Assembly: GCA_017559505.1 (NCBI GenBank)
Contig: JAFYSF010000007.1
Span: 186,001 to 250,000, forward strand
Direction: 5' to 3'
Length of the DNA stretch: 64,000 nucleotides
Origin: Paludibacteraceae bacterium
Lineage (GTDB): Bacteria > Bacteroidota > Bacteroidia > Bacteroidales > Paludibacteraceae
Below are positions 1-64,000 of this stretch, one piece after another. Every line of letters starts with the position of its first letter. The stretch's first letter is position 1. A program made the translations under genes and the position numbers. The notes beneath the pieces are model-generated. The model did not search any database. It worked only from the letters and a program-made list of their open reading frames with translations, and was not told the DNA's origin.

Positions 1-522
1 ATCAGTATAATGAATTTGAATATTATTCTTTTGTGCTTTACGTATAATATTGCGATTTTTACTTGTTATATTTTCCCAAATAACCTCTGGTGATGTTAAG
101 TCTAATGCTATTGTATTACCTAAATCTACAACTTGAGATATAGATTTCATACTCAATGCATTACATAATACAGGATGATATCTTACGAAATCAGAAATTA
201 TATTCTCATTTTGCATTTTTTGCAAAAATTCATCTCTAAATAGCAATAAATTCTCTTCATTAACATTTCCATCAAATAATACACCTCCATAACCATATGG
301 AGTAATACTATCATAAACACCATTAAGTGCAGTTTGACGTTTCATATACACATATACAGCTCGAAGACTTTCACCTATATAATAAAGCAAATGAGGCTCT
401 CCATCTCCATGTATAAAAAACGATCTAGCATAACCACTTAGATAGTAAACATCATAATCGGCAAAAGAGGTTATCACTTCATCCCACTTATCACTATCTT
501 TTATACTATAAATTTGAATCAT
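1..522 (-). CDS. FemAB-like (GNAT-fold) acyltransferase, 3' end outside window
   Basis: Only the first 174 codons are visible; the frame is open to the window edge. The peptide begins MIQIYSIKDSDKWDEV and contains an ITPYGYGG segment, an FVRYHPVL segment and an IWENITSKNRNIIRKA segment, which match FemAB/GNAT-like proteins of polysaccharide loci that aminoacylate or acylate an amino sugar. The ATG at 522 lies inside the 3' end of the preceding gene (17-nt overlap), so the two are probably translationally coupled. It is the last visible gene of the polysaccharide operon. Substrate unknown; family-level call only. Confidence 0.7.
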   Translation of the reverse strand, partial: MIQIYSIKDSDKWDEVITSFADYDVYYLSGYARSFFIHGDGEPHLLYYIGESLRAVYVYMKRQTALNGVYDSITPYGYGGVLFDGNVNEENLLLFRDEFLQKMQNENIISDFVRYHPVLCNALSMKSISQVVDLGNTIALDLTSPEVIWENITSKNRNIIRKAQKNNIQIHYTD

Positions 523-1549
523 AAAAACTCGCTATTTGTTCACATATATATTTAATGTCATCCTCATTATATCTTGCATCACAATGAATACTCAACATTT
601 TTTCCGAAAAATCATAAGCATCAACAAAACAAGAATCTTTTGGAACCATCCATAATATTGCAGGATATATATTTCGTTGAATAAGATATTTTTTTAAACA
701 TTCTCGCTCTTCATACGAATTACATTTAATAACAATGGAAAAAGGATAAACATTGTCACCATCACCAACAAATAATATATCATATTTCTCTAAGAAATCA
801 AATGCTATTTGCCAATTCCTTTTCTTGACCTCTAACCATTTTTCTAAATCAAAACTCCTTATAATATTTAGTGTTTTATTGTCAAGACCTGATAATTCAA
901 GAGATTCTATTTGTTGCTCAGTTTCAATATATAAACGTCGAAATAAATCTTTTTGATGAAACTTATTATTAAGATAATCCGCTTTCAACTGCATCGCCTC
1001 ATATCGTTTAGACACAAGTTGATTTAATTCTGCTGTTATTTTAATTGAAGACGGCAACGAATGGTTCTTTGGCGACCATAAAACACCTCCCATCGCAATT
1101 GGTATAGATTTTCTCAAAGAAGCAATGCACCAATCTGCGGTACTTTTCAGCATCCATTCGGAATTCAACCCAAGAGTATGATCTTCGATTATAGGAATAG
1201 GAACTTTTAATTTACTACTTTCAACTCTATCAGCTCCAAAAAAATTTACTCTCAATAAAACATCTCCATCCTCAAATGGCAACTGATTTATATTAGATAT
1301 AACATCTTTATTTCCGGGAAAATCATTGTATAATTTAACCTCAATATGCAATGTTTCAATATACTCTATCACTTCATAACAAAAATAAGATGGTATCCAA
1401 ATTCGCTTCCAATCATTATGCTGAATAAGCGCACCAAAAGCATGGCGTCCACATGCATATAAACGTTTATTTTTCAAAAAATTACAAGAAGCATTTAGCC
1501 TCATATAATCTTCAGCACACAAATGATAATCACTACCAAATTCTATCAT
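506..1549 (-). CDS. PLP-dependent (DegT/DnrJ-like fold) aminotransferase-like protein of polysaccharide locus
   Basis: The 347-residue protein has the order of a fold-type I PLP enzyme. An acidic EDH segment near residue 122 precedes an ASLRKSIPIAMGG segment near residues 143-155, whose lysine sits where DegT-family sugar aminotransferases carry the PLP lysine. The overall similarity is to divergent DegT-like proteins that sit next to FemAB-like acyltransferases in cell-surface polysaccharide loci. It overlaps the upstream sugar transferase by 4 nt (ATGA) and the downstream FemAB gene by 17 nt. It could aminate a keto-sugar or activate an amino acid; the substrate cannot be read from the sequence. 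Confidence 0.65.
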   Translation of the reverse strand: MIEFGSDYHLCAEDYMRLNASCNFLKNKRLYACGRHAFGALIQHNDWKRIWIPSYFCYEVIEYIETLHIEVKLYNDFPGNKDVISNINQLPFEDGDVLLRVNFFGADRVESSKLKVPIPIIEDHTLGLNSEWMLKSTADWCIASLRKSIPIAMGGVLWSPKNHSLPSSIKITAELNQLVSKRYEAMQLKADYLNNKFHQKDLFRRLYIETEQQIESLELSGLDNKTLNIIRSFDLEKWLEVKKRNWQIAFDFLEKYDILFVGDGDNVYPFSIVIKCNSYEERECLKKYLIQRNIYPAILWMVPKDSCFVDAYDFSEKMLSIHCDARYNEDDIKYICEQIASFYDSNL

Positions 1550-2196
1550 TTTTGTTTTCGTTCTTCTAATAACTTTAAATAACGTTCATGAAACCCTAAA
1601 TCATCAACCTCTTCCATATTTCCTGTACCCTCTCCAACATCCTTCCTTTTAAGTATATTTGACACTGTTAACAAACATATTTTCAAGTCAGTTATAAACG
1701 AACAATGATCAACATACCAAACGTCTAATTCAAACTTTCTACTCAATTTACAATGATTACGACCATTAACTTGAGCCCAACCTGTAATACCTGGTCTTAC
1801 TTCGTGTCTACGATTTTGTTCTGGTGTATACCATGGCAAATAATGCATCAACAACGGACGTGGACCTATCAAAGACATATCACCCTTAAGTACATTTATA
1901 AACTGAGGCAATTCATCTATACTCAAAGAACGAACTAAACGACCAACTTTAGTTAATCTTTGAACATCTGGCAATAATAACCCATCAGCATCACGTTCAT
2001 CGGTCATAGTTTTAAATTTAATCAATTTAAATGTTTTACCATCTTTTCCTGGTCGCTCTTGAAAGAAAAATGCACCAGCACCTTTATTTGCAAAATGTAA
2101 TAAAATTGCAACCAATAAAATAAACCACCCTATAAAGCAAAGAGCAAAAAACGCTATCGTAAAGTCCAAACAACGCTTAATACAATTTCTATACAT
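1546..2196 (-). CDS. Initiating phosphoglycosyl transferase (PglC/WcaJ C-domain type)
   Basis: A 216-residue monotopic bacterial sugar transferase that transfers a sugar-1-phosphate to undecaprenyl phosphate, the first membrane step of repeat-unit synthesis. Visible features: a membrane-inserted helix at about 10-34, KFKTM at 60-64, the catalytic Asp-Glu dyad in SIDELPQ at 92-98, and IGPRP at 110-114. The length is that of the minimal PglC family, without the WcaJ N-terminal multi-TM domain. This is the only initiating transferase in the operon. With the CapD-like dehydratase at the operon head, a 6-deoxy-HexNAc-type first sugar is a reasonable inference. Confidence 0.92.
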   Translation of the reverse strand: MYRNCIKRCLDFTIAFFALCFIGWFILLVAILLHFANKGAGAFFFQERPGKDGKTFKLIKFKTMTDERDADGLLLPDVQRLTKVGRLVRSLSIDELPQFINVLKGDMSLIGPRPLLMHYLPWYTPEQNRRHEVRPGITGWAQVNGRNHCKLSRKFELDVWYVDHCSFITDLKICLLTVSNILKRKDVGEGTGNMEEVDDLGFHERYLKLLEERKQK

Positions 2197-2229
2197 ATTT
2201 TATATATTACTATAATTACACAATATAAC

Positions 2230-3384
2230 TTATGAATTAAATTTTCTAACTACATCTTCAAAAACATCAGTCAATTGATGCGCTATCACATTTGGAGAAA
2301 ACCTATTTCTACAATCCTCTACTATTCTTTGTCTATCATATGATTGATAATTTTCAAACATATATTTAATAGAATTAGCAAGAGCATCTACATCATCGAC
2401 AGGAAATAACAATCCATTAAAATCAGAAATACATTCACGAATACCACCACAAATTGAAGAAATTACAGGCAAACCACAAGATAAAGCTTCTAAAACTGCA
2501 ACTGAAAAATTTTCAGCACGAGATGGCAAAATAAACACATTACTATTTCGTAAAATATCAACAACATCTTTTTTAGTTTTCTGTCCTAATAAATGAATAT
2601 TATCTTGTAAATCACATTCATTTATTTGTTTTTGCAAATTACTATATTCTTCTCCACCTCCAATTATATTCATTTCCCATTTATCTTTCGGTAAGTTTAG
2701 TTTTACAAAAGCTTTTGGCAATAAATCGAAACCTTTTCCATAAACAAGTCTTCCTGTTGTAACAAATCTAATCTTACCATCAAAACTAAAATCATATTGA
2801 TAATTAAAAAAATCAGCTCCAACCATATTATGAATTACAACTGAATTCACTCCAAAATGTTGTTTAATTCTATCTCGCAAAGACAAAGAAACTGATATCA
2901 ACTCATCTACTTTATTATAAGTTAATTGTCCTACTTTTTTAACCCATGCACTTAGTGAATCTTTATTTATTTCACTCCAATGCTCTATGGCAACTAAAGG
3001 AATACCCCACTTCTTTTTTAACAACGTTGCCAAATGCGATGTAGTTAAATAATGAGAATAGATAATATCTGGTTTTCCATGCTCTTTAACTATTTTTTTA
3101 AATAAAAAATCATAATGAGCAAATGATACTTTTGAAGAAAAATTAAACCCAAATAATTCACTAATTTTTTTAGGTATCAAACAATAATTATAACAATCAA
3201 TTCCATCGACAACTTTATGCATTAATCCTACTTTCCTCTTATAAAATCTAACCCTTTCATCAACACTTAATACAACAACTTTATGTCCTATACTTCTCAA
3301 AGCTCGAGCTTGATCAAATTCAAAACATCCCCATAAAGGATCTTTCTCAGATGGTATTCCTCGCGAAATTAATAAAATATACAT
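2230..3384 (-). CDS. Glycosyltransferase family 4
   Basis: A 384-residue GT-B glycosyltransferase. The C-terminal half carries a TGRLVYGKGFD segment (210-220) and an E-x7-E pair, E291 and E299, in SRAENFSVAVLEALSCG, the retaining GT4 nucleotide-sugar site. It would extend the lipid-linked repeat unit at the inner face of the cytoplasmic membrane. It lies 33 bp upstream of the initiating transferase and 7 bp after the GT2 gene. The donor sugar is unknown. Confidence 0.92.
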   Translation of the reverse strand: MYILLISRGIPSEKDPLWGCFEFDQARALRSIGHKVVVLSVDERVRFYKRKVGLMHKVVDGIDCYNYCLIPKKISELFGFNFSSKVSFAHYDFLFKKIVKEHGKPDIIYSHYLTTSHLATLLKKKWGIPLVAIEHWSEINKDSLSAWVKKVGQLTYNKVDELISVSLSLRDRIKQHFGVNSVVIHNMVGADFFNYQYDFSFDGKIRFVTTGRLVYGKGFDLLPKAFVKLNLPKDKWEMNIIGGGEEYSNLQKQINECDLQDNIHLLGQKTKKDVVDILRNSNVFILPSRAENFSVAVLEALSCGLPVISSICGGIRECISDFNGLLFPVDDVDALANSIKYMFENYQSYDRQRIVEDCRNRFSPNVIAHQLTDVFEDVVRKFNS

Positions 3385-3391
3385 ATCTCCT

Positions 3392-4312
3392 CTATTTTTT
3401 ATTTAAATTATTTAACATTTTTAATACTCTTCTACGTCCTAAATATAATGTATATATATTAAATCCAGAATATTTAATACCCAATCTTATAAAATTTAAA
3501 AAAGTAGGAAATCCAAATTTCAAAGCTTGTTGCCAATAAGCTAATAACGAATTTTGATATTGCGACATACCAACTTCACGAATCAATTTATTGACCCTAA
3601 GTTGTACTTCATAACGAATTTTCACTGCCTCTAACTTAGGATTCGTAACTAAACTCCCCTCTCGCTCAGTAACAACATAAACAACTCTTTTATCCACATA
3701 AATCGATTTTGAATTTATTGCAACTTTAACAGCAAACATTGAATCGTTACAATAATACGTTTCATCAAAAACAATATTATTTTCAGCAACTAAACTATGT
3801 CTAATCATCTTCGCTGCTGGAACAGAATGTGCAAACTTAAGTAAATTAAGTTTATGAACATCTGTATTATCACAAAACTCAATATACGATTTATATATAG
3901 AAAATCTATTTGATGGCAATAACGATTCAGAATAAACCGAACGAGTATTAAAATAAATTATATCATCTTTACTATCTTGATACTTATCAAAAATAAGAAA
4001 AGCATCTTCTTCGAAAAAATCATCTGCATCCAAAAATAATAGCCACTGTCCATTAGATTTTTTTAATGCTTCATTACGAGCGAAACCTGCACCTCTATTC
4101 TCCTCCAATAAAACAATTTGACAATGTGCATTTTTAAAATTATTTAATTTATCAAATTCTCTCTTTTCTATACCACTATTATCATCTACTATTAAAATTT
4201 GTATATCTTCTCTATCTGGAATTGAATTTAATGCTCTCTCCAACAAATTTATTATCTTATAATGTGGAATAATAATAGTATATCTATATTCTTTATTACA
4301 CATGCTCTCCAT
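3392..4312 (-). CDS. Glycosyltransferase family 2
   Basis: A 306-residue GT-A enzyme. Residues 11-17 are YTIIIPH, followed by the nucleotide-binding DDN at 43-45 and the metal-binding DADD at 95-98, the standard order of an inverting GT2. No membrane segments are seen. The ATG at 4312 lies inside the 3' end of the polymerase gene (17-nt overlap); an internal ATG three codons later is the alternative. It adds one sugar of the repeat unit; donor and linkage cannot be read. Confidence 0.92.
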   Translation of the reverse strand: MESMCNKEYRYTIIIPHYKIINLLERALNSIPDREDIQILIVDDNSGIEKREFDKLNNFKNAHCQIVLLEENRGAGFARNEALKKSNGQWLLFLDADDFFEEDAFLIFDKYQDSKDDIIYFNTRSVYSESLLPSNRFSIYKSYIEFCDNTDVHKLNLLKFAHSVPAAKMIRHSLVAENNIVFDETYYCNDSMFAVKVAINSKSIYVDKRVVYVVTEREGSLVTNPKLEAVKIRYEVQLRVNKLIREVGMSQYQNSLLAYWQQALKFGFPTFLNFIRLGIKYSGFNIYTLYLGRRRVLKMLNNLNKK

Positions 4313-5441
4313 CTTCTAAATACAAATTAACTGAAAAATAATTCAAAAACAAATAATAAAACACAAACATCATAGAATATGACTCCATCGTCATCATCAA
4401 CAAAAACGAACAACAACCAAATTGCAAAAATGTAACACCACTATTAATATTTTCATTTGCTTTTTTCACAGAAACTACCATTATTGCAATAAAAAGACCC
4501 AATAATATAAATCCTCCTTTAAGCAACATTGTTAATATAAAATTATGAGCAGATAAAACATTAAAATGATAATCAAACCACTCTGGTGATTGTATTCCAT
4601 AACCCACCACAGGTGAGTCTAAAATTAAATTAACTGCTTCAAACCAAACCCGAGCTCTATCTGTAAAAGTCATATCCTTTCCTAAAATATCTTCAACAAA
4701 CCAAACCGCATAATTATTATCTATTTCCATTTGTAAATATAAAAGGATAAAATTAAAGAACAATATAAATACAAGAAATAAACTTAATGACAAACGAGCT
4801 CCTTTAACAACACTAAAAAACATAAAAAATACAGTCAACCCAATTCCAACTGTAGAAGTCATAGAACCCATAAATTGAACAGTAAAAAACGAAATTATTG
4901 ATATCATCACTAAATTCCACAACATTCTACGTGTGTTATAAAAATAAAATGCATTTGTAATAATTGCAGCCAACAACACAGGACCCATAGAATTATAATT
5001 ACGTCCCAAAATAAACGCAGCTTTACCATCAATATAAAAATGAGCACTTGGAGACATTAATGTCAACAAAAAATTCAAATATACAAAAAATGATAAAATT
5101 ATAGTGGCACAAACCAATATATCCCGAAAATCAAAAAACTTAAATATAATCAATAAAGTTGTTATATTTATAAATTGAAAAAAAAACATTGTTTTTTGAT
5201 CTGAATACAACAATGAAACACCACCCAAAAAAATGGCATACAACAACAAATAATATTCTATTTTTGTAAAATAAAAATGCCTTAAATATAAACAAAAAAA
5301 TAAAACAAAAAATACTAATATTCTTAATCCTGAAAACAACACATCTAAAATTGGTATAAAATCAAGTACCAACATTGTTTGTGTAAAAAGAATAAATAAT
5401 ATGACAAAAAGTATTATTTGTTTTTTAGCTACTATCCACAT
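4296..5441 (-). CDS. O-antigen/capsule polymerase-like membrane protein (Wzy/WaaL superfamily)
   Basis: A 381-residue protein made almost entirely of hydrophobic helices (about 10-11), with one large external loop near residues 230-290 that holds a DSPVVGYGIQSPEW segment of the kind seen in the Wzy_C region. Its position between the flippase block and the glycosyltransferases supports polymerisation of lipid-linked repeats in the periplasm. An O-antigen ligase has the same fold and cannot be excluded. Very A/T-rich composition, like the rest of the operon's 3' half. Confidence 0.8.
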   Translation of the reverse strand: MWIVAKKQIILFVILFILFTQTMLVLDFIPILDVLFSGLRILVFFVLFFCLYLRHFYFTKIEYYLLLYAIFLGGVSLLYSDQKTMFFFQFINITTLLIIFKFFDFRDILVCATIILSFFVYLNFLLTLMSPSAHFYIDGKAAFILGRNYNSMGPVLLAAIITNAFYFYNTRRMLWNLVMISIISFFTVQFMGSMTSTVGIGLTVFFMFFSVVKGARLSLSLFLVFILFFNFILLYLQMEIDNNYAVWFVEDILGKDMTFTDRARVWFEAVNLILDSPVVGYGIQSPEWFDYHFNVLSAHNFILTMLLKGGFILLGLFIAIMVVSVKKANENINSGVTFLQFGCCSFLLMMTMESYSMMFVFYYLFLNYFSVNLYLEDGEHV

Positions 5442-5444
5442 AAA

Positions 5445-6332
5445 TTACTTTGACAAATCAATTAAATCACCCAACAATCTATCTGTATATTCTAATTTAC
5501 CTGTATCCAATCCTGCAGCTGGTGTAAATGTCAATTCTCCAAAAACAACTTTACCATCTACTAAATAAAAATCCGAGCGAACAAAAGGGAATGGAGCAGA
5601 AAGAATTTCTGCATATTTTATCATATCTTTCCATCCTATAGGAATATTATACTTAAAATCAAACGGTGCATTAAGTCCATCTCGTGTCATTTCTCGCTGC
5701 AAATTACCATCACAGTCAAAATAATAAAATTTAGGTTTACCTTTATCTCTTCCTATACAAACCATTACATAATAAGGTTTACCATTACAACAATATATTT
5801 TATAATCATCAGGTGCTGCATTATTATGAGTATCTAAAAATTTTTCACAAATTATCTTTTTATGAATATAAGAATAATGCATTTCTGACAATCTTAAATG
5901 TTGTAAACTTCTCATCCAACGTCTAAACATAGACTTAACAGATGGTATATCTAATTTTGATTTATCTGTACAAATTAAATTCATACCACAACCATAATTC
6001 AATTTCATTACAAATTTATTCGGAATTTTATCAAAATCAATATCTTGCACATTATCATAAACCCCATATAATTCATTCAAAATCTCACCACAACCACATT
6101 TTTCAACATACTCACGTACGGCATATTTATCTGCACACTGAATTACCAACGGATTTTTATAATATGTATTAAACTTCAACCACAAAACTTTTTCATTTGA
6201 AGTCTGTGGATTATCCAAATCTAATTTTTTACCAAAACGTCTCCAATACAAAAATTTAGTATTCAATTTTGGCGAAATTAAAGTCAATAATGACGTAAAT
6301 ATATGGCTTATTTTAACTCTTATTTTACTCAT
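5445..6332 (-). CDS. TupA-like ATP-grasp protein
   Basis: The 295-residue protein matches the TupA-like ATP-grasp family found in surface-polysaccharide loci. Visible motifs are DKYAVREYV (about 66), a KLNYGCGMNLI nucleotide-binding segment (about 109-119), CEKFLD (about 160) and a C-terminal RSDFYLVDGKVVFGELTFTPAAG that carries the acidic metal ligands. The family is thought to make amide or peptide-type linkages on polymers, by analogy with TupA of teichuronopeptide synthesis. Its immediate upstream neighbour is the N-(carboxyethyl)amino-acid synthase-like gene, a suggestive pairing. Confidence 0.8.
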   Translation of the reverse strand: MSKIRVKISHIFTSLLTLISPKLNTKFLYWRRFGKKLDLDNPQTSNEKVLWLKFNTYYKNPLVIQCADKYAVREYVEKCGCGEILNELYGVYDNVQDIDFDKIPNKFVMKLNYGCGMNLICTDKSKLDIPSVKSMFRRWMRSLQHLRLSEMHYSYIHKKIICEKFLDTHNNAAPDDYKIYCCNGKPYYVMVCIGRDKGKPKFYYFDCDGNLQREMTRDGLNAPFDFKYNIPIGWKDMIKYAEILSAPFPFVRSDFYLVDGKVVFGELTFTPAAGLDTGKLEYTDRLLGDLIDLSK

Positions 6333-6366
6333 TCCAATTATTAAATTTCAAATTTATCTATATTTA

Positions 6367-7341
6367 TTACAAACCTCTAGTTTTTCTAAACTCAATTATA
6401 TTCCTATCTAATAACTCTCCATCCTTAATAACAACAGCATCCAACAAAGATTTTGGATAATCACATATATCTTTTTCCACCAATACATCCAGATACTTGA
6501 CAATTCCTTCACTCAACACCTTAGAAACTGTTATAGGATACATCGCTGGTGTATTATCTACTGTATAATGAATTACACCATCCACTTCATAAACCGGGTT
6601 ATCAATTGACATAGGATGCGATGTTTCAATTTCAAGATAAGGATCACAACTAACATCTATAATTAAAGTCCCTTTTTTCATCTTTTTCAAATCTTCTCTA
6701 TAAATAATTCTGTCTTTTCTTGATGTATCCCACATTATACAATTAATTAAAACATCATAATCAAACATCTTTTTCCGAAATAAAGATTCTAATTTCCTTC
6801 CATAAACATCAACTTCAGCTCCTAATCCATGCAAAATTCTTAAAGCACCTTTAGCTGTTTGACCGTTACCTAATATAGCAACTTTTGTATCATACGGCAT
6901 TTTACCACAATATCTAAAAGCATGCATTATTGCTGCCTCTCCCGCAATTTCTCTATTACGGTAAAAAATATATCTTCCGTCTTCAAAAATTTCTTCCCAT
7001 GCTACTACTGTATGTTGATTATTAATCATATTTGTTGTAAAATTCAAATTCTGCACAGCATGAGCCCATCCAAACAATATTTTATTCTTAGATATTTCAT
7101 CAAGATAATCCGAATCTCCCAATTTAACATCTACTATAATATCACAATTCAAAATAGTTGCTCTATCAACAATATGACATCCATATTTAATATATTCTTC
7201 ATCAGAATATCCTATCAATTCTCCATATCCTATTTCAAAATATAATTGATCTGTATATTTCACATTACACAAATCCGTAGGCAGAACAGCTCTACGACAT
7301 TCGCCATTTTTGTGACTTATTAAAAAACCTATTGTTTTCAT
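6367..7341 (-). CDS. Alanine dehydrogenase/PNT-like protein, probable N-(1-carboxyethyl)amino-acid synthase
   Basis: A 324-residue AlaDH/PNT-fold protein. The N-terminal domain starts MKTIGFLISHKNGECRRAVL with the ligand-binding Arg-Arg region near 16-18; the NAD(P)-binding segment VAILGNGQTAKGALRIL lies near 152-168. The closest family I recognise is N5-(carboxyethyl)ornithine synthase, which reductively condenses pyruvate with the side-chain amine of ornithine. It lacks the usual length and motifs of true alanine dehydrogenase (about 370 residues). Inside this operon a role in making an opine-like substituent for the polysaccharide is inferred, not shown. Confidence 0.65.
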   Translation of the reverse strand: MKTIGFLISHKNGECRRAVLPTDLCNVKYTDQLYFEIGYGELIGYSDEEYIKYGCHIVDRATILNCDIIVDVKLGDSDYLDEISKNKILFGWAHAVQNLNFTTNMINNQHTVVAWEEIFEDGRYIFYRNREIAGEAAIMHAFRYCGKMPYDTKVAILGNGQTAKGALRILHGLGAEVDVYGRKLESLFRKKMFDYDVLINCIMWDTSRKDRIIYREDLKKMKKGTLIIDVSCDPYLEIETSHPMSIDNPVYEVDGVIHYTVDNTPAMYPITVSKVLSEGIVKYLDVLVEKDICDYPKSLLDAVVIKDGELLDRNIIEFRKTRGL

Positions 7342-7377
7342 TATTATATTTTTTGAAATTTAATTTTATAAAACATT

Positions 7378-8679
7378 TCACTTTAAAACTTTATTTTTAT
7401 CAAAAAACCATTTTAATAAAAATGAATCAATAATTATTTTAGTATGAATTCTTGTCGCTTTAAAAAATAAAGGTGCAATCATTGATGTTACAATTTGTGT
7501 CAATACCGTAACTATTGAAGCTCCAATAATTCCATATTTAGGAATTAATATAAAATTCAAAATAACACTAAATACTGCCCCTATTGCTAAATAATATTTG
7601 ACATATTTATTTTTACTTTCACTCAATATCCAAATCCCCCTTGCTGTTCCTAATACAGAAAAAACCTCACTCCAAATCAAAATTTGTAACGGAGCAACTG
7701 CTGGCATATATTCTTCTCCATACAAAAATAAAACAATATATTCTCCAACAATCCAAACAACAACAGAAACCAATATACATAACCAAATCAACAACGAATA
7801 TAACTGGTGTAAACGCAAACTATACAACATTTCATTTCCCTGATGTTTATATTCTATTATTGTTGGCTGCATCGAATTTATAATAGCTATTGGTATAAAT
7901 AACCACATTGCACACAAACTACCAGCCATCGTATAAAAACCAACATCCATATCATCCATATACTGACCAACTATTATTTTACCTATTTGTCCATATATAG
8001 CAACCATCAATCCTGAAATGATAAAATGCCAACTTTCACATAATACTTCTCGTCCAACATCAAAACTATAACTAAATCTTTGGCCTCCTTGTTTTCTATA
8101 AATCAAAAACAAAACTACTGCAATAATAATAGAAGTTAATGAATTAGAGAATGCAAACCAAACCACACTTTTTGCCGCAACTAAAAGATATACTTTATAA
8201 CAAGAAACAACAATGCAAGCTAACATTTTTGCAAGAGAAACAAATTTCGCTTTTAAATGACGTTGAAACCATGCATCTAATATATTAACTGCTTGAAAAA
8301 CTAATTGTATTGACTGTAAACCAGCTAAATAAACTTTTAAAACATCTCCTATATCTAAGATATATACCATCAATAATATGAGAACTGAAGATATTAACGA
8401 TGATACAACTCTGAAAATCATACTAGAACCTAAATAAAGTCCTTCTTGTTCTGGATTTACTATAAGTTTCTTTACAACCACACCATGCATTCCAAGAGAA
8501 GCTACAGAAGTAAAAAAAACAACAAACGAAGCTGTATAATTTAAAGCTCCATAGTTAGATGGTCCTAAATATCTTGCAGATATAATACCTATAACAAACG
8601 AAACTAACATTTGAAATATTTGCTCGCCTATTATCCAACCTGCATTTTTTACATTCTTTGATTTTAGAAGGCTACCCAT
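7378..8679 (-). CDS. Wzx-type oligosaccharide flippase (first in locus)
   Basis: A 433-residue multispanning MOP-superfamily protein. It opens with the typical NAGWIIGEQIFQMLVSFVIG and RYLGPSNYGALNY signature (residues 10-48), followed by about 12 hydrophobic helices. It flips undecaprenyl-linked repeat units across the inner membrane. A second, different flippase lies at 13,529-14,881 in the same operon, so one may handle a different intermediate or be redundant. Confidence 0.9.
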   Translation of the reverse strand: MGSLLKSKNVKNAGWIIGEQIFQMLVSFVIGIISARYLGPSNYGALNYTASFVVFFTSVASLGMHGVVVKKLIVNPEQEGLYLGSSMIFRVVSSLISSVLILLMVYILDIGDVLKVYLAGLQSIQLVFQAVNILDAWFQRHLKAKFVSLAKMLACIVVSCYKVYLLVAAKSVVWFAFSNSLTSIIIAVVLFLIYRKQGGQRFSYSFDVGREVLCESWHFIISGLMVAIYGQIGKIIVGQYMDDMDVGFYTMAGSLCAMWLFIPIAIINSMQPTIIEYKHQGNEMLYSLRLHQLYSLLIWLCILVSVVVWIVGEYIVLFLYGEEYMPAVAPLQILIWSEVFSVLGTARGIWILSESKNKYVKYYLAIGAVFSVILNFILIPKYGIIGASIVTVLTQIVTSMIAPLFFKATRIHTKIIIDSFLLKWFFDKNKVLK

Positions 8680-8707
8680 TATATACTCTTAATATGATTT
8701 ATTCAAG

Positions 8708-9982
8708 TTATAAGCGTCCATCAACTATTTCTCGTGGCAAAAAACCTTTAACATCAAAAATAACGTGATTTGGTTCGAGCAATGTACATATGTCAAATTC
8801 AGCAAATTCATTATGAGCTACAGCAAGAATTGCCGCATCATACTTTCCTTTAGGTAGATCATTTACAACAACAATCCCATATTCATGATATGCAATTTCA
8901 GGATTAGCCCATGGATCAAATATTGTTACATTTACATTATATTGTTCAAGATGATGCACAATATCTATCACCTTAGTATTACGTACATCTGGACAATTTT
9001 CCTTAAAAGTAAAACCTAACAAAAGTATATGTGAATTAAGCACAGATATACCTTTTTTTAACATAAGTTTAACTACACGATCTGCGACATACTCTCCCAT
9101 ACCATCATTCATACGACGACCCGCAAGAATAATCTCTGGATAATAACCATGACGTTGCCCACATTGAGCAAGATAATAAGGATCTACACCTATACAATGA
9201 CCTCCAACAAGACCAGGACGCATATTAATAAAATTCCATTTAGTACCTGCTGCTTCAAGTACATCATAAGTATCAATCCCAAGTGACGTAAATATCTTAG
9301 ATAATTCATTGACAAATGCAATATTGATATCTCGTTGTGAATTTTCAATTACCTTCGATGCCTCAGCAACTTTAATCGTTGGTGCAAGATGAGTACCTGC
9401 AATAATTACAGAAGAATAAACATTATCCACAAGCTTCCCTATTTCAGGAGTAGAACCAGATGTTACTTTTTTGATTTTCTCAACCGTATGCACTTTATCT
9501 CCTGGATTAATACGCTCAGGCGAATAACCCGCATAAAAATCAACATTAAATTTAAATCCTGATACTTTCTCTACAACAGGAATACACTCTTCTTCTGTAA
9601 CTCCAGGATACACAGTTGATTCATAAACAACTATATCTCCACGAGAAATAACTTTCCCTACTGTTTCTGATGCTCTATAAAGAGGTGTAAGATCTGGATT
9701 ATGATTTTCATCTACTGGTGTAGGAACTGCTACTACATAAAAATTGCAATCCCTAATATATTCAATATCAGAAGTACAAACAAATCCATAATTATTTATA
9801 GCATCTTGCAATAACTCATCACTAACTTCAAGTGTTGCATCGTGACCTGCCATGAGAGCATCTACACGATTACGATTCATGTCAAATCCTATAGTTTTAT
9901 ACTTTGTAGAAAAAAGACGAGCTAAAGGCAAACCTACATATCCTAAACCAATTACGGCAATTTTTACATCTTTTAAATCCAT
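8708..9982 (-). CDS. Nucleotide-sugar 6-dehydrogenase (WbpO/TviB type, UDP-HexNAc to uronate)
   Basis: A 424-residue NAD-dependent UDP-sugar dehydrogenase that oxidises C6 to a carboxylate. It shows the Rossmann motif GLGYVGLP (12-19), a catalytic lysine near 210, and the catalytic cysteine C263 in GGHCIGVDPYYL. The N-terminal pattern (VIGLGYVGLPLARLFS ... GFDMNRNRVDAL) is that of the Vi/WbpO group acting on UDP-GlcNAc or UDP-GalNAc rather than UDP-glucose dehydrogenase. It supplies a HexNAc uronic acid, which would make the polymer acidic. Confidence 0.9.
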   Translation of the reverse strand: MDLKDVKIAVIGLGYVGLPLARLFSTKYKTIGFDMNRNRVDALMAGHDATLEVSDELLQDAINNYGFVCTSDIEYIRDCNFYVVAVPTPVDENHNPDLTPLYRASETVGKVISRGDIVVYESTVYPGVTEEECIPVVEKVSGFKFNVDFYAGYSPERINPGDKVHTVEKIKKVTSGSTPEIGKLVDNVYSSVIIAGTHLAPTIKVAEASKVIENSQRDINIAFVNELSKIFTSLGIDTYDVLEAAGTKWNFINMRPGLVGGHCIGVDPYYLAQCGQRHGYYPEIILAGRRMNDGMGEYVADRVVKLMLKKGISVLNSHILLLGFTFKENCPDVRNTKVIDIVHHLEQYNVNVTIFDPWANPEIAYHEYGIVVVNDLPKGKYDAAILAVAHNEFAEFDICTLLEPNHVIFDVKGFLPREIVDGRL

Positions 9983-9991
9983 TATATTTAA

Positions 9992-11122
9992 TTACCTATT
10001 TTTATACATATCATCATAATACTTCTCATACTCTCCTGAAGTAATATTATCCATCCACTCTTGATTATTTAGATACCAACGAACTGTACGTTCGATTCCT
10101 TCTTCAAATTGAAGACTTGGTTCCCATCCTAGTTCACGTTGCAATTTTGTACTATCTATAGCATAACGCATATCATGACCTGCACGATCTGTTACATATG
10201 TAATCAACTCTAAACTATGTCCTTCTGGATTACCCAATATTCTATCAACCGTGGCTATCATAACTTTAATAAGATCTATATTTTTCCACTCATTGAATCC
10301 ACCAATGTTATATGTATCAGCTATTTTACCTTCATGAAAAATCAAATCAATTGCACGCGCGTGATCTTCAACATACAACCAATCACGAACATTTTCTCCT
10401 TTACCATAAACTGGCAATGGTTTACGATGACGAATATTATTAATAAATAATGGTATCAATTTTTCTGGAAATTGATATGGCCCATAATTATTCGAACAAT
10501 TTGTCACAATCGTTGGCATACCATACGTATCATGAAAAGCACGCACAAAATGATCAGACGATGCTTTAGATGCAGAATATGGAGAATGTGGGTTATATTT
10601 AGTATCTTCATAAAAGAAATCTTTTCCGTATGCCTTATGCCCCTCTGACGATGCAACAGTTTTGAATGGAGGCTCTATTCCCTCTGGATTAGTCATTTCC
10701 AAAGCACCATAAACTTCATCTGTAGAAATATGATAGAATCGCTTACCATCATAACGTTCTGGCAATGACTCCCAATAAAGTTTTGCCGCTTGAAGTAATG
10801 ATAAAGTACCCATAACATTAGTCCGAGCAAATGTAAATGGGTCTTTAATGCTTCTATCTACATGACTTTCTGCTGCAAGATGAATAATACCATCAACTTT
10901 CTCATTTTGCATAAGCTGATAAAATGCATCAAAATCACAAATATCCATCCTAACAAACTTATAGTTAGACTTCCCCTCGACATCCTTAAGATTAGCTAAA
11001 TTACCCGCATATGTCAATTTATCGACATTAATAATATTATATTCAGGATACTTATTTACAAACAAACGCACTACATGCGAGCCAATAAACCCTGCACCAC
11101 CTGTAATAACTATATTTTTCAT
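9992..11122 (-). CDS. rfbB: dTDP-glucose 4,6-dehydratase
   Basis: A 376-residue extended SDR. It has the GGAGFIGSH NAD site (8-16), the STDEVYG segment carrying the catalytic Asp-Glu pair (about 138-144), and the SPYSASKASSDH Tyr/Lys segment (about 184-195). It converts dTDP-glucose to the 4-keto-6-deoxy intermediate, the second step of dTDP-L-rhamnose synthesis. It is the last of four contiguous rml genes; the order A-C-D-B is read from higher to lower coordinates. Confidence 0.97.
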   Translation of the reverse strand: MKNIVITGGAGFIGSHVVRLFVNKYPEYNIINVDKLTYAGNLANLKDVEGKSNYKFVRMDICDFDAFYQLMQNEKVDGIIHLAAESHVDRSIKDPFTFARTNVMGTLSLLQAAKLYWESLPERYDGKRFYHISTDEVYGALEMTNPEGIEPPFKTVASSEGHKAYGKDFFYEDTKYNPHSPYSASKASSDHFVRAFHDTYGMPTIVTNCSNNYGPYQFPEKLIPLFINNIRHRKPLPVYGKGENVRDWLYVEDHARAIDLIFHEGKIADTYNIGGFNEWKNIDLIKVMIATVDRILGNPEGHSLELITYVTDRAGHDMRYAIDSTKLQRELGWEPSLQFEEGIERTVRWYLNNQEWMDNITSGEYEKYYDDMYKNR

Positions 11123-11128
11123 TTTTCT

Positions 11129-12016
11129 CTATTTTTTCAAATTTGTTATACATTGTTTCAACGAATCAGTCCAATAAGGAATTTCAATTCCAAAGACTTT
11201 TTTTATTTTCGTTTTATCAAGAACTGAATAAGCTGGACGTTTTACTGGACTTGGAAATTCATCACTATGACAAGGCAAAATATCACAAGTTGTAGTACCA
11301 TTATATTCTGCAATCATCTTAGTAAAATCAAACCACGAACAAACGCCCTCATTTGAATAATGATAAACACCAGTCTGAGTACCATCAAATTTATCAATAA
11401 TCACAACTATAGCTTTAGCCAAATCATATGCATATGTTGGCGTTCCAACCTGATCAAAAACCACGTTCAATTGTGACTTAGTCGACGTAAGATTCATCAT
11501 CGTTTTACAAAAATTCTTACCAAATTCAGAATAAAGCCATGCTGTACGAATAATCACATAATTACCACCTATTTCAATTATATTTTGTTCTCCATGCAAC
11601 TTACTTTTCCCATATACACCCGTTGGTGTACCTTGTTGATCTTCTCTACATGGCACATTATATAATTCTTTTCCAAAAACATAATCTGTTGATATTTGAA
11701 CAAGTAAACCGCCAACCTCTTTAATTGCTTTTGCAAGATTTTTAGGTGCTACAGCATTCAATTTTTCCGCCAATTCTTCATTTGTTTCAGCAGCATCAAC
11801 ATTTGTATATGCAGCACAATTAACAATAACATCAATATTATTATCAAACACACATTGTTGTACCGCTTCTAAATCTGTAATATCAAGAAACGTAGTTTCA
11901 ACTCCTTCCACTTGATTTATATCGGTAAAAAGATAAATATCACTACTATTTTTAGCAATAATTCTCATCTCATTACCTAATTGACCATTAGCCCCTGTTA
12001 CAAGTATTCGCTTCAT
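11129..12016 (-). CDS. rfbD: dTDP-4-dehydrorhamnose reductase
   Basis: A 295-residue SDR-fold reductase. It shows TGANGQLGNE (7-16) as nucleotide site, CAAYTNVDAAE near 68, STDYVFG (about 108) and the YGKSKLHGEQ Tyr/Lys active-site segment (about 133). It reduces the 4-keto group to give dTDP-L-rhamnose. It starts 2 bp after the rfbC stop and is followed 6 bp later by rfbB. Confidence 0.96.
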   Translation of the reverse strand: MKRILVTGANGQLGNEMRIIAKNSSDIYLFTDINQVEGVETTFLDITDLEAVQQCVFDNNIDVIVNCAAYTNVDAAETNEELAEKLNAVAPKNLAKAIKEVGGLLVQISTDYVFGKELYNVPCREDQQGTPTGVYGKSKLHGEQNIIEIGGNYVIIRTAWLYSEFGKNFCKTMMNLTSTKSQLNVVFDQVGTPTYAYDLAKAIVVIIDKFDGTQTGVYHYSNEGVCSWFDFTKMIAEYNGTTTCDILPCHSDEFPSPVKRPAYSVLDKTKIKKVFGIEIPYWTDSLKQCITNLKK

Positions 12017-12018
12017 AA

Positions 12019-12600
12019 TTATTCAAACTCAGGATAAAGATTGATATTATAATCAAAAGGTGAATCTAAATCTTTTAAACATAAATGCTTAATATCTTTT
12101 TCTGACAAGATTGCGTTTTCCATCGAAATTTGCCAATCTATTCCCAATTTATCATCCTTAATATTTATACCTCCATCTGCTTCTGGAGCATAAAAATTAT
12201 CACATTTATATTGAAAAATAGCAGTTTCACTTAATACAACAAAACCATGAGCAAATCCGCGAGGTATAAAAAATTGTCTATGATTATCCTCACTTAATTC
12301 AACCGCAACATATTGACCATATGTAGGTGAGCCTTTTCGAATATCTACTGCAACATCAAGAACTCGCCCTTTTACACAGCGAACCAATTTACTTTGTGCA
12401 AATGGGGGACGTTGAAAATGCAATCCACGCATAACTCCATAACTTGAAGCGCTTTCATTATCTTGTACAAAATTCACCTTACGCACTTTTTCCTCAAATT
12501 CTCGTTGCGAGAAACTCTCAAAAAAATATCCTCGTGAATCTCTGAAAATCTTAGGTTCAATTATCACTAAGCCTTCTATATCTGTTTTAATTACTTCCAT
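12019..12600 (-). CDS. rfbC: dTDP-4-dehydrorhamnose 3,5-epimerase
   Basis: A 193-residue cupin-fold epimerase of normal family length. RDSRGYFFESF (20-30), FVQDNESASSYGVMRGLHFQ (44-63) and the His of FIPRGFAHGFVV (about 112-123) are the conserved substrate-binding and catalytic segments. It makes the L-configured 4-keto sugar that RfbD then reduces. It is packed 2 bp after rfbA. Confidence 0.97.
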   Translation of the reverse strand: MEVIKTDIEGLVIIEPKIFRDSRGYFFESFSQREFEEKVRKVNFVQDNESASSYGVMRGLHFQRPPFAQSKLVRCVKGRVLDVAVDIRKGSPTYGQYVAVELSEDNHRQFFIPRGFAHGFVVLSETAIFQYKCDNFYAPEADGGINIKDDKLGIDWQISMENAILSEKDIKHLCLKDLDSPFDYNINLYPEFE

Positions 12601-12602
12601 AA

Positions 12603-13508
12603 TTATCCCAAATTAGGTTTATTTGTTACTTTCAATTCCTCTACAACCTTTATAAGATATTGTCCATATTGATTTTTCAACATCGGTTGTGCCAATTCTC
12701 GCATACGTTCTTCTGTTATCCAACCCTGACGGTATGCAATTGCTTCAAGACATGCAATTTTAAGACCTTGTCGTTTTTCTAAAACTTCTATATAAGTAGA
12801 TGCCTCAGAAAGAGAATCATGTGTACCTGTATCAAGCCAAGCAAATCCACGACCTAACGTTTGCACTTTTAATTCACCATCAGCCAAAAACTCTTGATTA
12901 ACAGTAGTAATTTCATATTCTCCACGTGCCGAAGGTTTAATATTTCGTGCTACTTCCACTACTTTATTTGGATAAAAATATAAACCTACAACAGCATAAT
13001 TTGATTTTGGATTTGCTGGTTTTTCTTCAATTGACAAACAATTTCCATTATCATCAAATTCAGCAACACCATAACGCTCTGGATCATTTACCCAATAACC
13101 AAACACTGTCGCTTTTTTCTCTTCTTCTGCTGTTCGAACTGCCTCTTTCAACATTCCTGTAAACCCAGCTCCATGAAAGATATTATCACCTAATACTAAA
13201 CATGCTGCATCATCACCTATAAAATCTGCACCTATTGTAAATGCTTGAGCCAATCCATCTGGACTTGGTTGTTCTGCATATTCAAAATGCACACCATAAT
13301 CTGAGCCATCTCCAAACAAACGCTTAAATCCAGGCAAATCATGAGGCGTCGAAATAATCAAAATTTCTCTTATTCCTGCCAACATTAATACTGATACGGG
13401 ATAATAAACCATCGGTTTGTCATAAATTGGCATCAATTGTTTTGAAATACCTTTCGTAATAGGATACAAACGTGTACCACTACCACCTGCTAATACAATT
13501 CCTTTCAT
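12603..13508 (-). CDS. rfbA: Glucose-1-phosphate thymidylyltransferase
   Basis: A 301-residue nucleotidyltransferase that begins with the signature [18 protein letters not shown] and continues with the [10 protein letters not shown] metal/sugar site near 106 and [10 protein letters not shown] near 222. It makes dTDP-glucose, the committed step for dTDP-L-rhamnose. Length and motifs are those of a fully intact enzyme. First gene of the rml quartet, 20 bp after the second flippase. Confidence 0.97.
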
Positions 13509-13528
13509 AATATATCAAGATTACAAAG

Positions 13529-14881
13529 TTAATTTCTAAATTCTTTTATTACTTCCAACGGCCATTTCCAATTTTGGTAAAAAGCCTGAACTATCATCGG
13601 AGCTAATATCATACCCAACAATCCCCAATCAAGCCACACAACAAAAATCAACAAAAATATCAAAACACCAACAGCCGACATCAACGAAGCCTTAAAAAAC
13701 GGCACTTCATTACGCGACAACAAATATTGAGCTGCATTAGAATGATTGTATTCTAAATAGTGTTGTATAAAAATTAATATCAACAAACTTGTAGACAATA
13801 ACGTTGTGTTACTATTCAATACACCAAGCATCCAGTCTCCACACAAAACAATTACAACACCAGATAAAACAAATACAAAAAACATCACCGCACTCGATAA
13901 ATAAAATTTTTGCTTTATCAAATCCAAACGCCCCTCCACTCGCCATTGAAATACTTTCGGCATATATACACGTGTTACAATCCCTGCCATCATTCCAATT
14001 ATCACCAACAATTGCAAAGTAATCCCATAAGATGCCATCATTTCCAACGACACAAATAGCGAACCAATAAACAAACTGGATTTATTAATTATAAACCCGC
14101 CCAATGATGTAAATCCGACCTTAATAGCATTCGGTGTAATTGCACGCAAAATATCTTTATAATTAAAATCATTTGCAATACTCAAACCTTCAATTATCTC
14201 CCTCGTAAAAAAAGCTTTTTTACTTAAAAAACGTACTAATAAAACAGACACTGCCTGCGAAGCAACAATAGCCACTAAGCCACCACCCAATAAAATCAAC
14301 ACTATCGCAAACAAAATATAAACAACATTCCCGACTAAAATAATCTGATGCACACATTTGATTTTTCCCAAACCATTCAACAATGCCTCATAATACAACG
14401 TATACAAATTATAACTGTTTATCAAAACCAAAATTCCCCAAGCCACATACACCTCTACTACATTCCCTCTATAAGCTTGCATCAAAGTATAAATATAAAA
14501 AGTCCCTAATATAGCAAACAACAGAAACAATACAATAGCCATTTTCGAATAAAAATATCGCATTGCTCGAATCGTCCCTCCCAATAAGGAATAATCAATC
14601 CTATTTACACACGAAGCCTCCACTTGTTCATATCCATCTCGCTTCAATGAACTAACCCCACTAAACACATACGACACATTACGAGCAAATGAAGTATTGA
14701 AACCAAAATCAAAAATAAAAGTCAACTGTGTAATCGTAACAAATATAGTCCAAACACCAACTGTTTCCGCTGGCAACATTTTCAGGATAATAGGAAACAA
14801 CAACACCCCTGCCCCTATCTTAAAAAAAGTAGCAAGCATCGTCCACACTAAATCTTTTTTTCCTACATCTGCAACAGCCAT
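13529..14881 (-). CDS. MATE/MOP-superfamily flippase-like protein (second in locus)
   Basis: A 450-residue membrane protein with roughly 12 helices. It begins WTMLATFFKIGAGVLLFPIILKMLPAETVGVWTIF, the opening helix pair of the polysaccharide transporter family. It is only distantly like the flippase at 7,378-8,679. It sits right after the CapD-like dehydratase gene (6 bp) and before rfbA. Substrate unknown; it might export a different lipid-linked intermediate. Confidence 0.85.
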   Translation of the reverse strand: MAVADVGKKDLVWTMLATFFKIGAGVLLFPIILKMLPAETVGVWTIFVTITQLTFIFDFGFNTSFARNVSYVFSGVSSLKRDGYEQVEASCVNRIDYSLLGGTIRAMRYFYSKMAIVLFLLFAILGTFYIYTLMQAYRGNVVEVYVAWGILVLINSYNLYTLYYEALLNGLGKIKCVHQIILVGNVVYILFAIVLILLGGGLVAIVASQAVSVLLVRFLSKKAFFTREIIEGLSIANDFNYKDILRAITPNAIKVGFTSLGGFIINKSSLFIGSLFVSLEMMASYGITLQLLVIIGMMAGIVTRVYMPKVFQWRVEGRLDLIKQKFYLSSAVMFFVFVLSGVVIVLCGDWMLGVLNSNTTLLSTSLLILIFIQHYLEYNHSNAAQYLLSRNEVPFFKASLMSAVGVLIFLLIFVVWLDWGLLGMILAPMIVQAFYQNWKWPLEVIKEFRN

Positions 14882-14887
14882 AATATT

Positions 14888-16855
14888 TTATTTCTTTTTC
14901 AATTCCAAATCAATTTTTTGATAAACCGAGTTCTGCGATTTATATTCTGAAACCATCTCCTTCATCGTGCGCACAACAAGATAATCTTGATTTGCTTTAC
15001 CATATTCAAATAATTTATTGTACAATGGCAACATTTCATCATAATCATACTCACGCACATTTGCAATCATAATTTTATCATACAACGTAGGCTTAACCAA
15101 TTCTTCATCATTCAACAGTTCTTCAAACAATTTCTCCCCTGGTCGTAATCCTGTATATTCAATTTTAATGTCAACCCCTGGTTCTAATCCTGCCAAACGT
15201 ATCATTTTCTTAGCCAAATCAGCTATTTTTACTGGCATCCCCATATCAAAAATAAATATTTCACCTCCATTACCAATCGTACCAGCTTCAAGCACTAGTT
15301 GACAAGCCTCTGGAATAGTCATAAAATAACGAATGATATCTGGATGAGTAACTGTAACCGGACCTCCTTTCTCTATTTGCTGGCGAAACAAAGGTATTAC
15401 CGAACCATTAGATCCCAACACATTTCCAAATCGAGTGGTTATAAATCGAGTAGTTTTTCCTTCTTGCAAGGCCAATTTCTTGGCTAAACTTTGTACATAT
15501 ATCTCAGCCACTCGTTTCGAACAACCCATCACATTAGTAGGGTTTACGGCTTTATCTGTCGAAACCATCACAAACGAACTAACCCCATATTTTACTGCCA
15601 TATCTGCAACATTACAAGTCCCCTTAACGTTAGCCATCACACATTCCGAAGGATTATCTTCCATCAATGGCACATGTTTATACGCCGCTGCATGAAATAC
15701 TACATTCGGACGCATTTCTTCAAAAACCGACTCAATTCTATCTCGCATTCGCACATCTGCAATCACAAATGCATACTCAATATTATGAAATTTTTCTGTT
15801 AATTCCAACCTGATATTATGCAATGGAGTCTCAGCATTATCGAGCAAAATCAACTTCCTCGGCTTAAATATCGACAACTGACGAACAATTTCACTTCCAA
15901 TCGACCCAGCTGCACCTGTAATCATCACCACTTTATCCGAAATCATATTTTCAATAGGTTTCTTATCAATCTCAATCGGTGTACGTCCCAACAAATCCTC
16001 TATACGAATGTTACGCAAATTACGTTCTACGTTAAACTCTGCCATCTCATCCCCTTCTTTGTAATTTGTAAGTTTAGGAATCATCAACAATCGCAATCCT
16101 GCATCTATAAACATATTCAAACCTGAAGAAACTGCTTTTTCCTTCAATTTCAAAGGTGACACAACAACTGCTTTAACCTTCTTTTTCTCCAACTCTGATA
16201 TCAAATTCTTATTCGTTGTCGAATAGATTGGCAAACCAAAAATCTCCTTATTTTGATTTTTATTGTCATCCACAAAACCCACCACTCGATAACGAGAATT
16301 TGTTTCTGCTCGAATCATTTTTGCAATAGAAATACCAGCCGACTTAGTACCATAAATCACAACTGGAAGCCTACTACCAAAATCCACCACAAAAACATCA
16401 TACAAAGTTTTCACCGAAACTCTCAAAAACATCAAAAACAAAAAAGCAAAAACTCCATAAAATACAATACCCAAACGCAAAAACACCCCATCACCATAAA
16501 GAATCATACCCACGTGATGTATAATGAGTAGAGTAATAACGTTGGCGATAATTGCAACCAACATTTTTTTTAAATCCACAAAAGTGGAATAACGAACTAT
16601 ACCTGCATACGTATGGAATATCCGAAACCAAACTATTTGAATTCCTAAAATAATCAAGATATTACCTAAATCATAAAGCTCAATTCCTGTAAATTGAAAA
16701 TAATAATAGCGATATGCCAATTGATATGCCCCGACATACGCCATCAAGCACAACAATACATCAAGCATCAACACCATCCATCGAGGTAGATAACCTGCTG
16801 AAGATAAACGCAAAAAGAAATTACTATTCTTTATTTCATTTATAAGATTTCTCAT
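14888..16855 (-). CDS. CapD/WbpM/PglF-like nucleoside-diphosphate-sugar 4,6-dehydratase
   Basis: A 655-residue membrane-anchored dehydratase. It has four N-terminal transmembrane helices (about 30-125), a Rossmann-like middle domain (about 140-260) and a C-terminal SDR domain opening MITGAAGSIGSEIVRQL (about 308) with STDKAVNPTNVMGCSKR as active-site segment. It would make a UDP-4-keto-6-deoxy-HexNAc. The ATG at 16,855 is chosen over a TTG four codons upstream. It is the first gene of the operon, about 30 nt downstream of the expected start of transcription. No UpxY/UpxZ-type antiterminator precedes it, unlike Bacteroides capsule loci. Confidence 0.94.
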   Translation of the reverse strand: MRNLINEIKNSNFFLRLSSAGYLPRWMVLMLDVLLCLMAYVGAYQLAYRYYYFQFTGIELYDLGNILIILGIQIVWFRIFHTYAGIVRYSTFVDLKKMLVAIIANVITLLIIHHVGMILYGDGVFLRLGIVFYGVFAFLFLMFLRVSVKTLYDVFVVDFGSRLPVVIYGTKSAGISIAKMIRAETNSRYRVVGFVDDNKNQNKEIFGLPIYSTTNKNLISELEKKKVKAVVVSPLKLKEKAVSSGLNMFIDAGLRLLMIPKLTNYKEGDEMAEFNVERNLRNIRIEDLLGRTPIEIDKKPIENMISDKVVMITGAAGSIGSEIVRQLSIFKPRKLILLDNAETPLHNIRLELTEKFHNIEYAFVIADVRMRDRIESVFEEMRPNVVFHAAAYKHVPLMEDNPSECVMANVKGTCNVADMAVKYGVSSFVMVSTDKAVNPTNVMGCSKRVAEIYVQSLAKKLALQEGKTTRFITTRFGNVLGSNGSVIPLFRQQIEKGGPVTVTHPDIIRYFMTIPEACQLVLEAGTIGNGGEIFIFDMGMPVKIADLAKKMIRLAGLEPGVDIKIEYTGLRPGEKLFEELLNDEELVKPTLYDKIMIANVREYDYDEMLPLYNKLFEYGKANQDYLVVRTMKEMVSEYKSQNSVYQKIDLELKKK

Positions 16856-16890
16856 TATAAAACACAACTTAAAAAAAACATTTTAATTTA

Positions 16891-16917
16891 CAAAGATAAG
16901 CATTTTCGTTTAAAGTA
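16891..16917 (-). promoter_or_regulatory. Promoter of the polysaccharide operon
   Basis: On the minus strand TATCTTTG (16,891-16,898) matches the Bacteroidota -7 element TAnnTTTG, preceded by TACTTTAAACGAAA. The segment is a 25/27 inverted copy of the namZ promoter at 16,959-16,985. Confidence 0.75.
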
Positions 16918-16958
16918 CAAAATAAAAATTAAATTTATTTTTTATAAAAAAATAACAA

Positions 16959-16985
16959 TACTTTAAACGAAATTTCTTATCTTTG
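16959..16985 (+). promoter_or_regulatory. Promoter of the namZ-like gene
   Basis: TATCTTTG at 16,978-16,985 is a consensus -7 element. The upstream TACTTTAAACGAAA replaces a clear TTTG -33 box and is shared with the divergent promoter. Confidence 0.75.
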
Positions 16986-17009
16986 CAAAAATATAAAATC
17001 TACTTAAAT

Positions 17010-18272
17010 ATGAACAAAAATCTACTCTTAACAGCTATTTTCGCAACAGTCATAAGCCTACTATCTCTCTCGGCATGTTGCAGTAACAATCAACAAGTTA
17101 CGTCTAAAGTCAAACCTGGCATCGAAGTCCTTCGCGACCGCAATTTCGATATTCTCAAAGGTAAACGCGTAGGACTCATTACTAACCCTACAGGCGTAGA
17201 TTCTCACCTAAAATCTACTATCGACATTCTCCACGAAGCCGAAGATATCGAACTCGTCGCACTCTTTGCTCCCGAACATGGCGTCCGTGGCGACGTATAT
17301 GCTGGCGACCACGTAGATAACACTGTAGATCCTCGCACAGGTGTACCTATGTACTCAATTTTTGGCAAAACCCGCAAACCTACACCTGAAATGCTCGAAA
17401 ATGTCGATGTTATTGTGTATGACATTCAAGATATTGGCTGTCGCTCTTACACATTCATCAGCACTATGGGCATGGGCATGATAGCTGCAGCTGAAAACAA
17501 CAAAGAATTCGTTGTTCTCGACCGTCCAAACCCTCTCGGTGGCAATCGCATCGAAGGCAACCTTGCCGAAGATGGCTATATCTCATTCGTTTCTCAATTC
17601 AAAATCCCTTATCTCTACGGACAAACTCCTGGCGAACTTGCCATTATGCTCAATGAAGAAGGTATGCTCGGCGAAAAATGCCAACTCACAGTTATCCCTA
17701 TGGAAGGTTGGACTCGCAATATGACTTGGGACGAAACTGGACTCGAATGGATTCCTGCTTCACCTCACATTCCTTACCCTCAATCTGCTATCTACTACCC
17801 TGTTACAGGTATTCTTGGCGAACTCTATTTCATCAATATGGGCGTAGGCTACCCTCTCCCATTCCAAACTATCGGAGCGCCTTGGTTCAACGCCGATTCT
17901 CTCGCAACTAACCTTAACGCACTCAATCTCCCAGGCGTACTCTTCCGCCCTATCCACTACAAACCTTACTACTCTACCTCTAAAGGCGAACTCTGTGGCG
18001 GTGTACAAATCTACATCACTGAATACGAAAAAGCTCGCCTCACCGAAATCCAATTCTATGTAATGCAAGTGGTTAAAGAGATGTATCCTCACCGCGACAT
18101 ATTCAAAGAAGCTCCTCAAAATCGCTTCCAAATGTTCGACAAAGTATGTGGCACTAACTTCATCCGCGAAAAATTCTCTGAAACTTATCGCTGGGCAGAT
18201 GTTAAAGAATATTTCGAAAAAGACGAAGACGCATACCGCCAACTTTCATCAAAATATTACCTCTACAAATAA
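17010..18272 (+). CDS. namZ: Lipoprotein exo-beta-N-acetylmuramidase (NamZ/DUF1343 family)
   Basis: A 420-residue DUF1343 protein. NamZ enzymes remove terminal MurNAc from peptidoglycan fragments during muropeptide salvage. The start is the ATG at 17,010, giving a type II signal peptide (MNKNLLLTAIFATVISLLSL) ending in a lipobox SAC; the longer frame would begin with TTG inside the promoter. Conserved segments: KGKRVGLITNPTGVDS, FAPEHGVRGD, VYDIQDIGCRSYTF and LDRPNPLGG. Expected to be a periplasmic lipoprotein. C-rich codons mark it as a long-resident chromosomal gene compared with the A/T-rich polysaccharide operon. Confidence 0.9.
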   Translation: MNKNLLLTAIFATVISLLSLSACCSNNQQVTSKVKPGIEVLRDRNFDILKGKRVGLITNPTGVDSHLKSTIDILHEAEDIELVALFAPEHGVRGDVYAGDHVDNTVDPRTGVPMYSIFGKTRKPTPEMLENVDVIVYDIQDIGCRSYTFISTMGMGMIAAAENNKEFVVLDRPNPLGGNRIEGNLAEDGYISFVSQFKIPYLYGQTPGELAIMLNEEGMLGEKCQLTVIPMEGWTRNMTWDETGLEWIPASPHIPYPQSAIYYPVTGILGELYFINMGVGYPLPFQTIGAPWFNADSLATNLNALNLPGVLFRPIHYKPYYSTSKGELCGGVQIYITEYEKARLTEIQFYVMQVVKEMYPHRDIFKEAPQNRFQMFDKVCGTNFIREKFSETYRWADVKEYFEKDEDAYRQLSSKYYLYK

Positions 18273-18274
18273 GC

Positions 18275-18299
18275 CTACCCTCAAGCAAGGTGCAAGCAA
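18275..18299 (+). repeat. Dispersed 25-nt repeat, copy 1
   Basis: Matches 36,724-36,748 at 23 of 25 positions (core GCAAGGTGCAAGCAA), with weaker similarity continuing about 25 nt further. Lies just after the namZ stop codon. Confidence 0.6.
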
Positions 18300-18353
18300 C
18301 CTTCATCGAAGAAGACTGACACATCTCCCCATATTATACTCAAGTGCTAATTA

Positions 18354-18431
18354 GTCTAATTCGACCAATTAGACAAAAAAAGGTCTGTCATTCATATGCC
18401 TTGCTACATCGCAGATATAGCAAGGCATATG
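18354..18431. repeat. Two perfect hairpins in the namZ-dehydrogenase spacer
   Basis: GTCTAATT (18,354-18,361) pairs with 18,367-18,374 around a 5-nt loop. CATATGCCTTGCTA (18,393-18,406) pairs with 18,418-18,431 around an 11-nt loop. Neither is followed by a T-run on either strand, so they are more likely mRNA processing sites, protein-binding sites or a small mobile repeat than terminators. Confidence 0.65.
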
Positions 18432-18485
18432 CAAGACAAAATATTATGTTCTTTTGTCATTCTGTCTAAAAAATAACATCGAACA

Positions 18486-21239
18486 ATGAAATACGAATTA
18501 ATCAACTCCCTCGCATGGGGTACTGATGCCGGTTTCTACCGTCTACTTCCTAAGTCGGTCATTCACCCCGACTCCGAAGCTAACATTATAAACCTCATAA
18601 AAAAAGCCCACAACGAGCATCGACACATCACTTGGCGCGCTGCTGGCACAAGCCTTTCTGGTCAAGCCATCAGCGACGATATCCTCGCCGTAGTGGGCAA
18701 AAAATGGGAAAAACACACTATCCTCGACAATGGCGAACGCATTGTTCTTCAACCTGGTATCATTGGTCAACGTGTCAACGAACTTCTTGCTCCCTACCGC
18801 CGCAAATTCGGCCCCGACCCTGCATCTATCAAAAGTGCTATGGTGGGTGGCATCATCTCCAACAATGCCTCTGGTATGAGTTGCGGCATCCATGCCAATA
18901 GCGACAAAATGTTGCAATCTGTTCGCATTATCCTCTCCGATGGCACTCTCCTCGACACTGGCGATTCTCAAAGTCGTGATGCATTTCGCCAATCGCATCC
19001 CGATTTCATTGCTCGCATCGAGGCTTTACGCGACCAAACCTGCGCTAATCAAGCACTTACCAATCGCATTCGCTCTAAATATAGCATCAAAAACGTAACT
19101 GGTCTCAACATTCTTCCTTTCGTCGAATACGACGACCCATTTGACATCATCACGCATCTTATAGTGGGTTCCGAAGGCACTCTCGCATTCCTCGCCGAAG
19201 CCACTATGACCACTCTCCCAATCCTACCATATTCAGCAAGTGCGCTCATCTATTTCACTGACACTCGCAATGCTTGTGGTGCAGTAATAAAACTAAAACA
19301 AAACCCAGTATCCGCAGTCGAACTATTTGACTATAAAGCTCTTTGTTCTGTAAAAGATAGTGTAGACGGTTTCGACCAACTCCCTACCTCTACTATGGCT
19401 CTTCTCATCAAGGTCGAAGCCGAATCTGAAATTGAACTAAACGAACAAATCTCAATTGTCAACCAAACTGTTACTCAATTCTCTACTCTTCGCCCTCATG
19501 CTTTCACTTCCGATCCTGCCACTGTCACTCAATATTGGGCTATCCGCTCTGGCATTTTCCCTTCGGTAGGTAGCATGCGCCCTGTAGGCACTACTTGTCT
19601 CATCGAGGATGTTGCTTTCCCTATCCATCATCTCGTAGAAGCTACAGAAGAACTACAACAGCTCCTCGAACGCCACCACTACGATGATGCCGTCATCTAT
19701 GGTCATGCTCTCGAAGGCAACTACCATTTCATCATCAACCAACGATTTGATTCTCAAGAAGAAATCAATCGCTACGAGGCTCTGATGGATGACGTTGCCA
19801 CTATGGTAGTAGATCACTACGACGGCTCGCTCAAGGCCGAGCACGGCACTGGTCGCAACATGGCTCCTTATGTCGAACGCGAATGGGGTGCAGATGCTTT
19901 CCTTCTCATGAAAGAGGTTAAAAAGTTATTCGACCCTAACAATATATTCAATCCGGGTGTTATTTTCAACGACGATCCTAAATGTCATATCTCCAATCTC
20001 AAGCCACTCCCTCAATGCCATCCTCTCATCGACCGATGCATCGAATGTGGCTTCTGCGAGGTCAATTGCGTCACTTGTGGGTTCTCTCTCTCTTCGCGCC
20101 AACGCATTGTAGTTCAACGCGAAATCACCCGTTTACAACAAACTCATGAAGACGATGCTCGCCTAAATCAACTCATCAAAGAGTTTAAATATTTAGGCAA
20201 CATCACCTGTGCTGGCGATGGTCTCTGCTCTACTTCATGCCCTATCAAAATCAACACAGGCGAACTCATCCACGTTATCCGCGAACGCGAAATCAAGCAA
20301 AGCCGTATGGCTCAATCTATAGGCAAATTTGCTGCCAACAATCTCGGTGCTATCGAAACTACTCTCGGCGTCGGACTCCGCCTTGTCTCTGCAGCTCATT
20401 GGTTATTAGGCGATAAACTCATGTCTTCTATCGCCAAGGGCCTCCACTATGGCACTGGTCAAGCTATTCCTCTCTGGACTCCAGCCATGCCTCGCGCCAC
20501 TCGTCGCCCAAAAACAAATAAAAATTCCTCACTATTAAAAGTTGTCTACTTCCCTTCTTGCATCAATCAAACTATGGGCGTTGCCAAACACGACCCCGAC
20601 CAAACTCCTTTGATGCAAAAAACTGTGCAACTCCTTGAAAAAGCAGGCTACGAAGTCATATTCCCTGAAAATATGAAAAATCTCTGCTGTGGCACTATCT
20701 GGGAGAGCAAAGGTATGCCCGAACTTGCCGACCAAAAGTCTGCCGAACTCGAGAAAGCCCTACTCAAAGCAACCGAGAATGGCAAATACACTGTGCTCTG
20801 CGACCAATCTCCTTGCCTCTATCGTATGCGCCACACAATCAAAGGTGTAGATATGTACGAACCTGTTGAATTTATACTCAAATTCGTAGCAGATCGCCTC
20901 AAATTTACTCCTATCTCCGACACTATCACCGTACATACCACTTGCTCAACAACTAAAATGGGCTTGAAATCTGACCTCATCCGCCTTGCTGAAATGTGTT
21001 CTACGTCAGTAGTTGTGCCTCAAGAGGTTGGTTGTTGTGGTTTTGCAGGCGACAAAGGCTTTACTCACCCAGAAGTCAACGAATGGGCTCTACGCAAACT
21101 ACGCCTTCAAATCGAAAAACATAGCATCACTGCAGGCTACTCCAACTCTCGCACTTGTGAAATCGGACTTACAACCAACAGTGGTGTCCCATTCCAAAAT
21201 ATCATCTATCTTGTTGATAAAGTAACTACAAAAAAATAA
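18486..21239 (+). CDS. FAD-linked oxidase / Fe-S protein (GlcD-GlcF fusion; D-2-hydroxyacid dehydrogenase type)
   Basis: A 917-residue fusion. Residues about 25-170 form an FAD_binding_4 domain (ITWRAAGTSLSGQA), about 200-480 the FAD-oxidase C domain with KAEHGTGRNMAPYVE, about 515-590 two ferredoxin-type Cys clusters (CIECGFCEVNC and CAGDGLCSTSC), and about 680-910 two cysteine-rich CCG domains ending CCGTIWESKG and CCGFAGDKGF. This layout fits membrane-associated D-lactate or D-2-hydroxyglutarate dehydrogenases (YdiJ-like) that feed electrons to quinones. Because SerA-type enzymes can make D-2-hydroxyglutarate, a recycling role is possible. Exact substrate not decidable. Confidence 0.9.
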   Translation: MKYELINSLAWGTDAGFYRLLPKSVIHPDSEANIINLIKKAHNEHRHITWRAAGTSLSGQAISDDILAVVGKKWEKHTILDNGERIVLQPGIIGQRVNELLAPYRRKFGPDPASIKSAMVGGIISNNASGMSCGIHANSDKMLQSVRIILSDGTLLDTGDSQSRDAFRQSHPDFIARIEALRDQTCANQALTNRIRSKYSIKNVTGLNILPFVEYDDPFDIITHLIVGSEGTLAFLAEATMTTLPILPYSASALIYFTDTRNACGAVIKLKQNPVSAVELFDYKALCSVKDSVDGFDQLPTSTMALLIKVEAESEIELNEQISIVNQTVTQFSTLRPHAFTSDPATVTQYWAIRSGIFPSVGSMRPVGTTCLIEDVAFPIHHLVEATEELQQLLERHHYDDAVIYGHALEGNYHFIINQRFDSQEEINRYEALMDDVATMVVDHYDGSLKAEHGTGRNMAPYVEREWGADAFLLMKEVKKLFDPNNIFNPGVIFNDDPKCHISNLKPLPQCHPLIDRCIECGFCEVNCVTCGFSLSSRQRIVVQREITRLQQTHEDDARLNQLIKEFKYLGNITCAGDGLCSTSCPIKINTGELIHVIREREIKQSRMAQSIGKFAANNLGAIETTLGVGLRLVSAAHWLLGDKLMSSIAKGLHYGTGQAIPLWTPAMPRATRRPKTNKNSSLLKVVYFPSCINQTMGVAKHDPDQTPLMQKTVQLLEKAGYEVIFPENMKNLCCGTIWESKGMPELADQKSAELEKALLKATENGKYTVLCDQSPCLYRMRHTIKGVDMYEPVEFILKFVADRLKFTPISDTITVHTTCSTTKMGLKSDLIRLAEMCSTSVVVPQEVGCCGFAGDKGFTHPEVNEWALRKLRLQIEKHSITAGYSNSRTCEIGLTTNSGVPFQNIIYLVDKVTTKK

Positions 21240-21248
21240 AAACTTACA

Positions 21249-21278
21249 TTGTCAATTCAAAAAAAAATCGTAATTTTG
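21249..21278 (+). promoter_or_regulatory. Promoter of the cysteine-desulfidase-like gene
   Basis: TTG at 21,249-21,251, a 19-nt spacer, then TAATTTTG at 21,271-21,278. Transcription would start near 21,284, which excludes the longer upstream reading frame and supports the ATG at 21,323. Confidence 0.65.
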
Positions 21279-21322
21279 CAAGTTAGAAAAATGCAACCAT
21301 TCGCTACTAAAAACCCAAGAAA

Positions 21323-22598
21323 TATGAAACAACAAATTATCGACTTAATAAATCGCGAAGTCATCCCTGCTATCGGATGTACTGAACCTATTGCTGTAGC
21401 TCTTTGTACTGCTAAAGCAGCTGAACTACTCGGTGAAAAACCTGAAAAAATCGAACTCCTTCTTAGTGGTAATATCATCAAAAACGCTATGGGTGTAGGC
21501 ATTCCTGGCACTGGTGGTATGATTGGTCTTCCTATCGCTGTGGCTCTCGGTGCTCTCATCGGCAAAAGCGAATATCAACTCGAAGTACTCCGTGATTGCA
21601 ACCCTGAGGCTGTTGAACTCGGCAAACAATATATCGATGAACGTCGCATCAATATCTCACTCAAAGAGACAGACGAAAAACTTTATATAGAAGTTATCTG
21701 CTCTGCTAACAATAAAAAATCAGTAGCTATAATTGCTGGTAACCACACTAACTTCATTCATCTTGAAGCTAATGGCAAAGTTCTCCATCACCAAGAGCTC
21801 GGAGCATCTGCCGAAGGCGAAACTAATACCGACCCTCAACTCACACTTCGTCAAGTATGGGATTTTGCAATGGAAACTCCTGTCGAAGATCTACGCTTCA
21901 TCCTCAAAACTAAAGAGTTGAACGATGCTCTCTCTAAAGAATCTTTGCAAAACCACTTTGGACACGAAGTTGGTCGCACTATTCGCGATTCGGTACACAA
22001 ATATCAAATGTTTGGCGACTACACCTATATGCACATCCTCTCACGCACAGCTGCTGCTTGCGATGCTCGTATGGCAGGTTGTCCTATGGCTGCTATGTCT
22101 AATTCAGGTTCAGGCAACCAAGGCATCTCAGCCACTATGCCTGTTGTTACTTATGCTGAAGACCATAATGCTACCGAAGAACAAATGATTCGTGCACTCA
22201 CTTTGTCTCATCTCACTGTTATCTATATCAAACAAAGCCTTGGTCGTCTTTGCGCTCTTTGTGGTTGCGTAGTAGCTGCTACTGGCTCAGCATGCGGTAT
22301 CACTTACCTCATGGGCGGAACTTACGAACAAGCTGAATATGCTGTTAAAAACATGGCAGCTACACTCACTGGTATGCTTTGCGATGGTGCTAAACCTTCA
22401 TGCGCATTAAAAGTGGCTTCAGGCGTATCAACAGCAGTGATGTGCGCTATGTTGGCTATGGAAAACAAATCTGTTACTGCAGTTGAAGGTATCATCGACG
22501 ACTCGGTTGACCAATCAATTCGCAATATGACAAAAATTGGTAAAGACGGTATGATGACAACAGACCGCCTCGTACTTGACATCATGACAAATAAATAA
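21323..22598 (+). CDS. UPF0597/YhaM-like L-cysteine desulfidase / serine dehydratase alpha-like protein
   Basis: A 425-residue protein starting MKQQIIDLINREVIPAIGCTEPIAVAL, the family signature. GIPGTGGMIGLPIA and the C-terminal glycine/cysteine-rich segments (about 255-345, including CDARMAGCPMAAMSNSGSGNQG, LGRLCALCGCVVAATGSACG and GAKPSCALKV) are typical of the serine-dehydratase alpha fold with an Fe-S cluster. E. coli YhaM (CyuA) degrades cysteine to pyruvate, sulfide and ammonia. The start is set by the promoter at 21,249-21,278. Substrate in this organism inferred from family. Confidence 0.87.
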
Positions 22599-22701
22599 AT
22601 TCTCAAGACAGGAAGACAAGAATACACGAAAACAATATTGTTTTAAACGAAAAAATTTACGATTAATTTACGAAAATTTGCGTTAAATATAAAAACATGT
22701 A

Positions 22702-22721
22702 CTCATGTCTTCATGTCTAAA
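22702..22721 (+). repeat. 20-nt direct repeat flanking the flippase, copy 1
   Basis: CTCATGTCTTCATGTCTAAA recurs exactly at 24,412-24,431 on the far side of the flippase gene and its terminator. Confidence 0.7.
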
Positions 22722-22728
22722 GACAAGA

Positions 22729-24177
22729 ATGAACTTAAAAAAGCAAACCACTATATCGCTTATTTGGAACGGACTAAATAAAGTCGGGTATCAGGTAATA
22801 GCATTGTTGGTAGGGATTGTGACAGCTCGTCTGCTCACCCCTACCGACTTTGGTTATATTGCCGCACTTGCTATGTTCACTATGCTAAGCAATATTTTGG
22901 TCGAAAGTGGATTCACTGCTGCTTTAGTTCGTCGCGAAAACAACACACAATCAGACTACTCCACCGCATTTTACTTCAATGTAGTACTTAGTCTCATATT
23001 CTACGGAGGGCTATTTGTTTCTGCGCCTACCATAGCCGACTATTTCAACATGCCACCCCTCACTAATTTGGCGCGTGTGCTGTTTCTTGCTATTATAATC
23101 AATTCTCTATTCATAATTCCCAATATCATACTCACACGCCAATTACGATTCAAAGAAATAGCAATTGCCGAACTATCAGGCATGATAGTTAGTGCTGTAA
23201 TTACTATAATAATGGCAATAACTGGTTTTGGATATTGGGCAATCGCCGCACAACAAATATCTCAACTCATTGTAAAAGTTGGAATTATATGGGTTTTAAG
23301 TAAATGGCGCCCTTCGTTTGAATTTAGCTTCAAATTACTCAAAGAAATTTTCTCTTTCAGTTTTCTACTCATTATTTCCTCTCTTATTTCAACCGCCACT
23401 CGCTACATCTACAATTTCTTTATAGGTCCTCGCTACTCTGCCGATGACCTCGGATACTATGGTCAAGCATTCAAATTTCACCAAATACCTTATAACGTCA
23501 TCACTTCAACCATAACAGGCGTATCATACCCTGTATTCTCTTCTCTAAACAATGACAAAGATCGACAAATGCTTTACATACAAAAGATCATGCGTATGAC
23601 TGCATTCATCACATTTCCTGTAATGATAGGCCTCTATTGCATTGCACCCAATTTTATCTCTGTCGTTCTTACTGACAAATGGCTACCAATGCTTTCTTAC
23701 TTCAAAATACTTATCATTGTAGGAATAGCAATGCCTTTTATCAATCTTAATCTCAATATATTCAATGCAATAGGCAAACCCCGAATATATTTCCAAATGG
23801 AATTCCTACGCAACGGACTTATAATTGCACTACTTTTTCTGCTAAACAACACTATCGAAACAATACTTTATGGCTATTTAATTGCCACCTACACCACACT
23901 AATTATTAGCAGCTTAATGCTCCAAAAGCACATCAACTACTCTCTATTAGACCAAATAAGCCATATCTTTCCGTCACTAATATTAGCAATCATAATGGGA
24001 GTTACAATCACAACTATAGAAACTAAATTCTCAATGACTAACACCATGCAACTATTACTTCAATTTGGCATCGGAGCACTGACTTACATATCTCTGGCTT
24101 GGGGATGCCATCTGCAAATTATGGACGATATTGTCAATATAATAAAAGAAAAAATAAAGAGAATACATCAAAACTAA
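22729..24177 (+). CDS. MOP-family lipopolysaccharide/oligosaccharide flippase (WzxC-like), outside the cluster
   Basis: A 482-residue transporter. KQTTISLIWNGLNKVGYQVIALLVGIVTARLLTPTDFGYIA is the first-helix signature of WzxC/RfbX-like flippases, followed by about 12-13 more hydrophobic segments. The ATG at 22,729 gives the canonical N-terminus; an ATG 24 nt upstream lies inside a direct repeat and is unlikely. It stands alone, 6 kb from the polysaccharide operon, and ends at a strong terminator. Confidence 0.88.
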   Translation: MNLKKQTTISLIWNGLNKVGYQVIALLVGIVTARLLTPTDFGYIAALAMFTMLSNILVESGFTAALVRRENNTQSDYSTAFYFNVVLSLIFYGGLFVSAPTIADYFNMPPLTNLARVLFLAIIINSLFIIPNIILTRQLRFKEIAIAELSGMIVSAVITIIMAITGFGYWAIAAQQISQLIVKVGIIWVLSKWRPSFEFSFKLLKEIFSFSFLLIISSLISTATRYIYNFFIGPRYSADDLGYYGQAFKFHQIPYNVITSTITGVSYPVFSSLNNDKDRQMLYIQKIMRMTAFITFPVMIGLYCIAPNFISVVLTDKWLPMLSYFKILIIVGIAMPFINLNLNIFNAIGKPRIYFQMEFLRNGLIIALLFLLNNTIETILYGYLIATYTTLIISSLMLQKHINYSLLDQISHIFPSLILAIIMGVTITTIETKFSMTNTMQLLLQFGIGALTYISLAWGCHLQIMDDIVNIIKEKIKRIHQN

Positions 24178-24218
24178 AATAACCTCTCTCTAAAGTTACA
24201 GATTGTAACAATAACACT

Positions 24219-24270
24219 AAAAAGGGTCGTATCAAACTCTGCATTGAGCAATGATACGACCCTTTTTTTT
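24219..24270 (+). terminator. Strong bidirectional intrinsic terminator
   Basis: A perfect 16-bp stem (24,219-24,234 with 24,252-24,267) around a 17-nt loop, followed by T residues to 24,270. The A-run on the 5' side makes it usable on the minus strand too, so it can end both the flippase transcript and the converging xerD transcript. Confidence 0.9.
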
Positions 24271-24411
24271 AGGGGACTTTACGGATTACAAATCCGAATG
24301 AATAGACGACAATTGCGAACAAATAATCCAAAAAGACAAACACCCACTCTCATCGTACAAATTACAGAATACAGTTGACTGTCAACACGACTGAAAGAAG
24401 TAATTCATGTT

Positions 24412-24431
24412 CTCATGTCTTCATGTCTAAA
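24412..24431 (+). repeat. 20-nt direct repeat flanking the flippase, copy 2
   Basis: Exact copy of 22,702-22,721, about 20 nt past the xerD stop codon in the intergenic space. Confidence 0.7.
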
Positions 24432-24450
24432 AAACACTAATAACTAATCA

Positions 24451-25368
24451 TTATGACATACCCCCTTTTTTATTATTTCTCGGATGGTGTGCTATCACCT
24501 CTTCTCGCAAATAATTCAAATCCAGATGAGTATATATCTCAGTAGTAACAAGATTTTCATGACCTAACATCATCTGTATTAAACGCAAATTCGCCCCACC
24601 TTCAAGCAAATGCGTAGCAAACGAATGTCTAAATGTATGCGGACTAATATTTTTCTTTATTCCAGCTCTTTCCGCAAGGTCTTTCACTATATAGAGTATC
24701 ATCACACGCGTAAGCTTTGCTCCCCTACGATTAAGGAAAAGATAATCCTCATTACCCGGCTTAATATTCAAATGACAACGATCTTGCATCCAAAAATTTA
24801 TCTGACTAATTGCTTCATCACTCAGTGGAACAAGTCGCTGTTTACTTCCCTTTCCCTCTACCAACATATACTTCTCATCTACATGCACATTACTGAGTTT
24901 CAAATTTATAAGCTCACTAACACGCAACCCTGACCCATACAACACCTCTATTATTGCAAGATTGCGTTGCCCTTCATCTTTCGACAAATCGATAGCATCT
25001 TCCATTCGCTCAATCTCATCCAATGTAAGCACTTCAGGTAGTTTACGCGCCACCTTAGGAGTTTCGAGCATAAGAGTTGGATCCGTTTCTATTTTATCTG
25101 TAAATAACAAAAAACGATAAAACGATTTTACGCCAGATATAACACGACCTTGCGATGTAGCCGAAAGTTCCAATTCGCCTAATTCAATAACGAAGTCTAT
25201 CAAATTCTCAAGTTTTACATCCAACGGATTCAAATCATGCCCACCTAAATAGTCAAGCAAAAGATTAAGATCGTGCATATAAGCATCTTTCGAATTCTCA
25301 GAAAGCCCCTTCTCAAGTTTTAACCAATTAGTATATTTACGAATTATATCTACTCTGTCGAAATCCAT
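24451..25368 (-). CDS. xerD: Site-specific tyrosine recombinase XerD
   Basis: A 305-residue tyrosine recombinase with the full catalytic set: R149 in GSGLRVSELINL, K173 or K176 in EGKGSKQR, H244 and R247 in HTFRHSFATHLL, H270 in LGHENL and the nucleophile Y279 in TEIYTH. The SAM-like N-terminal domain (5-90) and total length are those of chromosomal XerC/D, which resolves chromosome dimers at dif, rather than an element-borne integrase. It follows serA on the same strand past a terminator. Confidence 0.93.
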   Translation of the reverse strand: MDFDRVDIIRKYTNWLKLEKGLSENSKDAYMHDLNLLLDYLGGHDLNPLDVKLENLIDFVIELGELELSATSQGRVISGVKSFYRFLLFTDKIETDPTLMLETPKVARKLPEVLTLDEIERMEDAIDLSKDEGQRNLAIIEVLYGSGLRVSELINLKLSNVHVDEKYMLVEGKGSKQRLVPLSDEAISQINFWMQDRCHLNIKPGNEDYLFLNRRGAKLTRVMILYIVKDLAERAGIKKNISPHTFRHSFATHLLEGGANLRLIQMMLGHENLVTTEIYTHLDLNYLREEVIAHHPRNNKKGGMS

Positions 25369-25393
25369 AAAAAAACAATCTCTTTTTTTTTAA

Positions 25394-25425
25394 TAAAAAG
25401 TGGCGAACTAACATAGTCCGCCACT
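25394..25425 (-). terminator. serA terminator
   Basis: On the minus strand a 12-bp stem (25,414-25,425 with 25,399-25,410, one G-T pair) closes a 3-nt loop and runs into TTTTTATT. It lies between the serA stop and the xerD start. Confidence 0.85.
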
Positions 25426-25506
25426 ATATCAAGAGCATAAATACAGAATATATACCCGAAAGCATCGCTATACTCTAATCGCTATACTCTATACATTCAA
25501 AATGAA

Positions 25507-26427
25507 TTATTTGTTCAAACGGAAACGTTCGTTACCTTCTTTGATATAACCAACGATTTGGTTAGCAGCAGCAAGACCAGCGTTGATGTTAGCTTCAGCT
25601 GTTTGAGCACCCATTTTCTTAGGAGTACCGAAGTAACGAGCACCGAATTTTTCAGCCAATTCAGCAGCGTTAGCTGGAGCAACGTCAGTAACATATTTGA
25701 AATCAGCGCGATCTTCCATCAATTTAGCAAGACCTTCTTCGTCGATAACTTCTTTACGAGCAGTGTTAACAAGAGTTGCGCCTTTAGGCATTTTGTTAAG
25801 GAGTTCGTAGTTGATAGATTTTTTAGTTTGCTCAGTTGCAGGGATGTGCAATGAGATATAGTCAGAAGTTGAGTAAAGTTCGTCAATAGAAGCAACTGCT
25901 TTAACGCCGTCTTTTTCGATAGCTTCAGCTGGAACGAATGGGTCGAATGCTTGAACATTCATACCGAAGCCTTTAGCGATTTTAGCAACGCGAAGACCTA
26001 CGTTACCGTATGCGTGAATACCGAGAGTTTTACCTTTCAATTCAGTACCAGTAGCACCTGAGAATTGAACGCGAGCAGCGTAAACCATCATACCGAGAGC
26101 CAATTCAGCTACAGCGTCAGAATTTTGACCTGGAGTGTTCATAGCTACTACGTTGTGAGCTGTACAAGCTTCGAGGTCAAGGTTATCAAAACCAGCACCT
26201 GCGCGAACAACGATTTTGAGGTTTTTAGCGTGTTCAATTACTTCTTTAGTAACTTTGTCTGAACGAACGATAAGAGCATCTACATCAGCAACAGCTGCAT
26301 AGAATTGTTCTACTTCTGTGTATTTTTCGAGAAGAACTACTTCTCCACCTGCAGCTTCTACAATTGATTTGATACCATCTACAGCTGCTTTAGCAAATGG
26401 TTTTTCTGTTGCAACAAGAACTTTCAT
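25507..26427 (-). CDS. serA: D-3-phosphoglycerate dehydrogenase, short lysine-type
   Basis: A 306-residue D-2-hydroxyacid dehydrogenase that oxidises 3-phosphoglycerate in serine synthesis. It has the substrate segment RAGAGFDNLD (75-84), a nucleotide site HAYGNVGLRVAK (138-149), the catalytic R224 in NTARKEVIDEE, and FGTPKKMGAQT where most PGDHs have TPH: the catalytic His is replaced by Lys at 270. The same swap is known for the short Entamoeba-type PGDH, which resembles Bacteroidota enzymes. There is no C-terminal ACT domain, so no serine feedback by that route. serC is not adjacent. Confidence 0.9.
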   Translation of the reverse strand: MKVLVATEKPFAKAAVDGIKSIVEAAGGEVVLLEKYTEVEQFYAAVADVDALIVRSDKVTKEVIEHAKNLKIVVRAGAGFDNLDLEACTAHNVVAMNTPGQNSDAVAELALGMMVYAARVQFSGATGTELKGKTLGIHAYGNVGLRVAKIAKGFGMNVQAFDPFVPAEAIEKDGVKAVASIDELYSTSDYISLHIPATEQTKKSINYELLNKMPKGATLVNTARKEVIDEEGLAKLMEDRADFKYVTDVAPANAAELAEKFGARYFGTPKKMGAQTAEANINAGLAAANQIVGYIKEGNERFRLNK

Positions 26428-26490
26428 AGCAATAGTTAGTTAAATTATTAATGATTAGTTATTAATTATTAGTGATTAGTAATTACCGTA

Positions 26491-26557
26491 CTCCTTTCTC
26501 CCCGCTCCCTACTCCTTGCTCCCTGCTCCCTGCTCCCTACTCCTTTCCCCCTACTCC
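26491..26557 (-). repeat. Guanine-rich degenerate tandem repeat in the serA leader
   Basis: On the minus strand the tract is built from degenerate GGGAGCA / GGAGTA units with several runs of three to five G. It lies between the serA promoter and its ATG, so it should be transcribed as 5' untranslated RNA and could fold into a G-quadruplex. The next 50 nt (26,441-26,490) are a degenerate A/T-rich TAATCA/TAATTA repeat. Confidence 0.7.
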
Positions 26558-26568
26558 GTAATCAAGTG

Positions 26569-26600
26569 CAAAGGTACAACATTTTTCTGATACAAACAAA
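26569..26600 (-). promoter_or_regulatory. serA promoter
   Basis: On the minus strand TTTG (26,597-26,600), a 20-nt spacer, then TACCTTTG (26,569-26,576), a perfect Bacteroidota promoter. The predicted leader is about 135 nt. A second, weaker match (TTG at 26,729-26,731, 19 nt, TACCTTTG at 26,702-26,709) lies farther upstream. Apart from these, 26,428-26,765 holds no gene. Confidence 0.8.
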
Positions 26601-26765
26601 CTTTTCAAACAAATAACTATATACAAAAATATAAAACTAATTTATTTCCTTGAACTATTTCTTATTAATCGCTTGGCTAAACTACATCTTATCATTAACA
26701 ACAAAGGTAAATTACAAAAGATTCAAGACAACTTTAGCGGAAAAATTCTAAATTACATCTATAAT

Positions 26766-27482
26766 TTATCTTCTCCCACCATATCCCAACTCTTCCAAAT
26801 TCAATCTCACATCAGCATCTATCACAGCCACATTACCCATTGGTGTACGCAACACATTTTCATTATGCAAGTCACTGATATAGATATCATCATTCGTATA
26901 AGTCCAATTACCTCGGCGACGCAAATCAAACCCAATTTGCTGAGTAAACTCCTCTATTTCCGCTTCCGTCATCTGCTCGCCACGAATATATGGTTGCTCC
27001 ACTATCACCTTAAAATACCCCTCACCACTTCGCCCATACCCAATCACAACCATCGGTGTCGAATATTCAAACAAAAAATTATACAGCACAATCCTGTCCA
27101 AAGCCATCTGAGGCGACACAAAATAGTCCAACCCAATAGCTTTCACCACTCTGCAACCATCAAAATAAACTTCAGCCTCACCACCTTCGGCTAAAAACGG
27201 AAACTTAGCACTCAAATCCCTATCCGTATTCTCATACCAACACCCATTCTCCTTCGCCCAACGCTCTAACGCCCATTCTTGCGCCTCTCTTCGTTGTTCT
27301 TCTCTATCAAATGGGTCTCGCCCCTCAACCTCTTCACTTGCATCAATGCTTCCTCCAACGAGCAAGGCTCCGATTTCCAATGCTCTACCTCCAATCTCAA
27401 TGCCTCTTCGTTCTTGCGGTGTATATCGTTCTGATACCACCTTTTCTCCTTTTCGCAATAAATCATTATACCATTCCTCCAT
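26766..27482 (-). CDS. Polyvalent-type kinase-like protein, paralog 1
   Basis: A 238-residue protein of the kinase-like domain found in polyvalent proteins of mobile elements. Segments in order: GGEAEVYFDGCRVVKAI (nucleotide loop and VVK lysine, about 98-114), VVIGYGRSGEGYFKVIVEQPYI (hinge, about 143), YISDLHNENVL as the catalytic-loop counterpart with Asp and Asn (about 200), and VAVIDADVRLN as the metal-binding Asp (about 218). N-terminal 75 residues are charged and helical. Paralogs lie at 27,755-28,396 and 34,971-35,630. A 66-codon out-of-frame ORF (27,266-27,466) is nested in its 5' part. Target unknown. Confidence 0.72.
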   Translation of the reverse strand: MEEWYNDLLRKGEKVVSERYTPQERRGIEIGGRALEIGALLVGGSIDASEEVEGRDPFDREEQRREAQEWALERWAKENGCWYENTDRDLSAKFPFLAEGGEAEVYFDGCRVVKAIGLDYFVSPQMALDRIVLYNFLFEYSTPMVVIGYGRSGEGYFKVIVEQPYIRGEQMTEAEIEEFTQQIGFDLRRRGNWTYTNDDIYISDLHNENVLRTPMGNVAVIDADVRLNLEELGYGGRR

Positions 27483-27488
27483 AATAAA

Positions 27489-27506
27489 TTACTTTTTATA
27501 AAAATC
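27489..27506 (-). repeat. Duplicated 3' end of a kinase-like gene
   Basis: An 18-nt sequence identical to 27,755-27,772, which encodes the last residues and stop (DFYKK) of paralog 2. It lies directly upstream of paralog 1 and looks like the footprint of a tandem duplication with later loss. Confidence 0.5.
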
Positions 27507-27537
27507 TCTCTACTAAAATTATTTACAATAAGTAAAT

Positions 27538-27750
27538 TTACTCCTCTTGCAATAGTTTTACTATCTCCAAAAATTTCTCCATAATTTCCTGTTCTGTTGG
27601 GTTATTGTCATAAATCCAAATAACCATATCCTCCATTATCTCCTCTTGGTTCTTTAGCGTTATCATTATCCCGATTATATTGTCTTTGCAAACTTTCGAG
27701 TTTTTCAATAAAGTCAATAATACCTTCTGTAGTTTTGTTAGTCCTTCCAT
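27538..27750 (-). CDS. Small hypothetical protein between kinase-like paralogs
   Basis: A 70-residue helical acidic protein (MEGLTKLQKVLLTLLKNSKV...). The ATG at 27,750 is 5 nt after the stop of paralog 2, suggesting coupled translation; a longer start would overlap that gene. It has no cysteine pairs, signal peptide or membrane helix. Composition and spacing favour a real gene, but I recognise no domain. Confidence 0.5.
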   Translation of the reverse strand: MEGLTKLQKVLLTLLKNSKVCKDNIIGIMITLKNQEEIMEDMVIWIYDNNPTEQEIMEKFLEIVKLLQEE

Positions 27751-27754
27751 TTTC

Positions 27755-28396
27755 TTACTTTTTATAAAAATCACCATCAATCACATATAGCATACCGTCT
27801 CGTGCTTCAAGCACATTGGCAGGCTTCAAATCTTGCAAGCGCAACTCATCATTCTCGTACGAATTACCGCCCAACACCGCCTCATCCTTCACAGCATCAA
27901 ACTCCACCTTCATCATCTCTGCAATTTTCTCTGGCATAGCAAATCTTGCATTTTTCACATATCTTTGTTCAAAAACAATATTAAAATCGCCATCGCTCCG
28001 ACCAAAACCCACCACATGCATCGCTGTCGCAGGGAATAGTTCGTTATGCAACTCAATCGACTCCAACGCCTCGTCCAACGAATCATATCCATAAATATCT
28101 CGCGCCTTAATCACCGTTTGTGAATTTCGATAGAAAACAAATGTCTCCGACCCATTCGCAATCCGTTCACCATACAGTTGCTCAAGTTCCATCAGTAGAT
28201 CGTCCCACCATGCCCCTATCCCTCTTGCCCACGCTTCCACATCAGCTTCTTGTCTTTCTCGGTCGGCATCAACTGTGCCAACTTCATCGCATTGTACACC
28301 CCTTCCGCCTTTCGTATCTCCGCAATCATATCCTCTCGCGATGACGGCTCTTGCCCCTGCAAGTAGTTCATCCGTTTTTCCGTGTTCGTTTGCCAT
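27755..28396 (-). CDS. Polyvalent-type kinase-like protein, paralog 2
   Basis: A 213-residue paralog of 26,766-27,482. It keeps NGSETFVFYRNSQTVIKARD (nucleotide loop and lysine, about 77-96), MHVVGFGRSDGDFNIVFEQRYV (about 122), RLQDLKPANVLEA with the catalytic Asp and Asn (about 185) and a terminal YVIDGDFYKK with the metal-binding Asp. Its first 60 codons are poorly conserved and overlap a different-frame ORF at 28,216-28,449, so either two genes overlap or the 5' end is frameshifted. Confidence 0.68.
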   Translation of the reverse strand: MANEHGKTDELLAGARAVIARGYDCGDTKGGRGVQCDEVGTVDADRERQEADVEAWARGIGAWWDDLLMELEQLYGERIANGSETFVFYRNSQTVIKARDIYGYDSLDEALESIELHNELFPATAMHVVGFGRSDGDFNIVFEQRYVKNARFAMPEKIAEMMKVEFDAVKDEAVLGGNSYENDELRLQDLKPANVLEARDGMLYVIDGDFYKK

Positions 28397-28449
28397 AGTT
28401 TAGTATTCTTCATCGTAAAATTGTATTTCATAAAATAGGAAATAACCAT
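28216..28449 (-). CDS. Small ORF overlapping the 5' end of kinase-like paralog 2
   Basis: A 77-codon frame (a downstream ATG gives MKNTKLWQTNTEKRM...) with a natural-looking charged helical composition, including SSREDMIAEIRKAEGVYNAM. It shares 181 nt with the kinase-like gene in another frame. It may be a true upstream partner protein or the displaced N-terminus of the kinase. No known domain recognised. Confidence 0.4.
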   Translation of the reverse strand: MVISYFMKYNFTMKNTKLWQTNTEKRMNYLQGQEPSSREDMIAEIRKAEGVYNAMKLAQLMPTEKDKKLMWKRGQEG

Positions 28450-28453
28450 TTAA

Positions 28454-29770
28454 TTATCCCTCAAAAAGACCATAATCAAATCCATCATTGGCTTGTCCTC
28501 CTTGATTAATCATATCATGATCCAATGTTTGACGAAGACCTACAAAAATATCCTCAAATGGAAAAGTTTCAATATTATCATCTACAACACTTATAGATAA
28601 ACCATACGCAGTTGAAAGTATAGGAGATAATCCTTTCTCTTTTATTTTATCAATATCCACAACATTTTTCTGTTTCCAATCAGCAGTTGATATATGCTTA
28701 ACATCAGAAAAATGTTCATAATCCATTCTTAGCGTTTTAAAAGTACTACCACCCCCTGTATAAACAATAGGTCTTGACTCTAATGCATCAAATAATTTAA
28801 CCATTTGCAATCGAGATTGTATTCTAAACTCTTTTTGCAATCTACCTATCAAGTTTTCTAATAATTTAATTATTTCATTTTTAAAATCATTTTTTCTATC
28901 ATCCATGATCTGCGTAGACAAAGACAAATTGGAATCTAGTCTATTTTTATCTAGATTTTCTGTATCCACTAAAAAATTAAGACCTTTATTAATTGAATAA
29001 AAATCATAAACTTGTGGTTTATCATTTCTAATAGTAAAAAAAGATATATCTGTAGTACCACCTCCAATATCAATCATTAATGACATACCATTAGAAATTC
29101 TATTCGATGTTGTTAGTGGCATCAAACAAGCATAAGCTTCTGGAAAAACTAATATACCATATTCATATTTCTTACCTTCATCATATTCCAAAAAGTTAGT
29201 TATTCCTTTTAACTCAAACAAAGTCATTGATAAAAATTTATCCTTATCATTATTCAGTTTATTTTCAACTAAATCATAAGCACTCAATAAAATACGTGTT
29301 GCTAATTTCTTTTGATCATTTAAATGTTTACCATCTGTAGGTACACCCATTTGTATACTAAAATCATTACCATACTTTGACTTTAATAAAAACAAAACAT
29401 AAGCAATATACCATATAGAATAAAAAATACCATCTTGTTGAGATAATTGATTATTTTGAGTAAAAGCGGCTTGTTTAAAATATCTAATAATTTCAAGTTG
29501 GTTGTTATTTTCTTGTTTTTTATTTGTTTTTATTATTTTTGTCCAAGAATTATAAACTCGTGACAACTTTGATTTTTCTTTTGGCTTTAAAATATAACCA
29601 TAACTCAATGTTGAATCTTTATTTACACAAATAATACTTGGTAAAACATATTGTTCTACCCCTTTAGTATCTTTAAATTTTAAAAATTCATATTTTAATT
29701 CAATACCATCCGTTTGCTCTACACACACCTTTGTCTGATGTGTACCAAAATCTAATCCAACTGTAATCAT
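28454..29770 (-). CDS. Hsp70/actin-fold ATPase without substrate-binding domain
   Basis: A 438-residue protein. MITVGLDFGTHQTKV is the phosphate-1 loop (1-15), SLMIDIGGGTTDISFF the phosphate-2 loop (about 235), and IVYTGGGST the adenosine motif (about 346). It ends where an Hsp70 nucleotide-binding domain ends, plus about 55 residues rich in Asp/Gly. The ATG at 29,770 lies 4 nt past the helicase stop, so the pair is a tightly coupled two-gene unit; a TTG six codons upstream would overlap the helicase. Function likely linked to the helicase. I know no characterised system with exactly this pair. Confidence 0.82.
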   Translation of the reverse strand: MITVGLDFGTHQTKVCVEQTDGIELKYEFLKFKDTKGVEQYVLPSIICVNKDSTLSYGYILKPKEKSKLSRVYNSWTKIIKTNKKQENNNQLEIIRYFKQAAFTQNNQLSQQDGIFYSIWYIAYVLFLLKSKYGNDFSIQMGVPTDGKHLNDQKKLATRILLSAYDLVENKLNNDKDKFLSMTLFELKGITNFLEYDEGKKYEYGILVFPEAYACLMPLTTSNRISNGMSLMIDIGGGTTDISFFTIRNDKPQVYDFYSINKGLNFLVDTENLDKNRLDSNLSLSTQIMDDRKNDFKNEIIKLLENLIGRLQKEFRIQSRLQMVKLFDALESRPIVYTGGGSTFKTLRMDYEHFSDVKHISTADWKQKNVVDIDKIKEKGLSPILSTAYGLSISVVDDNIETFPFEDIFVGLRQTLDHDMINQGGQANDGFDYGLFEG

Positions 29771-29774
29771 AACA

Positions 29775-32700
29775 TTAAATATCTTCAATTAACACTAAAT
29801 TTATAGACAATAATTTATCTTCTATTTTTAGTTCTTTATCTTCATTTATAGCATATAAATATTCTTCCTTATCAAGTTCAAGTCTTTTTATTTGACTTTC
29901 AAATAATTGTATTGCTTTTTCAATTTTTTTCTTTTCTTCTTCTTTATAACAATAATCCAATTCTCTTTTCTTTTCTTGTAGATATTTTTCTTGGCTTTTT
30001 ATACGCGTATCATAATACTCTATTGTTTGTTGTGCATTTCGCATACGTTCACTTTCTATTTGCATTTCTTCTTCTTTTAACCTTTTTGAGATTTCAACAT
30101 TAATAAATTCAGCAAAATCATAACGCATATAATTTATAGAATCTACGCCTATATCATTAGATGTTAAACTTTTTTCTCTACCTTCAATTTGAGAACGACT
30201 AAAAAGTCTATCAATAATTTTTTGATTCTTTTCTATTTCATTTGATTGTAAATTAAATACAATTGGCAATAACATTGTCGTATATTTTTTTACACCATGA
30301 ACTTTCTTTTGTAAAGTCAACTCATAAAGACCCAAATAATATCTACTCCCAGATGTCAACTCTGAATCTGAAGATAAAGCATAAGAAAAAGTTGTTTTTG
30401 CAGAATCATCACTTTCTTTAAAATAATTCAAACAAGTCTGAATTAAAGGATGATAAATATTTAAATAGTGTAATGATGTATCATCATACGCCATTTCTTG
30501 GTTAAATGTTAACTTAAAAGATAATTTTTCACCTAATCTATTTTTAAATTGCTTAGTTAACATTCGTGATTCTTCATCAAAACCACAATATTGAGTCAAA
30601 AAATTATTCAATACAGTTCTATCTGAAGGAGGTATACAAAATTCAAAAATCCCTCTACTTTTTTCAATTAATTTGCATGTTGTTAATTTTTTATCTATCA
30701 AAGATTCCAAATAATTACGTAACTCTTGTTCTGTTACATAAGCATTATTATATAATATTTTATTAATTTCGTCTCTAAAATAAGAATCATTGGTCAACGT
30801 ATTATCTAATCCTTGTTGTATACGCTCTAAATTTAACCTTTCATTTTCTATTGCTCGTTCTACTTCTTGAATTTTTCGTTCTTTTTCTTCTGGAGTCAAC
30901 GATTTAGTAAAGAACTCTTTTTCCATTTGATTATACAAGTCTTGTATTGTACAATCACGTCTACCTTCAATTTCTACTTTTGCATCTAAAATAGCCTCCA
31001 TATCACCTATTGTACCTCGGAATATACCTATCCTATTCAAAAGTCTAACATAAATTTCTTCTTGTATTGAATCAGCCACAACAATGTTATAAATATTGAC
31101 AACGGGAGATGTTTGACCAAAACGATCAATACGTCCAATACGTTGTTCAACAACCATCGGATTCCATGGTAAATCATAATTCACCATAGAACTACAAAAT
31201 TGCATATCTAAACCTTCACTACCAACTTCAGAAGATAACAAAATATGAATATTATCATCATGTTTAAATCTATTCAAAACATCTGCCCTATCTTTTACTT
31301 GACCATGAATAATTTCAGCATTATAACCTGCTTTTTTTAATCGAATTGATAAATATTTCAGTGTTTTTCTAAATAGAGCAAATACAACTAATTTCTTTTT
31401 ATCATTTTTAAAAACTTCATTGATAATTTCTAATAATTTTTCAAACTTAGCATCTTTTTCTGACTCAAAGACATCAATTCCTTTGTCTAGTTTAAATTCT
31501 TCACTCATATAAGCCCAAACACTACTTGCTACCTGTCTCTTCTTTTGAACTAGACCTAATGCTCCTCCTTGAGTTAATTTTTCTTCACCCCATTCCGTTT
31601 CATATGAATTATCATCTTCATATTGTTCTATGACATAATTAAAATTATCACGTTCCTCTTCATACAAATCAACTTGACAAAGATGCGGACTACGAACCGC
31701 TTGCGACATATCAGTTGTCACTTCTCTCTTTCTTGTTCTAGAGAAAACGGTATTCATAACACTCATAGTAGAAAACAAATACTGCAATCTTGCTCTAACT
31801 GCAAAATTATCTTCTCCATTCAATAGTTCTAATATTTCCTTAAAAATAGGATCATCCTTATACAATTCACCAATAAATATTTGTTTTTCAAAAACGACCT
31901 TTTCATCAATAGAGAATGAAGTTAAAATTTCTGAAGACAACAACTCATCTTTTATATTTTTTAATCCAATATTATTATTTAGATAAGAAATTGCCCTAAC
32001 AAAAGGACGATTTTCTTCCATTCTGTTCTTGAAAATTTGATAATTAAAATATCTTGTATTATCTAATAAATGTAGCAAATTATACAAATTTTCCTCACTA
32101 ATCATAATCGGTGTAGCTGTCAAAAACAATACAGATTCAGCCAGACTCATTATAACTTCAGCGCCTTTATATGTTTGAGTGGAACTATTTCTCATTTTAT
32201 GAGCCTCATCACATAAAACCAAACCAAAAGATTGAGGTTGTTCTTCTAAAAAATCAATAAAGTTTTGTCTTTTTAAGCCTTCTTTATCCTTTAACTTTCT
32301 AATTTTTTCATAATTTATAATACATCTAATTGGACCATTATTTTCTGAAAATTCAGAAATTAAATCATTTGTCTTTTCTATTACTTTAAAAGACAATCCA
32401 AATTTCTCATACAACTCAGCTTTCCATTTTTCTTGTAAAGATTTAGGACAAATAATTAAAACATTATTTAATTCATTTCTTGCTTTTAATTCAAGCATTA
32501 TATGACCTGCTTCTATTGTTTTACCTAAACCCACTTCATCTGCTACTAACAATCGTCTATTAGGCGAATTTAAAAATTTCAAAAGTGGCTTAAACTGATA
32601 TGCTCTAAATAGTGTTTTTGATGCTTTTAAAGACGATATCGTTGAATTATTTGAATGTAATATTTTAAAAGTTGTATTCTTTTTTGCATAATCTGCATAA

Positions 32701-32909
32701 CTATCAAAAATAGCATTACTACAACGTTCAAAAGGATCTGAAATATTAAAATCTTTACGCAAGTTGACTTCGAATTCATTAGATGTTATCCCATCTTCAA
32801 AAATTACACTATACAACTGACCTCTACCTCTTGCAGGAGGCATTACACCAACAATTGTACCCTTTTTATCTGTAGTTACTTTTATAACCTTTGTTCCAAC
32901 TTCAAACAT
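29775..32909 (-). CDS. SNF2/RapA-like superfamily 2 helicase
   Basis: A 1,044-residue DNA-dependent ATPase. Residues 5-45 look like a small beta-barrel (VGTKVIKVTTDKKGTIVGVM). Helicase motifs: LLVADEVGLGKTIEAGH (120-136), LVLCDEAHKMRN (about 230), LTATPI (about 262), LLSSEVGSEGLDM (about 560) and QRIGRIDRFGQ (about 592). Coiled-coil segments follow at about 645-690 and 960-1,015. The layout is like RapA and the SNF2 proteins of restriction/defence islands. No nuclease or methylase is visible in it. First gene of the pair with the Hsp70-like ATPase. Confidence 0.87.
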   Translation of the reverse strand: MFEVGTKVIKVTTDKKGTIVGVMPPARGRGQLYSVIFEDGITSNEFEVNLRKDFNISDPFERCSNAIFDSYADYAKKNTTFKILHSNNSTISSLKASKTLFRAYQFKPLLKFLNSPNRRLLVADEVGLGKTIEAGHIMLELKARNELNNVLIICPKSLQEKWKAELYEKFGLSFKVIEKTNDLISEFSENNGPIRCIINYEKIRKLKDKEGLKRQNFIDFLEEQPQSFGLVLCDEAHKMRNSSTQTYKGAEVIMSLAESVLFLTATPIMISEENLYNLLHLLDNTRYFNYQIFKNRMEENRPFVRAISYLNNNIGLKNIKDELLSSEILTSFSIDEKVVFEKQIFIGELYKDDPIFKEILELLNGEDNFAVRARLQYLFSTMSVMNTVFSRTRKREVTTDMSQAVRSPHLCQVDLYEEERDNFNYVIEQYEDDNSYETEWGEEKLTQGGALGLVQKKRQVASSVWAYMSEEFKLDKGIDVFESEKDAKFEKLLEIINEVFKNDKKKLVVFALFRKTLKYLSIRLKKAGYNAEIIHGQVKDRADVLNRFKHDDNIHILLSSEVGSEGLDMQFCSSMVNYDLPWNPMVVEQRIGRIDRFGQTSPVVNIYNIVVADSIQEEIYVRLLNRIGIFRGTIGDMEAILDAKVEIEGRRDCTIQDLYNQMEKEFFTKSLTPEEKERKIQEVERAIENERLNLERIQQGLDNTLTNDSYFRDEINKILYNNAYVTEQELRNYLESLIDKKLTTCKLIEKSRGIFEFCIPPSDRTVLNNFLTQYCGFDEESRMLTKQFKNRLGEKLSFKLTFNQEMAYDDTSLHYLNIYHPLIQTCLNYFKESDDSAKTTFSYALSSDSELTSGSRYYLGLYELTLQKKVHGVKKYTTMLLPIVFNLQSNEIEKNQKIIDRLFSRSQIEGREKSLTSNDIGVDSINYMRYDFAEFINVEISKRLKEEEMQIESERMRNAQQTIEYYDTRIKSQEKYLQEKKRELDYCYKEEEKKKIEKAIQLFESQIKRLELDKEEYLYAINEDKELKIEDKLLSINLVLIEDI

Positions 32910-33609
32910 AAAAGAAAAATTTAAAAGTTAAACAATAAATATATCGGCCTAAATGATATAACACATTTTCCAAATAACTCCGAAAATTTAAAATACATCA
33001 GTAAGACTCTGCAAATTTAATCAATTCCAAGGATATTTGCAAATTTCCACAAAAGTAAAATAAAATATCAAAATCATGCTGCAAAGTTACAACTTCAATT
33101 TGACAACCTCTGTCAAACATATTTTTATTTGTAAAAAAGGTACTTTAATTAACAACCTTAACATGATAGCAAAACATGTAGCCGAAAATCAAAGTACCAA
33201 AAAAAACGAGTCTCCTAAATAAGCTTTTCTAACAAACTTGGCTCAAAGGTCTGCATTATTTGAAGACTCTACAACAAATCATCAAGGAGAGATGCCTATC
33301 TCTCACACTCGCAAGTGCAGCTGCCGATGGCTTTTAGATGAAGGTTCTAATACTGCTCAAAAGCAGCAGCAACATCCAAAAGCCGTTGCAAAGTTGCAAC
33401 AAAAAATACTCTTAATAATTTGTCGTTAGTAAAAACGTCTATCATCAATTCGTTAAACACTTAACAATGTACACGATACGACAATGTCTTTCTTCCAGGA
33501 CTCGATAGCTAGTGTCCTTTTCGAGTGCAAAGTTACCACAAATCCTCAAATCCTCCAAATCTCTACAAGGCTTGCAGAAATTTGCTCAATATAAAAAATA
33601 GTTGTAACT
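32910..33609. other. Gene-free spacer between helicase and LRR genes
   Basis: No convincing gene on either strand. It holds the candidate helicase promoter/operator (33,082-33,117), a GTTGCAA-AG-TTGCAAC inverted repeat near 33,385 that resembles the repeats at 36,824 and 36,940, and the LRR promoter at the right end. The A/T-rich part at 32,930-33,200 shows nothing else. Confidence 0.6.
33082..33117 (-). promoter_or_regulatory. Candidate helicase-pair promoter with palindromic operator
   Basis: On the minus strand TAACTTTG (33,082-33,089) is a -7 match. No TTTG lies 19-21 nt upstream; instead the inverted repeat TTTGACA-N5-TGTCAAA (33,099-33,117) covers that position, as expected for a regulator-dependent promoter. 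The leader to the helicase ATG would be about 165 nt. Confidence 0.4.
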
Positions 33610-33612
33610 TTG
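33581..33612 (+). promoter_or_regulatory. Promoter of the LRR protein gene
   Basis: TTTG (33,581-33,584), a 20-nt spacer and TAACTTTG (33,605-33,612), a consensus promoter. The ATG at 33,637 is about 18-20 nt past the expected transcription start. Confidence 0.85.
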
Positions 33613-33636
33613 TTTTATAAACAAATATACTCAACT

Positions 33637-34959
33637 ATGAAAGATAACATAAAAATTTGTGCTTGTGGCACATGTGGAGATAACGCTCAATATAATTTGT
33701 TCGAAGATGGAACTCTTATTATATTAGGTAATTCTGATATGTTTGATTATGATTATATAAACCAATCTCCTTTTTCTAATACAAACAAAATCAAAAAAGT
33801 TATTATAGAAAATGGAATAAAATCAATAGGCGATTCTGCATTTGAACATTGTAGTCTAACTCAAATTGAAATAGCTCCTTCTGTTACAAAAATTGGAGAG
33901 TATGCTTTTTGTAGATGTGAATTTCTAACTTCAATCACTATTCCTAATGGAGTTAAAGAAATCGCTCCGTGGGCTTTTTATGACTGCAAATCATTAAAAT
34001 CAATTAAGCTTTCTGATAGTATAACAGTCGTTAATGAATATACATTCCGTAAATGTAAATATTTGAACACAATATTTGTATCTAAAAGCATAAATGAAAT
34101 TGAAAATAATTATGTTTTTAGCGAATGTGAATCTCTCAGAGCAATAGAAGTTGATGAAAATAATAAATTTTACAAATCAATTGATGGCGTGCTATACGAT
34201 AAAAATTTAACCACTCTCATCTATTGTCCTTCTGCTAAAACATCAATCCAAATACCTGATAGTATAACACAAATTGCAGATAGAGCATTTTGTGGATGTG
34301 AACATATAAAATCAATCACAATTCCTAATAACATAACTAAGATTGGTTCAGAAGCATTCAGAGGATGTAAATCTTTAATATCTATTAATATACCAGATGG
34401 TGTACAAGAAATAGAAGAATATACATTTGAGGGATGCGAATCATTAACATCCATTATCATACCTAATAGTGTAATCGAAACACAAAAACTCGCATTTTTT
34501 AATTGTAAATCACTATCATTAATTACATTACCTCTTAATTTAAAAATAATTGAACATGGCTCTTTTTGTAACTGTGAATCTTTAAAATCAGTAAAACTGC
34601 CAGATAACCTAAATTCTATTGAACAATATGCTTTTTGTGATTGTACAAATCTATCTTCAATTAAAATACCCAATAATGTAACTAAAATAGAATTTGGAGC
34701 ATTTATAAATTGTAAGAAACTAAAATCTATTATTATATCAAATAATATAAAAACAATTTCACATTTGGCATTTTATAATTGTCAATCATTAACAACAATA
34801 ACAATACCTAATAGTGTAATTGAAATTGGAGATCGTATTTTTGACGATTGTACTTCATTAACTTCTATTTTCGTAACACATGAAACTATGAAAAAATTTG
34901 AAGAAACTCTCAATAAATATAACCATGCATTAAAAGTTATAAAATCAACTTCAAAATGA
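33637..34959 (+). CDS. BspA-like leucine-rich repeat protein lacking a signal peptide
   Basis: A 440-residue protein starting MKDNIKICACGTCGDNAQYNLF. From about residue 55 it is a run of roughly 15 BspA/TpLRR-type repeats of about 23 residues with the pattern I-T-I-P-N-x-V-x-x-I-x-x-x-A-F-x-x-C-x-S-L, each carrying a Cys near the end. An irregular insert occurs at about 180-205. BspA family members are usually secreted adhesins, but this one has no signal peptide, lipobox, TM segment or sorting tail. It is therefore likely cytoplasmic, or it leaves the cell by another route. It has its own strong promoter and converges on the third kinase-like gene. Confidence 0.88.
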   Translation: MKDNIKICACGTCGDNAQYNLFEDGTLIILGNSDMFDYDYINQSPFSNTNKIKKVIIENGIKSIGDSAFEHCSLTQIEIAPSVTKIGEYAFCRCEFLTSITIPNGVKEIAPWAFYDCKSLKSIKLSDSITVVNEYTFRKCKYLNTIFVSKSINEIENNYVFSECESLRAIEVDENNKFYKSIDGVLYDKNLTTLIYCPSAKTSIQIPDSITQIADRAFCGCEHIKSITIPNNITKIGSEAFRGCKSLISINIPDGVQEIEEYTFEGCESLTSIIIPNSVIETQKLAFFNCKSLSLITLPLNLKIIEHGSFCNCESLKSVKLPDNLNSIEQYAFCDCTNLSSIKIPNNVTKIEFGAFINCKKLKSIIISNNIKTISHLAFYNCQSLTTITIPNSVIEIGDRIFDDCTSLTSIFVTHETMKKFEETLNKYNHALKVIKSTSK

Positions 34960-34970
34960 TTTCTTTATTT

Positions 34971-35630
34971 TTATCCAATAAACTCCAAAATCTCTTTTAG
35001 TGTTTTTTTAAAACGAATAATTGGATCTATAAAATACAACTTTCCATCAGCACCTATCAAAGTATTATCTCCCTCTACATCGGTTACCGACACATACTCA
35101 TTTCCAAACGAATAGTCATCCTCTGGTACCAATCCACGTTGAGCCAACGCAGTGACAACTTGTTCGCGAGTAGGTTGTACGACCGACTCAATATACTCCT
35201 GCGAAAGTACGATACGCACATCCCCCATCTCCTCACTAATACCTTCAAAGGTATATTTTACTTCTGGAAATAAATAATTATGCACAAGATGTTCATATAT
35301 AGCATCTTCGGGCATCACACCTCGTTTAATAGCCAATTTGGCATAAGGGTCCTTAATTTTATATACCCTATTATTTTCGGGATTGAGATAAACAACACTT
35401 TCACCCGAACGATAACCATGCTTCATGCCTATCTGTCGAATATCTTTAAGCGGAAGAAACAATCCGTTTTTCTTGGCTATATTCACCAACCTTTCGGATT
35501 CCGTTTCGCGTCTAATCTTCTCGCTGTACTCTGAATATTCATCTTGTGCAATTCCATACCCAATCTCAAACATTCGTATATCGCTTCTATCTCTATTTCT
35601 CTCCATACTTCTGGTTGTGTCATTAGCCAT
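34971..35630 (-). CDS. Polyvalent-type kinase-like protein, paralog 3
   Basis: A 219-residue, more divergent paralog. RSGESVVYLNPENNRVYKIKD is the nucleotide loop plus lysine (about 73-93) and VRIVLSQEYI the hinge (about 139). VSVTDVEGDNTLIG stands where the others have DLHNENVL (Asp kept, one extra residue before Asn), and LYFIDPIIRFKKT has the metal-binding Asp. The altered catalytic loop may mean an inactive or regulatory member. Its 5' end is overlapped by the 71-codon ORF 35,483-35,698 in another frame; an internal ATG at 35,573 would shorten the overlap. Confidence 0.66.
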   Translation of the reverse strand: MANDTTRSMERNRDRSDIRMFEIGYGIAQDEYSEYSEKIRRETESERLVNIAKKNGLFLPLKDIRQIGMKHGYRSGESVVYLNPENNRVYKIKDPYAKLAIKRGVMPEDAIYEHLVHNYLFPEVKYTFEGISEEMGDVRIVLSQEYIESVVQPTREQVVTALAQRGLVPEDDYSFGNEYVSVTDVEGDNTLIGADGKLYFIDPIIRFKKTLKEILEFIG

Positions 35631-35698
35631 TCTTGCGCTGTCTGTGTGCCATCACACATCATTATTTCGCTTAATGGCTTTTGGTTTTTGTTAATCAT
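35483..35698 (-). CDS. Small ORF overlapping the 5' end of kinase-like paralog 3
   Basis: A 71-codon frame containing TAQEWLMTQPEVWREIEIEAIYECL split around Thr-Gln; amphipathic and protein-like. It resembles the N-terminal helices of paralog 1 (PQERRGIEIGGRALEIG), which suggests either a separate conserved partner or a frameshift that displaced the kinase N-terminus. The overlap with the kinase frame is 148 nt. Confidence 0.45.
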   Translation of the reverse strand: MINKNQKPLSEIMMCDGTQTAQEWLMTQPEVWREIEIEAIYECLRLGMELHKMNIQSTARRLDAKRNPKGW

Positions 35699-35718
35699 TA
35701 TTATCTATTTTATAAATT

Positions 35719-36288
35719 TTATTCAAAACTAACAAGCGTACGGTCTAACGTAATACGTTTGGATTCGCATCGACCGCCTGTTATGTAATAGTTCTTGACT
35801 ATATCGTCATTGAGGCACGAAACAAAAGCACCACGAATGCGTGAGCATTTTTCGTTGACTGAATTGCACATAGGATTTACCAACATATCTATGCTTTGCT
35901 CAATGCGCTCTGAATCATCAAAATGAGTTATATGATTATATATCCCCAACAACTCATCGCGATAATCGACAAGATATTTGAACATAATACCCTCTTCATG
36001 CTTCAGATACAACAAATAGAGTGCTTTATACAGTGGTGGCATCTTAATTTCAAGGTCATAGTCAGGCAAAAGTATGCGATAATCGCTTGTGATGCATAAT
36101 CTACTCAATTGAGGCTTATAATCAAACAACGCCTTTATAACCTCATCCTCAACTCCACAAGTGCGCAACTTTTCTATCCTAATCAAAATTTCCTCTTTCA
36201 ACACATCAATTTCATCATTATAATACTCCTCTGATTGCTGACAAATAGATTTTACATCTCTAAATTTACCTGATTCAATTTTTTTCAT
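35719..36288 (-). CDS. Conserved-looking hypothetical protein of the accessory island
   Basis: A 189-residue soluble protein. The central block LCITSDYRILLPDYDLEIKMP and the following LYKALYLLYLKHEEGIMFK, plus NSVNEKCSRIRGAF near the C-terminus, have a conserved-protein look, but I recognise no named domain. No membrane or signal segments. It is the first gene of the minus-strand run leading to kinase-like paralog 3; its stop is 20 nt from the small overlapping ORF. It might be a sensor or regulator for the island. Confidence 0.6.
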   Translation of the reverse strand: MKKIESGKFRDVKSICQQSEEYYNDEIDVLKEEILIRIEKLRTCGVEDEVIKALFDYKPQLSRLCITSDYRILLPDYDLEIKMPPLYKALYLLYLKHEEGIMFKYLVDYRDELLGIYNHITHFDDSERIEQSIDMLVNPMCNSVNEKCSRIRGAFVSCLNDDIVKNYYITGGRCESKRITLDRTLVSFE

Positions 36289-36587
36289 AATAATTTAGAT
36301 GTTATGTTTAAATTACTAAAAACAATATCACCTAAATTATATAACACATTTTTTTAATGACTGTCAAAAATTAAAATTCTCGATGAAATCGCCTATTTTT
36401 GAAGATCTAAAGACCTATTTACATCATTTTTTTTCATATCTTGTAACATAAATAATTATAATTTTGCCGATATTATAACACTATTTTCTCAAAAAAACAA
36501 AAAAAACACAGAATTACACAAAAAATCTCAATCCTCCAAATACATAAAAGGCTTGTGAAAATTTATAGCCACAATTAAAAATGTAAA

Positions 36588-36708
36588 TTGCGAACTCTTC
36601 GAACTCTTCGAAATTGTACACTTACAAATTACCCTTAAACGAATGATACTTAGATTTTAAAGAATAAATATTCTAATTTGAACTTCGCAAACTTCGAAGA
36701 GTTCGCAA
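36588..36708. repeat. 16-bp inverted repeat with internal CGAACTCTT tandem
   Basis: TTGCGAACTCTTCGAA at 36,588-36,603 is exactly inverted at 36,693-36,708. The left arm runs into a second CGAACTCTT unit (to 36,612). The 89-bp centre is A/T-rich. Confidence 0.75.
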
Positions 36709-36723
36709 ATACCTATTTTTTCA

Positions 36724-36748
36724 CTACCCTTCAGCAAGGTGCAAGCAA
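36724..36748 (+). repeat. Dispersed 25-nt repeat, copy 2
   Basis: 23/25 match to 18,275-18,299 after namZ. Confidence 0.6.
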
Positions 36749-36823
36749 ACTGCTCCTTAGAAAACTGCCAACTTCACACCTCTCATTTGCAAAGTCTACA
36801 ACGTTTTTTACCCTTCAAAACCA

Positions 36824-36966
36824 ACTTTGCAACTTGCAAAGTTGCAAAGTCACCTAACATCCTAATTATCTTACTATTACCAAAACTAAGATTTTTCAAC
36901 AAATAAAGACATCGCACTAATAATCAACAATTTAATCCAACTTTGCAACTTTGCAAGTTGCAAAGT
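36824..36966. repeat. Pair of mirror-image 27-mers, each itself an imperfect palindrome
   Basis: 36,824-36,850 and 36,940-36,966 are exact reverse complements. Each has 10-bp arms (ACTTTGCAAC and GTTGCAAAGT) around a 7-nt centre. The spacer is 89 bp. A related motif occurs near 33,385. They could form a large cruciform or be protein-binding sites. Confidence 0.8.
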
Positions 36967-36975
36967 CCGTATTTC

Positions 36976-37052
36976 TTTCCTAAAATAGTAGACTGTCTTT
37001 TCCTAAAAATAGTAGACAGTTTTTTAATTATTTTCCTAAATAAATAGACATA
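36976..37052 (+). repeat. Degenerate tandem repeat, three units
   Basis: The unit TTTCCTAAAATAGTAGAC recurs with small changes three times. The third unit is weaker (TTTTCCTAAATAAATAGAC). Confidence 0.5.
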
Positions 37053-37114
37053 TTTTCCAAAAAAACAACCGCCTATCCTCTACTAAAAGAACAAGCGGTC
37101 GTTAAAGCTCTTAT

Positions 37115-37342
37115 TTATTGTCTATTTTGCATTTCGAGTATAAACTCGTCAGCAACATACAAATCTCCATATAAATAAAGCCCTGTGGATTTATCGTGCA
37201 AATGTTCACAAGTTTTGCTTTCGTAAAACATTTTCAAAGCTCGCAAACTATCCACATTCAGCATCTTACTCAACAATACTGCAACAGCACCAATCCTATT
37301 ACTCATTATTATCTCTTGTATAATAGGCAAATTACCGCCCAT
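37115..37342 (-). CDS. Small hypothetical protein (DUF3791-like cassette type)
   Basis: A 75-residue protein (63 if the ATG at 37,306 is used). The segment LRALKMFYESKTCEHLHDKSTGLYLYGDLYVADEF split at SKT resembles the short companion proteins found next to DUF3791/DUF3990-type cassettes. No partner is adjacent here. It may be a solitary antitoxin-like remnant, at the border between island and prophage. Similarity judged by eye; low certainty of function. Confidence 0.5.
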   Translation of the reverse strand: MGGNLPIIQEIIMSNRIGAVAVLLSKMLNVDSLRALKMFYESKTCEHLHDKSTGLYLYGDLYVADEFILEMQNRQ

Positions 37343-37730
37343 AAAACGAAAGGTACAGTGTTGAGGTGAGGGGTGAAATGGTGTAAGGGTTATAATATCA
37401 GTTAGTTATGTAAGTATGGAGCGAAAAACGAAAAGTGCGGTTGGCGTTCATTTTGTGTTAATTTCGTGTTAATTTATTTGTACGAATGGAGTGACAGATG
37501 TTAATACCTTTTGAACACCATTCGAGCGCAAGGTGAATAGGGGTCGAAAATCGGGTTGAAATGCTTACAAAAGAGCATCAAAAACGACCTTGATAGAGCA
37601 TCAACCAATCGTCTAATGGACATACGGCACAAGGGTATAAAACAAGCCACCAGAAGCCACAAAATAATTAAATAGGGAAATGCTTACAGAGGTAAGGAAA
37701 TTGCTCTAAAATGGGCAAAAACAATAAATT

Positions 37731-37754
37731 AGCGGATGTTTATCCGCTTTTTTT
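37731..37754 (+). terminator. Plus-strand intrinsic terminator
   Basis: AGCGGAT-GTTT-ATCCGCT followed by seven T. No plus-strand gene is visible immediately upstream, so it may end an unannotated RNA or a lost gene. Confidence 0.8.
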
Positions 37755-37846
37755 ATGTCCATACATGAGGTTTGTGAGCTATATGCTCAACATGGGTGCT
37801 GGGGTGCGAATGATTATTGCACACGCGTATGCGCATGCAAGAAGAG

Positions 37847-37870
37847 CATTTTCGTGAGGTCACGAAAATG
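37847..37870. repeat. 24-bp near-perfect palindrome
   Basis: CATTTTCGTGA-GG-TCACGAAAATG: 11-bp arms with a 2-bp centre, typical of a dimeric regulator or transposase-related site. Confidence 0.75.
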
Positions 37871-37939
37871 ATGTTATGTAGGTAGAGAAAATAGGTGGAA
37901 AATATGCCTAAATAGGTGGATTTTTAGGGATAAAACCGT

Positions 37940-38026
37940 AAAACGAAAGGTACATAAAACCGTACTTTTCGTTTTGTAAGAAAATCGCATTGGAGTGACG
38001 AATGGAGTGACAAATGGAGTGACAAA
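37940..38026. repeat. Inverted AAAACGAAARGTAC pair plus three tandem 12-mers
   Basis: 37,940-37,953 and 37,962-37,975 form a 14-bp inverted repeat with one mismatch and an 8-nt loop. The 12-mer TGGAGTGACRAA follows three times in tandem (37,991, 38,003, 38,015). Single copies of both motifs recur at 37,343, 37,425 and 37,487. Confidence 0.75.
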
Positions 38027-38263
38027 ATTTGGAAAAAAGGGGTATGATAAAACACCCCCTTTGTACCCTCTATATGGCTTATGAATACCCGAACGTAACG
38101 AAAAAAGCACGAATAATTTGCCCAAAATATCACGAATAACACCCCTTATGTACCTTTTTTTGCAAGTAAAATTTTTATAAACTAAACAATATTAGTTATT
38201 TACGGCAATTTTAAGCGAAAAACACAAAAAAAATGATATAGCGGGTATTTTTTAAGGTAAAAT

Positions 38264-38296
38264 ATAGGGTGTAGTCAGAAAATAGCTACACCCTAT
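38264..38296 (-). terminator. Hairpin after the phage repressor gene
   Basis: ATAGGGTGTAG pairs with 38,286-38,296 around an 11-nt loop; on the minus strand it runs into ATTTTACC. A weak T-run but the right place to end the repressor transcript. Confidence 0.6.
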
Positions 38297-38316
38297 TTAT
38301 ATATTGGAGAAAATTT

Positions 38317-39033
38317 TCACTCTAAACGAATCACACCAACTACTATCGCAATGGCATGTATTTGACTTCGGTGCAATTTGAATGGCTCGTATTTTATATT
38401 ATCCGACACACACAGTATGTGTTCGTCGTCATCAGCGCGTTGTACACGCTTAATTAGTGCACCTTGGTCGGTATCTAATACATATACATGATTCCACTGG
38501 AAAAATAAATCTGAAATATGTAGGCGTTTGCATGCAACAAGGTCGCCAGAATTGTATTTTGGAATCATAGACGAACCTTTGACAGGGATGAGAAAATCAG
38601 CATCGCGAAACATTGGTACAACATAGCGATCACAATCATACTCAAAAATCGTAGCATCGTCACCATTAGCAAAACCTGCCATTGCGTCGGTAGGTATTAA
38701 CGGAATTCCACCATGTTGCACTGGTTGAATAGCAACAATAGGAGTGGTTTCGCTGGCGGTTTCACACTGATTTTTTAAGGAGTCCTCTGTTGTATTTTGT
38801 TCTTTTGAAATATTATTGCGCAACATTTCTCCTTGGCCAGTTAGAAGCCAATCTGCAGAATACTGTGGAAATTTCTCGGCAATTACAGATACCCACTTTG
38901 CTTGTATGTCTGTATTTTTGGCAATAGCTTTACCTAAAACACCTTTACTCGCACCGATTAAATTCTCCATTGAATTGACGGAAATACCTTCGATTTCAAT
39001 GATTTTTGCTACTCTTTCGATAATTTTTGCCAT
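38317..39033 (-). CDS. Phage repressor, HTH plus LexA/S24-like peptidase domain
   Basis: A 238-residue CI-like repressor. Residues 1-65 form an HTH domain (ISVNSMENLIGASKG), and residues about 105-238 an S24 peptidase domain with the catalytic Ser in VKGSSMIPKYNSGDL and Lys in GALIKRV, so RecA-stimulated self-cleavage is plausible. The ATG at 39,033 is preferred over a GTG three codons upstream. It is transcribed away from the early operon, with a promoter at 39,131-39,162. Confidence 0.9.
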   Translation of the reverse strand: MAKIIERVAKIIEIEGISVNSMENLIGASKGVLGKAIAKNTDIQAKWVSVIAEKFPQYSADWLLTGQGEMLRNNISKEQNTTEDSLKNQCETASETTPIVAIQPVQHGGIPLIPTDAMAGFANGDDATIFEYDCDRYVVPMFRDADFLIPVKGSSMIPKYNSGDLVACKRLHISDLFFQWNHVYVLDTDQGALIKRVQRADDDEHILCVSDNIKYEPFKLHRSQIHAIAIVVGVIRLE

Positions 39034-39070
39034 AAAATACACTTTATTACGATTTTTTTCTCCAAAATAT

Positions 39071-39101
39071 TTTGTTATTCCGAAAATTTTCTCTACCTTT
39101 G
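39071..39101 (+). promoter_or_regulatory. Phage early promoter (rightward)
   Basis: TTTG (39,071-39,074), a 19-nt spacer, TACCTTTG (39,094-39,101). It drives the HTH gene and the transposition operon. It overlaps the predicted 5' leader of the repressor transcript. Confidence 0.8.
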
Positions 39102-39130
39102 CATCGCATTTCTAAATAGGAAAAGGCGCA

Positions 39131-39162
39131 CAAAGGTAGTAAAATTTAATGATATGAACAAG
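39131..39162 (-). promoter_or_regulatory. Phage repressor promoter (leftward)
   Basis: On the minus strand CTTG, a 20-nt spacer, then TACCTTTG (39,131-39,138). It faces the early promoter, so the two transcripts converge over about 20-40 nt. CTACCTTTG and CAAAGGTAG form a 9-bp inverted repeat across the switch. Confidence 0.7.
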
Positions 39163-39330
39163 AGATTAGTATTAAAAAACAGAGGAGACAAGGCGAAAAT
39201 CGCCAAAATTTTTAACACAGATCCTCGAAACGTGTACAATGCGTTGCATTATTGCCATGATTCAAAAGACGCTGAAAAAATTCGGTTTATTGCGAAACGA
39301 GATTTTGGGGCAGTGGAAATAGAGATATAA
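39154..39330 (+). CDS. Small HTH-like early protein (Ner/Cox-type position)
   Basis: A 58-residue basic protein, MNKRLVLKNRGDKAKIAKIF..., with a helix-turn-helix-like segment (GDKAKIAKIFNTDPRNVYNAL, split at FN). It is the first gene rightward of the repressor switch, where Mu has Ner and other phages Cro or Cox, so control of the switch is likely. Its start codon overlaps the repressor promoter. No closer family recognised. Confidence 0.6.
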   Translation: MNKRLVLKNRGDKAKIAKIFNTDPRNVYNALHYCHDSKDAEKIRFIAKRDFGAVEIEI

Positions 39331-39354
39331 TAACTTAATAAAAACAGAATACTT

Positions 39355-39810
39355 ATGAAAGAACAAATATCACAAGAGTGTTTGCTTGAGTTGCAAAACT
39401 TAGGGTATGAGACTGACGGTTCTTTTTTGAGCTTATTAAAATTACTTCCCAAGAAATTATCTAACGGGGATGGTTTGTTAATATCTTACTGTTCAAGTGT
39501 AGGTTTTATTGATGTAGAATATGGTCATTGGCATTTGAAGTGGGATATAGATTGGGGCAAGTGGCACAGTTTTTCAAGAACAAATTCCGAAGAATTGATA
39601 GACGCTATTTTTTACATGTTAGTTTGGTTGGCTGAGTATGAAAAAGAACAAATGGAAAATGTAAAACTATGCAAAACCCAAGATGAGTTTTGTGAATATA
39701 TAGATAACTATCCTGGTGAGTTGTATGTGAAAGGTTGCAACGCATACAAGGTAGAAGGTAGTGATAAGGTTTTAATAGCAACAATAGAAAACGGCAATGG
39801 AAGCAAATGA
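39355..39810 (+). CDS. Hypothetical early phage protein
   Basis: A 151-residue acidic soluble protein with many aromatic residues (YGHWHLKWDIDWGKWHSF). No recognised domain. It overlaps the next gene by 14 nt, in an early operon reading toward the transposase. Confidence 0.7.
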   Translation: MKEQISQECLLELQNLGYETDGSFLSLLKLLPKKLSNGDGLLISYCSSVGFIDVEYGHWHLKWDIDWGKWHSFSRTNSEELIDAIFYMLVWLAEYEKEQMENVKLCKTQDEFCEYIDNYPGELYVKGCNAYKVEGSDKVLIATIENGNGSK

Positions 39811-40012
39811 TTTGAAAAACCTAAGCGACGAAGAGCTTGACAGAATGCTTGACCTCTCGGTTGAAGCGTACCAGAAGATGAGGCGAGTGGTTGCCCATAC
39901 TGGAGGAGACCGTTTCAAGAACAATATGTATGTATTGGTTATGAGAATCAACATAGCAGTATTCAAAGAATTTGAAAACCGCTTTAATGAGAGAGCGACA
40001 GATATATGGTAA
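39797..40012 (+). CDS. Hypothetical small early phage protein
   Basis: A 71-residue helical protein starting MEANDLKNLSDEELDRMLDL. The start overlaps the preceding gene by 14 nt. No domain recognised; composition suggests a helical bundle or adaptor. Confidence 0.65.
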   Translation: MEANDLKNLSDEELDRMLDLSVEAYQKMRRVVAHTGGDRFKNNMYVLVMRINIAVFKEFENRFNERATDIW

Positions 40013-40047
40013 CTAATTTAATATTATCAAAATAAAATTTAAGGATT

Positions 40048-40308
40048 ATGAAAAAGAATTTTAAAAGAGAAGTAAATCAAATGACTACGCAAATATTAGC
40101 GCACCTTAGTGACTTACTCAGTAATGAAAGTGAAAGTAATTATCACATAGAGGTAACAAACGAAAATGCTACCGAATTTTTTACCGCACTAAATAATGCA
40201 GCATGTCATATTCTCATAAAAACGGGAATGGTTGAAAATTTTTTAGATGCGCAACACTTATACAACAAATTACTATTTAGATACCTTAATGAAGACGAAG
40301 AAAAATAG
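40048..40308 (+). CDS. Hypothetical small early phage protein
   Basis: An 86-residue protein (MKKNFKREVNQMTTQILAHL...), mostly helical, no signal or TM segment. Its start has an A-rich leader AAAATTTAAGGATT. Function unknown. Confidence 0.65.
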   Translation: MKKNFKREVNQMTTQILAHLSDLLSNESESNYHIEVTNENATEFFTALNNAACHILIKTGMVENFLDAQHLYNKLLFRYLNEDEEK

Positions 40309-40336
40309 AAATTTAACCCTATAAATATCTAAACGT

Positions 40337-40609
40337 ATGGAAGCAAATTATCTAAAAAAACTGGATTATGTGTGCGAACACAACCACACATTTGGTCATA
40401 GCATGACATTGAAATGGGGCGATTGCGGAATGAAACGCGAGGGGCTACTGTTGGAGTTGTCGGTTGACTTTGAACAAGGGATTGCTGGTATATTGGTGAA
40501 TGGCAGTCTGAAAAGCACTTTTGACATTGATGGCATGACGACAGAGGCATTTCAAAAGAAGATAGAAGAGTGTCAAGATATGTTTGACGAACTAAATAAA
40601 TTCAACTAA
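40337..40609 (+). CDS. Hypothetical small early phage protein
   Basis: A 90-residue protein with an N-terminal CEHNHTFGHSMTLKWGDCG segment whose two Cys and three His might bind metal, and an acidic helical C-terminus. It shares its MEAN(D/Y)LK opening with the gene at 39,797. Function unknown. Confidence 0.65.
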   Translation: MEANYLKKLDYVCEHNHTFGHSMTLKWGDCGMKREGLLLELSVDFEQGIAGILVNGSLKSTFDIDGMTTEAFQKKIEECQDMFDELNKFN

Positions 40610-40618
40610 TAGTGTGGA

Positions 40619-40692
40619 GCCCAGTATAGCGTAAAGGTAGCGTGAAAAGTAAAAGCATGGGAACGGTGTGAGGTTCGACTCCTCACCTGGGC
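40619..40692 (+). other. tRNA-like element
   Basis: A 74-nt segment with tRNA-like ends. GCCCAG (40,619-40,624) pairs with CTGGGC (40,687-40,692), and TGAGG-TTCGACT-CCTCA is a canonical T arm with the exact GGTTCGANTCC box. TAGCGTAAAGGTAGCG resembles a D arm, though its stem pairs poorly. The anticodon arm is abnormal: a 4-bp stem with an 11-nt loop. It is either a degenerate tRNA or a phage RNA that mimics one. It sits directly before the transposase gene. Confidence 0.4.
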
Positions 40693-40715
40693 GCAAAAGA
40701 AAAATCAGTAAAGAA

Positions 40716-42689
40716 ATGGAAAACAACAATCCAACACTAATACTCCAATCGCGTGTAGGCATTAAGGTGAAATGGCTTAATGATAATAAAATTATAAGCC
40801 AAGATGCTATTCGTGCACGTATTGTGCGTGGTACTATTGTTCAGTTGCAAAAGGCATGTAGGGGCAAAGAGGCATATATCGACTTTGGCAGTTTGGATGA
40901 GGAGTTGAAAAACAAGATACAAGAAGCACTAAACGCAAGCCCATACGAAAGCGCACGCAATACGGTATCATTGTCAGAGTTCGTGCGACCAAACGCCAGT
41001 GTAGGTGCATACTACGACAGCTATAAGACCGCCAAAGGTTCGTTCTTGCCATTAGACAAGCGTATAGAATATACAGCTAATGCAATAGTGTTGAGTGGTA
41101 TTCGTGAGATGCGAGAGGCATATAAACGCAACGACATATCGTTGCCATGGACTACAATAGTTCGCTTAGTGTCGGAGCTTGATCGCAGTGAATGGAAGGT
41201 GAACCTACCAGAAAACGAGCGCAAACTAAAACAACGTTATGAGGAGTATGAACGTGGTGGTTTGGAGGCGTTAGTGCATAAGAATTTCAAAACAGGAAGC
41301 ACCAACGCAGCAAAAGTGTTGACTGCAGAACAGGTGGATATGATGGTGATGATTATAGCAGAACACCGCAACTTCTCAAACAAAGAGTGTGCAGACTTCT
41401 ATAATATAGTAGCAGAGGCAAAAGGATGGAAAGCAATCACGGCAAGTGCAGTAGCAGACTGGCGTAAGAAAAACGAATATATGATTACCGCACGCCGAAA
41501 AGGTCGCAACGCACACAACAATGTACACGCCATGACCATACAACGAGAGCGACCAAGTGCACCACTATTGATGTGGGTGTTGGATGGTTGGGATTGTGAG
41601 TTATATTATCAGAAGACCGTCAATAATCGCACAACCTATCACAACCGTGTAACGGTGGAAGTGGTACTTGACCCAAGCACACGCTATCCAATTGGCTATG
41701 CAATAGACGAAACAGAGAATGCAGAACTTATTACTCGCGCTTTGCGTAATGCTATACGTCACACACAAGAGTTGTTCGGCAGAATGTTACGACCTAACCA
41801 AATACAGTGCGATAATTTCGCTATCAGTGCAATGCGAGATGTATATAATGGTTTAGCAGTGCAAGCAGTAACACCAGCAGGAGTTGGTAATGCCAAATCA
41901 AAGGACATCGAACCATGGTTCCGCGAGTTTAACGACAAATATTGCAAAAAGATGTTCAACTGGTCAGGTCATGGAGTGAAAGCTAAGAGTCAGCCAAATA
42001 TTGAAATAACAATGGCAAACAAAAAGAACTTTCCAACACTTGAAGAGTTGATATATCAAATAGAGATGCTTATATCTCAATATCGCAAAGACCATTTAGC
42101 TGCATTTACAGAGAAGTACAAAGCACTACCAGAAGAGCGCAAAGTGGAATTGCCAATGATGAAATATTTGGGACTTTTTGGAGATACACGACGCGATACT
42201 TATCGACTTGGAGCACAAGGTATCGTAATGAAGATAGATGGTGAACGCATACAATATGACTGCTTTGACGAACGATTCCGTGATTTGTGTTATACTGATT
42301 GGCACATCAAATATGACCCACAAGACATGAGTAGCGTGTTGGCAACGAACGCGGAAGGTACAGAGCAATTTTTATTACAAACCAAGTATATTCAACCAAT
42401 GGCATTAGCAGACCGCCAACCAGGCGACTACGAAAAACTTGCAGAGGTGTTGAATTTCCGCAAAAAAGAGAGCGAGCGTATCAGTAATGCTTTGGGAGCA
42501 CACCAAGAGGGAGCGATGCAGATATTACAAGATCGCGAACTGGAAGACTTGAGCAAGTTCCTAATTACAGACTCTCAAGGGCAACACAAATTACCGAGAT
42601 ATGCAGCCGAACGAGGACTACCAGCAGTACAAGATGTGATACCACAGCCAGTAGTCGAAACAGAAGAGGATATTAGAAACATGTATTAA
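40716..42689 (+). CDS. Mu A-like DDE transposase
   Basis: A 657-residue phage transposase that cuts and joins phage ends to target DNA. An N-terminal winged-helix-like DNA-binding part is followed by the RNase H-fold core with the triad D290 (WVLDGWD), D366 (QCDNF) and E399 (DIEPWFREFN), then a Mu-transposase C-terminal beta-barrel (about 510-590). The ATG at 40,716 is preferred over an upstream frame that begins inside the tRNA-like element. It lies 37 bp before the MuB-like gene. Confidence 0.93.
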   Translation: MENNNPTLILQSRVGIKVKWLNDNKIISQDAIRARIVRGTIVQLQKACRGKEAYIDFGSLDEELKNKIQEALNASPYESARNTVSLSEFVRPNASVGAYYDSYKTAKGSFLPLDKRIEYTANAIVLSGIREMREAYKRNDISLPWTTIVRLVSELDRSEWKVNLPENERKLKQRYEEYERGGLEALVHKNFKTGSTNAAKVLTAEQVDMMVMIIAEHRNFSNKECADFYNIVAEAKGWKAITASAVADWRKKNEYMITARRKGRNAHNNVHAMTIQRERPSAPLLMWVLDGWDCELYYQKTVNNRTTYHNRVTVEVVLDPSTRYPIGYAIDETENAELITRALRNAIRHTQELFGRMLRPNQIQCDNFAISAMRDVYNGLAVQAVTPAGVGNAKSKDIEPWFREFNDKYCKKMFNWSGHGVKAKSQPNIEITMANKKNFPTLEELIYQIEMLISQYRKDHLAAFTEKYKALPEERKVELPMMKYLGLFGDTRRDTYRLGAQGIVMKIDGERIQYDCFDERFRDLCYTDWHIKYDPQDMSSVLATNAEGTEQFLLQTKYIQPMALADRQPGDYEKLAEVLNFRKKESERISNALGAHQEGAMQILQDRELEDLSKFLITDSQGQHKLPRYAAERGLPAVQDVIPQPVVETEEDIRNMY

Positions 42690-42726
42690 AATAATAATCA
42701 AATAACATTCAAAAACCGTTCAAATT

Positions 42727-43605
42727 ATGATTAGCAACATTAACAGAGAAGACATAGCGCAAGAATTGCGTGAGTATTGCCAAAAGTTCAATAGTCAAAA
42801 TCGTGCAGCTGCTGCCATTGGTATTGCGCCAGCAACAGTGAGTGCTATTCTAAATAATGATTGGGCATTGGTGAGTGATGCAATGTTCACTAAAGTTGCA
42901 GACGCTATAGGCTATGAAGCCAGCAGTTGGCAAGCTATTGAAACAAAAGTATGGAAAAACTTCAATAAGATTTTGAGCGATGCGCAAGAGAACGCATTTG
43001 TGATGGCGGTAACATCTGACGCAGGCAGTGGTAAAACATTCACCTCAAAGAACTATGTTAAGAGCCATGCAGAAGCGTATCATATCAGTTGTAAGTCGTA
43101 TTGGACAAAAAAAGACTTTTTGATTGAGATTGGTCGTGCTATAGGCAACCGCACAGACGGCAAGCGTGTAACTATATTAGTGGACGAAATTATCAATACC
43201 TTACGATGGCGAGATAGTAAGCCATTGCTTATACTTGATGAAGCAGACAAATTGAGCGACACCGTGCTTCAACTCTTCATTACCCTCTACAACGACCTTG
43301 AAGGCAAATGTGGAATAGTACTTTGTGCGACTGACCACTTAGAGATGCACATTCGTCGTGGTGTGAATTTGGGACACACAGGTTTCAACGAAATAATTAG
43401 CCGTCTTGGTCGTAAGTTCATTGCATTACCCTCAATCACCAGTAGAGACGTAACAATGATATGTGAGGCAAATGGAATTACTTCGGCAGACGACATTAAC
43501 GAGGTGCTAATTGGTAGTGCCTACGAGGGAAAAGCAAAAGGGAAAAACGCATTATATGACTTACGTCGTGTACATCGTATTATTGACGCTAAGAAACTAA
43601 ATTGA
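42727..43605 (+). CDS. Mu B-like AAA ATPase (target selection)
   Basis: A 292-residue protein with an N-terminal HTH (AAAAIGIAPATVSAILNND, about 27-45), Walker A GSGKT (100-104), and Walker B LLILDEAD (167-174). Same architecture as MuB, which binds target DNA, stimulates the transposase and gives target immunity. Ends 1 nt before the next ATPase gene. Confidence 0.9.
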   Translation: MISNINREDIAQELREYCQKFNSQNRAAAAIGIAPATVSAILNNDWALVSDAMFTKVADAIGYEASSWQAIETKVWKNFNKILSDAQENAFVMAVTSDAGSGKTFTSKNYVKSHAEAYHISCKSYWTKKDFLIEIGRAIGNRTDGKRVTILVDEIINTLRWRDSKPLLILDEADKLSDTVLQLFITLYNDLEGKCGIVLCATDHLEMHIRRGVNLGHTGFNEIISRLGRKFIALPSITSRDVTMICEANGITSADDINEVLIGSAYEGKAKGKNALYDLRRVHRIIDAKKLN

Positions 43606-43606
43606 T

Positions 43607-44260
43607 ATGAAAAAACGAGCATTGAGTGTGAACGATATTCTTTGCTATGAGCCAAAGAGCATAGGCTTTGATGGCAAGTGGAAAGAAGCAATGGGCGACC
43701 CTGAGCTCAAAGGGTGTTGGACGATTTGGGGGGCATCTGGTCAAGGCAAAACGCGCTTCTTGCTCCAACTAACCAAGTACCTCATGAGTAAGGGCGTAAA
43801 AGTAGCATATAACTCATTGGAAGAGGGCTTGAGTGCTACATTTAAGCGAGCAATCATTGATTCGGGAATTGTTGCTGAAAATATTGGGATGTTCAGTTTG
43901 TGGGATAAATTGCAACTTGATGATGTCAAAAAGAATTTAGTCAAAAAACGTTGTCCTCGTGTGATCATCATTGACTCGGTGCAGTTCCTTGACGGAGTAA
44001 CTAAAGCGGACTTATCTGAAATGATTGATAACAATCCACGCAAGCTCTTCGTGTTTGTCAGCCACGCAGCAGGTCGCCAACCACTGGGAGCATTAGCAAA
44101 TAGTTTGCGTTACAAGAGCGATATCAAAATGTATGTAGATGACTTTTACAATCACATTACCAGTCGATATTCAGGTAGAGCGGTGTTTGATATATGGCCC
44201 GAATATCACCTTATGACAGACGAAGAGAGACAAAAAACAGTAACCATGATCGAAAAATAA
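43607..44260 (+). CDS. RecA-like P-loop ATPase
   Basis: A 217-residue single-domain ATPase. WGASGQGKTRFLLQL is the Walker A (41-55), VIIIDSVQFL the Walker B (about 119), and FVFVSHAAGRQPLGA a sensor-like strand. It resembles the RecA/DnaB-type ATPases found next to MuB in Bacteroidota transposable phages; the role (replication helper or second target-complex factor) is unknown. Starts 1 nt after the MuB-like stop. Confidence 0.75.
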   Translation: MKKRALSVNDILCYEPKSIGFDGKWKEAMGDPELKGCWTIWGASGQGKTRFLLQLTKYLMSKGVKVAYNSLEEGLSATFKRAIIDSGIVAENIGMFSLWDKLQLDDVKKNLVKKRCPRVIIIDSVQFLDGVTKADLSEMIDNNPRKLFVFVSHAAGRQPLGALANSLRYKSDIKMYVDDFYNHITSRYSGRAVFDIWPEYHLMTDEERQKTVTMIEK

Positions 44261-44265
44261 TTATT

Positions 44266-44664
44266 ATGGACGACAAGAAGCACCTTATCAAGCGATGGCA
44301 CTCCCTATTGAATAGTTTGGGAATTGATAGTGCCACAAAGTCAATACTCCTCTCGCAATACGGAGTAACCAGTAGTACAGAACTGAGCGCAGAACAGCTG
44401 AAGGAGTTGTGTGATTCGCTCCAAAAAGACGACCCACGCGACGCAGCACGCAAGCGACTACTGAGAATACTAAAAGACTGGGCACACCTCAAAGGCACAC
44501 GAGAGGATACCGACTATCTGAAAGGCATTGCAGAACGAGCAACAGGAGGAACCAGTTTCAATAAAATCACATTGGCACGCCTTAATAGTCTGTACAATGC
44601 GTTTCTAATACAAACAAAAGACATGAGAACTGCTCGCAATATGAGCGCACCTCAAGCTAAATAA
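44266..44664 (+). CDS. GemA/Gp16-like phage protein (DUF1018 type)
   Basis: A 132-residue protein: KKHLIKRWHSLLNSLGIDSATKSILL is the hallmark N-terminal helix pair of Mu Gp16/GemA, which modulates host gene expression and replication. The ATG at 44,266 is used; the longer frame overlaps the ATPase gene. Confidence 0.7.
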   Translation: MDDKKHLIKRWHSLLNSLGIDSATKSILLSQYGVTSSTELSAEQLKELCDSLQKDDPRDAARKRLLRILKDWAHLKGTREDTDYLKGIAERATGGTSFNKITLARLNSLYNAFLIQTKDMRTARNMSAPQAK

Positions 44665-44687
44665 TAACCCTATAAAACAACACAACA

Positions 44688-45368
44688 ATGGCAGAATTTA
44701 ATTTTGACAAATTGTCTCCAGAAGAGAAGGAGCAATTGGCTCGCGAGGCATTTAAGAGCAAAGAAAAAGAGTTTGCAAAACGAGCAAAAGAAGAGCAAGA
44801 AGCTCACTACAAAAAATTGGTGGACGAGACCATCGAAAAAGCAGTAGAAAGCGTTGGTGCATTGAACATCAAGATGACCATTGCCAAGAAGCAAATCTTC
44901 AGTGATTTTGACACCGTGATTGAACTCAAGAACGAGCTGTACAATGGTCAAAAGTGGCTCAAGAGCGACCGCGTAACCAACACCTTTACCAACCAAGAAG
45001 GCACCAAGCGCGTCACTATCGGCTACCACACTAACGACAACTACCTCGACACTTACACTGAAGGTGTGAAAATGGTTGAAGAGTACATCTCCAGTCTTGC
45101 CACCGACGAGAACGGTCAAACACTGGCTGATATGGTTAAGGTACTACTCAGCGAACGAGGCAAAGGCGGACAACTCAAAGCGCAGAACGTGCTACGCTTA
45201 CAACGCATGGCGAACGATAGCAAGAACGAGACTTTCATTGAAGGCATGCGTATTATCAGTGACGCATACAGTCCTACCAAGAGCAAACAATTTGTTAAGG
45301 TGGAAATCAAGGGAGAACAAAACGAGTGGCTAACAGTAAGTACTAATATGACCGATTGTGAATGGTAA
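44688..45368 (+). CDS. DUF3164-like early phage protein
   Basis: A 226-residue protein typical of Mu-like early regions. It has a charged N-terminal coiled coil (1-60), then a conserved middle (TIAKKQIFSDFDTVIELKN) and a C-terminal region with VLRLQRMANDSKNETF. No catalytic motif known for the family. Position after the Gp16-like gene supports the assignment. Confidence 0.75.
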   Translation: MAEFNFDKLSPEEKEQLAREAFKSKEKEFAKRAKEEQEAHYKKLVDETIEKAVESVGALNIKMTIAKKQIFSDFDTVIELKNELYNGQKWLKSDRVTNTFTNQEGTKRVTIGYHTNDNYLDTYTEGVKMVEEYISSLATDENGQTLADMVKVLLSERGKGGQLKAQNVLRLQRMANDSKNETFIEGMRIISDAYSPTKSKQFVKVEIKGEQNEWLTVSTNMTDCEW

Positions 45369-45372
45369 AGTT

Positions 45373-45546
45373 ATGAAAAAGGAAGTACCAATAAGAGTAG
45401 AAATGATAGAGTTATGCCGTGGCTGTAAAGGGCGCGGCATTGACCCTACAACAGGAGAACGCTGTGAGACTTGCGAAGGTTCAGGTCGCGTGCGTAAGAT
45501 TCGTGAAATTGTTACCAAAATAGAGCCATATCACGGTTCTATATAA
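45373..45546 (+). CDS. Small zinc-ribbon protein (DnaJ-type CxxCxGxG repeats)
   Basis: A 57-residue protein with two CxxC motifs, CRGCKGRG and CETCEGSG, separated by 10 residues, the zinc-binding pattern of DnaJ cysteine-rich domains. Might stabilise or redirect a host factor. The ATG at 45,373 is preferred to a GTG overlapping the previous gene. Confidence 0.7.
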   Translation: MKKEVPIRVEMIELCRGCKGRGIDPTTGERCETCEGSGRVRKIREIVTKIEPYHGSI

Positions 45547-45607
45547 TAAAAAAAGACTCGCATATCAGAAGATACACGAGCCCACAACGAAACTGGGTGC
45601 AAAGGTA
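45547..45607 (-). ncRNA. Candidate tiny leftward antisense RNA
   Basis: On the minus strand TTG (45,628-45,630), a 20-nt spacer and TACCTTTG (45,600-45,607) form a promoter. About 20 nt downstream a hairpin CTCG...CGAG (with an inner GATAC/GATAT stem) runs into TCTTTTTTTATT. The unit would give a transcript of about 45-50 nt antisense to the gap and 3' edge of the zinc-ribbon gene. Confidence 0.35.
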
Positions 45608-45622
45608 CTAAAAACTTCTGAT

Positions 45623-45856
45623 ATGTACAAGTCAACAGCAAAAAAAGCGCAAATAATTCAAAGAATACTCAATGAGCACTATGAACCAGGTCGGCAAGAC
45701 AGGTGCAAATTGTGGGTCTATCGTAACAAGATAAGACCAGTGTTGGGTATAAGCGAACGAACCTTTTTTCGCATGTTGAGTCTTATTGAAAACACACCGA
45801 ACACCACTGATAACGAACCTACATTATTTGACACAACTGAATTTCTAAAAAAATGA
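45623..45856 (+). CDS. Small HTH-like phage protein
   Basis: A 77-residue basic protein whose middle, KIRPVLGISERTFFRMLSLI, reads as a helix-turn-helix recognition element. Its ATG lies inside an 11-bp inverted repeat (45,561-45,571 with 45,615-45,625). It overlaps the next gene by 4 nt (ATGA). Possibly a late-gene activator (the position of Mu Mor/C), but no family match is visible. Confidence 0.55.
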   Translation: MYKSTAKKAQIIQRILNEHYEPGRQDRCKLWVYRNKIRPVLGISERTFFRMLSLIENTPNTTDNEPTLFDTTEFLKK

Positions 45857-46068
45857 AACAGTACAAATCAAAAATAGCTTTATTCTTTGCCACCACTGGT
45901 TGGTGGTTACTTTGGGGAATTAGCGTTCTATTCCGTCTGTTGTTTTTCGTGATTGTAACTATTTGCTTCTTGACAGGAATAGGATTACAACGCACAAATG
46001 AATGGATCCAAGATAGAGTTCAATCCATAAAGCCCAAAGAATACGAATACACAGAAGCTCAAGAATGA
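45853..46068 (+). CDS. Small membrane protein
   Basis: A 71-residue protein with one or two hydrophobic helices (residues 8-42, TTGWWLLWGISVLFRLLFFV) and a charged C-terminus. Coupled to the HTH-like gene by a 4-nt overlap and followed directly by a bidirectional terminator. Could act in superinfection exclusion or lysis; no family recognised. Confidence 0.65.
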   Translation: MKQYKSKIALFFATTGWWLLWGISVLFRLLFFVIVTICFLTGIGLQRTNEWIQDRVQSIKPKEYEYTEAQE

Positions 46069-46103
46069 AACAACCCCCGACCGCATGTAGTCGGGGGTTG
46101 TTT
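46068..46103. terminator. Bidirectional terminator between early operon and packaging block
   Basis: A perfect 14-bp G/C-rich stem (46,068-46,081 with 46,090-46,103) around an 8-nt loop, AAACAACCCCCGAC on one side. It separates the rightward early operon from the leftward packaging block that converges on it. Confidence 0.9.
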
Positions 46104-46104
46104 G

Positions 46105-46566
46105 TTATAGGTCGATGTCCTCAAACGAAGTGGTGAATGTGATAGTGCGAATACGCAGACCAATGTCGTTGCGATTCTCGCTACTGGCTTCTGTTCTCAC
46201 CAGCGATGTGCAATAGCCATCATCAGGAGTCCATCCATGTATGCAGTCCACCAATCTCTTCTCCAGTTCAAAGTCTTTCATGGACTGTTCTCGTGCGTTC
46301 TGAGGGGCTTTTGAACTTGAAGACGAGTAATTATCCACCAAGAGGCGAACGGTGATTGTAGCGGGCTCTACATACTGCGAACCGCAACCCATATCTTGGT
46401 ACTGTTCGCTCTCAATATCGATCAACACAGCAGGACACAAAATCGCAGGGCGAACATTAGTTTGGTCTTGTCCTAAATATCGGTCCACCATGCGAACCTC
46501 TTTTAGTGTACTATCAACTTGGTTCATCAAGTCAAGTAGAAGTTTAGAGAATACAGAATGAATCAT
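46105..46566 (-). CDS. Mu gp37-like virion assembly protein (tail terminator position)
   Basis: A 153-residue protein with FSKLLLDLMNQVDSTLKEVRMVD at the N-terminus and a beta-rich remainder (CPAVLIDIESEQYQDMGCGSQ split at ESE; EPATITVRLLVDN). It fits the gp37/tail-terminator class by size, fold pattern and position after the gpG-like gene. Last gene of the minus-strand block. Confidence 0.6.
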   Translation of the reverse strand: MIHSVFSKLLLDLMNQVDSTLKEVRMVDRYLGQDQTNVRPAILCPAVLIDIESEQYQDMGCGSQYVEPATITVRLLVDNYSSSSSKAPQNAREQSMKDFELEKRLVDCIHGWTPDDGYCTSLVRTEASSENRNDIGLRIRTITFTTSFEDIDL

Positions 46567-46593
46567 ATTTGAATAGTGTTTGAATGGAGTTTG

Positions 46594-47046
46594 TTAATCG
46601 TTCAAAATCTTTTTGAGTTCTTGGGTAATAACACCCCTTGCGCGTTCGTTCAACACCTTTGATTCGCCAATGAATTGTCGTTTCGGTATGCGTGTCTTAC
46701 GACCACGACCTGCATTATTAGTTCCTTCGTTGTGAGCTGCTGCGTATGGCACATAGGTATATACAACTGCTTTGCCTGGCGAGGCGCGTTTGTTTACAGA
46801 TTTGTACAAGTGGTTACGCCTTGAGAGCAATGTGCCGTATGCCCTATCTGGATGTTTTGGGTCTGATTTGCGTTTGGCAGGTTTCCATTTCTCCAGCTTT
46901 GAATCAACAAAACCCTCTTGGCGAAAATTCTCCCGAACGAACTTCACAGCTTCAGTGCCAACTTTGACAGGCAAAGTCCGATTATACGCCTGATTTATCT
47001 GCCTTTGCTTTGTTTTAAGCAGTTTTTTGAACTGTTCTGGGGTCAT
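46594..47046 (-). CDS. Phage virion morphogenesis protein (Mu gpG / tail S-like)
   Basis: A 150-residue basic protein. It has the family pattern: an N-terminal helix (MTPEQFKKLLKTKQRQ), WKPAKR, a LLSRRNHLYKS segment, YVPYAAAHNEGT and a C-terminal RIPKRQFIG. Members act in head completion or head-tail joining. The ATG at 47,046 is preferred; a longer frame beginning with TTG would run through the candidate RNA gene on the other strand. Confidence 0.82.
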   Translation of the reverse strand: MTPEQFKKLLKTKQRQINQAYNRTLPVKVGTEAVKFVRENFRQEGFVDSKLEKWKPAKRKSDPKHPDRAYGTLLSRRNHLYKSVNKRASPGKAVVYTYVPYAAAHNEGTNNAGRGRKTRIPKRQFIGESKVLNERARGVITQELKKILND

Positions 47047-47070
47047 TTGTGCATTTTTTTTGATAAAAAT

Positions 47071-47101
47071 TTTGTCGTTTGAAAAATTTGTAGTACTTTT
47101 G
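47071..47101 (+). promoter_or_regulatory. Promoter of the structured RNA
   Basis: TTTG (47,071-47,074), a 19-nt spacer and TACTTTTG (47,094-47,101), in the plus direction inside a minus-strand operon. Confidence 0.65.
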
Positions 47102-47106
47102 CGGTC

Positions 47107-47177
47107 AGAAAAGAATAGAAGATTTGAGTGTTTTTGGAGTATGGTACTCGCAGGGCTCAATGATTCTATTCTTTTTT
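47107..47177 (+). ncRNA. Candidate structured phage RNA (about 70 nt)
   Basis: Starts 6-7 nt past a consensus promoter and ends in a T6 run. The ends pair over 12 bp (47,109-47,120 with 47,164-47,175). Inside, TTGAG/CTCAA and a GAGTA-TGG-TACTC hairpin add two nested helices. No ORF is carried. It is antisense to the gpF-gpG junction of the leftward packaging transcript and overlaps the gpF stop codon. The hairpin could alternatively be just a terminator for gpF on the minus strand; the promoter argues for an RNA gene. Confidence 0.5.
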
Positions 47178-48431
47178 ACATATAAAGTATGGTATTTCAA
47201 AACCTCTTCTTCTTACTTCGGTCTTCAAAAGATACATACCATTAGAAGTGTTAAATTCATAAACATTGTAATGTTCTACACCACGTCCTCGTTTTTTTTC
47301 AATGTTTGCAATATCCTTTGGATTAGACATATCTTTTCCCTCCCCAAGCGGACTGATTCTTACGAACTTTACTTTTGACGGTTTAGTGAAGAATGAAATC
47401 ATAGCTTCTACTTCTCCAGCGTTAATTTCATGCCAGTACAGAGATTTGAACCATTTCTTACTATCAAGCATTTTCCCCGTTTTTAGAGCTTTAACTGTTC
47501 TGATACCTCCAGGTCTTTTTTCCGCCAATTTACGAGCTCGCACAATACTCATTATTTCAGCTTTTTTTGCCGAAATATGATTTGCTTCAGCTTTCTTTTT
47601 TGCATTTGCAACACTCTTACTAACCTTTCCACATCTATTACAATTCTTTCGCCCTGCCAAATCCATAGCAAGTGCCATGAGTTTATTGCCAGCGAACGGA
47701 CACGACAAGCAGCTCTTTGGATAGTATGGGTGTTTGTCAGAGAATAGTTCTTCACTCTTGGCTGGGTTACTCTCTAAACCTCGTGCAGGGTCTGACTTGC
47801 CGTCGCTTGTAGGTGTAGCTGTTACATTGCTATCGCTTTGCTGAAGCTCACATTTGCAGTTCCAGCGGTCGCCAGGTTTGTGTTCGTTCCAAAATGGGTC
47901 ATCCACTGGTCGTACTGTTCCCCAAAATACTCTGTGGTCTGCACCAGGATTAGGAGAGGTAGATTCTATCCATTCAAGGTTCGGATAAACATCTTTTTCC
48001 GCTTCAAACATTTTCCATTCGGCAGCGTTTTGAGCTCGAAGTATGGCGGTATTGTATTCAGTACGTAACCAGGCACGATTGCGGTGCTCAATATAGGGCG
48101 ACACATCTTTGACAAACTTCGAAAATGGTTTTAGTTGTCCGTCATCGCCTATCATTTGTGCTGCTATATCTTGTTGCATGCGGTGTACGCGAAAAGCAGA
48201 AAACACATCCGCACTATTTTGGAATGAGTTATTAAAGGTGTCATTAGGCAAAGGTATGTCCTTTTCTGTAGCATTAGCATAGCCCTCTGTGATTGCCTCG
48301 TTGAAGATTTGACGTGTCTCTTGAAATAGATTCTCTTCTACTTCGTGATCAATATCAACATTTCCTTTGTATATATTCACCAACGCACGAGCAATACCCT
48401 CTACACTCAAACTAACATCACCTTCGACCAA
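47166..48431 (-). CDS. Mu gpF-like phage head morphogenesis protein
   Basis: A 421-residue minor head protein. The conserved core HRNRAWLRTEYNTAI, WIESTSPNPGADHR and PGDRWNCKCEL is the SPP1 gp7/Mu F signature. A Cys cluster follows (CLSCPF, CNRCGK), and a C-terminal region of about 120 residues (FKSLYWHEINAGEVEAMI) is extra to the minimal domain. No ATG is available: the listed start is TTG, and the open frame with a conserved-looking GINDLPPLVEG continues upstream into the portal gene, so a CTG/ATT start or a shifted frame is possible. Confidence 0.82.
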   Translation of the reverse strand: MVEGDVSLSVEGIARALVNIYKGNVDIDHEVEENLFQETRQIFNEAITEGYANATEKDIPLPNDTFNNSFQNSADVFSAFRVHRMQQDIAAQMIGDDGQLKPFSKFVKDVSPYIEHRNRAWLRTEYNTAILRAQNAAEWKMFEAEKDVYPNLEWIESTSPNPGADHRVFWGTVRPVDDPFWNEHKPGDRWNCKCELQQSDSNVTATPTSDGKSDPARGLESNPAKSEELFSDKHPYYPKSCLSCPFAGNKLMALAMDLAGRKNCNRCGKVSKSVANAKKKAEANHISAKKAEIMSIVRARKLAEKRPGGIRTVKALKTGKMLDSKKWFKSLYWHEINAGEVEAMISFFTKPSKVKFVRISPLGEGKDMSNPKDIANIEKKRGRGVEHYNVYEFNTSNGMYLLKTEVRRRGFEIPYFICKKE

Positions 48432-48481
48432 TGGAGGCAGGTCGTTAATTCCATATTCGGTATCTATATCGTCGCCCCCGA

Positions 48482-49819
48482 CTAAGGGGCGAATCCGAAA
48501 AAATCCGCTAACTGGTCAAAGAGTTTACTTTGCTTTTTAGTGGCGTTTTTCTCCTCTTTGCGCTCGTTTTTGTCCTCTTCCTTGTCATTCTCCTTTCCGT
48601 TCTGTTTGATGCTCTCTAACACAGCCTGACGGCGTTCCTCTTGTTCCTCTTGTTCCTGCTTGAGTTGGTCGTAGTTGTCGGGCTTTGGTATGCCATAAGT
48701 CTCGTACCAATAATCGTCAGCAATAGGCACTTTGTTGGCAAGTTGGATGTCAATATCAAGTCGAGATTTCAACTTCTGAAGGTCAATCTCCTCATCAAAG
48801 CAGAAAGCTCCACCCAGCACATTGTAGCCATAAGAGGCTAATACATTCAAGAATTGTTCGCTGTTCAAGATATTGCAGATGTAGCGCAAATCTGATTGAG
48901 TGATTTCTAATTGTTGAGATTGATGAACGGCAGCTTGTGCATAGCCAGACGAATTGCTTGAGGTAGTTGTTTCAGAGTTGCCAAGTATTGCAATAGACAT
49001 CTCTTGGTTACAAACTTCGATTAGAGATTTTTGTAGTTCACCATTACCGTTGCTTGTTTTTCCGTCGAGCATTTCAAATTCGGCTTGCTTAGGAATCATG
49101 ATAGTTAATGACGAACCTGACTCTTCAAGAGTTTGACGTAGTTTCTTTTGTGTCTCAGTGTCGTATGCGTCATATTTGACTACGCGCACAGGCTGACCAA
49201 AGATTTCTACATATTGAGCAAAATCACCAAATCCACTGCGTTTATAGAGCGCATACATGGAGCATTGTAATAACTTACCAAGGTCATTCTTTTTACCTAA
49301 CATCATCACTTGTGGCAAGTTCTCAATAGAGATACCATTGCTATCAAACATATTAGTAGCAATCTCTTGCGTTTCAGGGCGAATATGTCGGCGGTCTATC
49401 TCCTCGAAACGGAAATCTTGACCAATAATAAACTCTATTGCAGACGTACCCCAATAGAGTGTCTCCATACAGATTTCCACAAAACGCTCAAACTGAGGTG
49501 AGTTGATTAAAGTGTCTAACTCATCTACCTTTTTACCGCTTTTATCGTGGAATGTGAGCCCCTTGTTGGTAACTGATTTTGTGCGTTTGTCAAGCAATCC
49601 AGACAAGTGTCCGTCGATAGTTACAACATCATGATAGAGGTCATACAGACGATACCTATTTGGAACAGTAACAGACTCAGCTCGCTCAATGGCGGTCTTC
49701 AAAGTGCCTACATCTTTACGGTTTCGGTTATGCGCCACATTGACAATCTCCGTAACAATAAGATTGTCCACTTTTGGCGTCTCCTTATTTACACCTGGTT
49801 TGTTTTTCTTGTGTGCCAT
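48482..49819 (-). CDS. Phage portal protein (Mu gp29/DUF935 family)
   Basis: A 445-residue portal. It shows LYDLYHDVVTIDGHLSGLLDKR split near VTI (about 59), GTSAIEFIIG, the EIDRRHIRPE segment and a long acidic/Lys coiled C-terminus (390-445). Portal rings form the DNA entry vertex of the head. Lies between the gp36-like and gpF-like genes. Confidence 0.87.
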   Translation of the reverse strand: MAHKKNKPGVNKETPKVDNLIVTEIVNVAHNRNRKDVGTLKTAIERAESVTVPNRYRLYDLYHDVVTIDGHLSGLLDKRTKSVTNKGLTFHDKSGKKVDELDTLINSPQFERFVEICMETLYWGTSAIEFIIGQDFRFEEIDRRHIRPETQEIATNMFDSNGISIENLPQVMMLGKKNDLGKLLQCSMYALYKRSGFGDFAQYVEIFGQPVRVVKYDAYDTETQKKLRQTLEESGSSLTIMIPKQAEFEMLDGKTSNGNGELQKSLIEVCNQEMSIAILGNSETTTSSNSSGYAQAAVHQSQQLEITQSDLRYICNILNSEQFLNVLASYGYNVLGGAFCFDEEIDLQKLKSRLDIDIQLANKVPIADDYWYETYGIPKPDNYDQLKQEQEEQEERRQAVLESIKQNGKENDKEEDKNERKEEKNATKKQSKLFDQLADFFGFAP

Positions 49820-49821
49820 AG

Positions 49822-50262
49822 TTAGAAATGATTTTTGCGTTTAGGATTAGAACTCCATGAGGTATTCAATTCCCCTTCAATCTCTGGAGTAGCGGGATTG
49901 TCGGTTTTATATGGAAGTTCAGTAATATTGTTATTGCCGTCTCTGATATCCTCAAGCAATTTCACAACGGCTTCATATTCGATTTGATATAACTCAAGAT
50001 TGAAGTTAGGGTTTGCCATACGTAGCAGGTAATATGCAGCAATGGTTTTGACAATCTTCTTAAGCATTGGAGAATCCACGCTCGGAGGTGTGGTTTCATT
50101 GCCAAAAGCAGCCAATAAATCATATTTGAATAAATAGGATTTACAAAATGATTCAGCTGCCATAATTTGCAAGTTTACCGCATCTTCAGAAGAGCGAGAA
50201 ATGGCATCTATCACCTCAGGATAGAGTTCAGTTTGTTGAAGTTCTTGAATAGTGATTATCAT
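49822..50262 (-). CDS. Mu gp36-like protein (DUF1320)
   Basis: A 146-residue protein with the family's layout: an N-terminal LQQTELYPEVIDAISRSSED segment, a middle AESFCKSYLFKYDLLAAFG and a helical VKTIAAYYLLRMANPN. In Mu gp36 is encoded after the capsid gene; here it lies between terminase and portal. Overlaps the terminase by 4 nt. Confidence 0.75.
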   Translation of the reverse strand: MIITIQELQQTELYPEVIDAISRSSEDAVNLQIMAAESFCKSYLFKYDLLAAFGNETTPPSVDSPMLKKIVKTIAAYYLLRMANPNFNLELYQIEYEAVVKLLEDIRDGNNNITELPYKTDNPATPEIEGELNTSWSSNPKRKNHF

Positions 50263-51800
50263 ATCTTTTTAGAATTTTGGCGTTTGATTTGAATTATTCC
50301 TTGACTGGCTTCTGTTGCTACTCTCTGTTTGAGAATATACACACCACCTTCCACCATATCGGGACCGTCGATGCGCTTTTGCTTTGGCGAAAAGTTTATG
50401 AACTGCGTGCGGAGTGTCTTCATATCAGGGTCGTCGTGTTCCGCTTCATTGAACACGAGAAAACCAGCACGATGTATAGGTTCCAAAAGTCCCTCGATAC
50501 GCGTGTATTTTTCGCCTTTTTTACGAGTATCTGGAATTATAGGAAGGAATACATTGCGAGCCTTTCCAACCTCGTATATGACAGGCAACATAGCTTGTTC
50601 GTAGAATGGATCTTGGAGACTATTGTTCTCAATGTGTACTTGTATATTCTCAGCACCATGATAGCGAGCCCAGTCGTACATATCATAGAGAGCCTCAACA
50701 AAATGAGTGGTACTCATAGTATCCACCTTTGCACGTGCAATGTAAAATGTTCGGTCTTTATACAAGATGCAACCTATTGCCTTGTATGAGCCACTTGTAC
50801 GGTCTTTATTTGACGTAGCAGGGTCGGCATAGATGATACTCATACATTGGCGCAAAGATGGTATTTTACCCTCTTTAAGTTCCTTGAATACAGTTCCACC
50901 GTCCATAGGATTGTTGAAATATTCCTTTTGAGCAGAAGCATAGCTAATGGTGGAAAGCACACGGTCGATGTCTTCCTCGCTATTCTTTTCGGGCCAGGAA
51001 GATTTTCCGTTTTTATCACGAATATTTATGATATCGAATTTGTCGCAAATATCACTCTCGCCAATGATTTTGACCATACAGTTGTCGCTGATGATGTTGC
51101 CATTGATAAGAATACGAGTGGGATTTGAGATAGAACGTGTAGGGATTAGGGCTTGTTCCATCCATGCGATTTTCTTTTTCATTATGTCCTCATTACGGCA
51201 TTCCTCGTCGGTATCGAAGTCGTCAATGAGGATAAAGTCGGGACGTTTTTCGGCATTACGTGTGCCACGAGGAGATTCACCCCAACCAAGAGCTCGGAAT
51301 GAACAACCATTCTTACACACGAATTTGTCAGCAGTCCATGAACCAATATTCATTTGTGCGCCGTAATCCTGAGTTACACGTTGATTTGATTCAAAAAATG
51401 CTTTGAATGGAGCTAATAGAAGCACTGCATTGTCGTGACTATTGGAAACAACAAGGAAGTTTCTGTTTTTACCTGTAAGAGCCAAATAACAACTCTCCAT
51501 CATAGCGCGTGCAGTCTTTGCCAACTCACGCGACCAAGCACGAATCTCAAACCATTCGGGATGTGATAGCAGACGTTTTGTAGCTGTTTTGTGAAACTTT
51601 GCAGGTTCTGAACTACAATAGTTTGGAAAGTAATACTTAAACCACTCTTCTGGATTGGCTTCGAGCATTGCCACACGGCGCAATCGTTGCGCCGATGTTT
51701 CTTGAGTATTGATAGGTGTAGAGTTCTTGAAATTATCGCAATATTGACGAAACAACTCAAGGTATTCCCTATCATTGGCTATTCCTATTCTTTTTGCCAT
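50259..51800 (-). CDS. Terminase large subunit (Mu gp28-like)
   Basis: A 513-residue packaging motor. A divergent Walker A region SRELAKTARAMME (about 94), Walker B FILIDDFDTDEE (about 188), and the nuclease-domain strand MSIIYADPATSNKD (about 323) with further acidic residues near ENNSLQDPF and HDDPDMKT. The family packages phage plus flanking host DNA after transposition. Overlaps the small subunit by 16 nt and the gp36-like gene by 4 nt. Confidence 0.88.
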   Translation of the reverse strand: MAKRIGIANDREYLELFRQYCDNFKNSTPINTQETSAQRLRRVAMLEANPEEWFKYYFPNYCSSEPAKFHKTATKRLLSHPEWFEIRAWSRELAKTARAMMESCYLALTGKNRNFLVVSNSHDNAVLLLAPFKAFFESNQRVTQDYGAQMNIGSWTADKFVCKNGCSFRALGWGESPRGTRNAEKRPDFILIDDFDTDEECRNEDIMKKKIAWMEQALIPTRSISNPTRILINGNIISDNCMVKIIGESDICDKFDIINIRDKNGKSSWPEKNSEEDIDRVLSTISYASAQKEYFNNPMDGGTVFKELKEGKIPSLRQCMSIIYADPATSNKDRTSGSYKAIGCILYKDRTFYIARAKVDTMSTTHFVEALYDMYDWARYHGAENIQVHIENNSLQDPFYEQAMLPVIYEVGKARNVFLPIIPDTRKKGEKYTRIEGLLEPIHRAGFLVFNEAEHDDPDMKTLRTQFINFSPKQKRIDGPDMVEGGVYILKQRVATEASQGIIQIKRQNSKKI

Positions 51801-52237
51801 TTCTGTTTCTCAATTTGTTCGTCAATAAATGATTGAAAATATCGGCTGATTTTGCCAGCTAAATCAAAATCAATTTCCTTGAGGAACTCGCAAAAGTCCA
51901 TACCAATTTGCACTGTTTGACTGACTGAGTAGCGAGTTTCAAGCTGACGAATATCAGTAATCAATTTGCGACGGATGTCTGCCTGTTTAGAATCAGCAAC
52001 ACCACCGTTCTCTTCAATGATAGTTTGTAGTTTTTGAAGTTCGGTGTATAGGCTTCGCAAAATCTCTTGCTTACCTGACATCACATTTTTCTTTAGTTCG
52101 TCCCAATGGTCTTTTTTCGCCCACCGAGAGATAGTCTGTTCTGTTACCTCTAATTTTGAGGCAATTTCTTTTTGAGTCATACCGCCTTGAACAAACAAAG
52201 TTCGGGCGATTTGTCGTTTGTTGTCGTTCTTTTCCAT
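51785..52237 (-). CDS. Terminase small subunit-like HTH protein (Mu gp27/DUF1804 type)
   Basis: A 150-residue protein. Residues 5-45 form an HTH (GMTQKEIASKLEVTEQTISRW split after EVT), and residues 55-90 a coiled coil. It recognises DNA for packaging. First gene of the minus-strand late block, about 20 nt from the inverted-repeat promoter. Confidence 0.82.
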   Translation of the reverse strand: MEKNDNKRQIARTLFVQGGMTQKEIASKLEVTEQTISRWAKKDHWDELKKNVMSGKQEILRSLYTELQKLQTIIEENGGVADSKQADIRRKLITDIRQLETRYSVSQTVQIGMDFCEFLKEIDFDLAGKISRYFQSFIDEQIEKQKWQKE

Positions 52238-52252
52238 GCGCTTGAAAAATTA

Positions 52253-52361
52253 AAATCGGGTGCAAAATTACTGCTTAAGTAGTCTTTTTTCAAATATCAC
52301 GGTCAGATTGGCAGTACTATTAGGAGTGGCTACTAAAAGGTTGTAATTTTGCACCCGATTT
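52253..52361. promoter_or_regulatory. Divergent late promoters in a 19-bp inverted repeat
   Basis: AAATCGGGTGCAAAATTAC (52,253-52,271) is perfectly inverted at 52,343-52,361. Each arm contains TAATTTTG as -7 element and a shared downstream GCACCCGATTT. The leftward promoter also has TTTG at a 20-nt spacing; the rightward one has none and carries CTACTAAAAGG instead, near the CTACTTAAG of the left. Together they drive the packaging block and the capsid-tail operon. Confidence 0.8.
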
Positions 52362-52387
52362 AAGTTTCACGCAGTAAAAAAACAGTC

Positions 52388-52642
52388 ATGCTTACAAACG
52401 AATTTCGCAAAGAAGATGGGGTTCAATTGGGTGTCGGTGATGGCAATTGGTATCTATTTTTTGCAAAGGAAAAAGATTTTTTCAAACATCACCATTGGAA
52501 CGAAAAAAGACGCTTGGATGGCGTACTTTGGTGGAGAAACTTTTGGCGTTTTGTATTCATTAAGGATGTACACTTGTATGTACGTGTACGCAACAACAAG
52601 CGAGCTGATCAGCGTCGTTCTCGCGTAGAAAAGATAAAATAA
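52388..52642 (+). CDS. Small Trp-rich basic phage protein
   Basis: An 84-residue protein with six Trp (NWYLFFAKEK, HHHWNEKRR, WWRNFWRFVF) and a basic C-terminus. First gene of the capsid-tail operon, before the protease. The frame starting at 52,388 has the G-first codon bias expected of coding DNA; a rival frame at 52,416-52,628 does not. Function unknown. Confidence 0.55.
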   Translation: MLTNEFRKEDGVQLGVGDGNWYLFFAKEKDFFKHHHWNEKRRLDGVLWWRNFWRFVFIKDVHLYVRVRNNKRADQRRSRVEKIK

Positions 52643-52676
52643 AAGCACACCCAAACAACATTCAAACAATATTCAA

Positions 52677-53624
52677 ATGACGAAAATTGAAAAAGAGTTT
52701 TTGCTTTCGGATGATTCTGTAAACTGCTATGGTTATCGTCTGTTGACTACTGGATTGCAACTTGAACGTTTTAAGCCAGCTATTGGCTATCTCATGCACG
52801 ACCGTGAACGAGGTGTCGCAGTGAAGTGGGAGGATCTTGTCGTGCGCAATGGAGCTCTCTATGGAAAGCCAGTTGTGAATGATGAGCAATTTCCTGAGTT
52901 GGTTAATCAGATTCAAGATGGTTTTTATGCAGCAGCGTCAGTGGGGCATATTGTAGCTTTGGAGTGGAGCGATGAACCAAATATGAAGTTGGAAGGACAA
53001 ACTGGTCCTACCGTCACAAAATGGTTTCCTCGCGAGTGTTCTATTGTTGACATACCAGGCAATTATAATGCTGTGGCACAATTATTCGCGGAGGATGATT
53101 CTGTTCTCCACGACCTTTCCGCAAATTTAATTTCAAATTTTATGAACAAAACAACGATTGAAGTAGAAGTTCTGCTTGACGCAGGGCTTCAAAATCTTGC
53201 TGCTGACAGTTCTCCAGAGCAAGTTGCAGAGGTCATTCGTGATTTAGTAGCAAAAGCACAACGATGCGAAGCCGCTGAACAGGAACTTGAGGACCTCCGA
53301 GGTCAAATGAAGTCGCTAAAGGAATCAGTAGAAGAGGAAAAAATCCAAACTATTATTTCAAAAGCATTGGATGATCACAAAATGAACCCCGCAATGGCAG
53401 ATAAATTGAAAGCTGACTATAAGGGCAATTCTGCTGGTCTGAATGCACTTGTGGCTACAATGCCAGTACAGACAACTATTACAAGCCAACTTCAAGTAGA
53501 ATTGCCACAAGATATTGCAGGCAAATCGTACAAAGAGTTGTATGATGAGAATAAACTTGAAATGGTGAAAAGTAAATTCCCAGATCATTATGAGAAACTC
53601 CGCAAGGAATATATCGGAGAATAA
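52677..53624 (+). CDS. Prohead protease fused to scaffold (Mu gpI/Z-like position)
   Basis: A 315-residue protein. The N-terminal domain (1-140) has a catalytic His candidate H41 in GYLMHDRERGV and Ser candidate S88 in GFYAAASVGHI, as in HK97/herpes-type head proteases. The C-terminal half holds a coiled coil (residues about 185-225) and a MAD-K helical tail, as in scaffolds. It likely matures the prohead. It precedes the capsid gene by 34 bp. Confidence 0.78.
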   Translation: MTKIEKEFLLSDDSVNCYGYRLLTTGLQLERFKPAIGYLMHDRERGVAVKWEDLVVRNGALYGKPVVNDEQFPELVNQIQDGFYAAASVGHIVALEWSDEPNMKLEGQTGPTVTKWFPRECSIVDIPGNYNAVAQLFAEDDSVLHDLSANLISNFMNKTTIEVEVLLDAGLQNLAADSSPEQVAEVIRDLVAKAQRCEAAEQELEDLRGQMKSLKESVEEEKIQTIISKALDDHKMNPAMADKLKADYKGNSAGLNALVATMPVQTTITSQLQVELPQDIAGKSYKELYDENKLEMVKSKFPDHYEKLRKEYIGE

Positions 53625-53658
53625 AAAAGAAGTTAAACCAATTCATTTTTTTTGAACT

Positions 53659-54615
53659 ATGTCAAATACAATTTCCAAAATTCCAGTGCAAATTTTCGCT
53701 GACTACATCATCGAAAAATTGCGTAGAATGAACCCATTCTTGGCGTTCGCAGTAGATGAATCTACCAAAGTTCTTGGTGGCTCTGTTGTTCACATTCCAC
53801 AATCAGGGGCGTCACCTACGACAGTGAAAAACCGTAAAACATTCCCAGCAACCGCAGTCAAACGTGAAGATTCGTTTGTAACCTATGCTTTGAATGTCTT
53901 TTCAACCGACCCTACACATGTCTCTTGGCATGAAGAGAACGAAGTCAGCTTTGACAAGCAAGATTCCGTTCTTAATGACCACGTAGAAACCTTGATGGAG
54001 GCAGTTGGTGATGATATGATTCATAGTTGGCTTACTGGCTACAAAACCGATGGCAAAACTTCAGATGTGATTCCTGCAAAAAATGTAGTATTCACATCAG
54101 GCGCAAGTCGTGCAACCATTGAAGATGGCCAAACAGGTAATCGCAAAAAACTCACATACAAAGATGTGCAAGCCATTGCTTTGAAGTTCAACAAAGCTAA
54201 TGTAAGTAAAAAAGACCGTTACTTGATGCTTGAAAGCAATATGTATCAAGAACTCATTGAGTCTTTGTCTGACAATCAAATGGCAGCATATCAAGGTACA
54301 GCAAACTTGGCTGAAGGTGTTGTTGGCAAGTTGTGTGGTTTTAATATCATCGAACGTAGTAGCGTGGCGTGCTTCACATCTGCAGGTGTACCTATTGCAC
54401 CAGGCACAGCACTCAATGCTACTGATTGTATTGGTGGTATTGCATGGCAAAAAGATTGTGTAGGAAAAGCTCTTGGCGATATTCTCCCATTCCAAGACCT
54501 TGCAAACCCATTGTATTATGGTGATGTATTCAGTGCTCTTGTGAAGGCAGGTGGTCGCTGTCGTCGTGCAGACTGGGCTGGCGTTGCTGCCATTGTAGAG
54601 GGAACAGTTGCCTAA
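53659..54615 (+). CDS. Major capsid protein
   Basis: A 318-residue HK97-fold-like coat protein. Segments: PVQIFADYIIEKLRRMNPFL at the N-terminus, VVHIPQSGASPTTVKNRKTF, SDNQMAAYQGTANLAEGVVG split at TAN, and a C-terminal NPLYYGDVFSALVKAGGR. Position right after the protease-scaffold gene and its size support the call; the family is that of Bacteroidota Mu-like phages rather than Mu gpT itself. Confidence 0.82.
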   Translation: MSNTISKIPVQIFADYIIEKLRRMNPFLAFAVDESTKVLGGSVVHIPQSGASPTTVKNRKTFPATAVKREDSFVTYALNVFSTDPTHVSWHEENEVSFDKQDSVLNDHVETLMEAVGDDMIHSWLTGYKTDGKTSDVIPAKNVVFTSGASRATIEDGQTGNRKKLTYKDVQAIALKFNKANVSKKDRYLMLESNMYQELIESLSDNQMAAYQGTANLAEGVVGKLCGFNIIERSSVACFTSAGVPIAPGTALNATDCIGGIAWQKDCVGKALGDILPFQDLANPLYYGDVFSALVKAGGRCRRADWAGVAAIVEGTVA

Positions 54616-54634
54616 TTGTATATAATGCTGTCGT

Positions 54635-55066
54635 ATGAGAAGAATTGATGAAATACTTATCCACTGTTCAGCTACACCTGAAGGTCGTGCTGTTACTGCT
54701 GAAGATATACGCCGTTGGCATACTGCACCCAAACCAAAGGGGAATGGCTGGAGAGATATAGGTTATCATTTTGTCATTCTTCTTGACGGCACAATTCAAC
54801 AAGGAAGACCGATAGAGCTCGCTGGAGCGCACTGTACAAATCACAACCGTTTCAGCATTGGGGTGTGCTATATTGGTGGATTGTCGAAAAATGGGAAGAC
54901 ACCAAAAGACACCAGGACAGAGGCGCAAAATGCCGCACTGAAACAACTTGTGCAGCAACTTCAGCAACTCTATCATATTCCTTTGGAAAATATACACGGA
55001 CACAAGCACTATGCTAACAAGGCTTGCCCATGCTTCGATGTTGAACAATGGAAACAAACACTATAA
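54635..55066 (+). CDS. Endolysin, N-acetylmuramoyl-L-alanine amidase
   Basis: A 143-residue amidase_2/PGRP-fold enzyme. Zn ligands H10 in ILIHCSATPEG and the HGHKHYANKACPCFD segment (His and Cys) near the C-terminus are in place, with YHFVILLDGTIQQGRP forming the core. No signal peptide, so it depends on the downstream holin-like protein. Short one-domain enzyme cutting the glycan-peptide amide. Confidence 0.92.
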   Translation: MRRIDEILIHCSATPEGRAVTAEDIRRWHTAPKPKGNGWRDIGYHFVILLDGTIQQGRPIELAGAHCTNHNRFSIGVCYIGGLSKNGKTPKDTRTEAQNAALKQLVQQLQQLYHIPLENIHGHKHYANKACPCFDVEQWKQTL

Positions 55067-55068
55067 TC

Positions 55069-55326
55069 ATGAACACAGAACAAACAAGAAAAGACAACCG
55101 ACGTGAAATCCGTTTTTACGTTTGCTTGGTGCTTGGATTTATACTCATGATGTGTGGCTTCTTTGCTCCACCTATGGGAGAAATCCATAACTCTGTTCTC
55201 GTTGGTGCAGGACTATTGTTGTCAATTGGAGCACTTGCAGTAGGCATAGACCTCGTTGGCTGTATTCGCGAACTTCGACTCCTTAAAATGGGAGTTGTTG
55301 AAGACTTAAAACAAGACCCACAATGA
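55069..55326 (+). CDS. Holin-like small membrane protein
   Basis: An 85-residue protein with two hydrophobic helices (about 17-37 and 45-66), a charged N-terminus and an acidic C-terminus, directly between the endolysin and a u-spanin-like gene. The start at 55,069 follows the endolysin stop by 2 nt; an ATG at 55,048 would overlap it. Holin by context and topology only. Confidence 0.6.
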   Translation: MNTEQTRKDNRREIRFYVCLVLGFILMMCGFFAPPMGEIHNSVLVGAGLLLSIGALAVGIDLVGCIRELRLLKMGVVEDLKQDPQ

Positions 55327-55826
55327 AATGTATTTATTGGATCCTAATAGTACTATTGTTTTTGGGGTGTAGTACTCCAAAGCCAATAATCACTTCTGAC
55401 ATCAATGTTACACGAGAAATAACAGAAGAGCCACGCATATCCGAATATAAAGTTGCAGAGCCTGACTCTGCTCTTATTCGAGCATTGGCGCAGTGTGATG
55501 AGAATAATCAACTACTCATTACAGCATTAGACTCTGTTAATGGTTCACGCATACAAACCTCTTTTCAAGCAATACCCACCAATGATGGCATTATCTTAGA
55601 CTTCCAATGCAAAGAAGATTCATTGGTGGCAGAAATAGAAGTACGAGACCGTACAATTAGAGAATTGCGAGAAGAGAAAAAGACGATTGAGGTACCCATA
55701 CCAATACCATTGTCAAAATGGGAGACTTTTTGTCTTGTACTTGGTAAAATCGTCGTCACAATAGTAACAATAGTAATACTAATCTTTATCATCTACAGAG
55801 TATGCAAAACTTATATCAGAAAGTAA
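55323..55826 (+). CDS. Unimolecular spanin-like lipoprotein
   Basis: A 167-residue protein that starts with a type II signal peptide (MKCIYWILIVLLFLGC, lipid-modified Cys at 16). It has a periplasmic part with a coiled segment (EVRDRTIRELREEKK) and ends in a C-terminal transmembrane helix (about 138-160) with a basic tail. A lipobox plus C-terminal TM is the u-spanin layout, which ties outer and inner membranes together and fuses them at lysis. It overlaps the holin-like gene by 4 nt. Confidence 0.7.
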   Translation: MKCIYWILIVLLFLGCSTPKPIITSDINVTREITEEPRISEYKVAEPDSALIRALAQCDENNQLLITALDSVNGSRIQTSFQAIPTNDGIILDFQCKEDSLVAEIEVRDRTIRELREEKKTIEVPIPIPLSKWETFCLVLGKIVVTIVTIVILIFIIYRVCKTYIRK

Positions 55827-56122
55827 AAAACCATTTTTCACGCTATACTAATGCGGATGTGGTTTACATCGCAGGCGACACGTTGTTTTTGTCTGAATCA
55901 GCTGCCATGAGTTACGGAACTGGTGCAGTGAAAGCAATCAGACGAAACAATATTGAGTCCTTAAATACAGAGAATCAAAATACGTCTCATTCACTCACTG
56001 TAGAAGAGATTGGGGCAATGACATATAGCCAATTGAAATCCAAAGTAGCAGAATTTGGAATCGTGGCTGAAGATATGAAAAAAGAAACCTTGAAGGATGC
56101 TCTGCTCACCTTCGTAAAATAA
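55802..56122 (+). CDS. Small phage protein with SAP/HeH-like C-terminus
   Basis: A 106-residue protein. The C-terminal 38 residues (LTVEEIGAMTYSQLKSKVAE and on to ETLKDALLTF) look like a helix-extended-helix (HeH/LEM/SAP) DNA-binding fold. Overlaps the u-spanin gene by 25 nt and precedes the sheath gene. Similar small proteins occur between head and sheath genes of Mu-like phages. Function uncertain. Confidence 0.55.
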   Translation: MQNLYQKVKNHFSRYTNADVVYIAGDTLFLSESAAMSYGTGAVKAIRRNNIESLNTENQNTSHSLTVEEIGAMTYSQLKSKVAEFGIVAEDMKKETLKDALLTFVK

Positions 56123-56132
56123 CAATAAGACT

Positions 56133-57275
56133 ATGCCATTTCCTGGAGTAAATGTCAATGTAACGAACGGCAACCTACTAAAAGAAATCAGTGCTACCGA
56201 TTGCGTGCCTGGTTTGATTGTAACAGTCAAAACCTCATCGCTCGTGGCAAAGGTGTTGAAAGTATATAGTTTGGCTGACGCAGAAAAAGCAGGAATCACC
56301 CAACAAGCAGAACCTTTTGCGCATGCTTTGTTGGACGAGTATTATACAGAATTGGGCGGCACCAAGTTGCTTTATGTAATGGGAACAGATTCGAGCACTA
56401 CGATGGAGATAGCTCTAAAATCCACAGAAGCAAATGGTGTTATGAAACTCATTCGTGCCGCTGGTGGTGATATTACTATGATTGCCGTTGCTCGCGAAGC
56501 AAGTTCTGGATATAATGCAGGTACTGCATTTTTAGACAAAGATGTTAAAGCTGCTGTTACGATAGCGAAGGCAACTGGAGAAGCACTCCAAAAAGCCAAT
56601 ACACCTGTGCGATTCCTAATTGAGGGTATTATAGCTAATGAAACAGCTGATAATGATTTTGATCCAAACACCGCAACTAATGGCTTTGCTTGTGTTGTAT
56701 TGGGTGGAACTAATTCTGATGGTCATGCTTCTGTAGGTTTAGCTTTGGCTCGTGCTGCCAAATATGGTAGTCATGTAAAATTAGGTGCAGGTAGTAATGG
56801 TGCGCTCACCGCAACACAAATGTATATCGGGGCTACTCCACTTGAGGAGTTTGCTGGATTAGAAACATTGCACGATGCAGGGTTCTTGACTTTCATGACT
56901 CGTCCTGGTGCAGCAGGTTACTATTTCGGTCGTGACAACACTTGTGCAAATGATGACTTCCGAATCCTCGTACATGGTCGTATCATAGACCGTGCGCAAC
57001 GTATCGCAGCACAGGCATATTTGCCATTCATTGAGGAGAGTGTGAAAATGACAAGCGATGGCAGCATTGAACCAGCCGATGCAAAACATATTGAAACCAC
57101 ACTTGACCAAGCATTGCGTACCTATATGGGTGAGCAAATCAGCGATTGCGAGGTGGTTGTTCCTGTTAAGCAAGATGTAATCAATACTTCTACCGTAAAC
57201 ATTCAGGTCAAAGTGCTTCCATTGGGTTATGCCACATGGATTGAAGTCTCACTTGGATTGGCGGCATCACTTTAA
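56133..57275 (+). CDS. Contractile tail sheath protein (DUF2586-like)
   Basis: A 380-residue sheath protein. It begins MPFPGVNVNVTNGNLL, contains the LYVMGTDSST and VARAAKYGSHV-like middle (ALARAAKYGSH), RPGAAGYYFGRDNTC, the HGRIIDRAQRIAAQAYLPF helix typical of sheath C-terminal domains, and a final TVNIQVKVLPLGYATWIEV strand. It makes the phage a myovirus. Confidence 0.84.
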   Translation: MPFPGVNVNVTNGNLLKEISATDCVPGLIVTVKTSSLVAKVLKVYSLADAEKAGITQQAEPFAHALLDEYYTELGGTKLLYVMGTDSSTTMEIALKSTEANGVMKLIRAAGGDITMIAVAREASSGYNAGTAFLDKDVKAAVTIAKATGEALQKANTPVRFLIEGIIANETADNDFDPNTATNGFACVVLGGTNSDGHASVGLALARAAKYGSHVKLGAGSNGALTATQMYIGATPLEEFAGLETLHDAGFLTFMTRPGAAGYYFGRDNTCANDDFRILVHGRIIDRAQRIAAQAYLPFIEESVKMTSDGSIEPADAKHIETTLDQALRTYMGEQISDCEVVVPVKQDVINTSTVNIQVKVLPLGYATWIEVSLGLAASL

Positions 57276-57298
57276 TCATTCAAAAATTTTGATTTGTT

Positions 57299-57748
57299 AT
57301 GGCAAATATGCACATCCGCTCAAGCGAGTATGCTTGGCAACACGCACAAGTAAAACTTTTCGGTCGTACAATTACAGGTATCACCGCATGGGAACTCAAA
57401 AAAGAAGTTGAGAAAGAGGCTCTATATGGTGCTGGTCAAACTGCGATTGATATTCAAGAAGGTCCCGAAAAGTGTTCGGGCAGTATCACATTGTGGGGTT
57501 TTGAGTTGGATAAACTCGAACAAGCAGCAGCATTGTCTGGTTATGACAATCTATTGCATGTGCCACATGAGGCAATCGCTATCGATGTTTCTTTGAAGAA
57601 AACACCAGCTGACCCTATCACATTTATTTCAGCGCGTGGAGTGTCGTTTACAGAGACAACTGATGCGTTGTCTCAAGGCGATAAAAAGCGTGAATGTCAA
57701 CTCCCATTCATTTGTTTGGACATCAAAAAATCCACTATTTCATTATGA
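57299..57748 (+). CDS. Tail tube protein (Mu gpM-like)
   Basis: A 149-residue beta-rich protein with GRTITGITAWELKKEVEKEALYG and the later CSGSITLWGFELDKLEQA, the pattern of Mu-type tube proteins. Sits between sheath and chaperone genes; its stop overlaps the chaperone start (ATGA). Confidence 0.8.
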   Translation: MANMHIRSSEYAWQHAQVKLFGRTITGITAWELKKEVEKEALYGAGQTAIDIQEGPEKCSGSITLWGFELDKLEQAAALSGYDNLLHVPHEAIAIDVSLKKTPADPITFISARGVSFTETTDALSQGDKKRECQLPFICLDIKKSTISL

Positions 57749-58092
57749 ACAAAACAACCATTAAAACAGTAGCCCAAATCGCAGAAGAGAAATTCTCCAA
57801 AGAGAAATTGGAGCAACTCAAAGCGCAATTTAATGGGCGTAAACTCAATATCATCGTAATTGAGGATAAAGTTGCTGTATTAGCTCCGCTTTCGGCAAAA
57901 GCACTCTCTGATTATACACGTATGGTCATTGATCCAAAAGCTGGACCAGAGCAAGCAACAAGATTGTTATTAGACCAATTATGGCTCGGAGGTGATGAAG
58001 AAATCAGAAATGATGAAGACTACTTCATGAGCGCAATGGTCGAGATGCAGAATCTTATCGAATTAAAAAAAAGCACTTCTGGCAAGTGGTAG
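57745..58092 (+). CDS. Tail assembly chaperone, short form (gp41-like)
   Basis: A 115-residue helical protein starting MNKTTIKTVAQIAEEKFSKE. Located between tube and tape-measure genes. Near its end is the slippery run of eight A (58,065-58,072) that allows a -1 shift into the extension listed next. The zero-frame stop is TAG after SGKW. Confidence 0.8.
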   Translation: MNKTTIKTVAQIAEEKFSKEKLEQLKAQFNGRKLNIIVIEDKVAVLAPLSAKALSDYTRMVIDPKAGPEQATRLLLDQLWLGGDEEIRNDEDYFMSAMVEMQNLIELKKSTSGKW

Positions 58093-58253
58093 AACAGGCA
58101 CATAAGGGACAAACAGATGATTTTGAAGAAATGCTTTGTTTTGCCCTTATGTACTACGGACCACAAGCCGAAACTTGGGAGATTGATACTCTTGCATACC
58201 GTACAGGTATCGCAATTAAAATGTATTCACGAGGCACTTTCAAAGGATTATGA
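58071..58253 (+). CDS. Tail assembly chaperone, -1 frameshift extension
   Basis: After slipping on A AAA AAA the ribosome would read KHFWQVVEQAHKGQTDDF and on to TFKGL, 60 codons in the -1 frame, ending in TGA that overlaps the tape-measure ATG (58,250). The fused product is about 169 residues. No start codon opens this frame before 58,129. Equivalent to lambda gpGT; a programmed shift here is general among long-tailed phages. Confidence 0.82.
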   Translation, partial: KHFWQVVEQAHKGQTDDFEEMLCFALMYYGPQAETWEIDTLAYRTGIAIKMYSRGTFKGL

Positions 58254-59848
58254 GTCAATTTGTAGAATATGCAATGAAGATTAAGGATATGGCAACAGGA
58301 CCGCTTGGTTCTATTGCCAACTCCTTTGATAATGTTACCAATCATGCCAATAAAGCAGGTAAAGCATCATCGTTGTTCTCCAAAATGGTTGCAGGTGCTT
58401 TTAATCTCAATAACATCATAGGTGCTGCACAAGGTGTCATGAATGTTGCTAAAAGTGTAGGTTCTGCAATTGGTTCTACTATGCAAGCATCATTAGACAG
58501 ACAGCAGTTGCAGGTGTCGTTTGATGTGCTTACAGGAAGCAAAGAAGCTGGCGGTAAGCTAACGCAGCAACTTGTGAACTTGCAAAAGGATACGGTTCTC
58601 GGTGCTGAAGTATTCAAGAACGCACAAACCATGCTTGGTTTTGGATTCAAGGACACAGAGATACTTGAGAATATGCGCATGCTTGGAGATGTCTCAATGG
58701 GTGATGCAGAAAAACTCAATTCTCTCACATTGGCATTTTCACAAGTGCGTTCTGCTGGTAAACTTCAAGGTCAGGATTTATTGCAACTTATCAATGCAGG
58801 TTTCAATCCACTTGAACAGATGTCGAAGCGAACTGGTAAGTCAATCGCTACACTCAAAGATGAAATGAGCAAAGGCAATATATCGTTTGAGATGGTGCAA
58901 CAGGCATTCAAAGATGCAACCAGTGAAGGTGGTCGGTATAACAATATGCTTGCCACTATTGCGCAGACTGATGCTGGTATGAAAGCACAGCTTGCAGGGG
59001 CATGGGACGAGGTGAAAATTAAGATAGGCAATGCGTTTCAACCTCTAACACGTATGGGTTTGGAATTAGGAACAAAGCTATTACCGCTTATTGAAAAACT
59101 CACAGAACCGCTTGGTGCAGGGGTGCAAAAAGCAGTGGGATTATTCAATGCTCTAATAGTAAAAGCGCAAAACCTCAAGCCTATCATTATGCAATTTGTT
59201 AGTCCTCTTCAGGATATGACTTCCAGATTACGTGAAAGTCTTGATGGTTTATCTGACTTTTTAGAGCCTATTCGAATAGTCATTGCCGAACACATCTATC
59301 CTTATGCGATAAAGATTTGGAACGTTGCAACTGGAATTATCGGTGATTTCGTTTCGTTTGTAAGTCAATCTGAATTGCTGAAAGATGTTTTCTCTTCTAT
59401 TGGCTTCTGGGTTGGCAAAATATACGATTGTGTTGGCTATTTGGTCGATGGTCTCAAATGGGTTTGGGACAATGTTGTGATGCCATTGCTCAACGGTATA
59501 GAAAAAGCATATCGTTGGATTAAGGGTTCACCTATGCCAGGTGGAACTCATAAAAAGAGTGCAAATGCGCCTGTTGTGCCTACTGCAGCCAATCCAATTG
59601 CGACAACCAAAACGACCGACAAGCTCGCAGAGATAGCTAAAAACACAAAAGCCAATGCGCAATCAGGGAAAGCGACTTCAGCAGCTGTAGCAAGTGCTGG
59701 ACCAAAACAAATTACTATCAATGTTCAAAAGTTCTTTGATAATATCCAATTTAGTACAACCAACCTAAGCGAGTCAACCGCTCAAATTCAGGAGGCAGTC
59801 CTTGAATGCTTGAGCCGTGTACTGGTGCAAGGTGCAACCACAGCGTAA
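58250..59848 (+). CDS. Tail tape measure protein
   Basis: A 532-residue protein. The conserved tape-measure domain (LSF/QVSFDVLTGSKEAGGKL to LQLINAGFNPLEQMSKRTGKS) covers about 85-195, and the membrane-like helices near 295-345 and a Pro/Ala/Thr-rich stretch (about 425-480) follow. For this family length sets tail length; 532 residues predicts a short contractile tail of under 100 nm. Confidence 0.88.
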   Translation: MSQFVEYAMKIKDMATGPLGSIANSFDNVTNHANKAGKASSLFSKMVAGAFNLNNIIGAAQGVMNVAKSVGSAIGSTMQASLDRQQLQVSFDVLTGSKEAGGKLTQQLVNLQKDTVLGAEVFKNAQTMLGFGFKDTEILENMRMLGDVSMGDAEKLNSLTLAFSQVRSAGKLQGQDLLQLINAGFNPLEQMSKRTGKSIATLKDEMSKGNISFEMVQQAFKDATSEGGRYNNMLATIAQTDAGMKAQLAGAWDEVKIKIGNAFQPLTRMGLELGTKLLPLIEKLTEPLGAGVQKAVGLFNALIVKAQNLKPIIMQFVSPLQDMTSRLRESLDGLSDFLEPIRIVIAEHIYPYAIKIWNVATGIIGDFVSFVSQSELLKDVFSSIGFWVGKIYDCVGYLVDGLKWVWDNVVMPLLNGIEKAYRWIKGSPMPGGTHKKSANAPVVPTAANPIATTKTTDKLAEIAKNTKANAQSGKATSAAVASAGPKQITINVQKFFDNIQFSTTNLSESTAQIQEAVLECLSRVLVQGATTA

Positions 59849-59849
59849 T

Positions 59850-60401
59850 ATGTTGCAAGTAGTAACCAATCTTGAAGAGATATACAATACCTATTTTCAA
59901 AAGCCTTATCACATACCTGAGAAGATTGAACCTGTATGGAGTTCTACTCGGTTTGATTCGGCTTTGAAAGAGTCGTTGCAAGGACGTGATGTTTTCTTGC
60001 CAATTACTTTGAAAGCTGGGGAAATATCGGTGTCTTGTCCTTGTGCAACAATTCGTGTGCAAGGTTCAAAAACAATCGTTCGTACAGCCGTCAGCGAGAG
60101 AATAGGTACGGTTAAGGAAATGTTTCAAGTGGGTGATTATGTGTTTACCATTAAGGGCGTTCTTATCGCCCCACAAGGGAAAGCATTTCCTGATGACGAT
60201 ATATACAATCTTCGCCAGCTCTTTGAAAGCACCAACCATGTCCTACTTAAAAATGCGTTGAGTGATATGTTTCTTGACACAACCAGATATGTATGTATAA
60301 CAGATTTGGAGTTTCCTGAAGTTGAAGGCAAATCATTACGCATGCGACCTTTCCAACTCACTTGCGAAAGCGACTATATCAATTCACTAATCATTCAGTA
60401 A
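59850..60401 (+). CDS. Phage tail/baseplate-associated protein (DUF6046-like)
   Basis: A 183-residue beta-rich protein with FLPITLKAGEISVSCPCATI and RTAVSERIGTVKEMFQVGDY, the repeated pattern of the small adaptor proteins between tape measure and hub in Bacteroidota contractile phages. The ATG at 59,850 follows the tape-measure stop by 1 nt. Confidence 0.62.
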   Translation: MLQVVTNLEEIYNTYFQKPYHIPEKIEPVWSSTRFDSALKESLQGRDVFLPITLKAGEISVSCPCATIRVQGSKTIVRTAVSERIGTVKEMFQVGDYVFTIKGVLIAPQGKAFPDDDIYNLRQLFESTNHVLLKNALSDMFLDTTRYVCITDLEFPEVEGKSLRMRPFQLTCESDYINSLIIQ

Positions 60402-60402
60402 T

Positions 60403-61431
60403 ATGTTTCACATGACTTCCGACATACAGGTTGGTACATATACCAATATCAAAGCCAATAAGGTGTCCTGGCGAACAAGCTCAGGAAACTTTATTGATAC
60501 TTGTAGTATTGTTCTACCTCTATCGCCATATATGCGCAAAGAGGGAGCTAAAACAGTGCAACAAGATGGTGTGATGTCCTCTGTCAGCGGAACGAAAGTG
60601 AAACGAGTGAATAGTATTCCTTTTGCTAAAGGTGATTTTGTTCGTGTATCGTTGGGCTATGACAATAGGAATACCCTCGTATTTGAGGGATTTGTACATA
60701 GAATCAACTACACCGAAAATTTGGTTCTGGAGTGTGAAGGTTATGCAAATCAACTACGAGAAAAGTACTTCAGTAAATCATATCAAAAAACAACACTAAA
60801 GCAAATTTTGACCGACTTAATTCAAGGCACTGATATTCTTTTGTCCCCACGCATTGACGATGTTCCTCTGACTAATGTTTGGTTCAAAAATGCAACTGCT
60901 TTTAAGGTGCTTGAATGGGTTCAAAAAGAGTTGTGTTGTAAGGTGTTTTTTGATGGAAAATATCTGTATGCTGGTGTTTCAAAATTCATTTATGCAGACC
61001 CCGAACGTTCTACTGGTTCTGTGCGTTTGCGTGTTGGTTGGAATGTGATCAACGCAAATGCTTTGACTATTCAGCAATCGGAAAGTGTTCAAATCAATGT
61101 TGTAGAAAAGGATGCTGCAGGTACAGTTAAAAAGACCAAAAGCGAATCCAAGAAATACAGCAATGTCAAGGAAATAAAAGCGCGTAGTGGATTACCAGCT
61201 CAATACTTGCGAAAGGTAGCAACCGAACTACAAGGTGAGTCTGATTATTCTGGTTACGCTGGCAATATAGAATGTTTTTTAGAACCACATGTGTTCAAAT
61301 GCGACAAAATAGAACTTGATGGCGCTCGTTTTCCAGAGCGTGCAGGAACATATTTCGCAGAAGAGATTGATGGTTCTTTTGATGAGCAAGGTGGACGCAG
61401 AACAATTAAAATTCGTCATTATGGCAACTGA
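60403..61431 (+). CDS. Baseplate hub protein (Mu gp44 / P2 gpD-like)
   Basis: A 342-residue protein with GTYTNIKANKVSWRTSSGN and FAKGDFVRVSLGYDNRNTLVFEGFV split at SLG, a gp27/gpD-type hub fold by pattern, followed by a helical TTLKQILTDLIQGTDI and a C-terminal GGRRTIKIRHYG. Overlaps the next gene by 11 nt. Confidence 0.72.
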   Translation: MFHMTSDIQVGTYTNIKANKVSWRTSSGNFIDTCSIVLPLSPYMRKEGAKTVQQDGVMSSVSGTKVKRVNSIPFAKGDFVRVSLGYDNRNTLVFEGFVHRINYTENLVLECEGYANQLREKYFSKSYQKTTLKQILTDLIQGTDILLSPRIDDVPLTNVWFKNATAFKVLEWVQKELCCKVFFDGKYLYAGVSKFIYADPERSTGSVRLRVGWNVINANALTIQQSESVQINVVEKDAAGTVKKTKSESKKYSNVKEIKARSGLPAQYLRKVATELQGESDYSGYAGNIECFLEPHVFKCDKIELDGARFPERAGTYFAEEIDGSFDEQGGRRTIKIRHYGN

Positions 61432-61951
61432 ACAAGATATACGTGATAAACTGGGGGAGGCATTCAAACGGAACCCCGTCACCGTATTGGCAGAGGTGAA
61501 GGGTGTGAACCAGTCTGACCGTACGTGCGACATAGACAATGACGGTGTGATGATTTATGGAGTGCGCCTCCAGTCCATCACCAAAGGCAATACAGGTGTG
61601 TTTATTATTCCAAAGATTGGTTCTCAAGCATTATGCGTACAGATAGAAGCAACTGATAGCTTTATGCTCATTCATGCTTCTGAAGTGGAATCTATTGAGC
61701 TAAGTATTGAGGGCAAAACTTTTGAGATGGATAAAGAGGGATTTGTTTTTAATGGTGGAACCATTGGCTCGGTGAAAGCTGATAAAATGGTAGAATGGAT
61801 GGCTAAGGTCTATTCAGATTTGCAAATGTTAATGGGATTACTACTATCTTCTCCAGTGGTTGGTAATGGTGCGAACTTGGCAATATCATTCAATCCACAA
61901 ACACCTCAACCCAATTTGAATGATTTTGTGGATGACTCCCTCAAACACTAA
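61421..61951 (+). CDS. Baseplate spike / assembly protein (Mu gp45 / gpV-like)
   Basis: A 176-residue protein. The N-terminal OB-like part (VLAEVKGVNQSDRTCDIDND) and GVFIIPKIGSQALCVQIEATD form the gpV/gp45 spike base; the C-terminal region is a short beta-helix-like segment with a Pro/Asn-rich end. The ATG at 61,421 is chosen; the longer frame runs inside the hub gene. Confidence 0.75.
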   Translation: MATEQDIRDKLGEAFKRNPVTVLAEVKGVNQSDRTCDIDNDGVMIYGVRLQSITKGNTGVFIIPKIGSQALCVQIEATDSFMLIHASEVESIELSIEGKTFEMDKEGFVFNGGTIGSVKADKMVEWMAKVYSDLQMLMGLLLSSPVVGNGANLAISFNPQTPQPNLNDFVDDSLKH

Positions 61952-61969
61952 TCAAACGCTATTCAAACG

Positions 61970-62254
61970 ATGAAAGATATACATTTGAATGATACATTTG
62001 AACCAATGGTAGAGAATGGGGATTTTGTGGTTGCTCATAACCTCAAGCAAGCTCAAACTCTTCTATTGCAAACCAACAAAGGCGAGTGGAAACAACATCC
62101 AACAATGGGAGTTGGAGTACCTCTCTATTTGGAAACATTCGATATGTACGAGCTCAGCCGTGAAATTCGAGAGCAATTCTCACAAGACGGTATGAATGTC
62201 GATAGAGTGCAAATCAATGGTACCACACTTAATGTTGAAGCAGAATGGAAATAA
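61970..62254 (+). CDS. Baseplate wedge protein (gpW/gp25 family, Mu gp46 position)
   Basis: A 94-residue gp25-like protein: NGDFVVAHNLKQAQTLLLQT and KGEWKQHPTMGVGVPLYLE are the family signature (leading strand, helix, then the conserved G-W-P turn). Overlaps the next gene by 10 nt. Confidence 0.85.
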   Translation: MKDIHLNDTFEPMVENGDFVVAHNLKQAQTLLLQTNKGEWKQHPTMGVGVPLYLETFDMYELSREIREQFSQDGMNVDRVQINGTTLNVEAEWK

Positions 62255-62535
62255 AGGTAGGACAATCAATCGTAGATATAGCACTTCAAACTACAGGCAA
62301 TGCTGACCAAGCACTGCCTATTGCGCTATCTAATGGTCTCTGCTTAACGGAGCAACTTACACCTGGTTCAATACTTGAAATACCTCAAGGAACACATGTC
62401 GATATGGATGTACTGGAGGTATATCGTGAAAAAAACATTCTTCCTGCAACGGCAACCACCAGCCAACAGGAAGCACTCAATCCTTTTGGTGGTATAGAAT
62501 ACATGGGAATAGAAATAGATTTTATTGTATCATAA
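62245..62535 (+). CDS. Small LysM-like baseplate-associated protein
   Basis: A 96-residue protein opening MEIKVGQSIVDIALQTTGNADQALPIA split at TTG, a LysM-like repeat of the type found near baseplates of contractile systems, then a Pro/Asn-rich tail. It may bind peptidoglycan or clamp the hub. Confidence 0.65.
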   Translation: MEIKVGQSIVDIALQTTGNADQALPIALSNGLCLTEQLTPGSILEIPQGTHVDMDVLEVYREKNILPATATTSQQEALNPFGGIEYMGIEIDFIVS

Positions 62536-62536
62536 T

Positions 62537-63349
62537 ATGGCTCGCTCTACTCAAACAATCTTCGACTCCTTACTTCAGGAGAAGCAACAAATGAAAGCAC
62601 TTGATGTGCTCAGTTCTAATAGTGCTACAGCTATTTGGCGACTATTGTTGTATGTCATTGCATATTGCGCTCATGTGTTAGAACTACTTTGGGACCAATA
62701 CAAAATAGAGGTGGATGCCGAAATTGATGCAATGCTACCTCATAGGGCTAAATGGTACCGTGATAAGGTGCTGCTCTTTATGAAAGATAAAGCACTCATT
62801 CCTGATACAGATCAATACGATACAACAGGAATGGATGAAGATAGCATAAATATAGCACGAGTGGTCAAACATGCTGCAGTTACTGAAGCAACCGATACGA
62901 GTCGTTTGACTATTAAGGTGGCAGGTGAAACCAACGGCAAGCGTGCGCCTATTACCAGCGCAGAAGAAACACAATTGCAGGCATATATTCAAGAAATCAA
63001 AGATGCAGGTGTCTTATTCTCGTTAGTCAACATAGCACCCGATTATTTCAAGTGTGAAGTGGATATATACTACAATCCTATGAAAGACCCAAATACGGTG
63101 CTATATGATTGCGAACAAGCTATTAAGGACTATATAGAAAATCTACCGTTCAATGGTGAGTTTTCTAATATGGCTCTAATTGACACATTGCAAGCTGTTG
63201 ATGGTGTTCGTATAGCAGAACTTAAAAGTAGTGAGTCTGCAAGCTCTGCAAATGGTACATATTCAGCTATTGACGCACATGTTGTCCCTGTAGCTGGATA
63301 TATGGAAGCCAAACAATTGTTGTTGAATATGAAGCCACACACATTATGA
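62537..63349 (+). CDS. Baseplate J-like protein (Mu gp47)
   Basis: A 270-residue wedge protein. VKHAAVTEATDTSRLTIKVAG and DAGVLFSLVNIAPDYFKCEVDI split at VNI are typical of the J domain, followed by the AIKDYIENLPFNGEFSNMAL helix-loop that ends the family. ATG at 62,537 follows the LysM-like gene by 1 nt. Confidence 0.82.
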   Translation: MARSTQTIFDSLLQEKQQMKALDVLSSNSATAIWRLLLYVIAYCAHVLELLWDQYKIEVDAEIDAMLPHRAKWYRDKVLLFMKDKALIPDTDQYDTTGMDEDSINIARVVKHAAVTEATDTSRLTIKVAGETNGKRAPITSAEETQLQAYIQEIKDAGVLFSLVNIAPDYFKCEVDIYYNPMKDPNTVLYDCEQAIKDYIENLPFNGEFSNMALIDTLQAVDGVRIAELKSSESASSANGTYSAIDAHVVPVAGYMEAKQLLLNMKPHTL

Positions 63350-63834
63350 CACGATACGATATAGACTACAAAAAATTGGCACTATACATCACGCCTATTA
63401 AACTGAGAAATCAGTTGCACATGGCATTTCAGTATCTGTTAGTGTCTCCCATTAGCAGACTGGCGAAGTTGTTTGATAGTTACCGAACTGATACAAACTA
63501 CCGCTTACACCACAATGGGCAAGTATGCTATTTACGTGCTGTTCTTAATGATTTATTTGATTCTACACAGCGTAGAATAAAAATTGAAGACCTCGACCCA
63601 CAACGAGAATTGGTGGTATGGGAACAAGACCAAAACAAGCCACTAATGATTTCAAAACGTTCATCAGGAATTGCTGCCATAGTCAGCAGACGAGGTTTTG
63701 GTGGTGCTGATGGATATGATTTTGTGGTAATTTGCCCAATAGCTTTACGTGGTGTTATTGATGAGACTCGCATGTGTGCGGTCTTGGATCAATACAAACT
63801 CGCTTCAAAACGTTACACTATAACATACGCATGA
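63346..63834 (+). CDS. Tail/baseplate protein at the Mu gp48 position
   Basis: A 162-residue protein with a helical first half (YKKLALYITPIKLRNQLHMA) and a beta-rich basic second half (RRGFGGADGYDFVVICPIAL). Its place after the J-like gene is that of Mu gp48 (tail fibre connector), but similarity to DUF2313 is not obvious. Overlaps the J gene by 4 nt. Confidence 0.6.
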   Translation: MTRYDIDYKKLALYITPIKLRNQLHMAFQYLLVSPISRLAKLFDSYRTDTNYRLHHNGQVCYLRAVLNDLFDSTQRRIKIEDLDPQRELVVWEQDQNKPLMISKRSSGIAAIVSRRGFGGADGYDFVVICPIALRGVIDETRMCAVLDQYKLASKRYTITYA

Positions 63835-63835
63835 T

Positions 63836-64000
63836 ATGAAAAAAATCAACGGAAACTACACAACGCAGTCGCAGAACAATTTTCCGCTTGACTGCGAAAC
63901 CCTGAAGTATATTCAGGACAACAGACAAATGGTCGAGATTCTTGGCAACATTGCAGGTGATAAAGTCATTTTGCATGGTTGTACACTCAATTCAGCCAAG
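63836..64000 (+). CDS. Tail fibre/collar-type protein, start only
   Basis: The first 55 codons are in the window: MKKINGNYTTQSQNNFPLDC followed by ETLKYIQDNRQMVEILGNIAGDKVILHGC split after QM. This start is typical of Bacteroidota phage tail-fibre or collar proteins, which in related transposable phages can be diversified by a nearby reverse transcriptase. The rest lies beyond the edge. Confidence 0.6.
   Translation, partial: MKKINGNYTTQSQNNFPLDCETLKYIQDNRQMVEILGNIAGDKVILHGCTLNSAK

What the first reader, a model, noticed from the sequence alone, without database searches (positions are those of the whole stretch)
47071..47177. Structured phage RNA with its own promoter inside the opposite-strand packaging operon
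A promoter matching the local consensus is followed by a sequence whose ends pair over 12 bp and which contains two further nested helices and a T6 end. It is in the 119-bp gap between gpF and gpG, where the longer gpG reading frame has no ATG. It could be an antisense regulator of the packaging transcript or a structural/packaging RNA.
Basis: partly seen in the sequence, partly recalled or inferred. Interest (0 to 1): 0.7.

Follow-up and report, generated by a model that had tools for sequence, protein, structure and literature searches.

The report
RNA antidote to phage capsid toxin
A Mu-like phage of gut Bacteroidales carries, on the strand opposite its head genes, a tiny folded RNA that most likely protects the lysogen from a ribonuclease-like toxin fused to the phage's own capsid protein; relatives carry a different RNA for each toxin type, which suggests RNA can take the place of the usual protein antidote.

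Summary
A Bacteroidetes-type promoter (47071-47101, +) is followed by a ~72-nt self-closing hairpin RNA ending in U6 at the stop codon of gpF, in the 119-nt gpF-gpG gap, antisense to the packaging operon. It is one case of a widespread pattern. gpF is a MuF protein with a swappable C-terminal toxin domain; the window's domain is predicted to have a RelE/colicin D (BECR) RNase-like fold. In 72 of 79 non-redundant related loci whose toxin is not papain-type, the same gap has an antisense TAnnTTTG promoter and a short structured RNA (controls 1-7 of 76-85). RNAs follow the toxin domain, not the phage backbone: backbones 91-99% identical with different toxins have unrelated RNAs, and one toxin family (LPD3) keeps its RNA even on head proteins our MuF model does not recognise. 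Where the toxin is a glutamine deamidase or peptidase-like, the same antisense promoter drives a small protein instead. One phage keeps the RNA of a toxin it has lost. Best explanation: RNA immunity (type III-antitoxin-like) to phage-borne nuclease toxins. Transcription, toxicity and neutralisation are untested. An antisense regulator or packaging RNA is less likely. No precedent was found in the literature searched.

The parts
47071..47101 (+). Promoter of the RNA: -33 TTTG (47071-47074), 19-nt spacer, -7 TACTTTTG (47094-47101), Bacteroidetes housekeeping type
   Evidence: Pattern match; antisense TAnnTTTG at the equivalent place in 72/85 non-redundant relatives, 1-7 at control positions
47106..47177 (+). 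Small structured RNA (~72 nt); 5' end inferred from the promoter, 3' end from the U-run
   Evidence: Fold and z-score, covariation, model R1 finds it in relatives at the same place
47110..47174 (+). Outer closing stem 47110-47120 / 47164-47174, with three compensatory pairs against L016
47124..47160 (+). Middle helix 47124-47128 / 47156-47160 and apical hairpin 47137-47140 / 47146-47149; conserved 3' linker CGCAGGG
47172..47177 (+). U6 terminator tail; overlaps the last codons and stop of gpF on the other strand
   Evidence: sequence
47166..48431 (-). gpF: MuF minor head protein (PF04233) with a swappable C-terminal domain
47169..47630 (-). C-terminal toxin-like domain of gpF, predicted BECR RNase-like fold (RelE, colicin D, CdiA-CT, HigB neighbours)
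46594..47046 (-). gpG, phage virion morphogenesis / tail completion protein (PF05069), next gene of the operon

Best explanation
The RNA is an immunity RNA: a constitutively expressed antitoxin that protects the lysogen, and the producing cell, from the nuclease toxin domain carried at the C-terminus of the phage's own MuF head protein. Shown by sequence: gpF is MuF plus a variable C-terminal domain with a predicted RNase-like fold; the RNA has its own housekeeping-type promoter on the opposite strand and terminates at the gpF stop; RNA type follows toxin type; a protein ORF replaces it for non-nuclease toxins. Inferred: the MuF domain puts the toxin in the virion and it enters the next cell with the DNA; the RNA folds and binds the toxin directly, probably as a substrate mimic blocking its RNA-binding site; because its promoter is independent of the packaging operon, a lysogen makes the RNA while head genes are off and so resists its own toxin and that of sister phages.
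For: (1) Antisense promoter at the gpF stop in 72/85 non-redundant loci (72/79 without papain CTDs), against 1-7 at control positions and 6.7 in shuffles. (2) RNA similarity follows toxin cluster: permutation 0/2000; pairs with 91-99% identical MuF N-termini but different toxins have background RNA similarity. For the window, L035 (N-term 82%, different toxin) has an unrelated RNA, L016 (N-term 65%, CTD 75%) a clearly homologous one. (3) Each toxin family has its own conserved RNA core. The LPD3 toxin RNA, with loop GAUUGUAGUUC, occurs beside LPD3 domains in all 28 loci of an independent scan, including ORFs without a detectable MuF match (L181, L185-187, L189, L196); 18/21 pairs have double changes, 88% paired against 66% in shuffles. 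(4) In 6/6 non-redundant papain-type (Gln_amidase) loci the same antisense promoter drives a ~77-82-codon ORF, against 1/75 others, itself a peptidase-like CTD (Fisher 2e-8). (5) L142 keeps, with its promoter, the RNA of its relative L146's toxin (97% over 92 nt) after acquiring another toxin and that toxin's RNA: the orphan-immunity pattern of polymorphic toxins. (6) RNA-type CTDs match LPD3, PBECR or CdiA_C nuclease families, some below the curated cut-off; the window CTD resembles RelE and colicin D. (7) Median MFE z of 72 RNAs -4.0.
Against: No transcript, toxicity, binding or neutralisation has been shown. The window's own RNA family has only three distinct homologues; RNAs of more distant members of the same toxin superfamily are not alignable by sequence (same cluster with CTD identity below 45% gives background scores; R1 finds L018 only at E 0.7), so for these only architecture is shared. 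Fold neighbours of the CTD have modest Z (5.0 or less) and Foldseek gave no significant hit. RNA and CTD are adjacent and could travel together passively; this is answered only in part by loop conservation, protein replacement and the orphan RNA. A regulatory antisense effect on gpF may coexist.
Confidence: 0.74

Rival explanations
1. Cis-antisense regulator: the RNA pairs with the 3' end of the gpF message and the gap before gpG and lowers leaky expression of gpF and downstream head genes in the lysogen (type I-like).
For: It is antisense by position and overlaps the last ~12 nt of gpF and the intergenic segment; a toxin-bearing head gene would benefit from silencing.
Against: Antisense pairing needs no conserved internal structure or loop, yet structure and loops are conserved with compensatory changes. 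It does not explain replacement by a protein ORF for non-nuclease toxins or an orphan RNA without its target gene.
Confidence: 0.13
2. Only a terminator or insulator hairpin, perhaps bidirectional, between gpF and gpG; the promoter match is incidental.
For: Many RNAs end in a strong hairpin plus U-run; the region also folds on the minus strand.
Against: U-run is on the + strand. Promoter conservation 72/85 against ~7 expected. Several families have two further hairpins before the terminator, with conserved loops.
Confidence: 0.05
3. Structural or packaging RNA of the head (phi29 pRNA-like).
For: It sits between head genes of a transposable phage.
Against: Phages with nearly identical head genes have unrelated RNAs, and phages with one toxin type share an RNA although the carrier protein differs.
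Confidence: 0.02
4. The RNA is an activator, guide or delivered cofactor of the toxin rather than an inhibitor.
For: The same genetic linkage and toxin specificity would be seen.
Against: The same promoter slot holds protein ORFs at papain-type toxins, which the literature on Bacteroides MuF toxins treats as immunity proteins (PMC11699363); an orphan RNA is kept without its toxin.
Confidence: 0.06

Closest known systems
Type III toxin-antitoxin systems (ToxIN, CptIN, TenpIN, AbiQ; AbiF/RCd22)
   Same: A small structured RNA genetically tied to a (predicted) RNase-type toxin, proposed to neutralise it by direct RNA-protein contact; AbiF/RCd22 shows a prophage-encoded RNA antitoxin acting in trans (PMC12373285, PMC5086642)
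   Different: Opposite strand with its own promoter and terminator, not upstream in one operon; single unit, no tandem repeat array; toxin is the C-terminus of a capsid protein, with no match to a ToxN/CptN/TenpN family; many unrelated RNA families, one per toxin type
MuF polymorphic toxins of temperate phages (Jamet 2017, PMC5576092; Bxa and Apk2, PMC11699363)
   Same: MuF N-terminal domain in the head-gene region, swappable C-terminal toxin domain, adjacent immunity determinant
   Different: Known immunity factors are proteins; here the determinant beside nuclease-type domains is a non-coding RNA on the opposite strand
CDI/Rhs orphan and displaced toxin-immunity arrays
   Same: Retention of immunity determinants for lost toxins (L142); tandem units beside one toxin (L035, L119)
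   Different: The retained units are RNAs with their own promoters, not protein genes
Type I toxin-antitoxin antisense RNAs
   Same: Antisense RNA overlapping a toxin gene
   Different: Toxin is not a small hydrophobic peptide; RNA fold and loops are conserved; the RNA is kept without its target gene in L142

Membership tests
MuF polymorphic toxin | MuF (Phage_Mu_F) domain at the N-terminus | tested here: met
   PF04233 E 1.6e-11
MuF polymorphic toxin | Variable C-terminal domain shuffled between otherwise similar proteins | tested here: met
   At least 10 CTD clusters on related N-termini
MuF polymorphic toxin | C-terminal domain is toxic | not testable with these tools
   Only fold (BECR-like) and relatives in toxin families
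MuF polymorphic toxin | Immunity protein gene next to the toxin | tested here: not met
   119-nt gap without an immunity-size ORF in the window; 74 of 75 promoter-bearing non-papain relatives likewise lack an antisense ORF
Type III toxin-antitoxin | RNA neutralises the toxin by direct binding | not testable with these tools
   Needs expression and binding assays
Type III toxin-antitoxin | Toxin is an endoribonuclease | tested here: inconclusive
   RelE/colicin D/CdiA-CT-like fold neighbours, Z up to 5.0; no Pfam match for the window CTD
Type III toxin-antitoxin | Antitoxin is a tandem repeat array | tested here: not met
   Single unit in the window; L051 has two copies of the core hairpin, L119 two separate units
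Type III toxin-antitoxin | One operon: promoter, antitoxin, terminator, toxin on one strand | tested here: not met
   RNA on the opposite strand with its own promoter
Type III toxin-antitoxin | Pseudoknotted antitoxin RNA | not tested
   Only nested structures were predicted
Type I toxin-antitoxin | Toxin is a small hydrophobic peptide repressed by base pairing | tested here: not met
   Carrier is a 421-aa head protein
Known Rfam RNA family | Covariance-model match above the gathering score | tested here: not met
   No match in the window or in 18 related loci
phi29 pRNA-like packaging RNA | RNA follows the head/packaging genes | tested here: not met
   RNA unrelated between phages with 91-99% identical MuF N-termini but different toxins

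The most novel reading that the evidence does not exclude
A whole class of RNA immunity: polymorphic nuclease toxins packed in phage heads across Bacteroidales phages are each paired with a dedicated, toxin-specific, antisense-encoded immunity RNA from one conserved promoter slot that can hold either an RNA (for nuclease toxins) or an immunity protein (for deamidase or peptidase-like toxins), with orphan RNA units kept after toxin exchange.
Probability: 0.68. Interest if true: 0.93.

Novelty: new variant of a known kind. Interest (0 to 1): 0.87.

Why it matters
Immunity to polymorphic toxins is thought of as protein work, and RNA antitoxins are known mainly from a few type III families. If these RNAs are immunity factors, phages have repeatedly evolved or exchanged toxin-specific inhibitory RNAs, giving many independent natural RNA inhibitors of RNases and tRNases, each with its cognate target next door and testable in a two-plasmid assay. 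It would also explain how lysogens tolerate MuF nuclease toxins with no visible immunity gene, and give a rule (promoter facing the MuF stop) for finding such RNAs elsewhere.

Tried and rejected
Rfam: no match in the window or 18 relatives. BLAST of the region against phage records and of the CTD against phages and plasmids: nothing; P0003 in 395 genomes found only the window itself. An exact 18-mer of the RNA in viral contigs gave 3 stretches that were not examined further. R2 and R3 in 344 genomes each: the strong hits lay beside MuF; two weak R3 hits (L167, L168) lay in loci without MuF or gpG and were taken as terminator look-alikes. RNAalifold missed hairpin P1 of the CdiA_C-type RNA because of alignment gaps. 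MAFFT could not align the wider window superfamily RNAs. Foldseek gave no significant PDB match for the CTD; only the VIA-align second look shows the RelE/colicin D group. Idea rejected: the ~80-aa sense ORF between gpF and gpG in some relatives as an immunity protein; near-identical copies sit beside different toxin types (L026, L030, L037). Literature: no paper found linking MuF with type III systems, or an RNA antitoxin with Bacteroides prophages in this sense; the library holds only openly licensed papers, so absence is not proof.

Full report
What is there. The + strand at 47071-47101 carries a Bacteroidetes-type promoter (TTTG-N19-TACTTTTG). From about 47106 to 47177 follows a sequence that folds into one long interrupted hairpin: outer stem 47110-47120/47164-47174, middle helix 47124-47128/47156-47160, apical hairpin 47137-47140/47146-47149, U6 tail. 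It lies in the 119-nt gap between gpF (stop at 47166) and gpG (ATG at 47046), both on the minus strand, and its tail overlaps the end of gpF. The neighbours are those of a Mu-like phage: transposase-like rve domain (weak), AAA ATPase, small terminase, Portal_Mu, MuF, gpG, Mu-like protease and capsid. A gap sequence identical to L035, a Paludibacteraceae MAG, was found in a genome of the window's own family, so the host is probably of that family (inference).

On its own the promoter match is not significant (10 found, 4.6 expected) and the fold is seen on both strands. The case rests on comparison.

gpF is a polymorphic toxin carrier. Its first ~267 residues are MuF (PF04233). The rest is swapped between relatives: clusters match LPD3/PBECR and CdiA_C nuclease families, or papain-fold glutamine deamidase and a peptidase-like domain. 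The window's domain has no Pfam match. Its AlphaFold2 model (mean pLDDT 84.6) has as nearest solved structures RelE, CdiA-CT, colicin D tRNase and HigB (Z 3.7-5.0 over 71-90 residues), members of the BECR group of ribonucleases by general knowledge. Z is modest and Foldseek alone gave nothing significant, so 'RNase-like' is a prediction.

The antisense slot. In 85 loci made non-redundant on the toxin domain, a TAnnTTTG element reading towards the gpF stop from 35-110 nt away is present in 72; control positions and the other strand give 1-7 (of 76-85) and shuffles 6.7. The RNAs between promoter and terminator have a median length of 77 nt (5-95%: 64-102) and median MFE z of -4.0.

RNA type follows toxin type. 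Same-cluster pairs have more similar RNAs than different-cluster pairs (0 of 2000 permutations reach the difference), in every band of backbone identity. Pairs with 91-99% identical MuF N-termini but different toxins (L104/L109, L117/L123, L025/L026) have RNA similarity at background. For the window: L035 has the most similar N-terminus of those compared (82%) but another toxin, and its RNA is unrelated (local score 14); L005 and L016 share the toxin (78 and 75%) and have RNA scores of 102 and 72 although L016's N-terminus is only 65% identical. Limit: within a cluster, toxins below 45% identity have RNAs no longer similar in sequence, though architecture (outer stem, middle stem, apical hairpin) is often kept.

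Covariation. Window family: 4 pairs with double changes in 3 sequences, 96.7% paired. LPD3-type RNA: 15/21 pairs with double changes in 9 sequences, 0/500 shuffles; 18/21 pairs in 21 sequences, 88.4% paired against 66.1% in shuffles and 40-55% when slid, on a model-fitted alignment. CdiA_C-type RNA: 7/16 predicted pairs with double changes.

Same toxin, other carriers. A scan with the LPD3 toxin domain found 28 loci. All 28 have the antisense promoter 53-105 nt from the stop, and model R2 finds an RNA in 27 at E up to 1, the last few weakly. In L181, L185-L187, L189 and L196 the carrier ORF has no detectable match to our MuF model (L177, a short ORF, also has none), yet the hairpin with loop GAUUGUAGUUC or a close variant is there. 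The RNA belongs to the toxin domain.

Protein in the same slot. In all six non-redundant papain-type (Gln_amidase) loci the antisense promoter lies ~225-257 nt from the stop and drives an ORF of ~77-82 codons; among 75 other promoter-bearing loci only one (L137, peptidase-like) does (Fisher 2e-8). Published work on Bacteroides MuF toxins treats the small ORFs next to such toxins as immunity proteins (PMC11699363). So one genetic slot holds an RNA for nuclease-type toxins and a protein for others.

Orphan RNA. L142 carries an LPD3 toxin with its cognate RNA and, further from gpF, a complete promoter-RNA unit 97% identical over 92 nt to the RNA of the related phage L146, which has a CdiA_C-type toxin that L142 lacks. 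L119 has two 89%-identical units; L035 has several tandem units. Retained determinants for lost toxins are the signature of immunity in polymorphic toxin systems; an antisense regulator would have lost its target.

Mechanism proposed. Shown: anatomy, conservation, toxin specificity, protein substitution, orphan retention. Inferred: MuF delivers the domain with the virion (hypothesis of PMC5576092); the lysogen expresses the RNA from its independent promoter; the RNA binds and blocks the nuclease, in the manner of type III antitoxins, perhaps by mimicking a substrate loop. No expression or activity data exist here.

Known or new. It works like a type III antitoxin but fails defining features of that type (repeat array, common operon and strand; PMC5086642). 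The AbiF/RCd22 pair (PMC12373285) is the nearest prophage case of an RNA antitoxin. Searches for RNA immunity to MuF or other polymorphic toxins found nothing, within a library of openly licensed papers. I file it conservatively as a new variant of a known kind; if confirmed, RNA immunity across polymorphic phage toxins would be a new class.

Noticed in passing
L142:2251-2454: Two tandem antisense RNA units: the cognate LPD3-type RNA and an orphan RNA 97% identical to that of L146, whose toxin is absent.
   Followed up: yes
L035:5326-5942 (also L045): 615-nt gpF-gpG gap with several tandem antisense TAnnTTTG promoters and terminators, possibly an array of immunity RNAs.
   Followed up: partly
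L119:4916-5253: Two tandem, 88.8% identical RNA units, each with its own promoter and terminator; the sequence between them was not analysed.
   Followed up: partly
L031:5257-5455: The antisense region holds, after the GCGCGAUxxCUUCAAGC-type core, a second part containing GGTTCGAATCC, like a tRNA T-arm; possibly a tRNA mimic or decoy.
   Followed up: no
L143 and L150, gpF-gpG gaps: RNAs of loci placed in different toxin clusters share segments (TCATAACTGCCAGCGTCGG), perhaps distantly related toxins or a recombinant.
   Followed up: no
L012:3578-4001 and L137:5060-5639: Small antisense ORFs in the same slot beside a metalloprotease-like (L012, judged by eye) and a peptidase-like (L137) C-terminal domain: candidate immunity proteins.
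   Followed up: partly
L025, L026, L030, L037, gpF-gpG gaps: A ~80-100-aa sense-strand ORF (MKKIII..NWLFN..RKKQAIKKAQQ..) between gpF and gpG beside different toxin types; a backbone gene of unknown function.
   Followed up: partly
window 52263-52294 (-): A TTTG/TAATTTTG promoter match just upstream of the small terminase gene: candidate promoter of the packaging operon, of housekeeping type, which could leak in the lysogen.
   Followed up: no
window 33528-33559 (-) and 33581-33612 (+): Two divergent consensus promoters 21 bp apart, possibly a regulatory switch region.
   Followed up: no
window 47166-47180 (-) and relatives: The U-run of the antisense RNA reads as Lys/Glu codons at the gpF C-terminus (KKE*, RKE*, MEK*), so the protein end is shaped by the RNA terminator.
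   Followed up: no
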